Below, piece by piece: positions 1-52,105 of a stretch of 52,105 nt of DNA (its first letter is position 1; every line of letters starts with the position of its first letter). Source of the stretch: a virus; the IMG/VR virus record IMGVR_UViG_3300047328_000103, positions 1 to 52,105 of that record. One strand, written 5' to 3'. Under the pieces are notes generated by a model. That model saw nothing but the letters and a program-made list of their open reading frames with translations. It ran no database searches and was not told where the DNA came from. The translations under genes were made by a program, and so were the position numbers.

Positions 1-476
1 ATGTCCGTGGACGTTCAGGAAATTCTCGTCTCTGAGAACAAGGCCCCCACTTCTTGCTTAAGTGACTATCCGCGGTACTCGCTGGTCAGTCTGCTCGCGC
101 GAATTCCGCGATCGCTTGAGCTCGCAGTCGTTCATGTCCCTATTCCCGGCAACAACGCGCACGCCGAGGTACAAGGGCACAAAAGCGGCGCCAAGGCGAG
201 GGCCCTTCAAAAGGCTGCCATCTGGGTCCACCAGGCTAGCTAGGTGGCCTGCTTTAGTACGTCCACTGCCCCGAACCCCGTTCGGGGGGGCGTGTAACGT
301 TTTTGCCTCTGAACCACCCCGTCCTCCGACGGCGCGGTGCCGAGCGACTATTGCCCTTGAAGTGACAACCGCTTCTTCCCATCTGCGCATTCGGCCATGT
401 GTCCGGCCGGCGTACCCCTCAGGCCGCCGGACCGATTCGTTAGCAGCCATCGGCCGGCCAATTCTATGGATGGCAA
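1..476. other. Left-end region without a supportable gene
   Basis: No convincing gene is seen. Open frames on both strands overlap each other, lack ribosome-binding sites and have arginine/serine-rich compositions typical of chance frames in GC-rich DNA. The stretch is less GC-rich than the prophage and holds one variant copy of the dispersed palindrome (269-287). Because it lies beyond the integrase end it should contain or adjoin the left attachment site, but no direct repeat shared with the right end (51265-51766) was found by eye. Confidence 0.5.
269..287. repeat. Dispersed palindrome, variant copy
   Basis: CCCCGAAC-CCC-GTTCGGGG, 8-bp perfect arms around a CCC centre in place of the usual GCC/GGC. 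It is intergenic. Same family as the 13 exact copies elsewhere in the window. Confidence 0.7.
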
Positions 477-788
477 ATGAAGCATTTTCTGACTCGAGTC
501 GAACTCTACGGATCCCCCTCCGGCGCGGACTACACCAATCTCCACAACGAGATGACTGCCCGGAATTTCCGGAAGACCGTCGTCGGCGACAATGGCAAGA
601 CCTACCAGCTTCCGAGCGCCGAATACGCATCTCATTCCACCACGCTGGACGTGGACGGCGTCAGGGACCTCGCGATCGCGGCCTGCCGCGCCGTTGGGTA
701 CGTTCCGTGGCCGGGTACGACCGGCAGCAAGGACTGTGCCGTGTTGACGGCCGACTGGAACCGTCTCAGCTGGAATGGCCTGAAATAG
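477..788 (+). CDS. GhoS/DUF2622-like small protein
   Basis: A 103-residue protein beginning MKHFLTRVELYG. The layout (beta-strand FLTRVELYG, then YTNLHNEM, then GKTYQLPSAEY, then a helix ending in AIAACRAVGY) resembles the GhoS/DUF2622 family of small ferredoxin-like proteins. In E. coli GhoS is the endoribonuclease antitoxin that cleaves ghoT mRNA. No GhoT-like toxin is next to it, so an antitoxin role is not shown. It converges on the integrase: its TAG (786-788) directly abuts the integrase stop (789-791 on the other strand). The start is the first ATG in frame; the ribosome-binding site is weak. Family assignment is from remembered motif order only. Confidence 0.6.
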   Translation: MKHFLTRVELYGSPSGADYTNLHNEMTARNFRKTVVGDNGKTYQLPSAEYASHSTTLDVDGVRDLAIAACRAVGYVPWPGTTGSKDCAVLTADWNRLSWNGLK

Positions 789-2051
789 CTACTTCACGAT
801 CTTGAGTTTCCGCGGCGCCGGCCGCTGCGCCATGGCCTGGCTGACGGCGTCGCGCACCTCGCTCGACGCGAGCTTGATGTAGAGCGCCGTGGTCGCCGGA
901 TCTTGGTGGCGCGCGGCGTCCTGGGCGGCCGAGGGCTGGACCTTGGCGACCTCCGTGATGAAGCGCGCGCGCACGTCGTGGAACCGATGCGGGTTCTCGA
1001 CGCCGGCGCGCTCGGCGGCGCGCTTCCACGAGCTGCGGACGCTCTTCAGCGGCACCCAGCACTCGCGCGGCACGTCCCGGCCGAGCATGAAGGCGCGGAA
1101 GTACTTCTTGCCCGGCCAGGCGACCAGGGTGCGCGTGCCGCGGGCGCGCGCCTGCGCCTCGAGCTCGAGCAGCAGCTCCGAGCCCGCCTCGCCGCCGAAG
1201 GCGAGCTCTTCGTTGCCGCTCTTGGTTTCGTTCGGGCGGAATCGCAGCCCGACCAGCTCGTTGTTCGTCGTCCGGTCGACATGCTGCAGGCCGACCCAGA
1301 ACGCCTCGCCCTGGCGCAGGCCGAACAGCCGGCTGAGCTCGGCCGCCTCTCGCGTCCATTGCGGCGCCTCGGCCTGCCGCGCCGCGAGCTCCTCGTCGCC
1401 GATCGGCCGCGGGATGCGCTTCGGCACCGGCAGCAGCTTGATCTCCGGCTCGGCATCCAGGACGAACTCGCGCGTCACCGGATCGCGGGTCTTGGTGGCG
1501 ATCGTGAACAGCGCCTTCAGCGCCACCAGGTGCTTGTTGACCTGGCGCGGCGCCAGCTTCCGGCCGCTGTCCTTCCAGAATCGCGCGGCGTTCGGCGCGT
1601 CCCGCTTGCGCTTCGGGCCGCCGGTCCAGATCTGGATCGTCCGCGTCGTGAGGTGCCGGCGATACGCCTGGTTGTCCTCGTCGGTCACGTCGACGAAGGC
1701 CTTGTGGCCGCCGGCATAGTCGTGCCCGTCGGGATCGCGGAAGGCGCGGATCTCGCGGATGTAGGAGAGCTGGTTGTCGTAGTCGCTGGGCGCGTCGGTC
1801 TGCTTGCGCGCGAGGTAGAGGATCGCCGCCTGGTTGAGCGTGTAGGCGTCGCGCCGCAGGCCGCTCTTGGCCAGGCTCTGCGCCTGGCGCGCCGCCTGGC
1901 GCCGGTCCGCCTGGACGTCGAGCGCGGCCCGCTTGGTCGCCGCCGGCACGCCCTGGGCGTCGACGCAATCGCCCTGGTAGCGCTGCTTGCGTAAGAAGAA
2001 GGAGTAGACCCACGGCTTGCCGGGGCGGCGCTTATCCTGGAAGACGGTCAT
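789..2051 (-). CDS. int: Tyrosine recombinase (phage integrase)
   Basis: A 420-residue tyrosine recombinase that would integrate and excise the phage by site-specific recombination. All catalytic residues are visible in order: Arg246 (GLRQGE), a lysine near 277 (NETKSGNEE), His358-x-x-Arg361 (HDVRARF), His382 (RHQDPATT) and the nucleophile Tyr391 (ALYIK). The N-terminal half carries an Arm/SAM-like DNA-binding region. I chose ATG 2049-2051 (MTVFQDKRR); an in-frame start at 2078 would add nine residues but overlap the upstream gene. It is the last gene of the leftward early operon, directly after a small excisionase-like gene, the usual int/xis arrangement. The family call is secure; the attachment site is unknown. 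Confidence 0.95.
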   Translation of the reverse strand: MTVFQDKRRPGKPWVYSFFLRKQRYQGDCVDAQGVPAATKRAALDVQADRRQAARQAQSLAKSGLRRDAYTLNQAAILYLARKQTDAPSDYDNQLSYIREIRAFRDPDGHDYAGGHKAFVDVTDEDNQAYRRHLTTRTIQIWTGGPKRKRDAPNAARFWKDSGRKLAPRQVNKHLVALKALFTIATKTRDPVTREFVLDAEPEIKLLPVPKRIPRPIGDEELAARQAEAPQWTREAAELSRLFGLRQGEAFWVGLQHVDRTTNNELVGLRFRPNETKSGNEELAFGGEAGSELLLELEAQARARGTRTLVAWPGKKYFRAFMLGRDVPRECWVPLKSVRSSWKRAAERAGVENPHRFHDVRARFITEVAKVQPSAAQDAARHQDPATTALYIKLASSEVRDAVSQAMAQRPAPRKLKIVK

Positions 2052-2067
2052 GCGGCCTGAGCCTGCG

Positions 2068-2379
2068 TCAGGCGCCAAGCGCTTTCAAGGCGGCATCCGC
2101 CTCGAGGTCGGCCGCCTGGGCGCGCCGGCGGGGCGTCCGCTTCGGCGCCAGCGTCTCGGCCGTGCCGCCGATCGCGTGCCGCGCCTCCCAGGCCTCGATC
2201 GACCACAGCTTGACCCGAACGCCGTTCGGGCGATCGGTCTTGCCGATCCGGTGGCCGGCGAGCAGCGCCTTCGCCAGCAGCGCGCGCACCGTGGTCGGGT
2301 CGCAGCCCAGGCGCGCGGCCGCGTCCGCCACGGTCACCGAGCGCTCGTCGCGTATCTCTGTGGCGGCGCGCACGTTCAT
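2068..2379 (-). CDS. xis: Excisionase-like HTH protein
   Basis: A 103-residue basic protein with a winged-helix/MerR-type DNA-binding segment (VTVADAAARLGCDPTTVRALL, then a basic wing HRIGKT and VKLWSIEAW). It lies immediately upstream of the integrase on the same strand, which suggests a recombination directionality factor, or alternatively a regulator. One copy of the dispersed palindrome sits in the wing and encodes DRPNGVRVK. The tail is Arg/Ala-rich (APKRTPRRRAQ). The start at 2377-2379 was picked as the first ATG before the conserved-looking domain; the ribosome-binding site is poor, so the start may be wrong. Confidence 0.6.
   Translation of the reverse strand: MNVRAATEIRDERSVTVADAAARLGCDPTTVRALLAKALLAGHRIGKTDRPNGVRVKLWSIEAWEARHAIGGTAETLAPKRTPRRRAQAADLEADAALKALGA
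2214..2230. repeat. Dispersed palindrome copy
   Basis: CCCGAAC-GCC-GTTCGGG, 7-bp perfect arms, inside the excisionase-like gene, read there as Pro-Asn-Gly-Val-Arg. Confidence 0.9.
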
Positions 2380-2409
2380 TTCGAGCAGATGATCCACTGG
2401 ACATTCGTT

Positions 2410-2432
2410 GCGCCCGACCGCATGTCGGGCGC
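2410..2432. promoter_or_regulatory. Inverted repeat between divergent genes
   Basis: GCGCCCGAC-CGCAT-GTCGGGCGC, perfect 9-bp arms with a 5-nt spacer, between the start of the excisionase-like gene (2379, leftward) and the start of the small gene at 2452. Could be an operator for either promoter or a 5'-UTR hairpin of the rightward transcript. Only the symmetry is seen; the function is inferred from position. Confidence 0.45.
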
Positions 2433-2451
2433 GACGCCCAGGAGAAAACGT

Positions 2452-2676
2452 ATGAACCGACCGATGCAAAGCCAACTCGTGCAGATCGTTGCCAACGGCG
2501 GCGGCCTCCGGATCAAGTCGGGAGGCATGACCGTCGAGCAGCTCGTGCAGCTCGCCGCCCATGCCAAGGGCCGCGCCTCGCTGACAATCGTCGTCGACGG
2601 CGCTCTGTTGCAGGAGCAGCTCGTCCAGATCGCGGCGAACGGCGGAGGAGCGGTCGTCTTCGACTTCGCCAGCTGA
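2452..2676 (+). CDS. Small three-repeat protein of unknown function
   Basis: A 74-residue protein made of three related units, each opening with a QLVQ[I/L]-type helix: QLVQIVANGGG near residue 7, QLVQLAAHAKG near 30 and QLVQIAANGGG near 56. The units alternate with short hydrophobic strands (LTIVVDG, AVVFDF), giving a helix/strand repeat. A clear AGGAG ribosome-binding site (2440-2444) supports the start. It is the only rightward gene inside the leftward operon, so it needs its own promoter, presumably near the inverted repeat at 2410-2432. I do not recognise the family. The composition and the good start signal favour a real gene. Confidence 0.65.
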   Translation: MNRPMQSQLVQIVANGGGLRIKSGGMTVEQLVQLAAHAKGRASLTIVVDGALLQEQLVQIAANGGGAVVFDFAS

Positions 2677-2686
2677 CCGCGTTCGC

Positions 2687-2950
2687 TCATGCGCGCGCCG
2701 GCGCCGGTGGATAGGACTCACCGGCCTCCCGAAGCCGCTGGCCGAAGATCTCGAGCTCGGTGTCGATCTCGCCCACGAAAGTCGCGAAGGCGCCAAGGTC
2801 GCCGGCGCGAACGTACTGTTCGGTGAAAAAGCAGAGCACGCCGGCGACGAAGGCGCCATAGAGCGCGACGCGATTCTCCTCGGTGATGTCCGGGTCGACG
2901 ACCTTGCGCTCGAAGTCGAGGAACATCCTCTCGATATGGTTGGTCGTCAT
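2687..2950 (-). CDS. Hypothetical phage protein
   Basis: An 87-residue protein (MTTNHIERMFLDFERKV). It looks largely helical, with a hydrophobic central helix (VALYGAFVAGVLCFF) and an acidic second half (VGEIDTELEIFG). Its ATG overlaps the TGA of the exonuclease gene (ATGA), so translation is probably coupled. I do not recognise it. Its start codon lies inside the downstream copy of the direct repeat that bounds the exonuclease gene. Confidence 0.65.
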   Translation of the reverse strand: MTTNHIERMFLDFERKVVDPDITEENRVALYGAFVAGVLCFFTEQYVRAGDLGAFATFVGEIDTELEIFGQRLREAGESYPPAPARA

Positions 2951-2977
2951 GTCAGCCCTTCTCCTTCGCCAGCCATT
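2946..2977. repeat. Direct repeat, copy A (end of exonuclease gene)
   Basis: 32 nt matching 3584-3616 except for one G/A change and one missing C. It spans the last codons and stop of the exonuclease gene and the start codon of the next gene. The missing base changes the reading frame, so this copy encodes MAGEGEGLT while the other encodes WLAKEKGLI. Confidence 0.85.
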
Positions 2978-3588
2978 GAGAAGCGGCCTTCATCGTCCTG
3001 TCTCGTGTGCGCCGTTGGCAGCTTGGCAAAGGCGCGAATGACGGCCTCGGCCTGCGCCTTGGCATCGTCGAGCGCATTGTGATGCACGCCTTTGGCGCGA
3101 TCCGGCCGCTCTCCCGTCACGGCAAAAAGGGTGCGCGTGCAACGCGCGTCCCAGTATTTCCACGGCACGGCGACATGGGCCGCGCGGAACGCACACGACA
3201 ACAACGGCTCGTCGAAGTTCGCGCCGTGTCCCCAGATGAACGTGCCGCCCTGCCGACGAAACCAGGTAGCGAACCAGCCGAGCACCGTGGCAAGCGGTTC
3301 CGCATCCGCACGGGTCAACTCGGCGCGTGCGGCGTCGGATTGCCGGAGCCACCACAGGAGCGTGTCCGGCTCGATCGTGAGGCCGGCGCGCTGGCACGAA
3401 GCGAGATCGATGACGCGATAGAATTCCTCGCCCAGCCTTCCGGCCACCGGATCGAAAGCCACCGCTCCGATGCTGACGATCGCGCTCCCGGGCACGGCGC
3501 CCATCGTCTCCAGGTCGACCATGATGTGCGGATGCGGTGCTGGCCGCGGGCTGGCCGAGATCGAAAGATTATCCATGCCGGGAGTCAT
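2947..3588 (-). CDS. DEDD-type 3'-5' exonuclease
   Basis: A 213-residue DnaQ-superfamily exonuclease, closest in style to the Rv2179c/DexA-like 3'-5' exo(ribo)nucleases. Exo I is MVDLETMG near residue 24 followed by AIVSIGAVAFDP, Exo II lies in IWGHGANFDEPLL and Exo III is HNALDDAKAQAEA, giving the acidic metal-binding set. It would trim nucleic acid 3' ends during phage DNA or RNA metabolism. The start (ATG 3586-3588) overlaps the upstream TGA as ATGA. The last ten residues come from a duplicated, frame-shifted copy of the neighbour's 3' end, suggesting that the gene was inserted as a cassette. Family assignment is firm; the natural substrate is unknown. Confidence 0.85.
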   Translation of the reverse strand: MTPGMDNLSISASPRPAPHPHIMVDLETMGAVPGSAIVSIGAVAFDPVAGRLGEEFYRVIDLASCQRAGLTIEPDTLLWWLRQSDAARAELTRADAEPLATVLGWFATWFRRQGGTFIWGHGANFDEPLLSCAFRAAHVAVPWKYWDARCTRTLFAVTGERPDRAKGVHHNALDDAKAQAEAVIRAFAKLPTAHTRQDDEGRFSMAGEGEGLT

Positions 3589-3616
3589 ATCAGCCCCTTC
3601 TCCTTCGCCAGCCATT
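3584..3616. repeat. Direct repeat, copy B (end of upstream gene)
   Basis: 33-nt partner of 2946-2977, covering the end of the gene at 3585-3809 and the start codon of the exonuclease gene. The two copies bracket exactly the exonuclease coding region. Confidence 0.85.
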
Positions 3617-3809
3617 CCGGCACCACGAGGGTGCTGGTCCGGCCGTCGGTGTCGGGCACGAGTTCGCCCTGGGACTTCGGGATCCACGCCTCGCGGGCGC
3701 CGTCGAAGACCAGCCACGCGCCGCTCGTCTCGCGCCGCAGCTCGACGCTGAGCGTCACCCGGCCGCTGTCCTCGCTTTCGTCGTCGTCGGGATACTCGAA
3801 GGTGCGCAT
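3585..3809 (-). CDS. Hypothetical phage protein
   Basis: A 74-residue acidic protein starting MRTFEYPDDDESEDSG, followed by alternating strands (VTLSVELRRE, AWLVFDGAREAWIP, TSTLVVPEWLA), probably a small beta-barrel or sheet. In the leftward operon it is joined to the exonuclease by an ATGA overlap. The start ATG 3807-3809 precedes the acidic segment; an earlier in-frame start would add a low-complexity arginine-rich leader that overlaps the next gene. No function recognised. Confidence 0.65.
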   Translation of the reverse strand: MRTFEYPDDDESEDSGRVTLSVELRRETSGAWLVFDGAREAWIPKSQGELVPDTDGRTSTLVVPEWLAKEKGLI

Positions 3810-3817
3810 GTCAGGCC

Positions 3818-4060
3818 TCAGTCGATGAAGAAGCGGAGATCGAAGGCACGTGGGCCGGTCATCGGCTCGTGCTGCGCCTCGCGGAGTTCCTGCTCGAAGG
3901 CGCTGTTGTCGTCGGCCTTGTGCACGGCGATGCGGGGGACCAGGACCTGGCACTCGACGCCGCCCTCGGTCACGCCTTTCCAGACGCGGGCCTGCAGCCG
4001 GCCGCCGTTCCCGGTCTCGATCGCGACCATCTGTGTCGTGCTTTCCATCGTGATCTTCAT
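3818..4060 (-). CDS. Hypothetical phage protein next to the sliding clamp
   Basis: An 80-residue protein (MKITMESTTQMVAIETG) with a beta-rich centre (ARVWKGVTEGGVECQVLVPRIAV) and an acidic C-terminal half (DDNSAFEQELREAQHE). A strong ribosome-binding site (AAGGAAGGAATT just upstream of the ATG) fixes the start. It follows dnaN in the leftward operon across a 59-bp gap. Such small beta proteins are common in phage early operons; no function recognised. Confidence 0.7.
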   Translation of the reverse strand: MKITMESTTQMVAIETGNGGRLQARVWKGVTEGGVECQVLVPRIAVHKADDNSAFEQELREAQHEPMTGPRAFDLRFFID

Positions 4061-4119
4061 TGGCAATTCCTTCCTTGTCCGTTCTGAATCGGGTGTGAGT
4101 GCTCGGCTCCGCCGATCGC

Positions 4120-5229
4120 TCACACCCTCATGGCCATGATGATCTGCAGGCGGCCGGCGTCGGCGGGATCGGTGAAGGCGATCGGCGCGCCGGCGTCGGC
4201 GTAGCGCACCTTCACCGTCGTTCCGGCGAGCGCGCCGAGCGCGGCGGCGACATAGCGCGCGTTCATGCCGACCGGGATCTTGGTCGAGGTCTTGGCGTCG
4301 ATCGCGTCGGCGGTCTCGCCGTGATCGGCCGAGCCGGCGCTGAGCTCTAGCGCGGTGCCGTCTGGACTGAACTTCACCGGCCGCGAGCGGTTCTTGCTGC
4401 CGTCGTCGAAGATGCCGACCCGCTTCACGGCGCGCAGCAGATCCTCGCGCGGCGCGTCGAAGCCCTCCGCTATCGAGGCCGCCGGGATCACGCGCTCGTA
4501 GTCGGGGAAGGTGCCGTCGACCAGCCGGGTCGAGAGAACGACGTCGCCGGCGCGCGCCTTGAGCAGTGTCGCGGCGATCTCGAGATCGAGCGTGCCGGCC
4601 TCGGCGGCCAGGAGCGTCAGCTCCTCGACGATGCCGCGCGGCACGATCGCGCCGGGGAAGTCCGGCAGGTCGGCCTCGACGGCCAGCACGGTGCGCGCCA
4701 GCGTGTGGCCGTTGGTCGCCACGGCGACGAGCTCGCGCGGGCCGCGGCGGTGCAGGTAGATGCCGTTGAGATAGAACCGCGTCTCCTCGTCGCTCTGCGC
4801 GTGCGCCACCGAGCGCAGCAGCTCCGCGAAGGCCTTGCCCTCGATCGACACGAGCTGCGGGTCCTGGATCGCGGTGAAGGTCGGGAAATCCGCCTCCGGC
4901 AGCACGTGCAGCGCGATGCGGGCGCGGCCGCCGCGCACGGTGAGCTTGCGCTCGGCCAGCGCGGCCTCGACCTGGGCGCCGTCGGGCAGGCTCTGCACGA
5001 ACTGCGTCAGCAGCCGCACGTCGACCGTGGTCGCGCCGGGCTTGTCGACCCCAGCCTCGACCTCGATCACGACCTCGCGGTCCATGTCGGTCGCCGTCAT
5101 CGACAGATGGCCCTTGCGCGCCGCCAGCAGGACGTTGCCCAGGATGGGAACCGTGGTGCGCCGCGCGGCGATGCGCGCGGCGCGCTGCAGGGCCGCCAGC
5201 AGGACGGAGCGTTCGGCGACGAATTTCAT
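4120..5229 (-). CDS. dnaN: DNA polymerase III beta subunit (sliding clamp)
   Basis: A complete 369-residue beta clamp, the usual family length, with three successive clamp domains. It begins MKFVAERSVLLAALQRAARI, continues TTVPILGNVLLAA, LSMTATDMDREV and FPTFTAIQDPQLVSIEGK, and the third domain has KNRSRPVKFSPDG and ends ADAGRLQIIMAMRV. The dimeric ring tethers DNA polymerase to the template. A clamp gene on a temperate phage is unusual. No polymerase gene is visible here, so it probably binds the host replicase or reroutes host clamp clients. The stop of the upstream gene overlaps its ATG (ATGA) and there is a GGAG ribosome-binding site. It looks intact, with no frameshift. Confidence 0.93.
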   Translation of the reverse strand: MKFVAERSVLLAALQRAARIAARRTTVPILGNVLLAARKGHLSMTATDMDREVVIEVEAGVDKPGATTVDVRLLTQFVQSLPDGAQVEAALAERKLTVRGGRARIALHVLPEADFPTFTAIQDPQLVSIEGKAFAELLRSVAHAQSDEETRFYLNGIYLHRRGPRELVAVATNGHTLARTVLAVEADLPDFPGAIVPRGIVEELTLLAAEAGTLDLEIAATLLKARAGDVVLSTRLVDGTFPDYERVIPAASIAEGFDAPREDLLRAVKRVGIFDDGSKNRSRPVKFSPDGTALELSAGSADHGETADAIDAKTSTKIPVGMNARYVAAALGALAGTTVKVRYADAGAPIAFTDPADAGRLQIIMAMRV

Positions 5230-5568
5230 GGCAGGATCTCCGGAGGGACATTGAGGCGGGCGCGCATGTCGTCTTTCGACAGCGGCCGGCGGTAGGGCTC
5301 GACCAGGCAGAGCGCGTGCTCGAAGCGGCCGACCGCGACATGAAGGGCCGCCTCGCGGTGGACCCAGCCGGTGAGCTCGTGATCGACGAACAGGAGGCTC
5401 TCGTTGTCGTCCTCGTCGTCGGGAGTACAGAGGCCGTCATCGGCGGCCCAGGCGTCGAGCAGCCGCGCGCTGTCGGCGGCGTCGTGCCGACGTAGCGCGC
5501 TCAGCAGATCGTCGAGCAGTGCCTCGTCGATATGGAGGTACGCCGGATCGTGCAGGGGGGGGGCTCAC
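5226..5568 (-). pseudogene. Hypothetical gene out of frame with its start (homopolymer tract)
   Basis: Read from about 5554 down to the TGA at 5226-5228 there is a well-formed protein of about 110 residues (HDPAYLHIDEALLDDLLSAL, later SLLFVDHELTGWVHREAALHV, ending NVPPEILP). Its stop overlaps the dnaN ATG as ATGA, as real neighbours in this operon do. No ATG, GTG or TTG begins this frame. The expected GTG at 5566-5568 overlaps the upstream TGA (GTGA) but is one base out of frame. Removing one base from the nine-base G run at 5555-5563 (C run on the coding strand) would restore MSPPLHDPAY. This is a frameshift, a phase-variable tract or a sequencing error; a CTG start is a weaker alternative. 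Confidence 0.65.
5555..5563. repeat. Nine-base homopolymer tract (contingency-locus candidate)
   Basis: Nine consecutive G on the plus strand, just after the expected GTG start of a leftward gene. With eight the gene would be in frame; with nine it is closed. Slippage at such tracts is a standard phase-variation mechanism. Confidence 0.7.
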
Positions 5569-5822
5569 GCGTCGATCTCCACACGCGCGGCACGCCTCGC
5601 CCGCGTGAAATACCGCTCGATCTCGGCCGCCGTGAAATCCTGCAGGTCGCGCTCGGTGACGCAGCCGAACATGGTCAAGCGCTGCTCGATCGTGACGGTC
5701 AGGCGCTTCAGGGTGCGCGCCTCGCGATCGCGGGCGGCCGCGGCGCGCTCCTTCCGGGTGAGCGGCGCGGGTCGGTAACCGGCCAAAAAAACGTCGGCCG
5801 CGCGGGCATCGATGGCGCTCAT
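5565..5822 (-). CDS. Hypothetical helical protein
   Basis: An 85-residue basic, helical protein ([58 protein letters not shown]). The highly charged central helix could be coiled-coil or nucleic-acid binding. It is coupled to the upstream gene by ATGA at 5819-5822 and ends in GCGTGAGCC, where a GTG for the next gene would overlap its stop. No family recognised. Confidence 0.6.
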   Translation of the reverse strand: MSAIDARAADVFLAGYRPAPLTRKERAAAARDREARTLKRLTVTIEQRLTMFGCVTERDLQDFTAAEIERYFTRARRAARVEIDA

Positions 5823-6160
5823 GGACGTGCGTCCTCGATCTCGAGAGCCAGCTGGTCGCCGGCCGCCCGCCGCGCCTGGCGCGCGATCGTGAAGGGCAGC
5901 GTCGGCGCGCCGCTGCCCGTGCCGGAGACCGCCAGGAACCAGGCCAGCGCGGCGGGATGGGCAAAGCGCGCCAGCGGCTGGCCAAGCTCGTCGTAGGCCA
6001 CAAGCGGAAGTGCGTCGCCGGCTTCGACGGACAGGAAGGCCGGCGCGCGCGGCGGCGTCGGAAAGGCCGACGAACGATCCGGGTGATCGACCGAGGTCAA
6101 CCGTTCGAGGCGCGAGCGGGCCGCAGGCCCGCGAGCGCCGGGGCTCAGCATGTCGAACAT
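5819..6160 (-). CDS. Hypothetical phage protein
   Basis: A 113-residue protein: a flexible basic N-terminus ([20 protein letters not shown]), a proline-rich linker, then a more ordered part ([28 protein letters not shown]) and an acidic end ([10 protein letters not shown]). The start ATG 6158-6160 lies two bases beyond the stop of the repeat-containing gene. No family recognised. Confidence 0.55.
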
Positions 6161-6162
6161 GG

Positions 6163-6999
6163 CTAATCCCGTATCTCGAGGAGCGCGTCCAGCAGCGCCA
6201 GCAGCTCGCGCTTCACCGTGGCTTTCAGTTCGGCGAGGGCGAGGTCGAGGGCGAGGGCGAGGTCGAGGGCGAGGTCGAGGGCGAGGGCGAGGTCGAGGGC
6301 GAGGGCGAGGTCGAGGTCGAGGTCGAGGGCGAGGGCGAGGTCGAGGGCGAGGTCGAGGGCGAGGGCGAGGTCGAGGTCGAGGTCGAGGGCGAGGTCGAGG
6401 TCGAGGGCGAGGTCGAGGGCGAGGTCGAGGTCGAGGGCGAGGTCGAGGGCGAGGTCGAGGTCGAGGGCGAGGTCGAGGGCGAGGTCGAGGTCGAGGGCGC
6501 GGGCTTCCTGCACCGTGGCTCGCGCCGCTTGCGCGGCGCTCGCCACTGTCTCGTGACTGTCCTCACGGGTCAGCGCCCGCATCGTAGCGGCGTGTGCGGC
6601 CAGCCGTTCCTTGAACGCGGCGAGTTCCGGAACGGCGGCCAGCACGTCGATCGCGATCGGCAGGAGGATCGCGACCATGCGATAGAGCAGCTCGCGGCAG
6701 CGCTTCATCTCCACCTCGTCGGACGCCGTCGAGCCGACGATCTTCGGCAGGCGGTCGCGCAGCGCGTCGCGCATCGCCTGGTCGAACGTGTCGTTCATCC
6801 GCATGGTGAGCGTGCGGATCAGCGGCGAGACGCAGGCCGGCTGGTCCGAATGCGGCTCGCCGGCGAGCCAGGCGGCCGCTTCGTTGACGCAGAGGCCCTC
6901 GCCGCGCTCGTCGTGCGAGCCGACGGTCAGGGCGAGCCGGTCGATCAGCTCGGCGGGAAGCTGGGGCAGCGTGAAGTCGATGATGGTGTCGTCGGTCAT
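6163..6999 (-). CDS. Protein with a long Leu-Asp/Leu-Ala dipeptide repeat
   Basis: A 278-residue protein. The first 155 residues look like an ordinary phage protein ([20 protein letters not shown]; a helix with [14 protein letters not shown]; a hydrophobic helix [20 protein letters not shown]). Then comes an uninterrupted run of about 88 residues of alternating Leu with Asp or Ala, encoded by the hexamer repeat at 6235-6498, and a short helical end ([20 protein letters not shown]). The start has a GGAGAGAG ribosome-binding site. The reading frame stays open through the repeat on this strand, and the flanking parts have normal composition, so this frame is the likely real one. Function unknown. 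Hexamer gain or loss would change length without a frameshift. Confidence 0.7.
6235..6498. repeat. Hexanucleotide tandem repeat, 44 units
   Basis: 44 consecutive hexamers, each either GAGGTC or GAGGGC on the plus strand (GACCTC/GCCCTC, Asp-Leu/Ala-Leu on the coding strand). A higher-order period is visible: three perfect 30-bp copies at 6391-6480 followed by a partial copy, and a 60-bp similarity between 6301-6360 and 6361-6420. Confidence 0.95.
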
Positions 7000-7036
7000 G
7001 TCTCTCTCCGGTGTTGAAGGTCGATGAAAGATGAAG

Positions 7037-7573
7037 TCAGGCGGCGTGGCCGTCGGGTTGCTCGGCGGCGGACGGATCGAGGGCGGGGAGGCCGGCTGGC
7101 GCCTGCTCGACGGGCACGCCGAGAAACAGCAGGCGCAGCGCGCGCAGGCGCTCGTCGACGCCGGCCATCCGGCCGATCTGGCTGTGCGGCGCGTGGCCGG
7201 TCAGGGCGTCGATCATCGCGCTGGTCTCGGCGTGCAGGTCGGCGGTCGGCGTTCCCGACACGCCAGAGGCGCCGCCGCGGAAGATCTCGCGCGCCTCGTG
7301 CCAGCGGCGCTCGCCGTGGTTCTTGGCCGAGATCGCGAGACTGTAGAGGTTGACGCTCACCAGCTCGCGGCTGGTGCTGAAGCCGCGCGCCACCAGGATC
7401 AGCCCGGCCTCGTGCAGCGCCGCGGTGAGGGCGTCCCCGAACGCCGTTCGCCACTGGGCGAAGGTCTCGACGCTGCCGCTCGAGGCGCGCACCGCCGCCA
7501 CCAGCGCGCCGTCGAGCTCGTCGGGCACGGAAAGCGTCTCGCCTGCCGGCGTGGTCACGGTGCGGCCGCTCAT
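7037..7573 (-). CDS. Hypothetical phage protein
   Basis: A 178-residue mainly helical protein starting MSGRTVTTPAGETLSVPDEL. The middle (FAQWRTAFGDALTAALHEAGLILVARGFSTSRELVSVNLYSLA, in part) looks like a folded domain; the C-terminus is proline- and alanine-rich and probably disordered. Its ATG overlaps the ParB-like gene's TGA (ATGA). A dispersed palindrome copy lies in the coding region and supplies Arg-Thr-Ala-Phe-Gly. No family recognised. Confidence 0.65.
   Translation of the reverse strand: MSGRTVTTPAGETLSVPDELDGALVAAVRASSGSVETFAQWRTAFGDALTAALHEAGLILVARGFSTSRELVSVNLYSLAISAKNHGERRWHEAREIFRGGASGVSGTPTADLHAETSAMIDALTGHAPHSQIGRMAGVDERLRALRLLFLGVPVEQAPAGLPALDPSAAEQPDGHAA
7438..7450. repeat. 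Dispersed palindrome copy
   Basis: CGAAC-GCC-GTTCG, 5-bp arms, inside the leftward hypothetical gene, read as Arg-Thr-Ala-Phe-Gly. Confidence 0.85.
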
Positions 7574-9423
7574 GGGTGTTTCTTCTTGGCGGCGGCTTTT
7601 TTCACGGTCGGGGTGACGACGATCGGCGCAGGCAGCGCGATCGCGGGCAGCGCGACACCCAGCGCCCGCGCGACCGCGACCATGACCGCCGGCTTGTCTT
7701 TCCAGCGCCACTTGTCCCAGGACGGAGGGCACGCGAGGGCGAGCTTGGACAGGGTCTCCTTCACGGCCGCGAGGGGAAGCTTCAGGATGGCGTTCCAGAT
7801 GTCGAGCTTCTCCTTGTCGTCGGCCGCGATGCCGAGTTCGAGGTTCTTGAGACCGGCCGGCACGAGTTTCTTCAGATCGAGCGGCGCGATCCTGACGAAA
7901 TCGTCGTCGGCGCATTCGAGCCAGAGCCGCCAGCGCAGCGCCATCTCGCTGCTCTTGCCCAGCGCGCTGGCGACCGACTTGTTGAACGCCTCGCGCTCCT
8001 TGCGGTGCGCCGGCTTCTCGTTCATCGGGCCGCCGCCGGTCGCCCGCGCCGGCGACGAGCGCCGCGCCGTCTCGCGCGTCTTCGCCGCCGCCGCGATCGC
8101 CGCCGCGCTGCAGACGCCCAGGGCCTTCCGGATCTCGCCGTTGGCGGCGATCCAGACGATTGCGGTGCATTTGTCCTTGGGCACCAGATATTTCGAGGGC
8201 GCGTCGCCGGCCCGGCTGCCCCTCACGACGCCGTGGTCGTGGCTGTAGACGTACTGGACATCCGCCCAGTGCCACTTCTTGGCCTCCTCGAGGTCGACCA
8301 GCTTCGCGGCCGGCCAGTCCTTCTTCACCTCCTCGAGCTTCTTCTCGGCCGCCGGGACCTGCAGCTTTTTGAAGGCGTCGATGTCGAGGAAGTACCGGCG
8401 CTTCTTGCCGTCCTCGATGAAGCCGCCGCCGTAGAGCGCGACGTCGAACTTCGCCGCCGACTCGGGGATGCAGCGGTCGAAAATCTCCTGCCGCAACCGG
8501 CCTTCGTCGCCGCGGCCGATCGCCCAGTCGGGGATGTCGTTCTGGATCGACTTCGGCAGCGGCGCCAGCGTGCGCGCCGCCTCGACCGAGATCTCGCCGT
8601 CGGCGAATTTCTTCTTGAGCGGCGTGCTGAGGCCGGTGGCGATCGCGATGCGCTGCGCCACGAAGCGGTCGGACTTGCCGATGGCGCGGCCGATCGCGGC
8701 GGCGCTCCACATCTTGGGGTCGAGCGCCTGCAGGGACGCGAAGGCCTCGGCCTCCTCGATCGGCGAGATGTCCTGGCGCTGCAGGTTCTCGATGATCTGG
8801 ACGGCGCGCGCCTCGCCGTCGCTGTCGCGGCGCACGATGCAGAGCGCCTCGGTCGCCTTGTTGAGCTTCAGCGCCCGCAAGCGCCGCTCGCCGGCGATCA
8901 GCTCGTAATACGCGGGATGATGACCGTCCTTGTCGGCCGCGATCTCGCGCACCACGAGCGGCTGCAGCAGGCCCTGGATGGCGATCGAGGCGGCGAGATC
9001 GGCCAGCGCTTCCTTGTCGAAGGTCTGCCGCGGATTGTGCGGCGAGGGGCGGATCGCTTCGAGCGGGATCATGCGGACGCCGGCCGCTTCGATGACCGGT
9101 GCCGGCCGGAGGGGCGCCGGCGCGCGTTCGGCCGCCGGCTCCGCCCCGGTCAGCGCCTCGACCGAGCAGCCGAGCTGCGCCGCCAGCCGCACCGCCGACT
9201 CCATGTTGAGCGAGGCCTTGTCGCCGCGGCAGATCTTGCCCAGGTCGCCCTCGTCGATCCCGGCGCGGCGCGCCAGTTCGCGGCGGCTGACGTCGGGATG
9301 CGCCGTCATCCAGTCCAGCACGACGCGCTGCAGCGGCGTCTTGATCGCATTCGGCGGCAGCGGATTGAGCTTGGTGCCGGGCGCATGCGCCGCGCCGGCG
9401 TCGCGTTCGATGAAATTCATCAC
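7570..9423 (-). CDS. ParB/Spo0J-type nuclease-domain protein with N-terminal HTH
   Basis: A 617-residue protein. An XRE-like helix-turn-helix lies at about 30-90 (RRELARRAGIDEGDLGKIC). A ParB/Srx domain follows at about 118-230 (IPLEAIRPSPHNPRQTF; IAIQGLLQPLVVRE; ELIAGERRLRALKL; AVQIIENLQRQDISPIEEA), then a KorB/ParB HTH (AAAIGRAIGKSDRFVAQRI) and a long C-terminal region ending in a lysine-rich tail. ParB-type proteins bind DNA and use CTP; phage versions act in partition, regulation or as nucleases. No ParA is visible, so plasmid-like partition is not supported. It sits in the leftward operon with short overlaps on both sides. Confidence 0.85.
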   Translation of the reverse strand: MMNFIERDAGAAHAPGTKLNPLPPNAIKTPLQRVVLDWMTAHPDVSRRELARRAGIDEGDLGKICRGDKASLNMESAVRLAAQLGCSVEALTGAEPAAERAPAPLRPAPVIEAAGVRMIPLEAIRPSPHNPRQTFDKEALADLAASIAIQGLLQPLVVREIAADKDGHHPAYYELIAGERRLRALKLNKATEALCIVRRDSDGEARAVQIIENLQRQDISPIEEAEAFASLQALDPKMWSAAAIGRAIGKSDRFVAQRIAIATGLSTPLKKKFADGEISVEAARTLAPLPKSIQNDIPDWAIGRGDEGRLRQEIFDRCIPESAAKFDVALYGGGFIEDGKKRRYFLDIDAFKKLQVPAAEKKLEEVKKDWPAAKLVDLEEAKKWHWADVQYVYSHDHGVVRGSRAGDAPSKYLVPKDKCTAIVWIAANGEIRKALGVCSAAAIAAAAKTRETARRSSPARATGGGPMNEKPAHRKEREAFNKSVASALGKSSEMALRWRLWLECADDDFVRIAPLDLKKLVPAGLKNLELGIAADDKEKLDIWNAILKLPLAAVKETLSKLALACPPSWDKWRWKDKPAVMVAVARALGVALPAIALPAPIVVTPTVKKAAAKKKHP

Positions 9424-9710
9424 CTGTCTCCTTCGGGAATCGCAAAGTGGGCGTGCAGAAATCCGGGCGACGCGGCGCGCGGCGCCGGCGCGTCGATCTC
9501 GAAGGCGGCGAGCGGCAGCGCCGCGACGCGCCGCTTCAGCGCGGCCATCGGCGTGCCGATGCGGTGGAGCTCGTGCAGCCGCGCCTCGCGATAGGCGCCG
9601 GTCGGTCGGCCCTGGCGGTCGAGCACCGCCACCAGCACGTCGCCCGACGGTCGCCGCGCCGCCAGGCGCACGTCGAGGCCGCCCAGGGTGAAGGGCCGGT
9701 CGTCAGTCAC
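9420..9710 (-). CDS. Hypothetical phage protein
   Basis: A 96-residue protein with a beta-rich start (FTLGGLDVRLAARRPSGDVL VAVLDRQG, in two parts) and a basic helix (ELHRIGTPMAALKRRVAALP). It probably starts at GTG 9708-9710, inside the end of the 24-residue membrane peptide, and ends by overlapping the ATG of the ParB-like gene. No family recognised. Confidence 0.6.
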   Translation of the reverse strand: MTDDRPFTLGGLDVRLAARRPSGDVLVAVLDRQGRPTGAYREARLHELHRIGTPMAALKRRVAALPLAAFEIDAPAPRAASPGFLHAHFAIPEGDR

Positions 9711-9777
9711 GCAGCAGCTCGGCGACGAAGGCCAGGACGGCGACCACGGCCGCGACGGTGATCAGCACGTCGCCCAT
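9703..9777 (-). CDS. 24-residue single-span membrane peptide
   Basis: ATG 9775-9777 to TGA 9703-9705 encodes MGDVLITVAAVVAVLAFVAE plus LLRD, one hydrophobic transmembrane helix with a charged end. It is coupled on both sides: its ATG overlaps the previous gene's stop and its end overlaps the next gene's GTG by 8 nt. Small hydrophobic peptides of this kind are frequent and usually missed. Existence is inferred from coupling and composition; the function is unknown. Confidence 0.5.
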   Translation of the reverse strand: MGDVLITVAAVVAVLAFVAELLRD

Positions 9778-10061
9778 CAGCCGCGCCCCAGCCGGGCGGC
9801 GCAGGCGATGGCGAGGCCGCCGGTGGTGCTCTCGACCGCGCCCAGCGTGTCGAACGCGCGGTCGAGACTGTCGGTGGCGAGCGCCGACGCGATGTCCTCG
9901 GCGGCGGCAGCGAAGCGCCGGCGCAGCTCGCGCAGCGCCTCGCGCTCGAGCGGCGTCAGGCGCCGCCGCGCGTCGGGCGCGACCCGAACGCCGTTCGGGT
10001 CGAGCGTGGCGGCGGGGGTAATGGCGGGGGCGGTGATCGTCTGCAGCAGGGCGTCGGGCAT
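9777..10061 (-). CDS. First gene of the leftward operon, hypothetical
   Basis: A 94-residue protein with a helical core (LTPLEREALRELRRRFAAAA; IASALATDSLDRAFDTLGAV). It is the promoter-proximal gene of the leftward operon, just downstream of the operators at 10087-10142, the position of N or other early regulators in lambdoid phages, but no N-like arginine-rich motif is clear. A dispersed palindrome copy near its N-terminus encodes DPNGVR. No family recognised. Confidence 0.6.
   Translation of the reverse strand: MPDALLQTITAPAITPAATLDPNGVRVAPDARRRLTPLEREALRELRRRFAAAAEDIASALATDSLDRAFDTLGAVESTTGGLAIACAARLGRG
9981..10001. repeat. Dispersed palindrome copy
   Basis: GACCCGAAC-GCC-GTTCGGGTC, 9-bp perfect arms, one of the longest copies, inside the first gene of the leftward operon. 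Confidence 0.9.
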
Positions 10062-10076
10062 GGCGGCTCCGGTGTT

Positions 10077-10142
10077 GATGCAAGGGAATTTGCATCAGAT
10101 ACAAATTCTCGTCCAGCATAAAATTTGCGCTACATACAAAAT
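10077..10142. promoter_or_regulatory. Left operator region (OL-like)
   Basis: Two sites of the pattern AATTTGCAT-NNN-ATGCAAATT: 10087-10107 (AATTTGCAT-CAG-ATACAAATT, one mismatch in symmetry) and 10122-10142 (AATTTGCGC-TAC-ATACAAAAT). A further GATGCAA half-site is at 10077. The DNA is AT-rich against a GC-rich background and lies between the leftward operon and two rightward genes. The same motif occurs at the repressor/Cro intergenic region, so these are probably the phage repressor's binding sites. Confidence 0.75.
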
Positions 10143-10244
10143 TGTGGACGACGGGCCGGAAACCCCGGCGTCTTTCCCGTGGTGACAATGGGTTACGCGA
10201 GGTTCTATCCTCGACGTGTCATGCAACCGGCTGGGGAGACGGGA

Positions 10245-10463
10245 ATGGTCGAGGCGATGGCGTTTTTCGGAACCGTGGGGGCCATGTGGAGCCTCATCAT
10301 GTATCTCGTGACGATGATCGGGGCGGCCGTGATCGCGAGCGCCAAGGGCCGCTCGGGCTTCGGCTACTTCGTCCTCGCGTTCCTGTTTCCCTTCGTCGGA
10401 CTGATCATCGCGGCGGGCATGCCGGTCTACACGCCACCGACTCGGGCCGTGGCGCCGACATGA
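10245..10463 (+). CDS. Small membrane protein
   Basis: A 72-residue protein with two hydrophobic segments: about 9-30 (GAMWSLIMYLVTMIGAAVIA) and about 38-58 (FGYFVLAFLFPFVGLIIAAG). A short polar loop (SAKGRSG) joins them. The start ATG 10245 has a GGGGAGACGG ribosome-binding site. It overlaps the next gene by ATGA. Lying between the two operator regions and transcribed towards the repressor gene, it may be expressed from the lysogen (a lysogenic-conversion or 'moron' gene) or from the left control region. Function unknown. Confidence 0.6.
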   Translation: MVEAMAFFGTVGAMWSLIMYLVTMIGAAVIASAKGRSGFGYFVLAFLFPFVGLIIAAGMPVYTPPTRAVAPT

Positions 10464-10798
10464 CGCGCGCGTTCGTGATGGCCGCCGTTGCCGTCCTGGT
10501 GACGGCGTCTGTGGCGCGGGCGGAGATGCCCGACTACGACGTCAAGAAGCACTGCCAGCGCGTCGCCTCCTTTACCGGGACGCCGTCGCAAAGCCTGCTG
10601 CAGTCCTGCTTCGAACTGGAACAGACGGCCTATGACCATCTCAAGCCGACATGGGAGTCGCTCCCGGCGGCGATGAAGAGCCATTGCGATCGGGTCGCGA
10701 AATTCGCCGGCGACGGATCGTTTAGCCTGCTCGAAAGCTGCATCGACCAGGAGCAGCAGGCCAAGAAGGGCAACGAGCAATTTCAGTTCAAGCGTTAG
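10460..10798 (+). CDS. Small exported Cys-containing protein
   Basis: A 112-residue protein with a signal peptide (MTRAFVMAAVAVLVTASVARA, predicted cleavage after ARA). The mature part has two internal repeats, each with a pair of cysteines: HCQRVASFTGTPSQSLLQSC near 32 and HCDRVAKFAGDGSFSLLESC near 75, followed by QEQQAKK. Such C-x-n-CxxQEQ proteins are common in alphaproteobacterial periplasms. It is coupled to the membrane protein upstream and ends 52 bp short of the convergent repressor gene's stop. A bacterial-type periplasmic gene inside the phage control region suggests a moron. Function unknown. Confidence 0.65.
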   Translation: MTRAFVMAAVAVLVTASVARAEMPDYDVKKHCQRVASFTGTPSQSLLQSCFELEQTAYDHLKPTWESLPAAMKSHCDRVAKFAGDGSFSLLESCIDQEQQAKKGNEQFQFKR

Positions 10799-10849
10799 GT
10801 CCCGGCCCCCGAATCGCTTGCTGCGCGTACCGCCGGCGCCAGTCGAACA

Positions 10850-11509
10850 TCAGAGCAGCGAGCGGTGGTGCTCGACGGCGACGCCGACGATGCGGCCGCC
10901 CTTTGAACTGGAGAGCGGCATCACCGGCCAGTCGGGATTGACCGGCACGAGTTCGATCATCGGCCGGCCGCGACCGTCGCGGCCCTTCTCGCGATAACGC
11001 TTGAAAGTGGCGGCGTTGTCCTCCTCCATCCTCGCCACGACGTAACGACCGGGCTGCGGCGCCACGTCGGGATCGACGATGATCACGTCGCCGTCGTGGA
11101 ACTCGGGCTCCATCGACGGACCGTCGATCACGAGCGCGAAGGCGCGCGGTCCGACATGGCGGTTGACCGGAATCCAGCGCTCGGCGTCGCCTTTCTCGTA
11201 AGGATCCGCAACGTCGGTCCAGTGGCCGGCGGCAACCGAATCGATCAGCGGCACCGTGCGCACCTGGGGCCGCTCGTCGCGCTCCGCCGTGGTCGCGCTG
11301 CCGCCCCCGAGGAGCTGGGCGGCGGTGCTGCCGTAGATGCGGCCGAGCTGGGTCAGACGCGTGCGCGAGACATCGCTCTCGCCGCGCTCCAGTCGGCTGA
11401 GCTGACCGGGTGACAGCAGGACGCCGATCTTCGCCAGCTTGTCGGACGCCTGCTCCAGCGTCAGCCGCGCCTCTTTGCGGGCGTCTCGAAGACGAATGAG
11501 GGGTTTCAT
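10850..11509 (-). CDS. cI: CI/LexA-type phage repressor (S24 autoprotease)
   Basis: A 219-residue repressor. The N-terminal HTH (about 14-55) includes LTLEQASDKLAKIGVLLSPG and QLSRLERGESDV. The C-terminal S24 peptidase domain has nucleophile Ser132 (IDGPSMEPEF), general base Lys170 (AATFKRYREKG) and a likely self-cleavage Ala94-Gly95 (SVAAGHW). Binding of the operators would keep the phage dormant; RecA-stimulated cleavage would release it. It is divergent from the Cro-like gene across the operator region 11517-11594. The start ATG 11507-11509 is chosen because a longer frame would run through the operators. Strong family call. Confidence 0.93.
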   Translation of the reverse strand: MKPLIRLRDARKEARLTLEQASDKLAKIGVLLSPGQLSRLERGESDVSRTRLTQLGRIYGSTAAQLLGGGSATTAERDERPQVRTVPLIDSVAAGHWTDVADPYEKGDAERWIPVNRHVGPRAFALVIDGPSMEPEFHDGDVIIVDPDVAPQPGRYVVARMEEDNAATFKRYREKGRDGRGRPMIELVPVNPDWPVMPLSSSKGGRIVGVAVEHHRSLL

Positions 11510-11516
11510 CCGGCTA

Positions 11517-11594
11517 TATTTGCATTCGATGCAAATAAGACCACGGCGCGAAATACAAATCCGCTTGCATTGGAATTTGTATCTGATGCAAACT
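11517..11594. promoter_or_regulatory. Right operator region (OR-like)
   Basis: Site 1 (11517-11537) is TATTTGCAT-TCG-ATGCAAATA, a perfect palindrome with 9-bp arms. Site 3 (11574-11594) is AATTTGTAT-CTG-ATGCAAACT. Between them are half-sites ATACAAAT (11553-11560) and TTGCATT (11565-11571), perhaps a degenerate middle site. The region separates the repressor gene from the Cro-like gene and is AT-rich, so it should hold both promoters. The motif is the same as at 10087-10142. Confidence 0.8.
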
Positions 11595-11605
11595 GTCGCT
11601 CGACC

Positions 11606-11842
11606 ATGCCAAGCCTCACCGATTATCTCGCGACGCGAAAAGAAGCCCAGACGGACTTCTGCACGCGCGCCGGCCTCTCCGACGCCACCCTGTCGCGGGT
11701 GCTGCGCGGAAAGATTCCCCCCAGTCCCGACGTTGTGGAAAAGGTCCATCAGGCGACCGACGGCGAGGTGACCGCCAACGACCTGTTCGACGCCTGGCGC
11801 ACCGCGCGGTCTTCCACCCCAGCGGCACCGGAGGCGGCATGA
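11606..11842 (+). CDS. cro: Cro-like HTH regulator
   Basis: A 78-residue protein with an XRE/YdaS-type helix-turn-helix: LTDYLATRKEAQTDFCTRAG then LSDATLSRVLRGKIPPSPD, followed by VVEKVHQATDGEVTANDLF, the usual order in Cro/YdaS proteins. It is the first gene of the rightward early operon, divergent from the repressor gene and directly downstream of the operators. It is expected to bind the same operators and favour lytic growth. The start ATG 11606 avoids reading the operator. The C-terminal tail is Ala/Pro-rich. Confident as an HTH protein; Cro role inferred from position. Confidence 0.82.
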   Translation: MPSLTDYLATRKEAQTDFCTRAGLSDATLSRVLRGKIPPSPDVVEKVHQATDGEVTANDLFDAWRTARSSTPAAPEAA

Positions 11843-12078
11843 AGCAGGCGCGCACCATCGAGGCGATCGTGTCGGCGGAAGCCTTTGCCAATGCCCGGCG
11901 CGCGGCAGGCACGCTCGCCAATGCCTCGGGCCGCTCGCGTGCCGATGTCCTGAAGTCCGTCATGGCCGGAGAGGTGGTGGGCCTGCCGACCCATATCGCC
12001 CGGAATCTCAGCCCGTCTTTCCGGGCCGAGCTGCAGCGCGCCACGGCGCTGTCGATGTCGCTCCGGGTGCGGCGATGA
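11839..12078 (+). CDS. Hypothetical early protein
   Basis: A 79-residue helical protein (MKQARTIEAIVSAEAFANAR; ANASGRSRADVLKSVMAGEV). It is coupled to the Cro-like gene by ATGA and to the next gene by a GATGA overlap. Its place after cro suggests a regulator, but no DNA-binding motif is clear. No family recognised. Confidence 0.6.
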   Translation: MKQARTIEAIVSAEAFANARRAAGTLANASGRSRADVLKSVMAGEVVGLPTHIARNLSPSFRAELQRATALSMSLRVRR

Positions 12079-12230
12079 ACGATTTCATCTGGCGGCTCAA
12101 CGAGTTCAAGCGCCGTCTCGCCGAAGCGGATGCCGAGCGTCGGCAGTCGCTCGATGCCGCCGCCCAGGCGCGCGAGGTGCCGGTGCTCGAGGTCCGCTTC
12201 GCGCCGCTGCCGGAGGAGGCGCGGCGATGA
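12075..12230 (+). CDS. 51-residue early protein
   Basis: ATG 12075-12077 to TGA 12228-12230. The product starts MNDFIWRLNEFKRRLAEADA and ends VPVLEVRFAPLPEEARR. The N-terminal half is a probable charged coiled-coil helix, the C-terminal a short strand. Both ends overlap neighbouring genes (ATGA), the strongest argument that it is translated. No family recognised. Confidence 0.6.
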   Translation: MNDFIWRLNEFKRRLAEADAERRQSLDAAAQAREVPVLEVRFAPLPEEARR

Positions 12231-12706
12231 ACAAGCGTCCCGCCTTCAACCCGTCGGCGCGGCGCGCCTACGATTCGCCCAAGAAGGCGATCGGCGAGTT
12301 GGTCGCCCAGCGCGGCGGCATCAAGAACGTCCAGGTGCTGCTGGGCTACAAGGCCGACACGCAGGTCTACGGCTTCACCAGCGACACGTCCGACGCCGAG
12401 ATCAGCTTCGCCCAGGTGGCGGCGCTCACCGAGCCCGGCGCCACGGCCGCCGCCGAGTATCTGTCGCTGCGCGCCGGCGGCGTCTTCCTGCCGGTCGCGC
12501 CCGAGGCCGCCGACTGTCCGACCCTGTGCGCCGACGATGCGCGCCTGCACGGCGAGGAGACGGCCAGCGTCGTCGAGGCGCTGGCGCGCGGCTTCGAGGG
12601 CACGGCCGGCGCCGCCGCCCTCGCCAAGATCGACGCCTCGCTGCGCGCGCTCACCGGCCTGCGCGCCGCGGTCGTCGCCACGCTTTCAACCAACCGACCT
12701 CAATGA
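12227..12706 (+). CDS. CII-like phage regulatory protein (tentative)
   Basis: A 159-residue protein. The N-terminal part (FNPSARRAYDSPKKAIGELV; KNVQVLLGYKADTQVYGFTS; AEISFAQVAALTEPGATAAA) resembles phage regulators that read a lattice of helices with a 'pick a co-substrate, then EISF-V-LT' segment, sometimes labelled phage CII-type or replication-control proteins. The second half is helical (ETASVVEALARGFEGTAGAA). It sits third after the Cro-like gene, as expected for a CII-like activator. ATGA coupling upstream. The assignment rests on position and weak motif resemblance. Confidence 0.5.
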   Translation: MNKRPAFNPSARRAYDSPKKAIGELVAQRGGIKNVQVLLGYKADTQVYGFTSDTSDAEISFAQVAALTEPGATAAAEYLSLRAGGVFLPVAPEAADCPTLCADDARLHGEETASVVEALARGFEGTAGAAALAKIDASLRALTGLRAAVVATLSTNRPQ

Positions 12707-12725
12707 AGTAAGGAGCGGGGGCTCG

Positions 12726-13382
12726 ATGACCAACCCAACGAACGAGACGATGACATTCGCGGTGCTGCGCGCCGCCAACGTCGCGCGCCTGCCGCGCTTC
12801 CGCAACAAGCACGGCGCGATGGCGCACAGCCAGCCGGACGGCAGCGACTGGTCGCCGGCGCAGTGGTTTCAGGCCACGCTTGGCGAGCTGGGAGAATTCG
12901 CCGCTGTCCGAGTGGCCTACGAAAAAGGTCAATTATCTCGCGCCGACCTCGAACACGAGGCGGCGAAGGAAATGGCCGACTTCGTCACCTATGCGGACAT
13001 CCTCGGTCACCGGGTCTTGGATGACATCGAGGCCCACAAGCGTGATGAAATCGATACGGCTCAGGTGCTCATGCGCCTTGTCGCCGCCCTGGGCGTCTAT
13101 GCAAATGCCGCCAAGAAACTCGATCGGGGCGATCTCACGCTTCTCGAATTCGACGAGGTTCGGGATGACGCGCTCGGCGATGCAGCGATGGCGCTGGCCT
13201 ATCTACGCGGCGTCGCCACTCCCAGAGAACCCCACAAGGTCACCGTAGCTCATGCGAGCGGGATCGATATCGGGCAGGCCGTCGTCGAGAAGTTCAACGA
13301 GGTCAGCAAGCGCGTCGATGCCGGCGTGTTCATCGGCTTCGATGCGTTCGGCACGCCGGCCGTCGTCGTGAGGGAGCAGTGA
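12726..13382 (+). CDS. MazG-like nucleotide pyrophosphohydrolase
   Basis: A 218-residue all-helical protein with the MazG signature: E54-x-x-E57 in LGELGEFAAV and E82-x-x-D85 in KEMADFVTYADIL, the acidic residues that bind magnesium. Members hydrolyse (d)NTPs or alarmone-like nucleotides to monophosphates and pyrophosphate. In phages they are thought to adjust nucleotide pools or counter starvation and defence signalling. A good AAGGAGCGG ribosome-binding site precedes ATG 12726. The C-terminal 100 residues are an extension without a recognised domain. It overlaps the next gene as TGATG. Confidence 0.75.
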   Translation: MTNPTNETMTFAVLRAANVARLPRFRNKHGAMAHSQPDGSDWSPAQWFQATLGELGEFAAVRVAYEKGQLSRADLEHEAAKEMADFVTYADILGHRVLDDIEAHKRDEIDTAQVLMRLVAALGVYANAAKKLDRGDLTLLEFDEVRDDALGDAAMALAYLRGVATPREPHKVTVAHASGIDIGQAVVEKFNEVSKRVDAGVFIGFDAFGTPAVVVREQ

Positions 13383-13918
13383 TGTTCTGGCGCCGCTTCC
13401 TGCACCGCTGGGCCGGCGGCCTGCCGACCCGTATCATCGAGCACGACGGCGAGCCGCTGTTCGAGCGCAGCGTGGTCTTCAGCGGATGCGTGCCGTTCGT
13501 CGGCCACTGCACGGTCTATCTGCACCACTATCTCCGGAGCGATCCCGATCGCGGCGTTCACGACCATCCGTGGGACTGGGCGGTGTCGATCCCGCTCGCC
13601 GCCGGATACACCGAGCAACGACTGGCCGGCGTCGGCCGCGGCCTCGCCATGCGTTTCGTGCGACGACAGCCTTTGCTGCCCTATCGGCTGACCGGCCGGG
13701 ACTTTCACCGCGTGCTGCTGCCCGATCGGCGCACCAGCTGGTCGCTCTTCGTCACCGGGCCCAACGTCAAGGGCTGGGGCTTCCTGCGCGCCTTCGATCT
13801 CTCGTCCGGCTCCTATGCCCTGTTCAGCTTCACGCCGCATCTCGACGACAGCGGCAGCCACACCAAATGGTGGCGCACCGCCCCGCTCGGGCGAACGCTC
13901 GATCGAGCGGCGCCATGA
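13382..13918 (+). CDS. Cupin-like protein
   Basis: A 178-residue beta-rich protein with a cupin-like metal-binding pattern: TVYLHHYLRSDPDRGVHDHP followed by W and strands, later FHRVLLPDRRTSWSLFVTGP and SHTKWWR. The HDHPWDW motif is typical of small phage and bacterial cupins of unknown activity. It could modify or sense a small molecule; no substrate can be deduced. It is translationally coupled to the MazG-like gene (TGATG) and to the TetR-like gene (ATGA). Confidence 0.6.
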   Translation: MFWRRFLHRWAGGLPTRIIEHDGEPLFERSVVFSGCVPFVGHCTVYLHHYLRSDPDRGVHDHPWDWAVSIPLAAGYTEQRLAGVGRGLAMRFVRRQPLLPYRLTGRDFHRVLLPDRRTSWSLFVTGPNVKGWGFLRAFDLSSGSYALFSFTPHLDDSGSHTKWWRTAPLGRTLDRAAP

Positions 13919-14289
13919 CCGATGTTTCACACGAAACACTTCCGCCGTCGGCGTGCAATCGGGGCGGAAAAGTCCTGCATCCTGAACGGGATGGCCGCCT
14001 GCGCAAGGGCACGCGCGCGCGTGAAACGATCCTGCGGGCGGCGCTGGCGTTCATCGCCGCCGGCAATTTCCGGCCGAGCGTGGTCGAGATCGCGCGGCGC
14101 GCCGGCGTGAGCCCGCGCCTGGTGCATCATCACTTCGCCTCGCAGGTCGATCTGTTCTGCCGCATCGCCCAGGAACATACCGAAGCCGTGCTGGCGGTGG
14201 CGCTGGGCGGCCCGACCGCGCCGGACACCGACACCGCCCGCGATCTCGCCTGGGCGATCATGGTCGGCACGCGGAGGCCGCGCTCGTGA
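13915..14289 (+). CDS. Short TetR-family DNA-binding protein
   Basis: A 124-residue protein with a TetR-type HTH at about 34-80 (TRARETILRAALAFIAAGNF; SVVEIARRAGVSPRLVHHHF; ASQVDLFCRIAQEHTEAVL). Usual TetR regulators are near 200 residues, so the ligand-binding domain is largely missing here and the protein ends about 45 residues after the HTH. It may be a minimal phage regulator or the truncated front of an acquired TetR gene. Start ATG 13915 overlaps the cupin gene's stop; the end overlaps the next GTG. Confidence 0.7.
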   Translation: MTDVSHETLPPSACNRGGKVLHPERDGRLRKGTRARETILRAALAFIAAGNFRPSVVEIARRAGVSPRLVHHHFASQVDLFCRIAQEHTEAVLAVALGGPTAPDTDTARDLAWAIMVGTRRPRS

Positions 14290-14765
14290 GCGTCCAGGAG
14301 GACATCGCGCCGCGGCGCTACGAGCCGATTATCGTCACGACGATGCGGCGCTACTTCGCGCGCGGCGCCTCGGCCGGGCTGCTGAACCGGCTGGCCGGCG
14401 GCTTCGCCAACTTCCGCTATCTCAACGCGGCGTGGAATCTCGACGGGCGCGGCGAGGCGCTGCCGCGCGACTTCTTCGACCGGCCCGCGACGAACGACGG
14501 CTTCGACTTCCTGGGCGTGCGCCTGTCGACCGACGAGCGCCGCGTCGCCCTGATCCAGCTGGTCGCGGCCTATGCCAGGGCGCGGCAGGACCTGCCGACC
14601 GACACGCAGCTCGGCCGCTATTTCGGATGCTCCTCCTTCACGATCGAGGACGATCTCGACGAGCTGGTCTATCGCTTCCGCATCGCGCGCACGGCCGGCC
14701 GCCGCTTCGCGGTCGTGCCGCCGCGGCCCGACCGGTGGGCGATCGGGCCGGGGGGCGCGCGATGA
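14286..14765 (+). CDS. Hypothetical early protein
   Basis: A 159-residue protein, starting GTG (GTGA overlap). The middle is rich in aromatic and basic residues (IIVTTMRRYFARGASAGLLN; FANFRYLNAAWNLDGRG). The C-terminal half looks like a winged helix (LPTDTQLGRYFGCSSFTIED; DLDELVYRFRIARTAGRRF). It precedes the primase and may assist replication initiation or regulation. No family recognised with confidence. Confidence 0.6.
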   Translation: MSVQEDIAPRRYEPIIVTTMRRYFARGASAGLLNRLAGGFANFRYLNAAWNLDGRGEALPRDFFDRPATNDGFDFLGVRLSTDERRVALIQLVAAYARARQDLPTDTQLGRYFGCSSFTIEDDLDELVYRFRIARTAGRRFAVVPPRPDRWAIGPGGAR

Positions 14766-15979
14766 AGACCGACTCGCTTTCCGTCTCCTACGATCGCGCC
14801 CACTGGGAGGCGCGCAAGGACAGGATCCGCGAACGCGTGTCGCTGCACGACGTGGTGAGCCGCAAGGTGGCGCTGAAGCGCGCCGGCGCGGCGCCCGAGT
14901 TCGCGGGCCTCTGCCCATTCCACACCGAGAAGACGCCGTCCTTCACGGTGAACACGAAGAAGGATTTCTACCACTGCTTCGGCTGCGGCGCGCACGGCGA
15001 CCTGTTCCGGTTCGTGATGGAGACGCAGGGGCTCGACTTCCGGGGTGCGATCGAGCTGCTCGAGAGCGAGAACGGGCTGAAGCACTTCGAGCGCACGCCG
15101 TTGCCGGCCAAGGCGAAAGCGCCGCCGGTGCTGCAGGCGGAGGATCGCGACAAGCTCGAGGCGGTGCAGCGGATCTGGACGCAGACCGCCGCGCTCGTCG
15201 CCGGCGATCCGGTCGACCGCTACCTGCGCGGCCGCGGCCTGGTGCCGCCTTCGCTGTACGGCGTCGGCGAGGCGGCGGTGAACGCGGGCTGGCCGCCCGA
15301 CCTGCGCTTCCATGGCGGCCTGTGGCATCCCGATGCGCGCGCCGCGCTGCCCGCCATGGTGGCGGCCTATCGCAACGCCGACGGGTTCCTGGTCGCGGTG
15401 CACCGGACCTGGCTGAAGGTGTCGGGGACAACGGTCGGCAAGGCCGGCACGCCGCGCGACAAGATGGCGCTCGGCGCGCGCAAGGGCGCGGTCGTGCGGC
15501 TGGCGCCGGTCGGCGCGCGGATGACCGGCGGCGAGGGCATCGAGACCAGCCTCAGCGCCATGCAGCTGTGGCGCCGGCCGGGCCTGGCCTTCGGCTCGGC
15601 CGACGCGATGGCGGCGGTCGTGCTGCCCTTCGCGATCGACGACTTCCTCTACGCCGCCGACTGGAACGCCAAGAACCGCACCGGCGAGAAGGCGGCGTTC
15701 AAGGGCAAGGCGCTGAACACGCTTGCGGGCCGCACGATCGCCGTGAAGGTGCCGAACCTGCGCGCGCGCGAAAAAGCCGACTTCAACGATTTACGCGAAA
15801 AGCTCGCCGCGCGCGCGGCGGCGTGGAGCGCTGCAGGGAGCGCCAGCGACCGAAGCGCGGGCGCCGCACCGTCCCGACCGGACATCGCTGCCGACCCCGA
15901 ATCGGGAGACCCGAACGCCGTTCGGGACTCCCTTAGCCGTTCGGGCCCTCCCGTCCTCTCGCCCGGAGCCACGCCATGA
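14762..15979 (+). CDS. CHC2 zinc-finger DNA primase with TOPRIM domain
   Basis: A 405-residue DnaG-type primase. The zinc finger is C51-P-F-H54 and C72-F-G-C75, with the canonical KTPSFTVNTKKDFYHCFGCG spacing. The TOPRIM-like catalytic part includes MTGGEGIETSLSAMQL and DDFLYAADWNAKN, the layout seen in phage and plasmid primases. It would make RNA primers for phage replication with the helicase at 18942. The last 60 residues are low-complexity and contain a dispersed palindrome copy (DPNAVRDS), so the tail is probably dispensable. ATG 14762 overlaps the previous gene by ATGA. Confidence 0.9.
   Translation: MKTDSLSVSYDRAHWEARKDRIRERVSLHDVVSRKVALKRAGAAPEFAGLCPFHTEKTPSFTVNTKKDFYHCFGCGAHGDLFRFVMETQGLDFRGAIELLESENGLKHFERTPLPAKAKAPPVLQAEDRDKLEAVQRIWTQTAALVAGDPVDRYLRGRGLVPPSLYGVGEAAVNAGWPPDLRFHGGLWHPDARAALPAMVAAYRNADGFLVAVHRTWLKVSGTTVGKAGTPRDKMALGARKGAVVRLAPVGARMTGGEGIETSLSAMQLWRRPGLAFGSADAMAAVVLPFAIDDFLYAADWNAKNRTGEKAAFKGKALNTLAGRTIAVKVPNLRAREKADFNDLREKLAARAAAWSAAGSASDRSAGAAPSRPDIAADPESGDPNAVRDSLSRSGPPVLSPGATP
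15910..15926. repeat. Dispersed palindrome copy
   Basis: CCCGAAC-GCC-GTTCGGG, 7-bp arms, in the disordered C-terminal tail of the primase (Pro-Asn-Ala-Val-Arg). A lone half-site (CCGTTCGGG) follows at 15937. Confidence 0.9.
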
Positions 15980-16659
15980 CCCTCAGCCGTCGCACCCTGC
16001 TCGCCGGATCGGCCGCCCTGTTCACCGCGCTGCCGCCGTCGCTCGGCCGAGGCGTCCACGCGCCGGCGGCCCCGACGGTTGTCGTCGGCCGGCCGGCGTG
16101 GTGGGGCTGGTCGTGGGACGAGGAGATCTGGCACGGGGTTTTCGATTCGCGGGAGGCGGCGCTGGCGGATGCGCTGGACAATGGCGTCGAGGGGGACGGA
16201 TTCTCGACCGCCCTCTGCACCTACCGGGAACTCGGCCACCCCGATTATGCCGAGACGATCGTCGAATGGCTGTGCGGCGCGACCCGCGAGCCGGATCTCT
16301 CCCGCGTCCTTGCATCGGATTTCATGGGCGGCAACGAGGAACGGGATTTCGAGGGCGAAGTCGCCGAGGCCGTCGACGGCGCCGACTGGCCGCGGCTCGC
16401 CACCGTCTTCCTGCCGCTGGTCGAGGCCGCGATCGAGCGGGCCGGTCTCTTCGTGGCCGGGCCGCTCCGCCATGCCCTGGTCGACGACACCGCCGCGCTC
16501 GTCGCTCGTCTAGGCGACGACCGCGTCCTGGCCGAGGCGCTCGCGCGCGCCGCCGAGGCCTGGTCGGACGCCAACGGCCTGCTCGAGAGCTCGATCATGG
16601 TCGACCTGCACGCCGAAAGATCGCATCGAGCGCCCGATTCTCCGGACGCGCCCACATGA
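15976..16659 (+). CDS. Hypothetical protein with Tat-like N-terminus
   Basis: A 227-residue protein. The N-terminus SRRTLLAGSAALFTALPPSL looks like a twin-arginine signal peptide, but the rest (WWGWSWDEEIWHGVFDSREA; EAVDGADWPRLATVFLPLVE; HALVDDTAALVARLGDDRVL) resembles a soluble helical phage protein. If the Tat signal is real this would be an exported protein in the middle of an early replication operon; if not, the true start may be an internal codon. Start ATG 15976 overlaps the primase stop (ATGA). No family recognised. Confidence 0.55.
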   Translation: MTLSRRTLLAGSAALFTALPPSLGRGVHAPAAPTVVVGRPAWWGWSWDEEIWHGVFDSREAALADALDNGVEGDGFSTALCTYRELGHPDYAETIVEWLCGATREPDLSRVLASDFMGGNEERDFEGEVAEAVDGADWPRLATVFLPLVEAAIERAGLFVAGPLRHALVDDTAALVARLGDDRVLAEALARAAEAWSDANGLLESSIMVDLHAERSHRAPDSPDAPT

Positions 16660-16847
16660 ACGCGCCGATCCGAAAGGAAAGCTGCCACGGGTGCGTGTTC
16701 GCCGCTATGGCCGAGTCGAACATCGAATGCCGCCGCTATGCGCCGCGCGCGACCGTTGGCCCGGTCGACCCCGACGATAAAACGACCTGGGCGTGTTGGC
16801 CGGTCGTGCTCGAGGACGACTGGTGCGGCGAATGGGTGCAGCGATGA
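16656..16847 (+). CDS. 63-residue cysteine-rich protein
   Basis: ATG 16656 to TGA 16845-16847. Cysteines occur as CHGC near residue 10, one in ECRRY near 25, one in WACWP near 47 and one in DDWCGEW near 57, a pattern compatible with a small zinc ribbon. Short cysteine-rich proteins of this type are frequent in phage early regions. Both ends overlap neighbours by four bases. No function recognised. Confidence 0.65.
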   Translation: MNAPIRKESCHGCVFAAMAESNIECRRYAPRATVGPVDPDDKTTWACWPVVLEDDWCGEWVQR

Positions 16848-17077
16848 GTGCCGCCGTCAGCGCGCTCTACCGCGCACCGTCTTCTGCGAGAAAGCGAGCC
16901 CGGGCCGGCCGCGGCTTCTTCGACGCCGGCTGGCAGAAGGTCGAGATCGTCGGCGATCACGCGACGGGCGGCCTCGTGCTGCGCGAGACCGATCGCTTCT
17001 GGCCCGGCGTCTTTCTCGCCGAGCGCGACCAGGTGCGCCTCGCCGGCCCCGAATTCGAGCCGCGGAGGTCCGCGTGA
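16844..17077 (+). CDS. Hypothetical early protein
   Basis: A 77-residue protein with a basic N-terminus (YRAPSSARKRARAGRGFF) and a beta-rich C-terminal half (WQKVEIVGDHATGGLVLRET; FLAERDQVRLAG). It could be a small nucleic-acid-binding protein. Coupled on both sides (ATGA, then GTGA). No family recognised. Confidence 0.6.
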   Translation: MSAAVSALYRAPSSARKRARAGRGFFDAGWQKVEIVGDHATGGLVLRETDRFWPGVFLAERDQVRLAGPEFEPRRSA

Positions 17078-18297
17078 GAGCCGTCGCGACGCAGGCCGGC
17101 GTGCGCCGGCGGTCGACCCTCTCCGAGAAGATGGCGATCTCGGCCGAAATCCGTGCCGAGGAAGAACGTCAGTACAAGGCGCGCTACGGCAAGCTGCTGC
17201 CCTTCGTCCAGGTGCTGATGCGCAAGGGCTACGTCGTCGACAAGCGGGGCGAAAGCATCCGCGTCGGCAACATGGTGAAGACGCCGGACCAGGTGAAGGC
17301 CATGGCCGAGCGCGAGCTCAGGCTCGATCCCAAGCTGGGCCACGTCGCGGCGCCGGTCCGCAGCGTGCGCACGGCGGCGAACGGACTGAAGGTCGGCGCG
17401 ACGGTGACGATCGAGAAGAAGAAGCCGGCCGTCGCGCCGGTTGCCCGCGACGTTGCCGCGCGGCGCGAAAAGAAGCTGTCCGGCGCTGCGGCCGCGACGA
17501 CGGCGAGGTCCAAGGAATATTCGACGACTCTCGGCACGCGACCGCTGGTCGTGTGGCTCGATCTCGGCCTTCTGATCGTCGACCGCAAGTACCAGCGTGA
17601 CATCAACCAGCACGGCAACGCGCACATCAACAACATCCGCCGATCGTTCAACTGGAACTGCTACCAGCCGATCATCGTCGCGGAGCGGCCGGACGGGAAG
17701 TACGGCATCATTGACGGGCAGCACCGGTTCATGGCTGCCCTGACGCATCCGCTGATCAAGGAACTGCCCTGCTATGTGATCGATGCGCCGGACGTGGCGC
17801 AACAGGCCGAGGTCTTCGTCGCCGTCAACTCGGTGCGAAAATCGCTGACCAGCCAGCAGAAATTCTTCGCCGCCCTGGCGGCCGGCAAGCCGGGTGCGGT
17901 GGCGTTCTCGCGGATCTGCGCGGACGCCGGCATCACCATCCTGCGCGCCGCCCCCGGCAGAGTCCTTCCGCCGCGCTCCGTTCTGTCGCCGATCGTCTGC
18001 CAGAAATTGGTCGAGCGATGGGGGGGGCAACCGGTTCGCCGCGCGATCGAGCTGCTGGTCGCCGTCCATCCCGAGACGCCTGGTGCCTTTCGTGGCTCGA
18101 CGATCGCGGCCCTGACCCGCATCGCCTGGAGCGACAGCGGCCCGATTTTCGCGAAGCTTGCGAAGATCATCGCCGGCGACGGCCTCGATCGCATCTACAC
18201 CGATGCGTTCAAACTCGCGCGAAATGGCGGCGTCGGCAGCATGATCGCGGCCACCGAGAAGATCCTGCGCGACCGGGCAAAGGGCGAAGCGCCGTGA
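17074..18297 (+). CDS. ParB-like (DUF6551-type) protein
   Basis: A 407-residue protein starting GTG (GTGA overlap). After a basic 165-residue N-terminal part comes a ParB/Srx-like fold: IVDRKYQRDINQHGNAHINN, RRSFNWNCYQPIIVAERPDG, YGIIDGQHRFMAALTHP. The IIDGQHR motif is the ParB/DUF6551 nucleotide-binding signature. Related phage proteins are of unknown role and may bind DNA or act as nucleases. An eight-G run at 18019 lies in frame (WGGQ) and does not disrupt the gene. It closes the rightward early operon, two bases from the convergent nuclease gene's stop. Confidence 0.75.
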   Translation: MRAVATQAGVRRRSTLSEKMAISAEIRAEEERQYKARYGKLLPFVQVLMRKGYVVDKRGESIRVGNMVKTPDQVKAMAERELRLDPKLGHVAAPVRSVRTAANGLKVGATVTIEKKKPAVAPVARDVAARREKKLSGAAAATTARSKEYSTTLGTRPLVVWLDLGLLIVDRKYQRDINQHGNAHINNIRRSFNWNCYQPIIVAERPDGKYGIIDGQHRFMAALTHPLIKELPCYVIDAPDVAQQAEVFVAVNSVRKSLTSQQKFFAALAAGKPGAVAFSRICADAGITILRAAPGRVLPPRSVLSPIVCQKLVERWGGQPVRRAIELLVAVHPETPGAFRGSTIAALTRIAWSDSGPIFAKLAKIIAGDGLDRIYTDAFKLARNGGVGSMIAATEKILRDRAKGEAP

Positions 18298-18299
18298 AG

Positions 18300-18827
18300 C
18301 TACTTTTCGCCCAACCACTGCGGCCACAGTCCACGCTTCTCTCGTCGCGCCTCGGCCTCGGCGTTCGAATAGGCAACGGCCTGGTCGACGCGATCGGCGT
18401 GCTTCCACAGGTAGAAGCCGTAGGCGAAACCGGCCTTCAGCGTCTCGAGCGTGATGTCCTTGCCGTTTCCGGTTGTGCAGCTCGCGACGACGCGGCAGTA
18501 GCGGTCCCACTCGATCGGCCGGCAGGCCGCCTTGTTCGACGCGGCCGCCAGCAGGTCGGCGACGAAGGCGCGGGCGCGCATGCCGGGCACGGTCTCGGCC
18601 TTGTCGCGGTCGCGCAGCTCGGGCGCGTTCATGCCCCAGACGCGGATCGGCGCGCGGTAGCCCACGCCGTTGTAGGTGTCGCCGTCGCCCACGAACAGCG
18701 TGCCGTCGAAGGCCGGCGGCAGCGCGCCGCACTCCTTCGGCGGCTCGGGCGTCTTCGCCGGCGCGGCGGTGGGGACGAGAAGGGCGAGGGCCGCTGTTGT
18801 CGCGACGGCGCGCGTCAGGCTGTTCAT
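18300..18827 (-). CDS. Secreted thermonuclease-like (SNase) protein
   Basis: A 175-residue protein with a signal peptide (MNSLTRAVATTAALALLVPT, cleavage near APA) and a staphylococcal nuclease-like fold: FVGDGDTYNGVGYRAPIRVW, GMNAPELRDRD, then WDRYCRVVASCTTG, LKAGFAYGFYLWKH and EAEARREKRGLWPQW. The order of strands, the NAPE motif and the final RRGLW are typical. It probably acts in the periplasm or outside the cell and could degrade DNA released at lysis or entering DNA. It lies alone on the reverse strand between early and replication genes, typical of a moron. Some active-site residues differ from the canonical set, so activity is uncertain. Confidence 0.8.
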   Translation of the reverse strand: MNSLTRAVATTAALALLVPTAAPAKTPEPPKECGALPPAFDGTLFVGDGDTYNGVGYRAPIRVWGMNAPELRDRDKAETVPGMRARAFVADLLAAASNKAACRPIEWDRYCRVVASCTTGNGKDITLETLKAGFAYGFYLWKHADRVDQAVAYSNAEAEARREKRGLWPQWLGEK

Positions 18828-18941
18828 GACCGAAGTTTACGCCGCCGATCGCGGCGGCGCCGCGTCGGTCCCGCGGCAAACACGGGGTAGCGCGCAAAGT
18901 TTTGTAAAACGCCGTGGATAAAGATCGAGTGCGGGGAGCCG

Positions 18942-20837
18942 GTGAGCAACCAAGAACAAGACATCGACGAGGACGATTTCGCGCGCGATGCGATCGATCC
19001 GCAGCGCAGCGACGGAAAGTCCGGACCGCCCGACGGCTGGGAACGGCCGTCGTGGCGCGACTATGCGCGCGGCGAATGGTGGTATCGCTGGCGCGAGGAC
19101 GCGCCGCACCGGCCCGACCCGCCGCCGGTTCTGATGTTGGGCCACGGCGCCGGCCTCTACTGGTTCGTCACCAAGGCGCGCGAGCTGCGCTCCTTCAGCG
19201 CCGGCCAGCTGCATGGCCGCGGCGGCCTCGCCGACCTTTTCGCCGGCGACGTGCGCTGGGCGGTGCGGCACTTCCCGTCGTTCGATCGCGAGGGCAATCC
19301 GACGAAGCGGCCGAACACGCCGACGCTGATGGAGGCGCTGATCTCGCGGTGCGTCGCCAAGGGCTACTACGACGGCACGCAGCCCTTCCGCTCGATCGGC
19401 ACCTGGCGCGGGCCGGACGACGCGCCGGTCGTGCATGCCGGCGGCCGCATCTTCTTCGACGGCCACGTCTACCAGCCCGGCGAGCTGATCGGCGAGGCTC
19501 GCTACGTGCTGGGGCCCGACCGCACCGCGCCGGCGCATGTGCTGAAGGAACGTGGCCGCTTCGAGTGGCTGCCGGCCGACCAGGCGGCCTGCCACACCGT
19601 GATGGCCCATCTCGACGAATGGCACTGGGCCGAGCCCGAGGCGCGCGAGCTGTTCGCCGGCGGCCTGTGGTGCGACATGCTGGGCGATGCGCTGCGCTGG
19701 AAGACGCACAAGTTCGTGCGCGCCTCGAAGGGCTCCGGCAAGTCGACCTTGCTGCGATACATCTCGGCGCTGCTGGGCGGCGCGGCGCATCCGATTCAGC
19801 GCACCTATTCGAAGGCGCGTCTCGAGGAGCAGGGCGCACACACCGCGCTCGCCATCCTGCTCGAGGAAGCCGAGGGCGATCCCGGCCACGACGCCGATCG
19901 CATGAAGGCGATCTTCCAGCTGCTGCTGCTGCTCAGCGACGAGGGCGCTGTCGGCGGCCGCTTCAAGCGCGACATCGACCTGCACGGCCCGGTCACCATG
20001 GTGGCGACACTGACCGACGACTGGCGCGGCACGATCAAGACCCGCATCGTGCTGCTCGAACTGCGCGCGCTCAAGGATCACGTCGGCCACGATCTGATGC
20101 CGCTCGAGGCGATCGAGGCGATGGTCTCCCGCGCCCACGAGATCTCGGCCGGTCTGCGCGCGCGTGTGCTGTCGCTCAAGGCCGACGGCACGTTCGACAA
20201 GAACCTGGTGCTGGCGCGCGATCGCGTGATCGACCTCGGCGGCGATTCGAGGGATGGCGATACGCTCGGCCACATGATCGCCGGCTGGGCGACCATGGTG
20301 CTGGGCCGCGTCCTCGACGAGGACGAGATCGGCGCGCTCGCCCGCTTCGAGCCGTGGATCACGACGTTGCAGGACAGCGAGGATGGCGGCGACGATGCGA
20401 CCGAGCTGCTGAACGTGCTGCTGGGCCTGCCGGCGCAGAACTGGCGCGGTGGCGACCAGCTCACGATCGGCCAGCTCGTGGCGCGCGCGCGCCTCACGGA
20501 AAACGCCGACATGAGGCGAGCGCTGCTGCCCTACGGGCTGCGGCTGGAGAAGATGCCGAACGAGACATGGGAGCAGGCGTGGCTCGCCGTCGCCAACAAG
20601 CATCCCGGCCTCGACCGGCTGTTCGCCGACTATCCGCAGTATCGCGGCGGCAAACGCGCGCAAATCCTGTCTGAACTGAAAGTCGGCGGCGAACTCGCGG
20701 CCAAGCCGTCGGTCCGGCCGCTGCGCTTCGCCGGGCCGCAAAGCCGCGCGCTGCTGATCGATCCGCGCCTGCTGCCCAGCCGCAAGGACGACGACGACGC
20801 GGCCGGTCCGGCGCCCGAGGTGGAGATTCCGCGATGA
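18942..20837 (+). CDS. P-loop replicative helicase-type protein
   Basis: A 631-residue protein starting GTG with GGGGAG upstream. The N-terminal 240 residues hold a domain of unknown fold. The ATPase core begins with Walker A ASKGSGKSTLL (261-271), followed by a Walker B-like AILLEEAEGD near 305 and a sensor-like MVATLTDDWRGT near 350. The arrangement and size fit phage primase-associated or D5-like superfamily-3 helicases, which unwind DNA at the origin. The adjacent iteron cluster and the separate CHC2 primase support this. The exact helicase family is not certain. Confidence 0.75.
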   Translation: MSNQEQDIDEDDFARDAIDPQRSDGKSGPPDGWERPSWRDYARGEWWYRWREDAPHRPDPPPVLMLGHGAGLYWFVTKARELRSFSAGQLHGRGGLADLFAGDVRWAVRHFPSFDREGNPTKRPNTPTLMEALISRCVAKGYYDGTQPFRSIGTWRGPDDAPVVHAGGRIFFDGHVYQPGELIGEARYVLGPDRTAPAHVLKERGRFEWLPADQAACHTVMAHLDEWHWAEPEARELFAGGLWCDMLGDALRWKTHKFVRASKGSGKSTLLRYISALLGGAAHPIQRTYSKARLEEQGAHTALAILLEEAEGDPGHDADRMKAIFQLLLLLSDEGAVGGRFKRDIDLHGPVTMVATLTDDWRGTIKTRIVLLELRALKDHVGHDLMPLEAIEAMVSRAHEISAGLRARVLSLKADGTFDKNLVLARDRVIDLGGDSRDGDTLGHMIAGWATMVLGRVLDEDEIGALARFEPWITTLQDSEDGGDDATELLNVLLGLPAQNWRGGDQLTIGQLVARARLTENADMRRALLPYGLRLEKMPNETWEQAWLAVANKHPGLDRLFADYPQYRGGKRAQILSELKVGGELAAKPSVRPLRFAGPQSRALLIDPRLLPSRKDDDDAAGPAPEVEIPR

Positions 20838-21085
20838 TGTACCGGTCGAGTCCCGGCGGAGTCCCGCCTCCTGTACCGCCCCCGGACCCCCGGTTTGTCG
20901 GGGCGGAACGGATTTTCGGTACAGCGGTACGGTTCTCATGAAGGCCTCTCCATGCGCGCGTGCGCGCGTAGAGGGAAAGACTGTCGAAGGGCGTACCGCT
21001 GTACCGTTTCTCTATTTAAACGAGGAAAAATAATATGAATAAGCCGGTACAGGAGGCGGTACAGAGCCGGGACGAGGCGGTACAG
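20838..21085. repeat. CGGTACAG iteron-like cluster, candidate phage origin
   Basis: Exact copies of CGGTACAG (either strand) at 20871-20878, 20917-20924, 20999-21006, 21045-21052, 21057-21064 and 21078-21085. Near copies lie at 20837-20844, 20925-20932 and 20992-20999. Two of them form a perfect 15-bp inverted repeat (20917-20931 and 20992-21006). The only clearly AT-rich stretch nearby (21008-21034) lies between the inverted copies and the direct copies. The cluster follows the helicase gene, where many phages have their origin. The alternative is an operator for the gene at 21035. Confidence 0.7.
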
Positions 21086-21685
21086 GCGTCGAGGCCGGAC
21101 TGGCAGCCGCGCACCGACGGGTTGAAGGCGATCCTCGTCAACGAACGCTCGACCGTGTTCGATCGGCCGGCCGTCGTGCCGCTGCAGGCGATCGAGCCGG
21201 CCTACGACGGCGCGTTCGGGCCGATGCCGACGGAGTGGACGCACGACCTGGTCCATTGCCGGCTCGTGCATGTCGATGCGCTGTGCCGCCGCCTGCCGCG
21301 CGTGAAGGTGCCGCCGCAATACCGCTCGTTCCTGGGTGCGCTACAGCCGGAAGACGCGGCCGTCGAGGGGCGCGTGCGGGCGCTGACGGTGGAGCAGGAA
21401 CGGATGGTCGACTGGACACTGGCGCGGATCTACGCCTTCGGGCCGGTCGATCGCGCCGTGCTGATGGGCATGATGGCGGGGCGGTCGCTGCGCACGATCT
21501 CGAAGGTCACGCTGGCGATCGAGCTGCGCGGCGAGGCCGAAGGCGATCGCGGGCTTAAAAAGCCGAGCGTGGCCAAGCGTTACCGACGTAACGCGACGAT
21601 CCTCGCCCAGTCGTGGAACATGCTGCGGGTACCGATCGACGACGGGACGTGCCGCTGCTGGAACACCTTCGCAAAAAAAGTTTAG
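21035..21685 (+). CDS. Putative late regulator (DUF6362-like)
   Basis: A 216-residue protein (MNKPVQEAVQSRDEAVQASR). Its first 17 codons contain three CGGTACAG repeats, giving the VQ/AVQ pattern. A central HTH-like part (MVDWTLARIYAFGPVDRAVL; GMMAGRSLRTISKVTLAIEL) and basic tail (KRYRRNATILAQSWN) resemble DUF6362-type phage proteins often located just before packaging genes. That position suggests a late-gene activator or antiterminator. Start ATG 21035 is preceded by GAGGAAAA. Function inferred from position. Confidence 0.6.
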   Translation: MNKPVQEAVQSRDEAVQASRPDWQPRTDGLKAILVNERSTVFDRPAVVPLQAIEPAYDGAFGPMPTEWTHDLVHCRLVHVDALCRRLPRVKVPPQYRSFLGALQPEDAAVEGRVRALTVEQERMVDWTLARIYAFGPVDRAVLMGMMAGRSLRTISKVTLAIELRGEAEGDRGLKKPSVAKRYRRNATILAQSWNMLRVPIDDGTCRCWNTFAKKV

Positions 21686-21782
21686 AAGGCAGTAGACAGA
21701 GGAGACGATTTAGGGCTAGTTTTTCGATATGGTCGGAGTGATTGCGTCACACGGCCTTCCCAATACCTCTGGAAGCGAAAAT

Positions 21783-22370
21783 ATGCCGACCATTCGTGTG
21801 CATCACGATGTCGATCGGCTGATACGCAATCTCGACGAAGCGGCCGAAAAGCAAGTTCCGTTCGCGCTGGCCCGCTCCCTCACGGTGACGGCGCGCGATG
21901 CGCAGGTCGACGTGAAGGCCGACCTGCCGACAAAGTTCACGTTGCGCAACACCTGGACGGCGCGGGGGATTCGGATCACGCCGGCGCGCAAGGGCACGCC
22001 CGAAGCGGTGGTCGGCTCGCTCGAACCGTACATGGCGCGGCAGGAGACCGGCGGCAATCGCCGCCCGCGCTCGCATTCGAAGATCGCCGTTCCGGCCACC
22101 AAGCAGTCGCGGGTGATCCCTAAGAGCAAGCGGCCCGCTGCCCTAAAGGGCAAGCCACGTGTGTTCAAGATCGTCACGCGCTTCGGTGCCGGCATCGTGC
22201 AGCGCGAGGGGAAGAAGCGCTACCCGCTGAAGTTCCTGTATTGGCTCAAGCGCGGCGTGCGCGTGAAGCCGCGCTTCGGCTTCAAGGCCGAGGTGTCCGA
22301 CACGGTGGAGAAGCGCTTCGGTCCGAACTTCGTCCAGGCCCTCAGCCAGGCGATGGGCCACTGGGGCTAG
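21783..22370 (+). CDS. Phage structural-type protein of unknown role
   Basis: A 195-residue basic protein (MPTIRVHHDVDRLIRNLDEA). The segment EKQVPFALARSLTVTARDAQ followed by PTKFTLRNTWTARGIRITPA matches a widespread phage family found among head-tail and tail genes, in which a helix with 'Q-PFA-ALTxTA' is followed by 'F-TxxTLxS-xP'. The C-terminal half is basic and beta-rich. I chose ATG 21783 because it has a purine-rich GGAAGCG upstream; an in-frame start at 21729 would add 18 residues of leader. Role not established. Confidence 0.6.
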   Translation: MPTIRVHHDVDRLIRNLDEAAEKQVPFALARSLTVTARDAQVDVKADLPTKFTLRNTWTARGIRITPARKGTPEAVVGSLEPYMARQETGGNRRPRSHSKIAVPATKQSRVIPKSKRPAALKGKPRVFKIVTRFGAGIVQREGKKRYPLKFLYWLKRGVRVKPRFGFKAEVSDTVEKRFGPNFVQALSQAMGHWG

Positions 22371-22428
22371 CCACGACCTGATCGGCACTCACGGGTCCTT
22401 CCACCGGGGTGTCCCAAAGCGGGTAACG

Positions 22429-22481
22429 CGCACCGTTTTGGTTTTCTAGTAAGCGGTTGAAAAATTTGATGAAACGGTGCG
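22429..22481. promoter_or_regulatory. AT-rich inverted repeat before the packaging operon
   Basis: Perfect 10-bp arms CGCACCGTTT (22429-22438) and AAACGGTGCG (22472-22481) flank a 33-bp AT-rich stretch. They lie in the 290-bp gap before the ParB-methyltransferase gene, the largest gene-free gap in the packaging region. This is where a late promoter and its operator are expected. An eight-G run follows at 22531-22538. Only the symmetry and composition are seen. Confidence 0.5.
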
Positions 22482-22660
22482 TTTCCTTTCTCGGGAAATG
22501 GAAACGCCCATGGAAACCCGCGTCGAAAGAGGGGGGGGTAAGCAGCGCGCCAACGCTGCGAACCGCGTGGGATTAGCACGCACGACCAAAAACCGGCCGG
22601 TAATCGGCCGTCCCGCCACCCGCGCTACGGGCGGCGGACGTTCGCACGGGTCGTGCCGCC

Positions 22661-23872
22661 TTGCCAAACCATCATGCCCGCTTCGAGCTCCGACCCACCG
22701 GAGCCCTCGAGAAGCCGCACCGCACCGCCCGGCGTCATCCGGCGCGCCAGATCGAGCGCCTGATGCGGTCGATCGACCGTTTCGGCTTCAACGCGCCGAT
22801 CGTCGTCACCGCCGCCGGCGAGATTGTCGCCGGCGAGGCCCGATGGTCGGCCGCGCAGCAGCTCGGCCTCGCGACGGTGCCGGTCGTCATCGCCGATCAC
22901 CTGACGCCGCGACAGGTCGAGGCCTATCGCATCGCCGACAACCGCCTGGCCGAGGACGCCGACTGGGACGAGGCGATCCTGGCCTCGATCTACCGCGACC
23001 TCGACCTCGAGCTGGCACCGGAAGACATCGAGGCGATCGGCTTGAGCGGCGTGGAGATCGACAAGCTGCTCGCCTTCGGTCTGCCCGATCCCGCGACCAA
23101 CGAAGACACGACGCAAGCCCCGCAGCCGCCGCCGATCACCCGGCGCGGCGATCTCTGGGAAATGGGCCCGCATCGCCTGCTGTGCGGCGACTCGACCGAT
23201 CGCGTCGATGTCGGCCGCCTGCTCGCCGGCGCCAGGCCGCACCTGATGGTCACCGATCCGCCCTACGGCGTCGAATACGACCCGTCGTTCCGCAACGAGA
23301 TCATCAACCGAGGCAAGGAATCGACCCGCGTCGGCGAGGTCCTGAACGACGACCGCGCCGACTGGCGTGAGGCCTGGGAACTCTTCCCCGGCGATGCCGC
23401 CTATGTCTGGCACGCCGCGACGCGCGCCTACGAGGTAGAGGGCAGCCTGCGGGCTTGCGCCTTCGAGACGCGCGCCGTCATCGCCTGGGTCAAACCGAAC
23501 TTCGCGATCGGCCGCGGCCACTATCACTGGCAGCACGAGCCGGCGCTGTACGTCGTGCGCAAGGGCGCGACCGGCCACTGGCAGGGCGCGCGCGACCAGT
23601 CGACCGTCTGGACGATCGACTCGAGCGGCCTCGAGAACCTGGCGACGGTGCACGGCACGCAAAAGCCGGTCGAATGCATGCGCCGGCCGATGATGAACAA
23701 CAGCCGCCGCGGCGACGCGATCTACGAGCCGTTCGGCGGCTCGGGCTCGACGATCATCGCGGCCGAAACGGTCGGCCGTCGCGCCTTCGCCGTCGAACTG
23801 AGCGAGCTCTACTGCGACGTCATCGTGCGCCGCTGGCAAACCTTCACCGGCCGCACCGCGCGCCGCATCTGA
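22661..23872 (+). CDS. ParB-domain DNA methyltransferase
   Basis: A 403-residue two-domain protein. Residues about 25-110 are a ParB-like domain (RQIERLMRSIDRFGFNAPIV; GEIVAGEARWSAAQQLGL; VEAYRIADNRLAED). Residues about 160-403 are an N4/N6 DNA methylase with catalytic DPPY (199-202) and FGGSGSTIIAAE near the C-terminus, the SAM-binding motif. Fused ParB-MTases lie upstream of terminase genes in many phages and may protect the phage from restriction. There is no ATG; the only start after an in-frame stop is TTG at 22661. Strong family call; start weak. Confidence 0.88.
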   Translation: MPNHHARFELRPTGALEKPHRTARRHPARQIERLMRSIDRFGFNAPIVVTAAGEIVAGEARWSAAQQLGLATVPVVIADHLTPRQVEAYRIADNRLAEDADWDEAILASIYRDLDLELAPEDIEAIGLSGVEIDKLLAFGLPDPATNEDTTQAPQPPPITRRGDLWEMGPHRLLCGDSTDRVDVGRLLAGARPHLMVTDPPYGVEYDPSFRNEIINRGKESTRVGEVLNDDRADWREAWELFPGDAAYVWHAATRAYEVEGSLRACAFETRAVIAWVKPNFAIGRGHYHWQHEPALYVVRKGATGHWQGARDQSTVWTIDSSGLENLATVHGTQKPVECMRRPMMNNSRRGDAIYEPFGGSGSTIIAAETVGRRAFAVELSELYCDVIVRRWQTFTGRTARRI

Positions 23873-23880
23873 GGACGGAT

Positions 23881-24525
23881 ATGGCCCTCATCGGCGTCAC
23901 GGCCTGCGCCGCCGCCGTCGGCAAGTCGGCGGGCACGATCAGCAAGCACGCCAAGGCCGGCAAGATCCCGGTCGCCGACCGCGACGGCAACGGCGCGCCG
24001 CTGTTCGACGTCGACCAGGTGAGGCACGCCTACGAAAACGGCATCAATCCGCTGATGCGCCGCCACGGCGACGCCGTGCAGCCGGGCGACGCCGTCCCGG
24101 CGTTCGATCCGGAAGAGGGCGCCGCCCCCGAACGCCGTTCGGTTCCCGCCGCGCCGCGCGGCCTGAGCGGCCTGCAGCAGCAGGTCGTGACGGAAAAGCA
24201 GCTCAAGAACCGCCGCCTGGTCCGCCAGATCGGCGAGGACGAGGGCCGGCTCGTGCTCCGCGCCGTCGTCGACGACGAGCAGACCACGCTGGCGCGGCGC
24301 ACCCGCGATTCGGTCACCGGCTTCATGGGCGACAAGGCCTCCGCCGCCTACGCCTTCGCCGGCACGCCGCGCACCGAAGCCGACTGGCGCGTCTGGCTGC
24401 TCGAGCGCACGCGCGAGGCCTTCAACCATTTTGCCGCCGCCCTCGATCTCGAGGACGACGACGAGTTCGGTGAACATGACGTCGACCGAGACCCTGGCGA
24501 CTCTCAGCCCGACGCAATTCCGTAG
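23881..24525 (+). CDS. Terminase small subunit (Nu1-like)
   Basis: A 214-residue protein with an N-terminal winged HTH (VTACAAAVGKSAGTISKHAK, then GAPLFDVDQVRHAYE), as in lambda Nu1, and a helical C-terminal part that would contact the large subunit. It recognises the packaging site and directs terminase. A dispersed palindrome copy sits in the linker (APERRSVPA). Its end overlaps the large subunit gene by 50 bp. Start ATG 23881 lies 8 bp after the methyltransferase stop with GAGGAC upstream. Confidence 0.82.
   Translation: MALIGVTACAAAVGKSAGTISKHAKAGKIPVADRDGNGAPLFDVDQVRHAYENGINPLMRRHGDAVQPGDAVPAFDPEEGAAPERRSVPAAPRGLSGLQQQVVTEKQLKNRRLVRQIGEDEGRLVLRAVVDDEQTTLARRTRDSVTGFMGDKASAAYAFAGTPRTEADWRVWLLERTREAFNHFAAALDLEDDDEFGEHDVDRDPGDSQPDAIP
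24128..24142. repeat. Dispersed palindrome copy
   Basis: CCGAAC-GCC-GTTCGG in the linker of the small terminase gene, read as Glu-Arg-Arg-Ser. Confidence 0.9.
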
Positions 24526-26530
24526 GCTGCTGCCCGGCCTCGGCTCGGCGCGCCGCACCGTGCGCCGGGCCTGGGCACGCGGCCTGCGCCGCGATCCCGA
24601 CATCCGGCCGAGCGAGTGGGCGCAGAAATACCGCGTCGTCGCCGAGGAGACCTCGCCGCATCCCGGCAAGTGGGACAACGGCCGCACGCCGTTCCTGGTC
24701 GAGATCATGGACCGGATGTCGCCGGCCGATCCCGCGCGCCGCGTCACGCTGATGAAGAGCGTGCAGGTCTCGGGCTCCGAGGGCATCACGAACATCCTGT
24801 GCTGGATCATCGACGCCGCACCGGGCCCGGTGCTGGTCGTGCATCCCACGATCGAGGCCGGCCGCGACTGGACGGTGGAGAAGCTCGAGCCGACCCTCGA
24901 ATCGACCAAGCGCGTCGGCCGCAAGATCAGGAACGTCGTGGTGCGCGGCCGCGACGGCAGCACGCTGAAGCGCAAGCGCTTCCCCGGCGGCAGCATCGTC
25001 ATCACCGGCGCCAACTCGGCCGCCGGCCTGCGCCAAAAGTCGATCCGCACCCTGATCTGCGACGACTTCGACGAGTTCCCGCTGTCGGTCGCGGGTCAGG
25101 GCGACCCGGCCGAGATGGCGCGGGCGCGCAAGACCTCGTTCGAGAAGAGCGGACAGGACAAGGAGCTCGACGTCTCGACGCCGACCGTGAAGTCGGTGTC
25201 GCGCATCGCCAAGCAGTACGAAGCCGGCACGCAGGGCCGCTGGCACGTGCCGTGTCCGCATTGCGGCACCGAACAGGTGCTGGAATTCGGCGGCAAGGAC
25301 GTCGAGTGGGGCCTGAAGTTCAATCCGGAGGCACCGCACCGCGCGCACTACATCTGCCGCAGCGGATCCGGCTGCGTCATTGAGCACTGGCAGCTCGAGG
25401 GCATGAACGCGCGCGGCCGCTGGATCCACACGATGCCGTTCCCCGGCCGCGAGCCGAGCTACCATCTCAACTCGCTGGTCAGCCCGTTCACGACCTGGGA
25501 CCATATCGCGGCGAAATGGATCGCCGCCCAGGGCGACCCCGACAAGCTCAAGACCTTCGTCAACCTGCAGCTCGGCGAGCCGTGGGACGAGGCGGCCGAC
25601 CGGCCGAAGGTCGACCAGCTGATCGCGCGCCGCGAGACCTGGGACGCCGGCACGGTGCCGCCGTCGTCCGGCGGGACGGCCGTGCTGCTGATCACGCTCA
25701 GCGCCGACGTGCAGGGCGACGGCATCTGGTACCGCTTCATCGGCTGGGGCCGCGATCGCCAGAGCTGGGCGCTCGAGCACGGCTTCCTGGCCGGCGCGAC
25801 CGGCACGGAGACAGGTGCTGCCTTCCGGCAGTTCGACGCGCTGATGAAGAAGAAGTTCCGCGACGAATACGGCAACGACCGCCCGGCCGACGCGACCGGC
25901 ATCGACGCCAACTACGAGACCGAGGTCGTGGTCAATTTTTGCAAAACGCGGCTCAACTGCTACCCGCTGCGCGGCGAGGACGGCTGGAAGCAGCCGCTGT
26001 GGACGAACAAGCCCTCGGCGCGCGAATATTCCAACCGCGGCAAGGCGCGGCGCAAGGGGCCGAAGACCTTCCCGGTCGGCACCTGGACCGGCAAGCGGCG
26101 CTTCTACGGCGCGCTGGCGGTGAAGAAGCCGGACGACGTGCTCGACTATCCGCCGAGCTACCAGCATTTCGGGCAGGACTGGGTCGAGGACGATTTCCGC
26201 CAGCTCCTGTCGGAAGTCTTCGCCGTCCAGCGCAACCGCAAGACCGGCAAGGTCACGCAGGGCTGGCACCAGGTTGAGAGCGACAACCATCTGCTCGACT
26301 GCACGGTCTACGGCTACGCGCTGGCCGAGAAGCTCGGCCTCTCGACCAAGTCGCCGGCCGAGTGGGAGTGGCTCGAGCGCAAATGGCCGCGCCAGGCGCG
26401 CGAGCAGCGCACGCTGTTCGACGCGCCGCACCTGCCGGACGACGCGCCGGCCGCGGCTGCGATCGGATCGACTCCGCCGCCGCAACCGAACGGCGTTCGG
26501 CCGCCGCCTCTCGTGATCGACATCGGCTAG
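24476..26530 (+). CDS. Terminase large subunit (lambda gpA family)
   Basis: A 684-residue packaging ATPase/nuclease of the gpA family (usual length 620-700). Visible parts: the entry segment IRPSEWAQKYRVVAEETSPH, the Walker A-like KSVQVSGSEGITN, Walker B LICDDFDEFP, a zinc-binding-like CPHCGTEQVLEF, and the nuclease part starting ITLSADVQGDGIWYRFIGWG. It pumps DNA into the prohead and cuts at the cos site. I chose ATG 24476 (MTSTETLATLS), inside the small-subunit gene. A dispersed palindrome copy lies in the last 20 residues (QPNGVRPPP), after the conserved domain. Confidence 0.93.
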   Translation: MTSTETLATLSPTQFRRLLPGLGSARRTVRRAWARGLRRDPDIRPSEWAQKYRVVAEETSPHPGKWDNGRTPFLVEIMDRMSPADPARRVTLMKSVQVSGSEGITNILCWIIDAAPGPVLVVHPTIEAGRDWTVEKLEPTLESTKRVGRKIRNVVVRGRDGSTLKRKRFPGGSIVITGANSAAGLRQKSIRTLICDDFDEFPLSVAGQGDPAEMARARKTSFEKSGQDKELDVSTPTVKSVSRIAKQYEAGTQGRWHVPCPHCGTEQVLEFGGKDVEWGLKFNPEAPHRAHYICRSGSGCVIEHWQLEGMNARGRWIHTMPFPGREPSYHLNSLVSPFTTWDHIAAKWIAAQGDPDKLKTFVNLQLGEPWDEAADRPKVDQLIARRETWDAGTVPPSSGGTAVLLITLSADVQGDGIWYRFIGWGRDRQSWALEHGFLAGATGTETGAAFRQFDALMKKKFRDEYGNDRPADATGIDANYETEVVVNFCKTRLNCYPLRGEDGWKQPLWTNKPSAREYSNRGKARRKGPKTFPVGTWTGKRRFYGALAVKKPDDVLDYPPSYQHFGQDWVEDDFRQLLSEVFAVQRNRKTGKVTQGWHQVESDNHLLDCTVYGYALAEKLGLSTKSPAEWEWLERKWPRQAREQRTLFDAPHLPDDAPAAAAIGSTPPPQPNGVRPPPLVIDIG
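26486..26500. repeat. Dispersed palindrome copy
   Basis: CCGAAC-GGC-GTTCGG in the final codons of the large terminase gene (Pro-Asn-Gly-Val-Arg). Confidence 0.9.
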
Positions 26531-26540
26531 GAGCTGCTCA

Positions 26541-26768
26541 ATGGCCACCACCGATCAGCTGACCGCCTGGCTGGCCGAGGCCGAGACGGCGCGCCACCAG
26601 ATCGCGATCGGCGGCAACCCGCAGAGCGTGTCGAGCCCCTCGGGCAGCTCCGTCACCTACAGCGCGACGACCCTGCCGCAGCTCGACGCCTACATCCTGT
26701 CGCTGAAGCGCCAGCTCGGCCTGCCGACCGGCTTCCGGCCGCTGTCGTTCCAGGTCGGAGGCCACTGA
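26541..26768 (+). CDS. gpW-like head-tail joining protein
   Basis: A 75-residue protein (MATTDQLTAWLAEAETARHQ; SVTYSATTLPQLDAYILSL; LGLPTGFRPLSFQVGGH). The helix-hairpin-helix layout and its position between terminase and portal match lambda gpW, which seals DNA in the head before tail attachment. Length is close to the 68 residues of gpW. Good GGAG ribosome-binding site at 26530-26533. Confidence 0.8.
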   Translation: MATTDQLTAWLAEAETARHQIAIGGNPQSVSSPSGSSVTYSATTLPQLDAYILSLKRQLGLPTGFRPLSFQVGGH

Positions 26769-26770
26769 CC

Positions 26771-28450
26771 GTGCCCGACTCCTTGCCCGCGCTCGTCTCT
26801 CCGCCGCTCGTTCAGGCCGACGGCTCGCCGTTCGCGCGCATCACCGATCGCCGCGCGTCGCCGATGGCCGGCCCCTGGCAGACGCTCAACATGCCGTTCC
26901 GCGGCGCCGACCCGGTGAGCCAGGAGCTGGGCGGCTGGACGCCGTCGCTGACCTCGCCGGCGGCCGAGCTGTGGGGCCAGCGCGACCCGCTGGTCGCACG
27001 TGCGCAGGACATCGAGCGCAACAACGGCTTCGCGTCCGGCATCCGCCAGACGCTGCTCGACAACGTCATCGGCTCGAGCTGGCGCCTGGTCGCGCTGCCG
27101 AACTGGAAGGCGCTCGGCCTGAAGTTCAAGGACGTCGCGGCCTGGTCGCGGCTCACCAACGCCAAGTGGCGCGCCTATGCCGACGATCCCGGCTGCTGGA
27201 TCGACGCGACGCGCCGCCAGCGCTTCATCGGGCAGATGCGCACGCAATTTACGACGTGGGTCCTGGCGGGCGAGCATTGCTCGGTCATGCGCTGGATTCC
27301 CGAGCGCGTCCGGCCGGGCCGCGCCCGCTACGCGACCGCCGTGCAGCTGATCGATCCGGACCGGCTCAGCAATCCCTATGGCGAGGCGGAGATGCCGACC
27401 CTGCGCCAGGGCGTGCATCTCGGAGCCTACGGCGAGCCGCTGGGCTATCATTTTCGCGACGCCCATCCGGCCGACTGGCCGAACGCCATGGCGACCGCGA
27501 CCTGGACCTACGTGCCGCGCGAAACGCCGTGGGGGCGCCCGTGGGTGATCCACGGTTTCGAATCGCCGCGCGCAGACCAGGTGCGTGGCCGGCCGCCGAT
27601 GGCCTCGATCATCGAGGCGCTGCGCCTGCAGGACGTCTACGAGCGCGGCGAGGCCGCCAGCACGATCCTGAACACGCTGTTCGCCGCCACGATCGAGACC
27701 GAGTTCGGCGCCGATCCGGAGATGGCCGACGCGATCTTCGGTAAGGACCCGACGTCGGGGGCGATGCTGCCGCCCAATATCGACATGCGCCTGCGCGGCT
27801 CGAAGGTCGCCGTCCTGCCGCCTGGCGTGCGGCTGAAGTTCAACGCGCCGGCGCGTCCCGCCGCCGCGCAGTTCGCCGAATTCGAGGCCTCGGTGCTGCG
27901 CCGCATCGCCGCCGGCGTCGGCCTCAGCTACGAGCAGGTGAGCCGCGACTACTCGCGCACCAACTATTCGAGCGCGCGCGCGGCGCTCCTGGAATCGTGG
28001 AAGTTCCTGACCGGCCGCAGCGAGTTCATGGCGACCAGCTTCGCCGATCACGTCTATGCCTGCTGGCTCGAGGAGGCGATCAACCGCGGCGAGATCAAGC
28101 TGCCGGACGGATTCTCGATCCGCGACTTCTACGACATGAAGTCGGAATGGATTGCCTGCCGCTGGATCGGGCCCGGCCGCGGCTGGATCGATCCGGTGAA
28201 GGAAGTGCAGTCGTCGGTGATGAAGATCGACGCCGGTCTCTCGACCCTGTCCGCCGAGTCGGCCGAGCAGGGCAAGGACTGGGAAGACAACGCCGAGGAA
28301 CGCGCCTTCGAGCTCGAGATGCTGAAGGAAATGGGCCTCGAGAACGTCTCGTCCAACGTCTACCTGGCCGACGGCAAGTCGATCGCAAAAGACGACCAGC
28401 CGCCGCAGAACGATCCTCAACAGGGCAGCCAGCCTGCCGGAGCCGCGTGA
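26771..28450 (+). CDS. Portal protein (lambda gpB family)
   Basis: A 559-residue portal protein starting GTG, 2 bp after the gpW-like gene. Typical parts include MAGPWQTLNMPFRGADPVSQ, RNNGFASGIRQTLLDNVIGS, QLIDPDRLSNPYGEA, VLRRIAAGVGLSYEQVSRDY and MKSEWIACRWIGPGRGWIDP. Twelve copies form the DNA entry vertex. The C-terminus ends in a charged, glutamine-rich tail. The stop overlaps the protease ATG (TGATG). Confidence 0.93.
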   Translation: MPDSLPALVSPPLVQADGSPFARITDRRASPMAGPWQTLNMPFRGADPVSQELGGWTPSLTSPAAELWGQRDPLVARAQDIERNNGFASGIRQTLLDNVIGSSWRLVALPNWKALGLKFKDVAAWSRLTNAKWRAYADDPGCWIDATRRQRFIGQMRTQFTTWVLAGEHCSVMRWIPERVRPGRARYATAVQLIDPDRLSNPYGEAEMPTLRQGVHLGAYGEPLGYHFRDAHPADWPNAMATATWTYVPRETPWGRPWVIHGFESPRADQVRGRPPMASIIEALRLQDVYERGEAASTILNTLFAATIETEFGADPEMADAIFGKDPTSGAMLPPNIDMRLRGSKVAVLPPGVRLKFNAPARPAAAQFAEFEASVLRRIAAGVGLSYEQVSRDYSRTNYSSARAALLESWKFLTGRSEFMATSFADHVYACWLEEAINRGEIKLPDGFSIRDFYDMKSEWIACRWIGPGRGWIDPVKEVQSSVMKIDAGLSTLSAESAEQGKDWEDNAEERAFELEMLKEMGLENVSSNVYLADGKSIAKDDQPPQNDPQQGSQPAGAA

Positions 28451-29340
28451 TGCACTACGCCCACATCGCCGCCCGTGCCTTCGATCGGCCGCTGCTGCTG
28501 CATCCGCGCAGCGGACAGGTGTTCCTGACAGCGCTGGCCCGGCAGATCGCCGTGTCGCCGCTCGACCGGCGCCTGGGCGAGGACTCCGATTACCACGACG
28601 GCGGCCCGCCGCCCGATCGCATGGCGTCCTTGCCGCTCGGCATCGCGCGCTGGGATCGCGACAAGGCCTTCCCGCTGGTGAAGAACGTGGCGGTGCTCGA
28701 GGTCGACGGCACCCTCGTGAACAAGAACGGATCGCTCGGTCCCGATTGCGGCATGACCGGCTACGACGGGCTCCGCACCCAGCTGATGGCAGCGCTGCAG
28801 GATCCCGAGGTCGGCGCGATCGCGCTCTACATCGACTCGCCCGGTGGCGAGGTGGCGGGCTGTTTCGATCTCGCGGAACTCATCCTGGGCGCCCGTGCCC
28901 TGAAGCCGATCTGGGCGATCGTCGACGGCCTCGCGGCCTCGGCCGCCTACGCGCTCGCCTCGTGCTGCACGAAGATCACCTGTTCGTCGGTCGGCATGCT
29001 GGGCTCGATCGGCGTCATCGTCGCCCACACCGACCTGTCGAAGATGCTCGACAAGGAAGGCGTGAAGGTCACGCTGATCTACGCCGGCAAGCATAAGGCC
29101 GACGGCAACTCCTTCAATCCGCTGGCACCGGAGACCGAGGCGACCTTCCAGGCCGAGATCGACTCGCTCTGGGATCAGTTCGCGGATCTGGTCGCGCGCG
29201 GCCGCAAGACGTCGCCAGCCGCCGTGAAGAAGCTCGAGGCCCAGACCTTCCTCGCCCCCGCGGCGCTGAAGCTGAAGCTCTGCGACGTCGTGCAGTCGCC
29301 CGCCGAGGCGCTCGCCGAGCTCATCGAAACCGTCGCCTAA
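28450..29340 (+). CDS. S49-family prohead protease
   Basis: A 296-residue SppA/ClpP-like peptidase (lambda gpC-like). The oxyanion region ALYIDSPGGEVAGCFDLAEL, nucleophile serine in DGLAASAAYALAS, GMLGSIGVIVAHTD and the general-base lysine in YAGKHKADG are in the expected order. It matures the head by cutting scaffold and portal. In lambda an internal start within this gene makes the scaffold; here a separate scaffold-like gene follows. Start ATG 28450. Confidence 0.92.
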   Translation: MHYAHIAARAFDRPLLLHPRSGQVFLTALARQIAVSPLDRRLGEDSDYHDGGPPPDRMASLPLGIARWDRDKAFPLVKNVAVLEVDGTLVNKNGSLGPDCGMTGYDGLRTQLMAALQDPEVGAIALYIDSPGGEVAGCFDLAELILGARALKPIWAIVDGLAASAAYALASCCTKITCSSVGMLGSIGVIVAHTDLSKMLDKEGVKVTLIYAGKHKADGNSFNPLAPETEATFQAEIDSLWDQFADLVARGRKTSPAAVKKLEAQTFLAPAALKLKLCDVVQSPAEALAELIETVA

Positions 29341-29363
29341 CCCTTCGTACCAAGGAGCCTCCC

Positions 29364-29897
29364 ATGTCCCGTGTCAGCCGCACTCTCACCTTCATCGGTC
29401 TCGGCAAGCCCGCTGCCGCGGAGGAGACTGAGGAAGAAAAGAAGAAGCGCCTCGCCAAGGAAGCCGCCGAGCGTGGCGACGAAGACGAAGACGAGGACGA
29501 CGAAGACGAAGACGACGACGAAGACGACGAGGACGAGACCAAGGCCGAGTCCGACGACGCCCGGAAAGCGGTCCGCCAGCGCAACGCGCTGCGCGCCGCC
29601 GGCCATCGCCGCGGCGTCGCGGCCGAGCGTGCGCGCCTGGCCGCGATCACCAACGACCTCGCGCCCGGCAAGGTCGAGATGGCGCTGCACCTGGCCATCA
29701 ACACCAGCCAGTCGGCCGCCGAGGCGCGCGCCACGCTCGACAAGATGCCGGCGGCCGCGGCCGCGGCGACGCCGTTCATGGCGACCATGGACCGCATCAA
29801 CGATCTGGTGCCGCAGCCGGGTCCCGGCGGCAGCGCCGACGCCAAGGGGCCGAGCTTGTCGGCCAACATGGCGAAGCTGCTGAAGCTGACGCCATAA
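29364..29897 (+). CDS. Acidic scaffold-like head protein
   Basis: A 177-residue protein with a run of about 20 Asp/Glu residues near position 39-60 encoded by a (GAM)n trinucleotide tract, flanked by Lys-rich helices (EEEKKKRLAKEAAERG) and followed by a helical part (VRQRNALRAAGHRRGVAAER; EMALHLAINTSQSAAEARAT). Position between protease and decoration gene and the acidic helical composition suggest a capsid scaffold. AAGGAG ribosome-binding site. Role inferred. Confidence 0.65.
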   Translation: MSRVSRTLTFIGLGKPAAAEETEEEKKKRLAKEAAERGDEDEDEDDEDEDDDEDDEDETKAESDDARKAVRQRNALRAAGHRRGVAAERARLAAITNDLAPGKVEMALHLAINTSQSAAEARATLDKMPAAAAAATPFMATMDRINDLVPQPGPGGSADAKGPSLSANMAKLLKLTP

Positions 29898-29924
29898 GCC
29901 GCCGCCCGTCTCGCTGCAGGCCGC

Positions 29925-29939
29925 CCGAACGGCGTTCGG
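29925..29939. repeat. Dispersed palindrome copy (intergenic)
   Basis: CCGAAC-GGC-GTTCGG in the 73-bp gap between the scaffold-like and decoration genes. It could form a short hairpin in the late transcript. Confidence 0.9.
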
Positions 29940-29970
29940 CCGCCTCATCGTTCAACCCGGAGACTGACCC

Positions 29971-30375
29971 ATGACGACGCTGACCGAAAAGAGCTACCAG
30001 GCCGACCTCATCAAGGAAGAGCCCTTCCGCCAGATCTCGCGCTCGCTCGGCACGATCTCGAGCGCCATCCCGGCGATCGTGCCGCGCTTCACGGTGCTGG
30101 GCACCGTGACCGCCTCGGGCAAATACATGCCCTACGATCCGACCGCCAACACCGGCATCCAGGTCGCCTCCGGCATCCTGCTGCACGATCCGAACGGCGG
30201 CGACGCCAACGCGGCCGCCGCCGACGTGCCGAACTGCGTGATCCTGGCGCGCGGGCCCGCCGTGGTCGACACCGCGTTCCTGCAATGGGGCGCCAACGTC
30301 ACGACCCAGGCGCAGAAGAACGCCGCCTACGCCGCGCTCGCGGCCATGCTGCTGGTGACGGCGCCCCCGGCCTAG
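29971..30375 (+). CDS. Head decoration protein (gpD-like)
   Basis: A 134-residue protein (MTTLTEKSYQADLIKEEPFR). The fold-typical parts FTVLGTVTASGKYMPYDPTA, GIQVASGILLHD, VILARGPAVVDTAFLQW and the position directly before the major capsid gene match the lambda gpD/HDPD family. It stabilises the expanded head. The preceding GGAGACTG gives a good start. Confidence 0.85.
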   Translation: MTTLTEKSYQADLIKEEPFRQISRSLGTISSAIPAIVPRFTVLGTVTASGKYMPYDPTANTGIQVASGILLHDPNGGDANAAAADVPNCVILARGPAVVDTAFLQWGANVTTQAQKNAAYAALAAMLLVTAPPA

Positions 30376-30458
30376 CCACGTCACGGTCGCGAGAGCGGCC
30401 GCACCGGGGAGACGATCCCCATCCTCTCCCCCAACTGCCCGTTCCGAAGGAGCTTCTC

Positions 30459-31544
30459 ATGGAAGGCAACACGATTCTCGACATCTTCAACTCGAACGCC
30501 TTCTCGGTGACCGAGCTGTCCAAGTCCATCGACCTCGTGCCGATCAAGTGGGGCCGGCTGGGCGAGCTGCAGATCTTCCCCGACCGGCCGGTCCAGACGA
30601 CCACGATCGCGGTCGAGTTCCGGAACAACCAGCTCTACGTTCTGCCGACCAAGCTGCGCGGCGCGCCGGCGACGGCGGGCGGCGTCGGTCGCCGCTCCGC
30701 GCTGAACTTCAGCATGACCCACATCCCGCACGAGGACGCGGTCACGACCGACGAGATCCAGAACATCCGCGGCTTCGGCCTGCCGGTGCAGATGGAGACG
30801 GCGATGAACGTCGTCAACCGCAAGCTGCTGACGATGCGCAACAAGCACGACATCACGGTCGAGCACCTGCGCGCCGGCGCCCTGCAGGGCATCATCTACG
30901 ACTCCGACGGCGCGACGGTGATCAACAACCTGTTCACCACCTTCGGCGTCACCCGTCCGCAGATGTACTTCGACTGGGTGAACAACAGCTACAACGTCGT
31001 CCATCTCTGCAACCAGCTGAAGCGCTGGATGCAGGACAAGCTGATGGGCGACGTCTTCACCGGCATCCGCGCCTTCTGCGCGCCGGACTTCTTCGACAAC
31101 ATGCTGCAGAACCCCACGGTGCTGAAGGCCTACCAGCTCTACACCGCGCGCATGGAGCTGAACCCGATCTCCGACGACCTCACCATGACGATGCAGAACC
31201 GGGCCTTCCCGTTCGCCGGCATCATGTGGGAGGAATACCGCGCCTATTCGGCCTACGAGGCGGCCGACGGCACGACGACGGCGATCAACTTCATTCCCGC
31301 CGGTACCTGCCAGTTCGTGCCGGTCGGCACCAGCTTCACCTTCGACACGTTCTGGGCGCCGCCGACCTTCCTCGAGGGGGTCAACACGCCCGGCCAGCGC
31401 TTTTACGCCAAGATGGCGCCCGAGAAGTTCAACCGCCGCTGGGACATCTACACCGAGTCCAACCCGCTGCCGCTCTGCCAGAAGCCGCTCGTCCTGGTCC
31501 AGGGCAACACCGGCACCGGCGCCGGCACGGCGAACCTCACCTGA
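30459..31544 (+). CDS. Major capsid protein (lambda gpE family)
   Basis: A 361-residue protein starting MEGNTILDIFNSNAFSVTEL, with the gpE landmarks VPIKWGRLGELQIFPDRPVQ, ALNFSMTHIPHEDAVTTDEI, IRGFGLPVQMETAMNVVNRK and a C-terminal TFWAPPTFLEGVNTPGQRFY. Length (lambda gpE 341) and position after the decoration gene agree. It forms the HK97-fold icosahedral shell. AAGGAG ribosome-binding site. Confidence 0.95.
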   Translation: MEGNTILDIFNSNAFSVTELSKSIDLVPIKWGRLGELQIFPDRPVQTTTIAVEFRNNQLYVLPTKLRGAPATAGGVGRRSALNFSMTHIPHEDAVTTDEIQNIRGFGLPVQMETAMNVVNRKLLTMRNKHDITVEHLRAGALQGIIYDSDGATVINNLFTTFGVTRPQMYFDWVNNSYNVVHLCNQLKRWMQDKLMGDVFTGIRAFCAPDFFDNMLQNPTVLKAYQLYTARMELNPISDDLTMTMQNRAFPFAGIMWEEYRAYSAYEAADGTTTAINFIPAGTCQFVPVGTSFTFDTFWAPPTFLEGVNTPGQRFYAKMAPEKFNRRWDIYTESNPLPLCQKPLVLVQGNTGTGAGTANLT

Positions 31545-31563
31545 CCGGACGGACGTTCACAGT

Positions 31564-31595
31564 GCAGCCCGAACGGCGTTCGTCGGGCGGGCTGC
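31564..31595 (+). terminator. Hairpin after the major capsid gene containing a palindrome copy
   Basis: GCAGCCC (31564-31570) pairs with GGGCTGC (31589-31595). The dispersed palindrome CGAACGGCGTTCG (31570-31582) lies between. There is no T-run, so this is more likely an mRNA processing or stability hairpin or attenuator after the abundant capsid message than a full terminator. Confidence 0.5.
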
Positions 31596-31627
31596 ATCGG
31601 TGAACGCCCGTTACAAAGGAGTCGACG

Positions 31628-32014
31628 ATGAAGACGGTGAAGTTCTCGAGCGAATTCAGTTTCAAGCTCAGCGATCGCGTGACCAAGACCTGGCCGGCCG
31701 GCTGGCCGTTCGACATGGACGGCCGCGAAGTCCCGACGCCGGTGGCCCATGCCGCGCGCCGCGCCGGTGCCTGCGTCTTCGCGGGTGAGGACGCGGAGAA
31801 GAGCGAGGCCGAGTTCCAGCAGCTCGAGGCCGAGCGCAAGGCCAAGGAAGAGGCCCAAGCCGCGGTCGAGATCCCCGACGACTGGAAGAGCTTCAACGCC
31901 GCCGACACGGTCGAGCTCGCCAAGAAGCTCGGCGCCGGCGACGATGTCGCCACCAAGGCCCAGGCCGCCGACTTCATCGCGGCCGAAATCGCCAAGCGCG
32001 GCGCGCTGCTCTAG
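31628..32014 (+). CDS. Hypothetical head-completion-region protein
   Basis: A 128-residue protein: beta-rich start (MKTVKFSSEFSFKLSDRVTK), a highly charged helix (AEKSEAEFQQLEAERKAKEE) and a helical end (DDVATKAQAADFIAAEIAKR). In lambda-type heads FI lies here, and the charged coiled-coil would fit such an accessory packaging role, but sequence resemblance is not clear. GGAGTCGACG upstream of the ATG. Confidence 0.6.
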   Translation: MKTVKFSSEFSFKLSDRVTKTWPAGWPFDMDGREVPTPVAHAARRAGACVFAGEDAEKSEAEFQQLEAERKAKEEAQAAVEIPDDWKSFNAADTVELAKKLGAGDDVATKAQAADFIAAEIAKRGALL

Positions 32015-32023
32015 GCCGGCCTC

Positions 32024-32386
32024 ATGCCGAACTGGCCCGCTCTGCTCGACCAGCTCGACGAAGTCGTCGTGTCGACCTTCGACCAGGGCGGCGTGCAGTT
32101 CCAGAAGATGGTCAACGGCGCGCCGTCGGGCGCCGGGGTCGCCATTACCTGCGAGTTCAACGCCGCGGCGGTCGATCAGCAGATCGCCGACGGTGTCGTC
32201 TCCACGATCAGCCGCCCCACGGCCTGGATCCACTTCGCCGACTTCCCCGCCGGCGTGACGCCGGAGCAGGGCGACCGGCTCGTCCTGACGACCGGCCTGC
32301 ACGTCGGCACCTGGGCGATCGACGATGTCGCGCCGAACGGCGACAACACCGGCGCCACCGTGAGGCTCCGCAAGGCCAGCCGGTAA
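32024..32386 (+). CDS. gpFII-like head-tail connector
   Basis: A 120-residue beta-rich protein (MPNWPALLDQLDEVVVSTFD; WIHFADFPAGVTPEQGDRLV; VGTWAIDDVAPNGDNTGATV RLRK in two parts). The VTPEQGD-L-G-Y/W-I-pattern is typical of the FII/'ATP-binding sugar transporter-like' connector family that forms the tail-attachment interface. Confidence 0.72.
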   Translation: MPNWPALLDQLDEVVVSTFDQGGVQFQKMVNGAPSGAGVAITCEFNAAAVDQQIADGVVSTISRPTAWIHFADFPAGVTPEQGDRLVLTTGLHVGTWAIDDVAPNGDNTGATVRLRKASR

Positions 32387-32398
32387 GGCGGGGGACGC

Positions 32399-33019
32399 AT
32401 GACGGACGTGCCGCAGACCCTCTGGGCCGACACGCTGCGCCTGCAGGTCCTGTCCCGCCTGCGCGCCGCGATCGCGGTGGCGGCGGCCGGCACGCCGCTG
32501 GCGGGCGTCTATATCCCGCCGTCGCGCTTCTACACGCCGCAACTGCGGCTGTGGCCCGAGCTGGTCGTGCGCACGCGCGCACAGAAGGGCCGCAACGTCG
32601 ACGAATCGCCGGCGACCTTCACCCAGGCAGCGACGCTCGAGATCGTCGGTGCCTGCGCGGCGGGCCGCGAGGAGCAGCCGCCGATCGGCGCGCTCGACCT
32701 CGACACGCAGGCCGGCCAGCTCGTGCAGGCCTGCTTCGAGCTGCTGCTGGGCGACACGACCTTTCTCGCCTTCGTGAGTTCGATCGGCGACATCGATGTC
32801 GACTTCTTCGACGGCGACACCGGCGGCGACGGCAAGGAGCTCGACGTCGTGGCCTTCGTCGCGACCCTGTCGCTCACCCTGAAGCACGAGATCTTCACGG
32901 CCCGCGCCCCGGCCGATGCGGCCGATTTCACGACCCTGACCACGGTCGCCCAGCTCGGCGTCGCGCCGGGCAGCAATCCGCCGGCACAGCACAGTGTCGG
33001 CGACGAAACCGAAAATTAG
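32399..33019 (+). CDS. Tail terminator/completion-type protein
   Basis: A 206-residue protein. An initial helix (LQVLSRLRAAIAVAAAG), the segment LAGVYIPPSRFYTPQLRLWP, a strand ATLEIVGACAAG, a helix (QLVQACFELLLGDTTFL) and a C-terminal sheet (VAFVATLSLTLKHE) suggest the gpU/terminator fold. It lies after the connector and before the sheath gene, where neck proteins are expected. Family not certain. Confidence 0.6.
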   Translation: MTDVPQTLWADTLRLQVLSRLRAAIAVAAAGTPLAGVYIPPSRFYTPQLRLWPELVVRTRAQKGRNVDESPATFTQAATLEIVGACAAGREEQPPIGALDLDTQAGQLVQACFELLLGDTTFLAFVSSIGDIDVDFFDGDTGGDGKELDVVAFVATLSLTLKHEIFTARAPADAADFTTLTTVAQLGVAPGSNPPAQHSVGDETEN

Positions 33020-33028
33020 GAGAAGTCC

Positions 33029-33349
33029 ATGGTCGCTCCCGACCCCGCGCGCGTGTGGTTCAAGCCCGTGCCGCCGCATCGCCTGATCGATCCCGTGACC
33101 CGGCGCGAGATCCCGCCGGCCGGCAAATGGGTGCCGCGCGACGATCCCTACTGGATGCGCCTCGGTCCCAAGCCGGTGGGCGACGGCGGCGGCGAATTCT
33201 TCGACGTGCCGCCGGCCGGCGCCGAGGCCGCCGCGACGAAGTGGGAAGCCGACCGCGCGCGGCCGCCCGAGGCCGCCGCCGCGGCGCCGGCTCCCGAAGA
33301 GAAGACGCCGGCCGCCGCGCCAGGCGCTCCCGCCGCCGAGCACGAATAG
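33029..33349 (+). CDS. DUF2635 protein (Mu gp38-like)
   Basis: A 106-residue protein. The first 50 residues (RVWFKPVPPHRLIDPVTRRE, IPPAGKWVPRDDPYWMRL) match the DUF2635 family found just upstream of sheath genes in Mu-like phages. The remaining half is Ala/Pro/Glu-rich and disordered, an extension over the usual length of about 60. GGAG ribosome-binding site. Confidence 0.8.
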   Translation: MVAPDPARVWFKPVPPHRLIDPVTRREIPPAGKWVPRDDPYWMRLGPKPVGDGGGEFFDVPPAGAEAAATKWEADRARPPEAAAAAPAPEEKTPAAAPGAPAAEHE

Positions 33350-33379
33350 ACCTGAGCTTCCCCCGAGGAGATCGCCGCG

Positions 33380-34876
33380 ATGACCGTCCCCTTCAATCGC
33401 ATCCCGTCGAACATTCGCGCGCCCGGCTTCTTCGCCGAGATCGACGCGTCGAAGGCCAACGGCGTCAACGATCCCGGCACCATCCTGGTGATGGGCCCGA
33501 TGCTGGCCTCCGGCACGGCCGCCGCCGGCGTGCCGGTGCCGGTGGCGAGCAAGGACGACGCGCGGGCCAAGGCCGGCGTCGGCTCGATCCTGGCCAAGAT
33601 GATCGCCAAGATCTTCGATGCCGCGCCGCTGTCGCTGGTCTGGATGGTGCCGATCGCCGACGCCGCCGGCAGCACCCCCGCGACCGGCACCCTGACGGTC
33701 ACCGCCGCGCCGACCGCACCCGGCGTCATCCCCCTTTATGTCGCCGGCGTCTCCGTGCCGGTGCCGGTCAACGGCACCGAGACGGTCACGACCTGCGCCG
33801 CCGAGATCGTGGCCGCGGTCAACGCCCTCAGCAACCTGCCGGTCACCGCCGCCAACGTGAACGGTATCGTCACCTTTACCGCCCGCAATAAGGGCACGCT
33901 GGGCAACGCGATCGACCTGCGCTTCGCCTGGCTGGGCGCAATCGGCGGCGAGACGCTGCCGACCTCGTTCGCGGCCACGATCGTCGCCATGGCGGGCGGT
34001 GCGACCGATCCCACGGTGACGGCCGCCTTCGCGGCGCTGGGCGACCAGCTCTTCGACTATATCGTCCAGCCCTGGACCGATGCCGGCAATCTCAACGCCT
34101 GCCAGGCCGCGATGGGCTTCACCGGCGGCCGCTGGTCGTGGAACCGCATGGTGTGGGGCATGGTCTTCACCGCCTATAGCGGCACCCTCAGCCAGGCGCA
34201 GACCCTGGGCCTGACCCGCAACGATCCCTTCACCTCTATCCTGCCGGTCGATCCGGCCTCGCCGACTCCGATCTGGGAGTGGCTGGCCTCGGCGATCGCC
34301 GTCACGGCGGTGGCGCTGGGCGACGATCCGGCGCGGCCGATCCAGGGCATCGAGATCCCCAACGTCCTGTCGCCGCCGCCCGGCACTGGCCGCGTCACCC
34401 TGGCCGGCCGCAACACGCTTCTATATTCCGGCATGAGCTGCTTCGAGGTCGGCGACGACGGGGTGAGCCGCATCAGCCGCCTGGTCTCGACCTACCAGAC
34501 CAACCAGTTCGGGCAGAACGACATCGCCTACCTGTCGGTCGAGAAGAATTTCACCCTGATGGCGTCGCTGCGCGACCTGCGCACCCAGTACAATGCCGAC
34601 TTCCCGCGCTTCAAGCTGGCGCACGACGGCACGCGCGCCGGTCTCGCCAAGCAGGTGGTGACGCCGTCGCTGCTCTACGCCTGGCTGGTCGCTCGCATGC
34701 GCTGGCAGGAAGAGGAGATGGGCTGGCTCGACGATGTCGACGCCATGATCCCGAACATCGACGTCGAGATCAACGCGCAGAACCCCGACCGCGCCGACAT
34801 GATCTTCCCGCCGCCGCTGATCGGCCAGCTGCGAGACCTCGCCGTTCTGGCGCAGTTCCGGGTGAACAACAGCTGA
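33380..34876 (+). CDS. Contractile tail sheath protein (Mu gpL-like)
   Basis: A 498-residue sheath protein (MTVPFNRIPSNIRAPGFFAE), Mu gpL length. Landmarks include the entry IPSNIRAPGFFAEIDASKAN, a central FDYIVQPWTDAGNLNACQAA and the C-terminal FGQNDIAYLSVEKNFTLMAS and NPDRADMIFPPPLIGQL. The sheath contracts to drive the tube through the envelope. The stop codon TGA (34874-34876) is embedded in a perfect palindrome. Confidence 0.93.
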   Translation: MTVPFNRIPSNIRAPGFFAEIDASKANGVNDPGTILVMGPMLASGTAAAGVPVPVASKDDARAKAGVGSILAKMIAKIFDAAPLSLVWMVPIADAAGSTPATGTLTVTAAPTAPGVIPLYVAGVSVPVPVNGTETVTTCAAEIVAAVNALSNLPVTAANVNGIVTFTARNKGTLGNAIDLRFAWLGAIGGETLPTSFAATIVAMAGGATDPTVTAAFAALGDQLFDYIVQPWTDAGNLNACQAAMGFTGGRWSWNRMVWGMVFTAYSGTLSQAQTLGLTRNDPFTSILPVDPASPTPIWEWLASAIAVTAVALGDDPARPIQGIEIPNVLSPPPGTGRVTLAGRNTLLYSGMSCFEVGDDGVSRISRLVSTYQTNQFGQNDIAYLSVEKNFTLMASLRDLRTQYNADFPRFKLAHDGTRAGLAKQVVTPSLLYAWLVARMRWQEEEMGWLDDVDAMIPNIDVEINAQNPDRADMIFPPPLIGQLRDLAVLAQFRVNNS

Positions 34877-34898
34877 ACCGAACGCCGTTCGGTTCAGC
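34872..34898. repeat. Perfect stop-codon palindrome after the sheath gene
   Basis: A 27-nt perfect palindrome, 12-bp arms around a GCC centre, containing the dispersed-family core CGAACGCCGTTCG and the sheath gene's TGA in its left arm. It would form a strong 3-nt-loop hairpin in the late mRNA. Confidence 0.95.
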
Positions 34899-34968
34899 GC
34901 GGCGGGCGGCAGCGCCTGCAGCGTAGCGAAGGCGCGAGAGCCCACACCTTAGTCACGAGGTAAGGATC

Positions 34969-35355
34969 ATGTCCGGCCAGCTTCCCATCGGCGGCACCGC
35001 CGTCGTCCGCTTCAACGGCAACGTCATGAAATTCGTGGGCGACATGACCCACAATTTCCAGGAGTTCAAGAAGAAGAAGAAAGCCGGTCGCGACGGCACG
35101 ATCCACGGCTTCACGGTCGAGCCCAGCGTGCCCATGATCAAGGGCAAGTTCACCCACGACGGCACCTACACCACGGCCGACTACGAGGCGATCGTCGATG
35201 CGCTGGTGACGGCGACCCTGGGCGACGGCCGCGTGCTCACCCTGCGCGGCGCCGTCGTCTCCGGCGACATCGAGATCAACGTCGACGAGGCCGAGGTCGA
35301 GCTCACCTTCGAAGGCGATGCCGGCGAAGAACTGCCGGCGCCGGGCGGTGCGTGA
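34969..35355 (+). CDS. Tail tube protein (Mu gpM-like)
   Basis: A 128-residue protein (MSGQLPIGGTAVVRFNGNVM). The segment FVGDMTHNFQEFKKKKKAGR and the sheet TIHGFTVEPSVPMIKGKFTH are typical of the Mu gpM tube family, and it follows the sheath gene, the usual order. It forms the inner tube. The stop overlaps the next gene's ATG (TGATG). Confidence 0.9.
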   Translation: MSGQLPIGGTAVVRFNGNVMKFVGDMTHNFQEFKKKKKAGRDGTIHGFTVEPSVPMIKGKFTHDGTYTTADYEAIVDALVTATLGDGRVLTLRGAVVSGDIEINVDEAEVELTFEGDAGEELPAPGGA

Positions 35356-35690
35356 TGGCAAAACCGCTCAACCAGCGCGACAAGGAATTCAGGATCCCGG
35401 CCGAGATCGTCGTCGATCTCAAGGTGCCGCTGCGCCGCCAGGCCACCGACGCGCCGCTCGAGAAGTTGCGCTTCCATCCGCCCACGGTCGGCGAGATGGT
35501 GAAGATGCAGAAAATCTCCGAAAAGTCCGGCGCGTCGGAAGGCACGGTCGAGCTGATGGTGCTGCTGAGCGAGGACCGGCTGACCGACACCGACATCCGC
35601 AATCTCAACTTCGTCGACTTCCTGCTCTGCCAGGAGGAACTCGAGCCTTTTTTCGCGCTCTCGCCGCCTTCGGCGGCGAGCGACGGCTGA
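35355..35690 (+). CDS. Tail assembly chaperone, zero-frame product (Mu gp41-like)
   Basis: A 111-residue protein (MAKPLNQRDKEFRIPAEIVV; PLEKLRFHPPTVGEMVKMQK; LSEDRLTDTDIRNLNFVDFL). It matches Mu gp41-type tail assembly chaperones that coat the tape measure before tube assembly. A T TTT TTC slippery site at 35648-35654 near the 3' end lies in the correct phase for -1 frameshifting into the downstream frame. Confidence 0.85.
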   Translation: MAKPLNQRDKEFRIPAEIVVDLKVPLRRQATDAPLEKLRFHPPTVGEMVKMQKISEKSGASEGTVELMVLLSEDRLTDTDIRNLNFVDFLLCQEELEPFFALSPPSAASDG

Positions 35691-35821
35691 GCCGGGCCGT
35701 CCACGACCTGGCGTTTTCATGGCGCTGCCTTCCGGCCGACGTCTGGGAGTGCCGTCTCGACCGCTTCGTCGACTGGATCGACAACGCCAACCGCATCAAT
35801 CGGCGTCTCGCGACGGACTGA
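35355..35821 (+). CDS. Tail assembly chaperone, -1 frameshift product
   Basis: Slippage by one base at 35648-35654 continues the zero-frame chaperone into the -1 frame, adding RALAAFGGERRLSRAVHDLA and FSWRCLPADVWECRLDRFVD, ending at the TGA 35819-35821, about 155 residues in total. The extension (with a GpE/GP41'-like LPADVWECRLDRF motif) has no start codon of its own, arguing for frameshift expression as in the G/GT and gp41/gp41' systems. Not experimentally shown here. Confidence 0.8.
35648..35654 (+). promoter_or_regulatory. Slippery heptamer for -1 ribosomal frameshifting
   Basis: T TTT TTC, with codon phase X XXY YYZ exactly in register (zero-frame codons CCT-TTT-TTC). A GC-rich segment follows (GCGCTCTCGCCGCC and CGGCGGCGAG, able to pair), a plausible stimulatory stem. 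Confidence 0.85.
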
Positions 35822-35833
35822 CGGGGAGCGAAC

Positions 35834-37543
35834 ATGGTCGCCTATACCGTCTCGACCCGCATCGTCGGCCAGGACCTCGCTTCGGAGGCCTTCCGCAAGG
35901 TCAGCGCCGCGGCGAAGGCTGCGTTCCGGCCGATCGACGCCTTCAAGGCGGCGGTCCAGAGCCCCGAGCATCACAAGATCGGCCGCATCGGCGTCGCCTT
36001 CGACAATGTCGCCGCCAAGGCGCGCGGTGGCCTCAGCTCGCTGACGGGCTGGCTGCCGGCGTTGGGCGCGATCGGCTCGGCCCTGACGGTGGGCGGCCTG
36101 ATCGAGATGACGCGGCACGCCGCCGAGGGTTTCGAGGGCCTGTCGCTCGCCGCCCAGAAGCTCGGCATGTCGACCGGCGACCTCTCGGTCTATCGCTTCG
36201 CCGCCAAGCTGGCCGGCGTCGAGTCCGAGCAGCTCGAGAAGGGTCTGCTGAAGCTCAACCGCGCCATGTACGACGCGGCGACGGGCAAGAACAAGGATGT
36301 GGCGGCGCTGTTCGCGCGCATGAAGATCCCGCTGCGCGACGGCGCGGGCGCGGTGAAGAACGCCGGCACGTCGCTCGAGGACATCGCCGACGCCTTCAAG
36401 CACACCGGCAACGAATCAACCCGCGTCGCCATGGCGATGGCCCTGTTCGGCCGCTCCGGCGCCGACCTGCTGCCGTTCCTGATGAAAGGCAAGGAAGGCA
36501 TTTCCGAGCTGCGCGCGGAAATGAAGAAGTATTCCGGCCTGAGCGACCAGAATCGCGAGGATCTCGGGCACCTGGCGGAGAGTTACAAGCGGCTCGACAA
36601 AGCGGGCAGCGGCCTGTCGTCGAAGCTCTCGGCCGTGTTCGCGCCGACGCTCGGCCGCATCGTCGATCGCACGACCGACTGGATCGTCGCCAATCGCGAC
36701 CTGATCGCCCAGAATCTCGAGCGCAAGCTCGACGCGCTGGGCCGGGTCGCGCAGTCGGTGGGCGACGGCTTCGACAAGATCGCCCAGACGCCGTTCGGCC
36801 GCTGGCTGGGCGAGAACGTGAAGTCGTCGGACCTGCTGAACGCCGGCATGATCGTGCTGGGCGCCACCATGATCGGCCCCGTCGTGACCGGCCTGTCGAT
36901 GGCGACCGGCGCGGTGCTGCGCATGAACGCGGCGGTGCTGGCCAATCCGTTCATCCTGAGCGCGGCGCTGATCGGCGCCACTGCGCTCGAGATCGTGCGG
37001 CATTGGGACGAGGTGACAGCGGCCTTCTCGAACGCCTGGGAGAAGGCGGGCATCCTGGGCGTCGCCTTCGAGGCGATCAACGTGCCGGTCAACGCGCTCT
37101 TCATGGCGATCAACGATCTCTCGAAGGCGCTGTTCGGTCTCGATCTCGAGAAGATCGGCGCCGACGTCGAGAAATACCTGACCGCGAAGTTCGAGAAGCT
37201 GATCGGCTACCTGAAGGATGCTTTCGACTGGCTGAAGAAGCTGGGCGGCGTCAGCTGGAGTGGCGTCAAGGAGTTCGCCGGCAAGGTGGCGTCGGCCGGC
37301 ATGGACACGTCGGGCCTCGAATCCGCCATCGCCGCCGCCGGGCCGCCTGGACCCGTCGCGCCGCAGCCGCCGTCGCCCGATTCGGCGATCGCCGCGCGCG
37401 CCGCGCCGGCGCAGGCGGAGGTCCAGGTCAAGGTCGACTTCGGCAACGTGCCGCAGGGCACGTCCACCGACGTCAAGACGTCGGGCACGGCCAAGGTCGA
37501 CACTGCGGTCGGCCGATCGATGCACGACAGCTACGGGGCCTGA
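35834..37543 (+). CDS. Tail tape measure protein
   Basis: A 569-residue protein (MVAYTVSTRIVGQDLASEAF) with early helical parts, a hydrophobic membrane-like region about 335-395 (AGMIVLGATMIGPVVTGLSM; VLANPFILSAALIGATALEI) and a Pro/Ala-rich C-terminus (PPGPVAPQPPSPDSAIAARA). It follows the frameshifted chaperone, as tape measures do. At about 0.15 nm per residue the length implies a tail near 85 nm (rule-of-thumb inference). Confidence 0.88.
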   Translation: MVAYTVSTRIVGQDLASEAFRKVSAAAKAAFRPIDAFKAAVQSPEHHKIGRIGVAFDNVAAKARGGLSSLTGWLPALGAIGSALTVGGLIEMTRHAAEGFEGLSLAAQKLGMSTGDLSVYRFAAKLAGVESEQLEKGLLKLNRAMYDAATGKNKDVAALFARMKIPLRDGAGAVKNAGTSLEDIADAFKHTGNESTRVAMAMALFGRSGADLLPFLMKGKEGISELRAEMKKYSGLSDQNREDLGHLAESYKRLDKAGSGLSSKLSAVFAPTLGRIVDRTTDWIVANRDLIAQNLERKLDALGRVAQSVGDGFDKIAQTPFGRWLGENVKSSDLLNAGMIVLGATMIGPVVTGLSMATGAVLRMNAAVLANPFILSAALIGATALEIVRHWDEVTAAFSNAWEKAGILGVAFEAINVPVNALFMAINDLSKALFGLDLEKIGADVEKYLTAKFEKLIGYLKDAFDWLKKLGGVSWSGVKEFAGKVASAGMDTSGLESAIAAAGPPGPVAPQPPSPDSAIAARAAPAQAEVQVKVDFGNVPQGTSTDVKTSGTAKVDTAVGRSMHDSYGA

Positions 37544-37556
37544 CAGGAGCGCCGTC

Positions 37557-38816
37557 ATGGCTTTTAACCCTCTGACGGCGCTCGACGGTTCCTTCCTCGG
37601 CATTCCCTTTCACCTGTCCCGCGAATCGGGCGAGGGCGGCCGCCGCGGGCCGTTGCACGAATATCCCGATCGCGACATTCCCTATTTCGAGGATCTCGGG
37701 CGCAAGGCCAAGAGCTGGGACCTCGAGATCTACTTCATCGGCCCGACCGCCGACGTGCTGGGACCGGCCTTCGACGCCCTGCTGCAGCGCGGCCTGCCCG
37801 GCACCCTGATCCTGCCGGGCCTGCGGCGCGAGCGCGTCGTCGCGCGCTCGTGGCGCTACCAGAAAGAGGTCGACGAGGGCAACTGGGTCGCCTTCCAGGT
37901 CAGTTTCGTCGAGGCCGGTCGCAACGCCCTGCCGGCCTCGGTCGCGAGCTGGCCCGACCTGCTGGTCTCGGCCGCGCTCGACGCCCGAACGGCGTTCGGG
38001 ACCGCGATCGGCAACGCCCTGTCGCTGGGCGGCTTCGGCGCCGACGCGCTGCTCGGCATCGGCCTGCAGGCGGCCGGCCTGGCCCTCGCCCTCGACGCGG
38101 TGGCCGGCATCGCGGCCGGCCGCACGCCCTCGAGCGCGCTCGCCGCCGCGTCCGGCCTGACCGGCGGCTTCGCCGCCAGCTGGGGCCCGTCAGGCCCGTC
38201 GGTGTCGGCGGCGACGTTCGATGCGGCTGCCCTCGGCCTCGCCGCCACGGCCCTGGTCGGCAGCTGGGCCGACGCGCTGCTCGGGCCGGCGCCGGTCGAC
38301 GACTCGGCGCGGGCGCGCACTGTCAACACGCTGTTCGGCTTCTACCGACAGGCCGGCGATCCACTGTGGTATTTGCCGGCCGGCCTAACGGCGCTGCAGG
38401 CCCAAAACATCGCCAACCAGTCGGCGCTGGTCCAGGGCGCGCGCCGCGCCGCGCTCGCCGAGGCGGCGCGGCTGGCGGCCTCGCTCGCCTTCGCCAGCTA
38501 CGACGACGCGGCGGCGCTGCGCGCCCGCTTCGCCGACGCATTCGACGCCGAGATCTCGCTGTCGACCGACACCGACGGCCGCGCCGCGCTGGTCGCGCTG
38601 AGCGGCGCCACCATCCAGGCGCTGACCGCGGCCGGCGCCAGCAAGGCCAAGCTGGTGCCCTATACCGTGCAGCGCCCGCGCTCGGCGCGCGCCCTGGCGC
38701 AGCTCTTCTATCCCGACGACGACGACGTCTCGGCCCGCGCCACCGAACTCGCGGCGCGCAACGACGCGATCCATCCGGCTTTCATGCCGGCGATGGGGGA
38801 GAGGCTGAGTTCCTAG
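37557..38816 (+). CDS. DNA circularization/tail protein (Mu gpN-like)
   Basis: A 419-residue protein (MAFNPLTALDGSFLGIPFHL). The N-terminal region IPFHLSRESGEGGRRGPLHE, YPDRDIPYFEDLGRKAKSWD and ELYFIGPT-like strands match the DNA-circularisation N-terminal domain of Mu gpN and relatives, followed by a long Ala-rich helical part with weak repeats. In contractile phages it sits between tape measure and baseplate hub. A dispersed palindrome copy supplies ARTAFG. The stop TAG is embedded in a perfect hairpin. Confidence 0.87.
   Translation: MAFNPLTALDGSFLGIPFHLSRESGEGGRRGPLHEYPDRDIPYFEDLGRKAKSWDLEIYFIGPTADVLGPAFDALLQRGLPGTLILPGLRRERVVARSWRYQKEVDEGNWVAFQVSFVEAGRNALPASVASWPDLLVSAALDARTAFGTAIGNALSLGGFGADALLGIGLQAAGLALALDAVAGIAAGRTPSSALAAASGLTGGFAASWGPSGPSVSAATFDAAALGLAATALVGSWADALLGPAPVDDSARARTVNTLFGFYRQAGDPLWYLPAGLTALQAQNIANQSALVQGARRAALAEAARLAASLAFASYDDAAALRARFADAFDAEISLSTDTDGRAALVALSGATIQALTAAGASKAKLVPYTVQRPRSARALAQLFYPDDDDVSARATELAARNDAIHPAFMPAMGERLSS
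37984..38000. repeat. Dispersed palindrome copy
   Basis: CCCGAAC-GGC-GTTCGGG, 7-bp arms, inside the gpN-like gene in an Ala-rich linker (Arg-Thr-Ala-Phe-Gly). Confidence 0.9.
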
Positions 38817-38835
38817 CGGGCTTGGCCCGCTAGGA
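38811..38835. repeat. Perfect stop-codon hairpin after the gpN-like gene
   Basis: TCCTAGCGGGC-TTG-GCCCGCTAGGA, 11-bp perfect arms with a 3-nt loop; the left arm contains the gene's TAG. No T-run follows. The 48 bp that follow (38838-38885) resemble the 38 bp after the sheath-gene hairpin. Confidence 0.95.
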
Positions 38836-38913
38836 ACGGCGAGCGGCAGCGTCTGCAGGAGCGCAGCGACGAAGACGCGAGAGCTCGCGCGGAGCAGAAA
38901 GGTCAAGAACCTC

Positions 38914-40020
38914 ATGGCTGCCCGCGATTCGACCCTCACCATCACGGTCGGCGGCCAGAAATTCGGCGGCTGGCTGTCGGCGCGGGTCAGCCGCGGCATC
39001 GAGCGCGCCGCCGGCGACTTCGAGATCGCCTGCACGCAGCGCTGGCCGGGCCAGGATGCGCGCTTCGAAATCCCGGAAGGGGCGTCCTGCACGGTGGCGA
39101 TCGGCGCCGACAAGGTGCTGACCGGCTATGTCGACGCGGTCGAGATTCGGCGCGACGCGGAGAGCTCGACCTGCACGATCTCGGGCCGCAGCAAGACGGC
39201 CGACCTGGTCGACTGCTCGCCCGATTACACCGAGGCCGAGCTGGCGGGGCAGGACCTTGTGTCGATCGCGACCAAGGTCGCGGCGCCCTTCGGCGTCACG
39301 GTGAAGGCGCCGGATGGCGGCGGCGCGACCTTTCCGGTCGCGGCGGCGCATCACGGCGAGACCGCCTGGAAACTGATCGAGCGCCTCGCGCGGCAGCGCA
39401 AGCTGCTGGTGCTGGACGATGCCGACGGCAATCTGGTGCTGGCGCAGCTCGCGGCGACGGCGAGCCACGACGCGCTGGTCCATCCGTCCGACGGGCTGCT
39501 GTCGATCGGCACCAAGCGCGACTCCTCGAAGCGCTTCTCGCTCTACACGGTGAAGGCGCAGGCCGGCATCCGCTGGGCCGGCGCCGGCGGCGGCCCCGAC
39601 CGGCAGACCTCGGAGAGCCTGGCGCTGGTCAGCGGCCAGTTCGCCGATCCGGGCGTGACGCGGTATCGCCCGCGCACGATCGAGAACGAGGGCGCCGCCA
39701 AAAAAGAAGGCGCGCTGGCTCGCGCCGAGTGGGAGTGCCGCCGCAACATCGGCCAGGCGCTGCGTATCACCGCGTCCCGCGTCGGCTGGCGCCAGTCGAA
39801 CGGCGATCTGTGGCTGCCGAACCTGCTCGTGCCGGTGCGCATCCCCGCCGCCAATGTCGACGCCCGGCTCGCCCTCTCCGAGGTGCATTGGCGCAAGGAC
39901 GAGGGCGGCACGATCGTCGAGCTCGAGCTGGCGCCGCCCGAGGCCTTCACGCCTGAGCCCGAGGAAACCGCCGCCCCGACCGGCGAGGGAGCGAGATGGA
40001 ACGATGTTTTGCAAGAATAG
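38914..40020 (+). CDS. Baseplate hub protein (Mu gp44/gpP-like)
   Basis: A 368-residue protein (MAARDSTLTITVGGQKFGGW). The parts LSARVSRGIERAAGDFEIAC, TGYVDAVEIRRDAESSTCTI, DLVDCSPDYTEAELAGQDLV and WKLIERLARQRKLLVLDDAD match the Mu gp44 / late-control-D-like hub family. It anchors the spike to the tube. The stop TAG lies in a perfect hairpin (40008-40040). Confidence 0.9.
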   Translation: MAARDSTLTITVGGQKFGGWLSARVSRGIERAAGDFEIACTQRWPGQDARFEIPEGASCTVAIGADKVLTGYVDAVEIRRDAESSTCTISGRSKTADLVDCSPDYTEAELAGQDLVSIATKVAAPFGVTVKAPDGGGATFPVAAAHHGETAWKLIERLARQRKLLVLDDADGNLVLAQLAATASHDALVHPSDGLLSIGTKRDSSKRFSLYTVKAQAGIRWAGAGGGPDRQTSESLALVSGQFADPGVTRYRPRTIENEGAAKKEGALARAEWECRRNIGQALRITASRVGWRQSNGDLWLPNLLVPVRIPAANVDARLALSEVHWRKDEGGTIVELELAPPEAFTPEPEETAAPTGEGARWNDVLQE

Positions 40021-40040
40021 GCTCCGCCTATTCTTGCAAA
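40008..40040. repeat. Perfect stop-codon hairpin after the hub gene
   Basis: 15-bp perfect arms (TTTGCAAGAATAGGC and GCCTATTCTTGCAAA) around a TCC loop; the left arm is the last codons and TAG of the hub gene. The longest of three such elements; no T-run follows. Confidence 0.95.
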
Positions 40041-40095
40041 GGCCGGCGTCTCATCATCACCGGCACGCTTCAGAACAGATAAGGATCACTCCGCC

Positions 40096-40569
40096 ATGAG
40101 CGACGTGCTGAACCGTCTGCTGGCGCGCGGCGTGATCACCCGCACGAGCTGGGAGGCCGGCATGGCGCTGGTCCAGGCCCGCTTCGGCGACACCGAGATC
40201 CGCACGGTCGAGCTCCCGCAGCCCTACGGCTTCGGCTCGCTGCCGATGCCCGGCGCGGCGGAAGTGTTCGCGGGCTTCGCCAAGGGCGATCGCAGCGCTG
40301 GCGTGGCGCTGGCCTACGACGATCGCGAAAACCGGCCGGTCTTCATCACCTCGGGCGAGGTCCTGGCCTATGGGCCGAACTGGCAGGACGCGTTCAAGCA
40401 CTGGATTCATTTCACCAACCAGCCGAAGCCGGGGACGATCAAGGTCAAGGCCGCGCGCGTCGAGTTCCGCTACGGCGACTACTACTCGCTGTGGGACAGC
40501 GACCCGGCGATCGGCGTGAAGGCCGGCACCTACCCGCACGCCGCCGAGCTGCCGCTCAATCCGCCCTGA
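40096..40569 (+). CDS. Baseplate spike protein (Mu gp45/gpV-like)
   Basis: A 157-residue protein (MSDVLNRLLARGVITRTSWE). The OB-like part FGDTEIRTVELPQPYGFGSL, PMPGAAEVFAGFAKGDRSAG and VFITSGEVLAYGPN agrees with the Mu gp45 spike family, which forms the trimeric puncturing tip. Position between hub and gp46 supports this. The gene ends in a tandem duplication of CCTGAAGGGGCCG that contains its stop and the next gene's ribosome-binding site. Confidence 0.85.
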   Translation: MSDVLNRLLARGVITRTSWEAGMALVQARFGDTEIRTVELPQPYGFGSLPMPGAAEVFAGFAKGDRSAGVALAYDDRENRPVFITSGEVLAYGPNWQDAFKHWIHFTNQPKPGTIKVKAARVEFRYGDYYSLWDSDPAIGVKAGTYPHAAELPLNPP

Positions 40570-40593
40570 AGGGGCCGTCCTGAAGGGGCCGCC

Positions 40594-41064
40594 ATGAAGA
40601 TGGTGTTCGATGCGGTGCGCGGCGGCTGCGACTTCGCGCTCACGCCGTCCGGCGGTTTCGACGGCGGCTATGCCGACGGCGGCGCGCTCGAGGCGGCGGT
40701 GCTGGTCTCGCTGTTCACCGACGTGCTGGCCGAAGCCGACGAGATGACCGACCCGCTGCTCGGGCCAGACCGCCGCGGCTGGTGGAGCGATTCGGGCCTG
40801 CCGGCCGACCAGCGCATGGGCAGCAAGATCTGGTTGCGCCGTCGCGACACGCGGACGGAGGCCAATCGCCTGCTGCTGCAGCGCGCCGCCGAGGACGCCC
40901 TGCAGTGGCTGATCGACGACGGCATCGCCGCCGCCGTCGAGGTGACCGCGGTGTTCTCTGCCCGCAATCCCGACTGGGTCGGGCTGCAGGTGGCGGTGAC
41001 CGAGCCGAACGGCGTTCGGCGCGACTGGCGGACCGATTTCGTCTGGGGCGGCCTGGCCGGGTGA
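40594..41064 (+). CDS. Baseplate wedge protein (Mu gp46-like)
   Basis: A 156-residue protein (MKMVFDAVRGGCDFALTPSG). Characteristic pieces: LEAAVLVSLFTDVLAEADEM, GWWSDSGLPADQRMGSKIWL and NRLLLQRAAEDALQWLIDDG, as in Mu gp46. The C-terminal strand contains a dispersed palindrome copy (EPNGVRRDW). Baseplate wedge component. Confidence 0.88.
   Translation: MKMVFDAVRGGCDFALTPSGGFDGGYADGGALEAAVLVSLFTDVLAEADEMTDPLLGPDRRGWWSDSGLPADQRMGSKIWLRRRDTRTEANRLLLQRAAEDALQWLIDDGIAAAVEVTAVFSARNPDWVGLQVAVTEPNGVRRDWRTDFVWGGLAG
41004..41020. repeat. Dispersed palindrome copy
   Basis: GCCGAAC-GGC-GTTCGGC, 7-bp arms, near the end of the gp46-like gene (Pro-Asn-Gly-Val-Arg). Confidence 0.9.
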
Positions 41065-41088
41065 CGACAAAGGCGGAGCAGGAAAGTC

Positions 41089-42231
41089 ATGCCGTTCTCG
41101 CGCCCCAGCTTCGCCGACCTGCTGCAGCGCATCGGCGCGGCCCTGGTGGCCCGCTTCCCCGGCGCCGATGTCGGCCTGCGGCAGACTCCGGAGCGGGCGC
41201 TGGTCGCCATGATGGCGGCCGGCAGCGACGAGCATCTCTCCTATCTCGACTGGCAGAGCCGCCAGCTCTTTCCCTTCTCGGCCGACACCGACTATCTCGA
41301 AGCCTGGTCGGGCTGGCGCGGCATCCGTCGCAAGGGCGCGACCGGCGGCACGGGCGCGATCGCCTTCGCCAACGGCTCGCCGGGCTACGCGGCCGAGGCC
41401 GGCACGCTGCTGCAGACGCAGGACGGCTCGATCCAGGTCGAGCTGACGGTCGACGTGGCGATCGACAATACCGGCGCCTGCATCGCTCCGGCCAATGCCG
41501 TGATCCCGATCACGGCAACCGTGGGCTCGAACACGAACATCGGCGCCGGTGTCGTGCTGACCTTCGTCACGACGCCGCCGGGATTTCCCGACCAGGGCAC
41601 CGTCTCGACGGCCTTCGCCGGCGGCGACGACGCCGAGACCGACGACGAGCTGCGACTGCGGGCGCAGCGCGCCTATGCGCAGCCCTCGTTCGGCGGCAAC
41701 CTGAACGACTGGCTGAACGCGGCCCTCGCGGTGCCGGGCGTCAGCCGCTGCTTCGCCTCGTCCGCCTCGCCGACCCCCGGCGCCGTGACCCTGTGGCCGC
41801 TGTTCGACGGCGTGCGCGCCAACGGACTGCCGGCCGGCACCGACGCCTGGCTGCGGCCGGGCACCGCGCCGTCCTCCGGCACCGGCGGCGCCGGCGACCA
41901 GCTCATGGTCCTGAACGCGGTGTTGGCGACGCGGCCGGTCTGTGCCGCGCTCTGGGTCAAGGCGCTGACGGCCCAGCCGATCGCGCTCACGATCGCCAAC
42001 CTCGTCGTGCGCGGCGATCCCGCCACGGTGAAGGCCGCGATCCTCGCCAGCCTGCAGGCGATGCTGCTCGCCAAGTTCACCGCGCTCTGCACGACGATCC
42101 AGCGGGCCTGGATCGAGACCGCGATCCAGCAGGCGACCGGCGTCGTGGCGTTCGATCTCACCGTGCCGGCCGGCGATGTCGCCGTCGCCGCCGGCAACCT
42201 GCCGGTGATCGGTGTCATAACCGATGCCTAA
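41089..42231 (+). CDS. Baseplate protein J-like (Mu gp47)
   Basis: A 380-residue protein of the Mu gp47/P2 gpJ family. Landmarks: MPFSRPSFADLLQRIGAALV, MAAGSDEHLSYLDWQSRQLF, YLEAWSGWRGIRRKGATGGT, ETDDELRLRAQRAYAQPSFG and NDWLNAALAVPGVSRCFASS. It forms the baseplate rim. Start ATG 41089; the stop overlaps the gp48-like gene by eight bases. Confidence 0.92.
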   Translation: MPFSRPSFADLLQRIGAALVARFPGADVGLRQTPERALVAMMAAGSDEHLSYLDWQSRQLFPFSADTDYLEAWSGWRGIRRKGATGGTGAIAFANGSPGYAAEAGTLLQTQDGSIQVELTVDVAIDNTGACIAPANAVIPITATVGSNTNIGAGVVLTFVTTPPGFPDQGTVSTAFAGGDDAETDDELRLRAQRAYAQPSFGGNLNDWLNAALAVPGVSRCFASSASPTPGAVTLWPLFDGVRANGLPAGTDAWLRPGTAPSSGTGGAGDQLMVLNAVLATRPVCAALWVKALTAQPIALTIANLVVRGDPATVKAAILASLQAMLLAKFTALCTTIQRAWIETAIQQATGVVAFDLTVPAGDVAVAAGNLPVIGVITDA

Positions 42232-42823
42232 GGCGCCCAACCCGACCCTGGCGGACTGGGTCGCCACCACCTTTGATCTCCTGCCGCGCGGCATCGCCTG
42301 GCTGCGCGACGCGACCAGCAACCTCGGCGGCCTGGTCTCCACCTATGCCGGCGAGCGCCAGCTCCTGCATCAGCGCGCGCTGACCCTGCTGAACACCGAG
42401 GGCGTGCCGACGGCGGCGGTCGAGCTGCTGCCCGACTGGGAACAGGCGCTCGGCCTGCCCGATCCCTGCCGTCCGTTGCCCGGCACGCAGGCGCAGCGCT
42501 GGGCGGCGGTGGCCGACATCTTCTTCGCCGATCATCCGCCGACGCCCGCGAACATGATCGCCTGGGCGAAGTCGGCCGGCTGGAACATCACGATCCGCGA
42601 GCAGACCGATTTCGTCGCCGACATCTCGCGGGGCGACGAGGTGGTGGGCGAGAGCGACTTCACCTGGGTCGTCAGCATCCTCGACCAGGTCATCACGTAT
42701 TTCATCGCCGACCGGAATGTCGGCGACGACCCGCTCTTCACCTTCCCCGACATCACGACCCTCGAATGCGTGATCCGGCGCGCCGCGCCGGCCCATACGC
42801 AGGTGTACTTCATCGTTCCCTGA
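42224..42823 (+). CDS. Baseplate/tail protein (Mu gp48, DUF2313)
   Basis: A 199-residue protein (MPKAPNPTLADWVATTFDLL; PRGIAWLRDATSNLGGLVST; VELLPDWEQALGLPDPCRPL), the YmfQ/DUF2313 family that connects the baseplate to the fibres. The LLP-GxAW, LLPDWE-xLGL and C-terminal sheet are typical. It precedes the fibre genes as in Mu. Confidence 0.88.
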   Translation: MPKAPNPTLADWVATTFDLLPRGIAWLRDATSNLGGLVSTYAGERQLLHQRALTLLNTEGVPTAAVELLPDWEQALGLPDPCRPLPGTQAQRWAAVADIFFADHPPTPANMIAWAKSAGWNITIREQTDFVADISRGDEVVGESDFTWVVSILDQVITYFIADRNVGDDPLFTFPDITTLECVIRRAAPAHTQVYFIVP

Positions 42824-42830
42824 GGCCTGA

Positions 42831-43871
42831 ATGTACAAGATCGATTCCGCCGGCGCCGTTGCCGGCTTTCCCGCGCCGGCCGCCCTCGGCGCGGTCGTCG
42901 GCTGGTTTCAGCCGACCGCCGGCGGGGGCACCGGCACGATCGTCTCGGCCGACTGGCTGAACGCCGTCCAGGCCGAGCTGATCGCGATCCCGGCGGCCGC
43001 CGGCATCGCGCTCGACAAGACCAACCAGGGCCAGATCCTGGCCGCGCTGAAGGTCCTGTTCGGCACGCCGCACGGCCAGTGCCAACTGCAATTCTCCTCG
43101 AACGTCGCGCTGACGCTGGCGCCATTCAACGGGAACCTGCTGAAAGTCAACGGCAAGACCTACGCTCTCGCCGCCGGCGGCCTCGCGATCGCCAATGCCG
43201 GTATCCATCTCTCGGGTGTCGCGGCCTCGAACCTCGCGGCGTCGACCGTCTACCTGCTCTATGTGATGGACGACGGCGCGGGCAACCTGATCCCGGATTT
43301 CTGGCCGCTGGCCGGCGGTCATCTCACCGATGGCACGGCCGGCAACATCGGCGTCGAGGTGCGCAGCAACGGCGGCGCGGCCGACTCGACTCGCACGCTG
43401 GTCGGCATGGTGATGACCGACGCGGGGTCGAATTTCAGCGACTTCCTCACCCTGTCCTGGTTCAACCGGCGCATCAAGGTGCGGCGCACCAACTTCAGCG
43501 CCAGCCGCTCGACCTCGAGCACGTCGCTGGTCGAGCTCAATACCGAGATCCGCAACGCCTTCCTCTGCTGGGCCTCGGAGACCGTCGACTGGCGGATGAA
43601 CGGCGGCATCGGCGGCGGCAACTCCAACGTCTATGTCGGCGCGAGCTTCGACGGCGGCGCGGCCGAGCTCGCGGTCGCCGCCACCGCCGGCCGGATCATG
43701 CCCGCCGGCACCAGCGACCTGAAGACCGGCCTAGCCGAGGGCGCGCATTACCTGACGGCGCTGGGCGCGGTCGATGCCGGCACACTGACCCTGTACGCGC
43801 CGCCGGCGGTCTATAGCGGCGGCACGCCGGGCTACACGCCGTTCGAATTGTCCGTCGCGGTGAGGGGCTGA
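42831..43871 (+). CDS. Tail fibre protein
   Basis: A 346-residue protein. The N-terminal 70 residues (MYKIDSAGAVAGFPAPAALG; TIVSADWLNAVQAELIAIPA; AGIALDKTNQGQILAALKVL) are the usual phage tail-fibre adaptor, in which 'TxVsADWLNxVQxElxxIv' attaches to the baseplate. The remainder is beta-rich, with small residues, and probably forms the receptor-binding trimer. It lies directly after gp48-like. Confidence 0.82.
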   Translation: MYKIDSAGAVAGFPAPAALGAVVGWFQPTAGGGTGTIVSADWLNAVQAELIAIPAAAGIALDKTNQGQILAALKVLFGTPHGQCQLQFSSNVALTLAPFNGNLLKVNGKTYALAAGGLAIANAGIHLSGVAASNLAASTVYLLYVMDDGAGNLIPDFWPLAGGHLTDGTAGNIGVEVRSNGGAADSTRTLVGMVMTDAGSNFSDFLTLSWFNRRIKVRRTNFSASRSTSSTSLVELNTEIRNAFLCWASETVDWRMNGGIGGGNSNVYVGASFDGGAAELAVAATAGRIMPAGTSDLKTGLAEGAHYLTALGAVDAGTLTLYAPPAVYSGGTPGYTPFELSVAVRG

Positions 43872-43873
43872 AA

Positions 43874-44371
43874 ATGGCCAAGGCAATCGGTCCCAATTTC
43901 GTCAACGAGCTCAAGGCGGCCGGCGTGCTGGGCCTGCCCTTCGCCTGGGGCGAGGATGGTGCGATCCAGTACGGGGCGGCGATCACGCCGGTGCAGCAGG
44001 CCGCCATCGAGGCGGTCTACGCCGCGCACGATCCGACGAAGCCCGACCCGGTCGCCGCCGCCGCCGCGCTGATCGCCGGCGGCCTCGCCGTCACCTCGGC
44101 CGCCGCGCCGGCGCTCAACGGCACCTACGGCTGCAGCCCGTCGGACGAGACCGCGATCAACGGCCTGCAGACGGCGATCGGCGTCAACCCCGCGCTCTTC
44201 CCCGGCTACTTCCGTGACAAGGCCGGCACGGCGCACGTCATGACGGCGGCGCAGTTCACCGCGCTCGCCGAGGCGATCCTGGCCTTCGTCGTCGCGGTCG
44301 ACGCCGCGCTCGCCGCCGCGCTCGCCGGCGGCGCCTGGGCCGCCCCCGCCGCCGTGGCGAACCTGCCATGA
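43874..44371 (+). CDS. Tail-fibre-associated hypothetical protein
   Basis: A 165-residue protein ([20 protein letters not shown]). A short segment [11 protein letters not shown]-like in the middle and a helical Ala-rich C-terminus ([20 protein letters not shown]) suggest a small fibre-assembly or DUF4376-like protein. It sits between two fibre genes and overlaps the second by ATGA. Role inferred. Confidence 0.6.
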
Positions 44372-45993
44372 CGACCCGAACGGCGTTCGCTTTTCTGCGC
44401 CGCGGCCGCGCCGGCCTGCTGCTCGCGCTGCTCGGCCTCGTCTTCGGTTTCGTGCCGCTGCCCGCGGCCGCGCAACAGCTCGGCACGCCGCAGGCGCTGT
44501 CGTGCCCGATGGTGGTCAACGCCTGCGGCACCCCGGCCTTCACGCGCTCGGCGCTGGGCACGTCGGCGCTGTTCAACGGCACGGCGCTGCCCACCACGAG
44601 CGTGCCGGCCGGCGCCGCGATCGGCGACTATTACCTCCGCACCACGACCGGCCAGCTCTACCAGAACCAGGCCGGCAGCTGGGTCGCGGTCGTCAATCTC
44701 ACCGGCCCGACCGGTGCCACCGGCCCGACCGGGCCGACCGGCGCGACGGGCCCGACCGGCGCCACCGGGCCGACCGGCGCGACGGGTGCAACCGGCGCCG
44801 CCGGCACCAACGGCAACACGGTGTGGAACGGCAGCGGCGCGCCGTCGTCGGGCACCGGCGTCAACGGCGACTTCTACGTCGACACGACCGCGCACGCGAT
44901 CTACGGCCCGAAGACGGCCGGCGCCTGGGGCAGCTCGACCTCGCTGATCGGGCCGACCGGCGCCACCGGGCCGACCGGCGCGACGGGCGCGACAGGGCCG
45001 GCCGGTGCGACGGGCGCGACCGGGCCCACGGGCCCGACCGGCGCCGCCGGCAGCAACGGCACGAACGGCACCAACGGCACCAACGCCTACACGACGACGT
45101 CGGCTAATTTCACGATGCCCGCCGTCTCGTCGACGGTGAGCGTGAGCGTCGCCACGACGGCGTGGATGGTAAGCGGCGAGTATCTGTACGTCGGCACCGC
45201 CGGCTACATGACGGTCTCGTCGATCACGAACGCCACGACGGTCGTGCTGACGAATGCCGGCGCCACGGGCAATGCGAGCGCGAGCTCGACGATCTCGAGC
45301 GGCGCCAGCGTGTCGCCCTCGGGAGCGCCAGGCGCGTCGGCCTCGACCACCGGCGTCACCGTCCAGATCATCACCAGCGGCACGACCTACACGGTGCCGA
45401 GCGGCGTCAAGTGGATCGAGTTCGACTTTTGCGGCGGCGGCGGCGGCAGCGGAAGTTATGGCGCGGGCGGCGATGGTGGGGCGACCAGCGTCAACTCGGT
45501 GACGGCGGCCGGCGGCAAGGGTGGCGCTGCGGCGGGGTTGGGAACGAGCGCGGGCGGCCTCGGCGGTTCCGGGGGGACGGGCACGGCCAGCAGCCCCCGA
45601 GTGCGCGGCCAGAACGGCGGCACCGGCCTGTCGCTCATGGGAGGCGATGGCGCGACGACCTATGGCCGTGGCGGCGAGGGCGGCAACGGGTTCAACAACG
45701 GCGGCGGCGGCAAGGCGACCCTCGCCTCGTCTGGCGCGACCGGCGCTGCGCCCTCGGCGAATAGCTGCGCCGGCGCAGGGGGCGCCGTCTACAACCCGAG
45801 CGGCAGCACCTACAACGGCGGCGGCGGCGGCGGCGGCGGCGAGCCGGTCAAGCTGATCGTCGTCAATCCCGGTTCGACCATACCGATCGCGATCGGCCTG
45901 GGCGGCACGGCCGGCAACGACGGCGGCAGCGGCGCGCTTGGCGTCGCGGGCGCCGCGGGCGTCATCCGAGGCATCGAACACTACAGCTACTAG
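44368..45993 (+). CDS. Collagen-like, glycine-rich fibre protein with signal-peptide-like start
   Basis: A 541-residue protein. An N-terminal hydrophobic segment with basic residues ([20 protein letters not shown] then AAAQQ) reads like a secretory signal peptide. Two collagen-like Gly-x-y tracts follow (GPTGATG-type, about 111-150 and 194-236), then a beta region, then a glycine-rich C-terminal domain (from about 355) of the type seen in receptor-binding adhesins. Trimeric phage fibres often contain collagen repeats, but a signal peptide is not expected in a virion protein, so it may instead be an exported host-surface protein. A palindrome copy occupies codons 3-7. ATGA overlap. Confidence 0.75.
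44377..44389. repeat. Dispersed palindrome copy
   Basis: CGAAC-GGC-GTTCG in codons 3-7 of the collagen-like gene, in the n-region of its signal-like segment (Arg-Thr-Ala-Phe). Confidence 0.85.
44700..45078. repeat. Two collagen-type Gly-Pro-Thr/Gly-Ala-Thr repeat tracts
   Basis: Nine-base-type GGC/GGG-CCG-ACC and GGC-GCG-ACG units at about 44703-44810 and 44947-45078, separated by a unique 45-residue domain ([20 protein letters not shown]). Repeats could recombine and alter fibre length. Confidence 0.85.
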
Positions 45994-46003
45994 CGAGGTC
46001 GCG

Positions 46004-46252
46004 ATGGATCCCGCTTCCGCCGCCGCCCTGGCCGACAAGCTCGGGACCGCGACCAGCGTGCAGATGGTGCTGGGCTGCATCGTCGGCGTGCTGTTGATGG
46101 TCTGCGTCTTCCTCGGCCGCGAGCTGCTGGCGTCGCTGAAGGAGCGGATCAAGGAAGGCACCGAGAACGGCCGCAGCGCGGCGCAGGTCGCGGCGGCGCT
46201 GCAGGCCAACGCCGATGTCCAGCGGCTCGCCGCGCTGCGGAGGTCGGCCTGA
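46004..46252 (+). CDS. Single-span membrane protein, holin candidate
   Basis: An 82-residue protein: a short N-terminal helix, one transmembrane segment about 20-42 (QMVLGCIVGVLLMVCVFLGR) and a charged C-terminal helix (LKERIKEGTENGRSAAQVAA). A GAGGTCGCG precedes ATG 46004. It opens the lysis cassette; holin or accessory function inferred. Its stop overlaps the next ATG (TGATG). Confidence 0.55.
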   Translation: MDPASAAALADKLGTATSVQMVLGCIVGVLLMVCVFLGRELLASLKERIKEGTENGRSAAQVAAALQANADVQRLAALRRSA

Positions 46253-46554
46253 TGTTCGGCCTGTTCCGCCTCAAGCGCCAGGCGGCCGCCGTCCAGGCGG
46301 CGGCGCGCGTGCAGCGCGAGGCGGTGGCCGAGGCCTGCGCCACGGCGATCTACGAATCGGAGAGGCTGGCCGACCGGCTCGAGCCCGACCGCGTGAAACT
46401 GCGTCGCGCCGGCCTGGCGACCGCGCTGCCGACGGTGATGGACGAGGCGATGGGCGACCTGCTCGACCGCATCAACGGCCTGCGCCTGCGCGCCGGCGAG
46501 ACTCCGATCGAGGAAGGCTTCCTCCCGCTAGGAAAGCGCCGTGACCTACCATGA
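46252..46554 (+). CDS. Hypothetical helical protein of the lysis region
   Basis: A 100-residue basic helical protein (MFGLFRLKRQAAAVQAAARV; ATAIYESERLADRLEPDRVK). Possible coiled-coil. Overlaps both neighbours; the next gene's GTG lies 14 bp before its stop. No family recognised. Confidence 0.55.
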   Translation: MFGLFRLKRQAAAVQAAARVQREAVAEACATAIYESERLADRLEPDRVKLRRAGLATALPTVMDEAMGDLLDRINGLRLRAGETPIEEGFLPLGKRRDLP

Positions 46555-46948
46555 CGCGATCGGGCTCTACGCCAACCTTAACCAGGTCGAGTTCTTCGCG
46601 TGGCTCGAGATCATGGTCCTCTGCGTGGTGCGGCTGGTCCACCTGCCGAGCCTGCTGAGGAAGGGCATCGTCACGATCGACGTGAAGATCGCCGACCGTC
46701 GCGCTGTGCTCGCCTGCATGATTCTGCTGGGCGCCGGCAGCGTGGCCGGCCGCTTCATCCCGACCTTCTTCGGCGTCACCGGCTGGACCGCGCTGCCCTT
46801 CGCGCTGTCGGCCGCCGCGGCGGCGCTGCGCGCCGTCGCCGTCTACCTCTACATCCGCACCATCACGCACGAGCGCGACGGCGAGCTCCTGTGGGGCGCG
46901 CTGCTTGCCGCCGCCATCGTCTTCGCCCTGCTGAGAAGAGACCCATGA
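46541..46948 (+). CDS. Polytopic membrane protein, holin candidate
   Basis: A 135-residue protein with four hydrophobic segments: EFFAWLEIMVLCVVRLVH, AVLACMILLGAGSVAGRF, ALPFALSAAAAALRAVAVYL and LLWGALLAAAIVFALL, ending RRDP. Starts GTG 46541. It lies immediately before the endolysin gene (ATGA overlap), the usual holin position. Assignment by topology and context only. Confidence 0.6.
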   Translation: MTYHDAIGLYANLNQVEFFAWLEIMVLCVVRLVHLPSLLRKGIVTIDVKIADRRAVLACMILLGAGSVAGRFIPTFFGVTGWTALPFALSAAAAALRAVAVYLYIRTITHERDGELLWGALLAAAIVFALLRRDP

Positions 46949-47694
46949 TCTACAGCGTGACGCGCGCCTACGCCGACCCGGAAATGACTCGGCTCGCCCA
47001 GTGGGTCGCGGCGATGATGCCGGCCTGCGAGGCGCAGGCCGCCGAGCTGATGGTCTCGACCGAGGCGATCGTGGGCCAGGCGGCCGACGAATCGGCGTGG
47101 GGCCGCGCCGCGATCGGCCACAACATCTTCGGCATCAAGGCCGACGCGCGCTGGACCGGCCCGAAGCTGCTGCAACGCACGGCCGAGCAGAACCCGGACG
47201 GCTCGGTCTATTTCGTCGACGCCTGGTTCCGCGACTATCCCAGCTTCAAGGCCTGCATCGACGATCATTTCGGTTTCCTGAAAGCCAACGCCAACTACGC
47301 CGCCGCCGGCGTCTTCACCGCGCACAGCGACCGCGGCTACTTCGAGGCGCTGCAGCGCGCCGGCTACGCCACCGCCGTGAACTACGCCGACGTGCTGATG
47401 GCCGTCACCAACTCGGTGAAGACGTTCACCGCCGCGATGACCGTCAGCACCACCGCGCCCGCGATCGGCGCTGCTCCGACATCGCCGCCGCGCCTGCTGC
47501 TGATCGGCAGCACCGGGCCCGATGTCGAGGCGCTGAAGACGGCGCTGACCACGGCGCATCTCTACAGCGGCTCGATCGACCAGACGTTCGACAAGGCCAC
47601 GCGCGCCGCCGTGATCGCCTTCCAGCAACTGAAGCATCTCGGCGTCGACGGCATCGTCGGCTCCCAGACGCGGGGCGCGCTGTTCGGCGCCTGA
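46945..47694 (+). CDS. Endolysin: glucosaminidase plus peptidoglycan-binding domain
   Basis: A 249-residue lysin. Residues about 25-150 are a FlgJ-type glucosaminidase: QAADESAWGRAAIGHNIFGI with catalytic Glu49, then FRDYPSFKACIDDHFGFLK and GYATAVNYADVL. Residues about 182-249 are a PG_binding_1 domain (GSTGPDVEALKTALTTAHLY; KATRAAVIAFQQLKHLGVDG; IVGSQTRGAL). There is no signal peptide, so release depends on a holin. Start ATG 46945 overlaps the preceding stop. Confidence 0.92.
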   Translation: MIYSVTRAYADPEMTRLAQWVAAMMPACEAQAAELMVSTEAIVGQAADESAWGRAAIGHNIFGIKADARWTGPKLLQRTAEQNPDGSVYFVDAWFRDYPSFKACIDDHFGFLKANANYAAAGVFTAHSDRGYFEALQRAGYATAVNYADVLMAVTNSVKTFTAAMTVSTTAPAIGAAPTSPPRLLLIGSTGPDVEALKTALTTAHLYSGSIDQTFDKATRAAVIAFQQLKHLGVDGIVGSQTRGALFGA

Positions 47695-47727
47695 GTTTCC
47701 GCGACCGATTCACCAAAGAGGGATCCC

Positions 47728-48444
47728 ATGAACATCGACCAGATCAAGTCGCTTCTCACGACGCTGCTCGCCATCGCCGGCGGCTACTTCGTCGGCAACG
47801 GCACCTTCACCTCCGCCCAGTGGTCGGACCTCAGCAACCAGGTGGGCCTCGCCGTGCCGTCGCTGATCGCGATCGGCGCCGCGCTCTACAAGCTGCGCGC
47901 CCATACCGCGGCGGCCAAGATCGCCGCCGTCGACGCCATGCCCGACAAGCAGGTCGTGCCGGCGTCCGATCCCGCGCCCGCGCCCGTCGTCGCCGGCGCG
48001 CCCACGGTCCTGAAGTCGAGCCCCTTCGCGGTGCTGGCCATGGCGCTGCTGCTGCTCCCGCTGCTCGCCGCCTGCGGCACCAACGGCGCGGGCCAGCCCA
48101 CCATCGCGGGCTCGCTCACCGTGCCCGGCACCGGCGTGGCCGTGGCCGACGTGGCGCAGCAGGTCAACCAGCAGTGCGCCCGGAAAGCGCCGACCGACGC
48201 GTTGCTGAACGGCATCGCGCTGGCGGCCGGCGCCGCGCCGGGCGTCTCGCTCGCCCTGATGACCGCCGAGGCGATCGGCGGGCTGGCCTGCGGCTATCTC
48301 GCCGCGACGGCGCCTACGCCGACACCCACGCCCGCTCCGACGCCTGCTCCCACACCCGCGCCGGTCGCCATCACGCCGGCCGTCGCGACACCGACCGTCA
48401 CCACGACGCCACTCGTGGCGCCGGCCGCCACCACCGGCGGCTAG
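47728..48444 (+). CDS. Membrane/lipobox protein of the lysis region (holin-spanin-like fusion)
   Basis: A 238-residue protein. The N-terminal 60 residues (MNIDQIKSLLTTLLAIAGGY; VGLAVPSLIAIGAALYKLR) resemble a two-helix phage holin. After a linker, a second hydrophobic stretch with a lipobox follows: ALLLLPLLAAC, Cys116, then GTNGAGQ. The end is a low-complexity (Thr-Pro)n tract. In-frame GTG (48031) and ATG (48040) could start a separate small lipoprotein at the lipobox. It may therefore encode a holin-like protein fused to, or nested with, an outer spanin-like lipoprotein. Confidence 0.6.
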   Translation: MNIDQIKSLLTTLLAIAGGYFVGNGTFTSAQWSDLSNQVGLAVPSLIAIGAALYKLRAHTAAAKIAAVDAMPDKQVVPASDPAPAPVVAGAPTVLKSSPFAVLAMALLLLPLLAACGTNGAGQPTIAGSLTVPGTGVAVADVAQQVNQQCARKAPTDALLNGIALAAGAAPGVSLALMTAEAIGGLACGYLAATAPTPTPTPAPTPAPTPAPVAITPAVATPTVTTTPLVAPAATTGG

Positions 48445-48454
48445 TCATCGTGCG

Positions 48455-49078
48455 ATGACGTTCGATCGCGCGCTGGCGCTGCGCTGCGCCGACGTGGCGC
48501 TGGCCTGCTACGCGACGCCGCCCACGATCGAGACCGAGGACGTCCACGCGCTGCTGGTCGACGCGGCAGACCTGGCGCCCGGCCTGGTGATCGTCGGCCT
48601 CGAGGGCACCGATCCCCGCCGCGCGGTCGATCTGTGGCGCGATGCGGCGGCGCTCGCCGAGCGCGACGATCCGCTGCTCGGCCGCGTGCCGCGCTCCTTC
48701 GCGTCCGACGCCGAGCAGCTCTTCTGGCGGCTGCTGCCCCGGCTCGGGCCCGACCGGCCGTTCGCGCTCACCGGCCACAGCAAGGGCGCCAGCGAGGCGC
48801 AGCTGCTGGCCGCCATGTTCGCCCTGGCCGGTCGCGCACCGGTCTTCCTGGCGGCCTTCGAGCCGGCGGCGGTGGGCGACCTGCGCGACCTCCTCAGCGA
48901 CCTGCCGTGGCTCGCGACGCGCCATGGCCGCGACCCGGTGACCTGGCTGCCGCCCGGCCGGGCGCACGCCCAGCCGCTGCTCGAGATTCCGTGGGACGGG
49001 CCGCCGCCCGCCGATCCGCTCGACTATCACGCGATGCAGGGCGTGCGGGACGCGCTCTATTGCTGGAGGGGCTCATGA
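48455..49078 (+). CDS. Lipase-like alpha/beta hydrolase
   Basis: A 207-residue protein with a class-3-lipase-like layout: strand VIVGLEGTDPRRAVDLW, then FALTGHSKGASEAQLLAAMF with nucleophile Ser109 in GHSKG. No signal peptide is present. Close to the lysis genes, it may attack phospholipids or lipids during exit or entry, or be a moron. Start ATG 48455 is inside a small GTCATC-GTGC-GATGAC inverted repeat; the stop overlaps the next ATG (ATGA). Confidence 0.7.
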   Translation: MTFDRALALRCADVALACYATPPTIETEDVHALLVDAADLAPGLVIVGLEGTDPRRAVDLWRDAAALAERDDPLLGRVPRSFASDAEQLFWRLLPRLGPDRPFALTGHSKGASEAQLLAAMFALAGRAPVFLAAFEPAAVGDLRDLLSDLPWLATRHGRDPVTWLPPGRAHAQPLLEIPWDGPPPADPLDYHAMQGVRDALYCWRGS

Positions 49079-49434
49079 CGCGACCCACGACACCCGAACG
49101 CCGTTCGGTCCGTTCGCTGCTTCTCGGCCTGCTCGCGCTGCTGGTCGCCGCGCCGGCGCTGGCGCACGGCGACGCGATGTGGATCCAGGAGGGCGGCTAC
49201 ACGGACAAGGACGGGATCGGCTGCTGCGGCCCGCACGACTGCCATCGCGAGAAGGCGGTCGGCTTCCGTGAGTCGCCCGAGGGCATCTGGGTCGCGACCG
49301 GCGCCGGCGACGAGGTGCTGATGAAGCGCGAGCTGGTCGGCCGCGGCCTCTACCCGTCGATCGACGACGACTGGTGGATCTGCATCCGCGGCGGCGAGGT
49401 CAAGTGCGTGTTCAAGCCGACGACGGGTGGTTAA
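49075..49434 (+). CDS. Small secreted protein of unknown function
   Basis: A 119-residue protein with a signal peptide (SLLLGLLALLVAAPALA, cleavage before HGDAM). The mature part contains four cysteines in CCGPHDC and WICIRGGEVKC and ends VKCVFKPTTGG. Such small periplasmic HxH/Cys proteins occur in alphaproteobacteria. A palindrome copy lies in the signal peptide n-region (PERRSVR). It is the last gene of the late operon, followed by the terminator. Confidence 0.65.
   Translation: MTRPTTPERRSVRSLLLGLLALLVAAPALAHGDAMWIQEGGYTDKDGIGCCGPHDCHREKAVGFRESPEGIWVATGAGDEVLMKRELVGRGLYPSIDDDWWICIRGGEVKCVFKPTTGG
49094..49108. repeat. Dispersed palindrome copy
   Basis: CCGAAC-GCC-GTTCGG within the signal peptide n-region of the secreted protein, read Glu-Arg-Arg-Ser. 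Confidence 0.9.
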
Positions 49435-49523
49435 AGGCGGCCTGCGGGTCCGTCCTCGAGCTCGCCGTCTCCGGACGAGCGGGGCCGCGCTGCGTACCGC
49501 GCGGATGTTTCCTCCCAGACTGG

Positions 49524-49562
49524 ACCCCGCCCGGCCACTCGGCCGGGCGGGGCTCTTTTTTT
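49524..49562 (+). terminator. Strong rho-independent terminator
   Basis: Stem CCCCGCCCGGCC / GGCCGGGCGGGG (12-bp perfect, ACTC loop; 49525-49552) followed by a T-run to 49562. It closes the late operon and lies between it and the convergent regulator gene. Confidence 0.95.
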
Positions 49563-49567
49563 GCGCG

Positions 49568-49999
49568 CTAGTCGACCACGCCCGGCTGGCCGTCCATGGT
49601 GCAGCCCTTGGGCGCCTGGCGCAGGCGCCGGCAGGCGGTGCGCGCGGGGTTGAGCCAGGGATCCTCGGGCGTGGCGTCCTCGCCCTCGCGCCGGCGCACG
49701 TTGACGTGGAAGGCGCAGGAGGCCTGCCAGCGCGCCAGCGTCTCGCCCTGGGCCCGCACGAGGACGCGCGTGCGCCGCGTGCTGGCGCGCCAGTCGGGAT
49801 GCGCCGGGTCGATCGGCACCAACTCGTAGAGCCGCAGCGGATCGAGCGCGCGGCAGGCGGTCGAGATGCGCCGGGGGATCGTCATCTGCCCCTTGCGGTA
49901 GCGGTCGACGGTCTTGATGTCGACCTGCAGATAGTCGGCCGCGCGCACCATCGACAAAGCGTGATCGGTCAGCCATTGCTCGAAGCGGATATTGTCCAC
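49568..49999 (-). CDS. HTH-type regulator
   Basis: A 143-residue protein starting GTG. Its N-terminal half contains an HTH (SMVRAADYLQVDIKTVDRYR, then KGQMTIPRRISTACRALD), and the C-terminal half is basic with arginine-rich strands (RRTRVLVRAQGETLARWQAS; HVNVRRREGED) and a Cys-containing end. It could be a phage- or host-type regulator of the short rightward unit beyond. Convergent with the late operon at the terminator. Confidence 0.65.
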   Translation of the reverse strand: MDNIRFEQWLTDHALSMVRAADYLQVDIKTVDRYRKGQMTIPRRISTACRALDPLRLYELVPIDPAHPDWRASTRRTRVLVRAQGETLARWQASCAFHVNVRRREGEDATPEDPWLNPARTACRRLRQAPKGCTMDGQPGVVD

Positions 50000-50174
50000 G
50001 ACCCGCGCCCTCCTATATGATGAGAGCGGGAAGCCGGCCCGGGTTTGGACCCCGGACCGGCCCCCTCTAGGATTTCCGGATGGTGAGTTTCAGGCTCCAC
50101 CGGAAGACCCGGAGGCTTACGTGAAGCCGAAGCTTCATTTGACCTCCTTCTCTGCCAGCCGTTGCATCGGCTGA
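49992..50174 (+). CDS. Possible small protein, uncertain
   Basis: An open frame of up to 60 residues whose central part (ESGKPARVWTPDRPPLGFPD; EAYVKPKLHLTSFSASR) has protein-like composition. The only starts are TTG 49992, overlapping the start of the divergent regulator gene, or internal codons. A hairpin followed by a T-rich stretch begins 11 bp after its stop, consistent with a short rightward transcript. Low confidence. Confidence 0.3.
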   Translation: MSTTRALLYDESGKPARVWTPDRPPLGFPDGEFQAPPEDPEAYVKPKLHLTSFSASRCIG

Positions 50175-50184
50175 CGGGTTAAAT

Positions 50185-50235
50185 ATAGGCTTCATGTCCA
50201 GAATTAGCAAGCGCTATTTCGGACATGAGGCCTAT
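50185..50235. promoter_or_regulatory. Long inverted repeat, terminator or operator
   Basis: Arms ATAGGCTTCATGTCC (50185-50199) and GGACATGAGGCCTAT (50221-50235), one mismatch, separated by 21 bp that is AT-rich. On the plus strand it is followed by TTTTTATTTAG, which fits a rightward terminator. The long loop also allows a paired operator. Confidence 0.6.
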
Positions 50236-50258
50236 TTTTATTTAGCCTTCCAGCGCGG

Positions 50259-50846
50259 CTAATGGTGGTAAGCGAAAGGGAAAAGCTCGTGCTTGCCCTC
50301 GAGGTCTTTCCAGAACCACGCCCGATGGCGCGCCTCGACGTAGATCAGCATGTATTCGGCCAGGGTGCGGGCGCGCTCGATGCCACCCCAGTCGCTATGG
50401 TCCAGGTGCGGGCAGCGCGCGACGATCGTCAGGGCCGCGGCGAAGTTCGCCACGCCGTGCGAGGAGCACTCGTATCGCGATCGGCGGTAGGCCCGCACCA
50501 CGTCCCGGAGGACGCCGCTCGACAGGCCCCAGACGATGGCGTGGTGCGCGAGGGCGGCCTTGCGGTAGCGGGCGTCGAGCGGATGGACGGGCTGGCGCGG
50601 ATGGGCGGCCACCCAGGCTTCCCGCCACTCTGCCTGCAGCCGGCTGAATTCCTCGGCTTTCTCGGCGGTATCGAACCAGATCGTGGTGCCGCGCCAGCCT
50701 CGCGACTCGATGAAACAGCCGGCGTTGCCGGCGAGGCGGCTGGTCGCGGCGCGGGCGCATGCTTCGGTGCGCGGCCACATGGAGACGTAGACCGGGTATC
50801 GGTAGCTGAGCTCCGGCGTCGACGCCGCGCTGGCGCCGCGGTCCAC
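50259..50846 (-). CDS. Hypothetical protein
   Basis: A 195-residue protein starting GTG, rich in aromatic residues and histidine (LSYRYPVYVSMWPRTEACAR; TTIWFDTAEKAEEFSRLQAE; MLIYVEARHRAWFWKDLEGK). No signal peptide and no recognised fold. It follows the gene at 50854 by eight bases and is probably cotranscribed with it. Confidence 0.6.
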   Translation of the reverse strand: MDRGASAASTPELSYRYPVYVSMWPRTEACARAATSRLAGNAGCFIESRGWRGTTIWFDTAEKAEEFSRLQAEWREAWVAAHPRQPVHPLDARYRKAALAHHAIVWGLSSGVLRDVVRAYRRSRYECSSHGVANFAAALTIVARCPHLDHSDWGGIERARTLAEYMLIYVEARHRAWFWKDLEGKHELFPFAYHH

Positions 50847-50853
50847 CGCGGCC

Positions 50854-51264
50854 TCAGTCGTCGGAGGGCGGCAGCAGCTTCAGCTCGGCGACGTGCAGGG
50901 TGATGTGGTGGGCCTCGTACCAGGGCGCCATCCGCTCGTCCTCGGGTCGCCGCGCCGGTGCCGCGCCGGCGTCGAGCGGTTCGATGGACAGCGCGTCCCG
51001 CGTCTCGCCGTCGACCTGGTCGACCTCGAGCACGAGCCGGCGGCCGCCGAGCAGCTCGACGAGGTAGCCGTGCGACATGCAGTCGGTGTCGAGGAATTCC
51101 CAGGCGCGATCGACCTTGTGCACGTCGTGCAGGCCGAAGCCGTGCTCGAGCGCCGGCGTGCGCTCGAGCGCGCCGAGGAAGCGGCCGAGATCGAGCGGCA
51201 TCAGCTCGCTGTAATCGCCGTCGTCGTCCTCGAGGTCGGGCTGGTGGCGGATCGTGGCGGTCAT
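50854..51264 (-). CDS. Hypothetical acidic protein
   Basis: A 136-residue protein (MTATIRHQPDLEDDDGDYSE) with strands ELLGGRRLVLEVDQVDGETR and HHITLHVAELKLLPPS. The acidic N-terminus and two-strand ends are unlike any family I recognise. A GGAAGGAGACGCC ribosome-binding site upstream supports the start. Together with the gene at 50259 it forms the last reverse-strand unit before the tRNA. Confidence 0.6.
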   Translation of the reverse strand: MTATIRHQPDLEDDDGDYSELMPLDLGRFLGALERTPALEHGFGLHDVHKVDRAWEFLDTDCMSHGYLVELLGGRRLVLEVDQVDGETRDALSIEPLDAGAAPARRPEDERMAPWYEAHHITLHVAELKLLPPSDD

Positions 51265-51442
51265 GGCGTCTCCTTCCGGCGAAGGCGACTCGTACCGACT
51301 TCGCGGCGGCCGGAAAAGAGAACAGAGTCGCTGATAGGAGTCGCTGTTGAGCGGCGGCCGGCTGTGGACGAAGAATGACCCTTCGGCCGGTCGTGCGGAG
51401 AAATGCAGACAAATCGGGTATCGGTTGCTATATCGGCGCCAC

Positions 51443-51519
51443 GTCCCCGTAGCTCAGCCGGATAGAGCAGCGGTTTCCTAAACCGGAGGTCGGAGGTTCG
51501 AATCCTCTCGGGGACGCCA
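51443..51519 (+). tRNA. tRNA-Arg (anticodon CCT)
   Basis: A 77-nt tRNA with all arms: acceptor GTCCCCG/CGGGGAC, D-stem GCTC/GAGC, anticodon loop TTCCTAA with CCT at 51477-51479, T-loop TTCGAAT and genome-encoded CCA (51517-51519). It decodes AGG. It lies just beyond the prophage's right-hand genes with its 5' end facing the phage, so the common att-in-3'-end geometry does not apply to this prophage. Confidence 0.96.
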
Positions 51520-51766
51520 ATATTTTCGAGGATTTATAGGCAAATACGCTGCCTCCTGTTTTTGGCTCATCCACCGAAGTTCATAGTGTCAACGGTTGGG
51601 CCAAAGGGCACCAAAGCATCGTAAACCACTCGCTTTATCAAAAGGCATCCTTGGATGCCCAATCTGGTGCCTGCCGTAATCTTATCGGTGCTCCATCAAC
51701 CGGTCTCGGCGAGCGAATAGAAATGCCCCGAGCGCGGACAGAACATGGATATCGCGCAGGTCCCCG
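51520..51766. other. Gap after the tRNA without a gene
   Basis: The stretch is visibly lower in GC than the prophage. No gene or direct repeat with the left end was found. A small inverted repeat (GGCATCC-TT-GGATGCC, 51642-51657) is present. This could be the start of another element at the tRNA 3' end or ordinary host DNA. Confidence 0.4.
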
Positions 51767-52105
51767 TCATTGAACGTCGGCCGTCGCATTGAAACTTCTG
51801 CTTTTCCAATCGGGGGCGGCGCATGTCGCTTCGGTATTGCCCACGCATGGCTTCCAGTACAAAAGCACCACGACGCTGTTGCTTAGACCGGCCGCCAAAT
51901 CTTTAGGATCGACTGTCATGTTGCTGTTGACTTCGACTATGAAGCTCGGGATGCCTGGCAACGAGCCGGCGTTGGGGAGCGTAAATTTTACGCCTCCCAG
52001 GCCGTGACCCATGTAGGTCCCATTAGCGTTGAAAACGCTGACATCGGCCTGTAACTCGCCAAAGGGCGTGGATGCATTCGAGACGATGCATAGTGTCCAC
52101 GTCAC
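51767..52105 (-). CDS. Partial gene, hypothetical (extends past window)
   Basis: The last 112 codons of a leftward gene, cut by the window end. The product is beta-rich with low-complexity-free composition (LQADVSVFNANGTYMGHGLG; GIPSFIVEVNSNMTVDPKDL; SNSVVVLLYWKPCVGNTEAT) and several cysteines, possibly exported. Codon use is less G/C-biased than in the prophage, so it probably lies outside it. A GTG at the very end of the window is not necessarily its start. Confidence 0.5.
   Translation of the reverse strand: MTWTLCIVSNASTPFGELQADVSVFNANGTYMGHGLGGVKFTLPNAGSLPGIPSFIVEVNSNMTVDPKDLAAGLSNSVVVLLYWKPCVGNTEATCAAPDWKSRSFNATADVQ

Follow-up and report, generated by a model that had tools for sequence, protein, structure and literature searches.

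A twelve-site iteron array 3' of a D5-like helicase gene: a proposed origin of replication in a temperate tailed phage

The primase–helicase module and the repeats behind it

The 52,105-nt viral record that was analysed here over its whole length (the window) carries a GpA large terminase and a lambda-type portal. A minus-strand repressor with HTH and Peptidase_S24 domains (10850-11749) is consistent with a temperate phage. The replication genes comprise a DnaG-type primase (Pfam matches PF01807, 2.5e-30, and PF13362, 5.5e-07) and a D5-like SF3/AAA+ helicase, encoded by separate ORFs that are not fused, and a dense array of short repeats follows the helicase gene (Table 1). Between primase and helicase lies a ParB-like ORF (16738-18297), and downstream a ParB_N domain is fused to a DNA methyltransferase (22661-23872). 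Close to the right end, a tRNA-Arg (CCT) gene (51443-51519) is followed by lower-GC sequence, possibly an attachment site and host flank. Tandem repeats of a different kind are coding: 12/18-nt units specifying acidic residues at 6174-6576, and 9-nt, collagen-like units at 44653-45106.

Table 1. Genes and sequence elements of the locus (positions in the window)
Feature	Position	Strand	Remarks
DnaG-type primase ORF ('pri')	14432..15979	+	CHC2 zinc finger, DUF7146, Toprim_3
D5-like SF3/AAA+ helicase, 631 aa, proposed initiator ('rep')	18942..20837	+	phrog_21086, 1.4e-65
Helicase C-terminal domain, residues 482-631, proposed iteron reader	20385..20834	+	folded alone, pLDDT 91.1
Outer-left iterons	20839..20878	-	4x GT[A/C]CCG at 20839, 20850, 20861, 20873; spacing 11, 11, 12; kept in five phages
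Left arm	20879..20916		32% AT; 44 bp from innermost outer site to first inner site
Inner-left pair	20917..20930	+	CGGTAC at 20917 and 20925; spacing 8
Core between half-origins (proposed)	20931..20992		contains GCGCGCGTGCGCGCG; dyad axis
Inner-right pair	20993..21006	-	GTACCG at 20993 and 21001; spacing 8; inner-left pair inverted
Right arm	21007..21044		76% AT; proposed melting element; overlaps start region of ORF 21035; 44 bp from last inner to first outer site
Outer-right iterons	21045..21083	+	4x CGG[T/G]AC at 21045, 21057, 21068, 21078; spacing 12, 11, 10
216-aa ORF, start overlaps array	21035..21685	+	unknown family

The initial annotation of this DNA had singled out a cluster of six exact and three near-exact copies of an 8-mer directly downstream of the helicase gene and had read it as a candidate iteron origin. 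The 8-mer, CGGTACAG, indeed occurs six times in the whole record, exclusively within 20871-21085, where dinucleotide shuffles yield 0.41 copies on average and never more than 3; a genome-wide abundance of the 8-mer, which the annotation had named as a possible refutation, is not observed. The near-exact copies are likewise present, at 20839, 20925 and 20993. The census was nevertheless incomplete, missing three CGGGAC sites (20850, 20861 and 21068). Alignment with four orthologous phage loci (L136-L139, obtained by alignment search; five phages with the window) reduces the conserved repeat unit to CGG[T/G]AC. This unit is found at 12 sites in 246 bp, starting 1 base past the helicase stop codon (20835-20837), and at most three times per 260 bp elsewhere in the record; the highest density in 300 simulated sequences was 7, compared with 12 in the real one.

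A hallmark of the array is its mirror symmetry: the 12 sites are ordered 4-2-core-2-4 with equal arms of 44 bp. Four leftward sites are followed after 44 bp by two rightward ones; past a core step of 68 bp come two leftward sites and, after another 44 bp, four rightward ones, the steps within each set being given in Table 1. The inner pairs form the perfect 15-bp inverted repeat that had been pointed out before (20917-20931 and 20992-21006). The AT-rich segment previously noticed between the repeats is the right arm (21007-21044), flanked by the inner-right pair and the outer-right set, with an AT content of 76% vs 31% locally. The outer-right iterons sit inside codons 4-17 of ORF 21035, and the three direct copies assigned to the first codons of that gene are found at 21045, 21057 and 21078. 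GC skew, which had been suggested as a check, lends no support: the cumulative skew near the site is at a maximum, not a minimum.

Constraint on the array in orthologous phages

Close-relative scans with the helicase alone revealed no relatives in viral or genome contigs, so that alignments were needed, and a blastn search of phages with the array returned nothing beyond chance matches. In all five phages (the window, L136, L137, L138 and L139) both arms measure exactly 44 bp, and invariant columns are concentrated in the iterons (62/72, vs 61/173 between sites; Fisher p 1e-13). Of the 12 sites, four are translated as part of ORF 21035, where three of the copies read PVQ/AVQ in a single frame; the repeats might accordingly be nothing more than the codons of a repeated peptide, an outcome that the initial annotation had also allowed for as a refutation. 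This can practically be dismissed: eight of the 12 sites lie outside ORF 21035, the T/G alternation of the iterons changes the amino acid in its product, and third codon positions among the five orthologues are more conserved in the outer-right iterons (identity 0.88) than in the rest of the ORF (0.55). Where the amino acid is the same, the codon is identical in 61 of 65 cases in the iteron part and in 332 of 567 cases in the remainder. The coding copies are thus conserved beyond codon need and the constraint acts on DNA: the signal lies in the nucleotide sequence and not in a peptide. One orthologue (L188) resides in a Rhodospirillales genome bin, which hints at the host group.

The genes around the array were compared over 35 loci. 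Primase homologues are found upstream of the helicase in 35/35; the presence of the helicase itself in 35/35 was preset, since the loci were chosen by it. The ORF 21035 product, for which no Pfam or PHROG match was obtained, belongs to a family represented in only 5/35 loci and is, for this reason, not the conserved iteron reader. Of the two binders considered initially, the helicase or the product of this gene, the former is therefore favoured and the latter is not. In 25/35 loci the gene after the array belongs to a second family, so that another binder is not excluded.

These comparisons bear on three further readings. In the first, the array would be an operator or regulatory region, with the 21035 product or a repressor sitting on the iterons and controlling late genes or ORF 21035 itself. 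The sites do surround the 21035 start, and direct repeats close to a start codon may serve as operators; what makes this very unlikely is the rarity of the 21035 family among array-bearing loci, the size of the element (12 phased sites with mirrored arms spanning 246 bp, more than a typical operator) and a geometry that is common to a replication origin. A parS-like partition site for the ParB-like proteins has in its favour only that two ParB_N-like ORFs flank the region, and it appears highly improbable: homologues of the first were found in only 4/35 loci, the second occurs in the window alone, and there is no ParA among the ORFs scanned. Thirdly, the array could mark the start of packaging (cosB/pac), recognized by a small-terminase-like protein that the following gene encodes and located upstream of the large terminase. 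A family of ~200 aa does stand after the array and before TerL in 25/35 loci, and in L152 and L155 the array adjoins the following gene though other genes part it from the helicase. However, hhalign leaves the post-array genes in at least three unconnected families; in L168 this gene is ~1.7 kb off, with the array still close to the helicase; a DNA polymerase III beta gene intervenes between array and terminase in S-H1; the arms are AT-rich; and the array geometry equals that of P4 ori1 (see below). A packaging function is consequently considered unlikely, and a replication origin remains the best reading of the array: the layout is kept in the orthologous phages, replication itself being inferred.

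Recurrence of the geometry among helicase relatives

A second alignment scan provided 44 related helicase loci with 26-100% identity over the best segment, and the densest 7-mer cluster was sought anywhere in each of 45 helicase loci. In 34 of them the strongest repeat cluster of the locus (at least six copies) starts between -94 and +2192 from the helicase stop, and none of these 34 clusters is located upstream of the helicase; degenerate arrays are visible in alignments or site maps of nine further loci. In total, an array is positioned downstream of the helicase gene in 43/45 relatives, at a distance of 1.2-2.2 kb in five of them, and the main array is upstream in none. No array was found in L166 and L176, and relatives of the helicase in Bordetella, Pseudomonas, Enterobacter and Aeromonas phages have no clear array within 700 bp downstream.

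The iteron words of the relatives differ strongly (CTCTACA, CGTGGCA, TACAACA, ACAAGAC, CGTTCCC, CGTTACC, CGTAACA, GGTTCTA, TGTCTAA, GTGTGAA and CGTTGCA, for example), and the geometry recurs, with a median of 12 sites, ~42-bp arms and an inner spacing of 8 bp. That genes of this helicase family are followed by the same layout even where the iteron sequences are unrelated strengthens the origin reading. A geometry census covered 21 representatives with less than 60% helicase identity. Exactly three long gaps, typically of 41-45, 55-89 and 41-45, were present in 19 of the 21; gaps of 41-45 bp between opposed sites occurred twice in 9/21 and at least once in 14/21, and the orientation mirror symmetry of 0.656 exceeded that of all 2000 shuffles. 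The layouts were derived from per-locus weight matrices at a fixed threshold with outlying sites trimmed by hand, and the site counts of single loci, ranging from 8 to 14, are threshold-dependent, with an error of one or two. The Synechococcus phage MinM1 has twelve sites with gaps of 31, 67 and 42. Locus L066 was found via the iteron pattern alone; its sites are laid out 4-2-2-3, and the contig encodes the helicase family of the window (E 9e-143), ~0.8 kb upstream of the array. In most relatives the right arm is AT-rich and the core is not.

A change of the iteron between near-identical phages can be seen in the pair L147/L148, whose helicases are 94% identical: the word is CGTAAC in one and CGGTAC in the other throughout the array, and the helicase substitutions are concentrated in the C-terminal part (17/148 vs 16/410, p 0.002). 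A coupling of iteron switch and C-terminal change may be at work here; resting on a single pair of sequences, it is no more than a lead.

A scan with the CGGTACAG pattern returned many chance single matches besides arrays. It also returned arrays of another site geometry directly 3' of PrimPol-AAA_25 or Toprim-AAA_25 replication proteins (L071, L056, L063, L072, L036, L120, L045, L054, L116 and L134), which are unrelated to the helicase of the window. Initiators of different types seem to share the word, which by itself is therefore not specific to the window helicase.

The helicase as proposed initiator and its known counterparts

Initiator helicases that bind iterons just 3' of their own genes via a C-terminal domain exist in Cch and the Rep of SaPIbov1. 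A model of the window helicase, built from a 45-row alignment (pLDDT 85.8), is predicted to resemble both: its best VIA-align match is SCCmec Cch (5dgk_B, Z 15.7, 412 residues, model 41-612), SaPIbov1 Rep (8tch_B) aligns with Z 12.2 over model residues 149-623, and both alignments extend into the C-terminal domain. The initial annotation had remarked that no dedicated initiator protein is obvious, which is explained by this resemblance: the helicase itself is akin to initiators. Foldseek matched the model to poxvirus D5/E5 and to NrS-1. Modelled on its own, the C-terminal domain had no significant fold match, nor did a sequence search of the PDB yield any; most of the weak matches are DNA-binding proteins of the winged-helix type (Z up to 4.4), so that a winged helix is suggested by the model, not shown. 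The absence of the P4 alpha origin-binding domain among the C-terminal-domain matches listed is not counter-evidence. The phage that contains L066 has another, weak match to the helicase profile (L191, 1501-1773; E 1.5e-4), which is confined to the C-terminal part and is possibly a stand-alone iteron-binding domain.

Taken together, the array is very probably the origin of a temperate tailed phage within a pri-rep-ori module, with the helicase acting as its own initiator via the C-terminal domain in the form of two hexamers. The sites, their geometry, their conservation in related phages and their positional link to primase and helicase are observed; in the absence of binding, footprint or replication data, origin activity is inferred, as are the steps leading to it. 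These could proceed in the following manner: the C-terminal domain would bind the CGG[T/G]AC iterons, and each half-origin, consisting of six sites and one arm (four outer and two inner sites, 44 bp apart), would receive one hexamer. As two halves are joined back to back, two hexamers may face each other across the core. The AT-rich right arm presumably melts first, and the rings would be loaded without a DnaC/DnaB-type loader; the DnaG-type primase of the module may then prime both directions. The count of 6+6 sites thus suggests an assembly of two helicase hexamers on duplex DNA in which no loader is required.

Several known replicons share parts of this organization. (i) In SaPIs and PICIs, the primase gene is followed by that of the helicase, and immediately 3' of the latter come iterons grouped in sets about an AT-rich region, an organization said to be absent from other known bacterial replicons (PMC6092414). 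The order of primase, helicase and iterons is the same in the window, and its helicase model matches the SaPIbov1 Rep fold. PICIs, however, are satellites, whereas the phage of the window has its own terminase and portal in a full-size 52-kb record, and their AT-rich part is central, in contrast to the arm of the window. (ii) The C-terminal domain of Cch2 binds direct repeats downstream of its own operon (PMC7581432). The origin of SCCmec, to which the top structural match belongs, contains AAGTG iterons in a direct-repeat region of 23 bp and not a twelve-site dyad. (iii) The pRN1 protein ORF904 possesses a C-terminal winged helix, and a required origin element is found directly downstream of its gene (PMC4234260). 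This primase-helicase is alike in having an origin element 3' of its gene; the element is a stem-loop, not iterons, and the primase is of the archaeo-eukaryotic type. (iv) P4 alpha is likewise an SF3 primase-helicase module with short iterons, although here primase and helicase are fused, in contrast to the separate genes of the window, and the iterons are TGTTCACC and not CGG[T/G]AC. The annotated P4 ori1 is a six-site block with a 43-bp arm of 83% AT, and its pattern, <10<11<22>43<10<, matches the left half of L156, <11<11<22>42<9<; this agreement with a half-array is further support for the origin reading. In P4, crr is found a short way 3' of the alpha gene. Unlike the two six-site halves of the window, which form one dyad, ori1 and crr are separated by more than 4 kb.

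The order pri-rep-ori with iterons 3' of rep is thus already known from SaPIs and PICIs (PMC6092414). Its occurrence in tailed phages that encode a terminase and portal of their own is new, as are the twelve-site dyad and the turnover of iterons at constant geometry. No description of the twelve-site layout was found in the literature, most subscription papers being beyond the search. An origin type that one study had called unique to satellites (PMC6092414) is hereby extended to full-size phages. A broader hypothesis, whose chances we regard as even, is that tailed phages with this helicase family follow a fixed grammar of twelve sites, six per hexamer, with two equal ~42-bp arms and 8-bp inner phasing, the word being nearly free and all copies shifting together with a few C-terminal residues, as in the pair L147/L148; P4 ori1 and crr would then be the split halves of such an origin. 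If true, the grammar gives a reason for the two separate cis sites of P4. Phage origins are hard to predict, and such a grammar would let origins be read from sequence across a broad phage group even without a shared iteron; near-identical phages with all iterons switched would be natural experiments on the co-evolution of initiator and target. The same grammar at a greater distance was noted in a human faecal phage (L007, 7241-7515), where an array of CGGTAACG with 11 sites and a 41-bp arm lies 2.4 kb downstream of a D5-like helicase.
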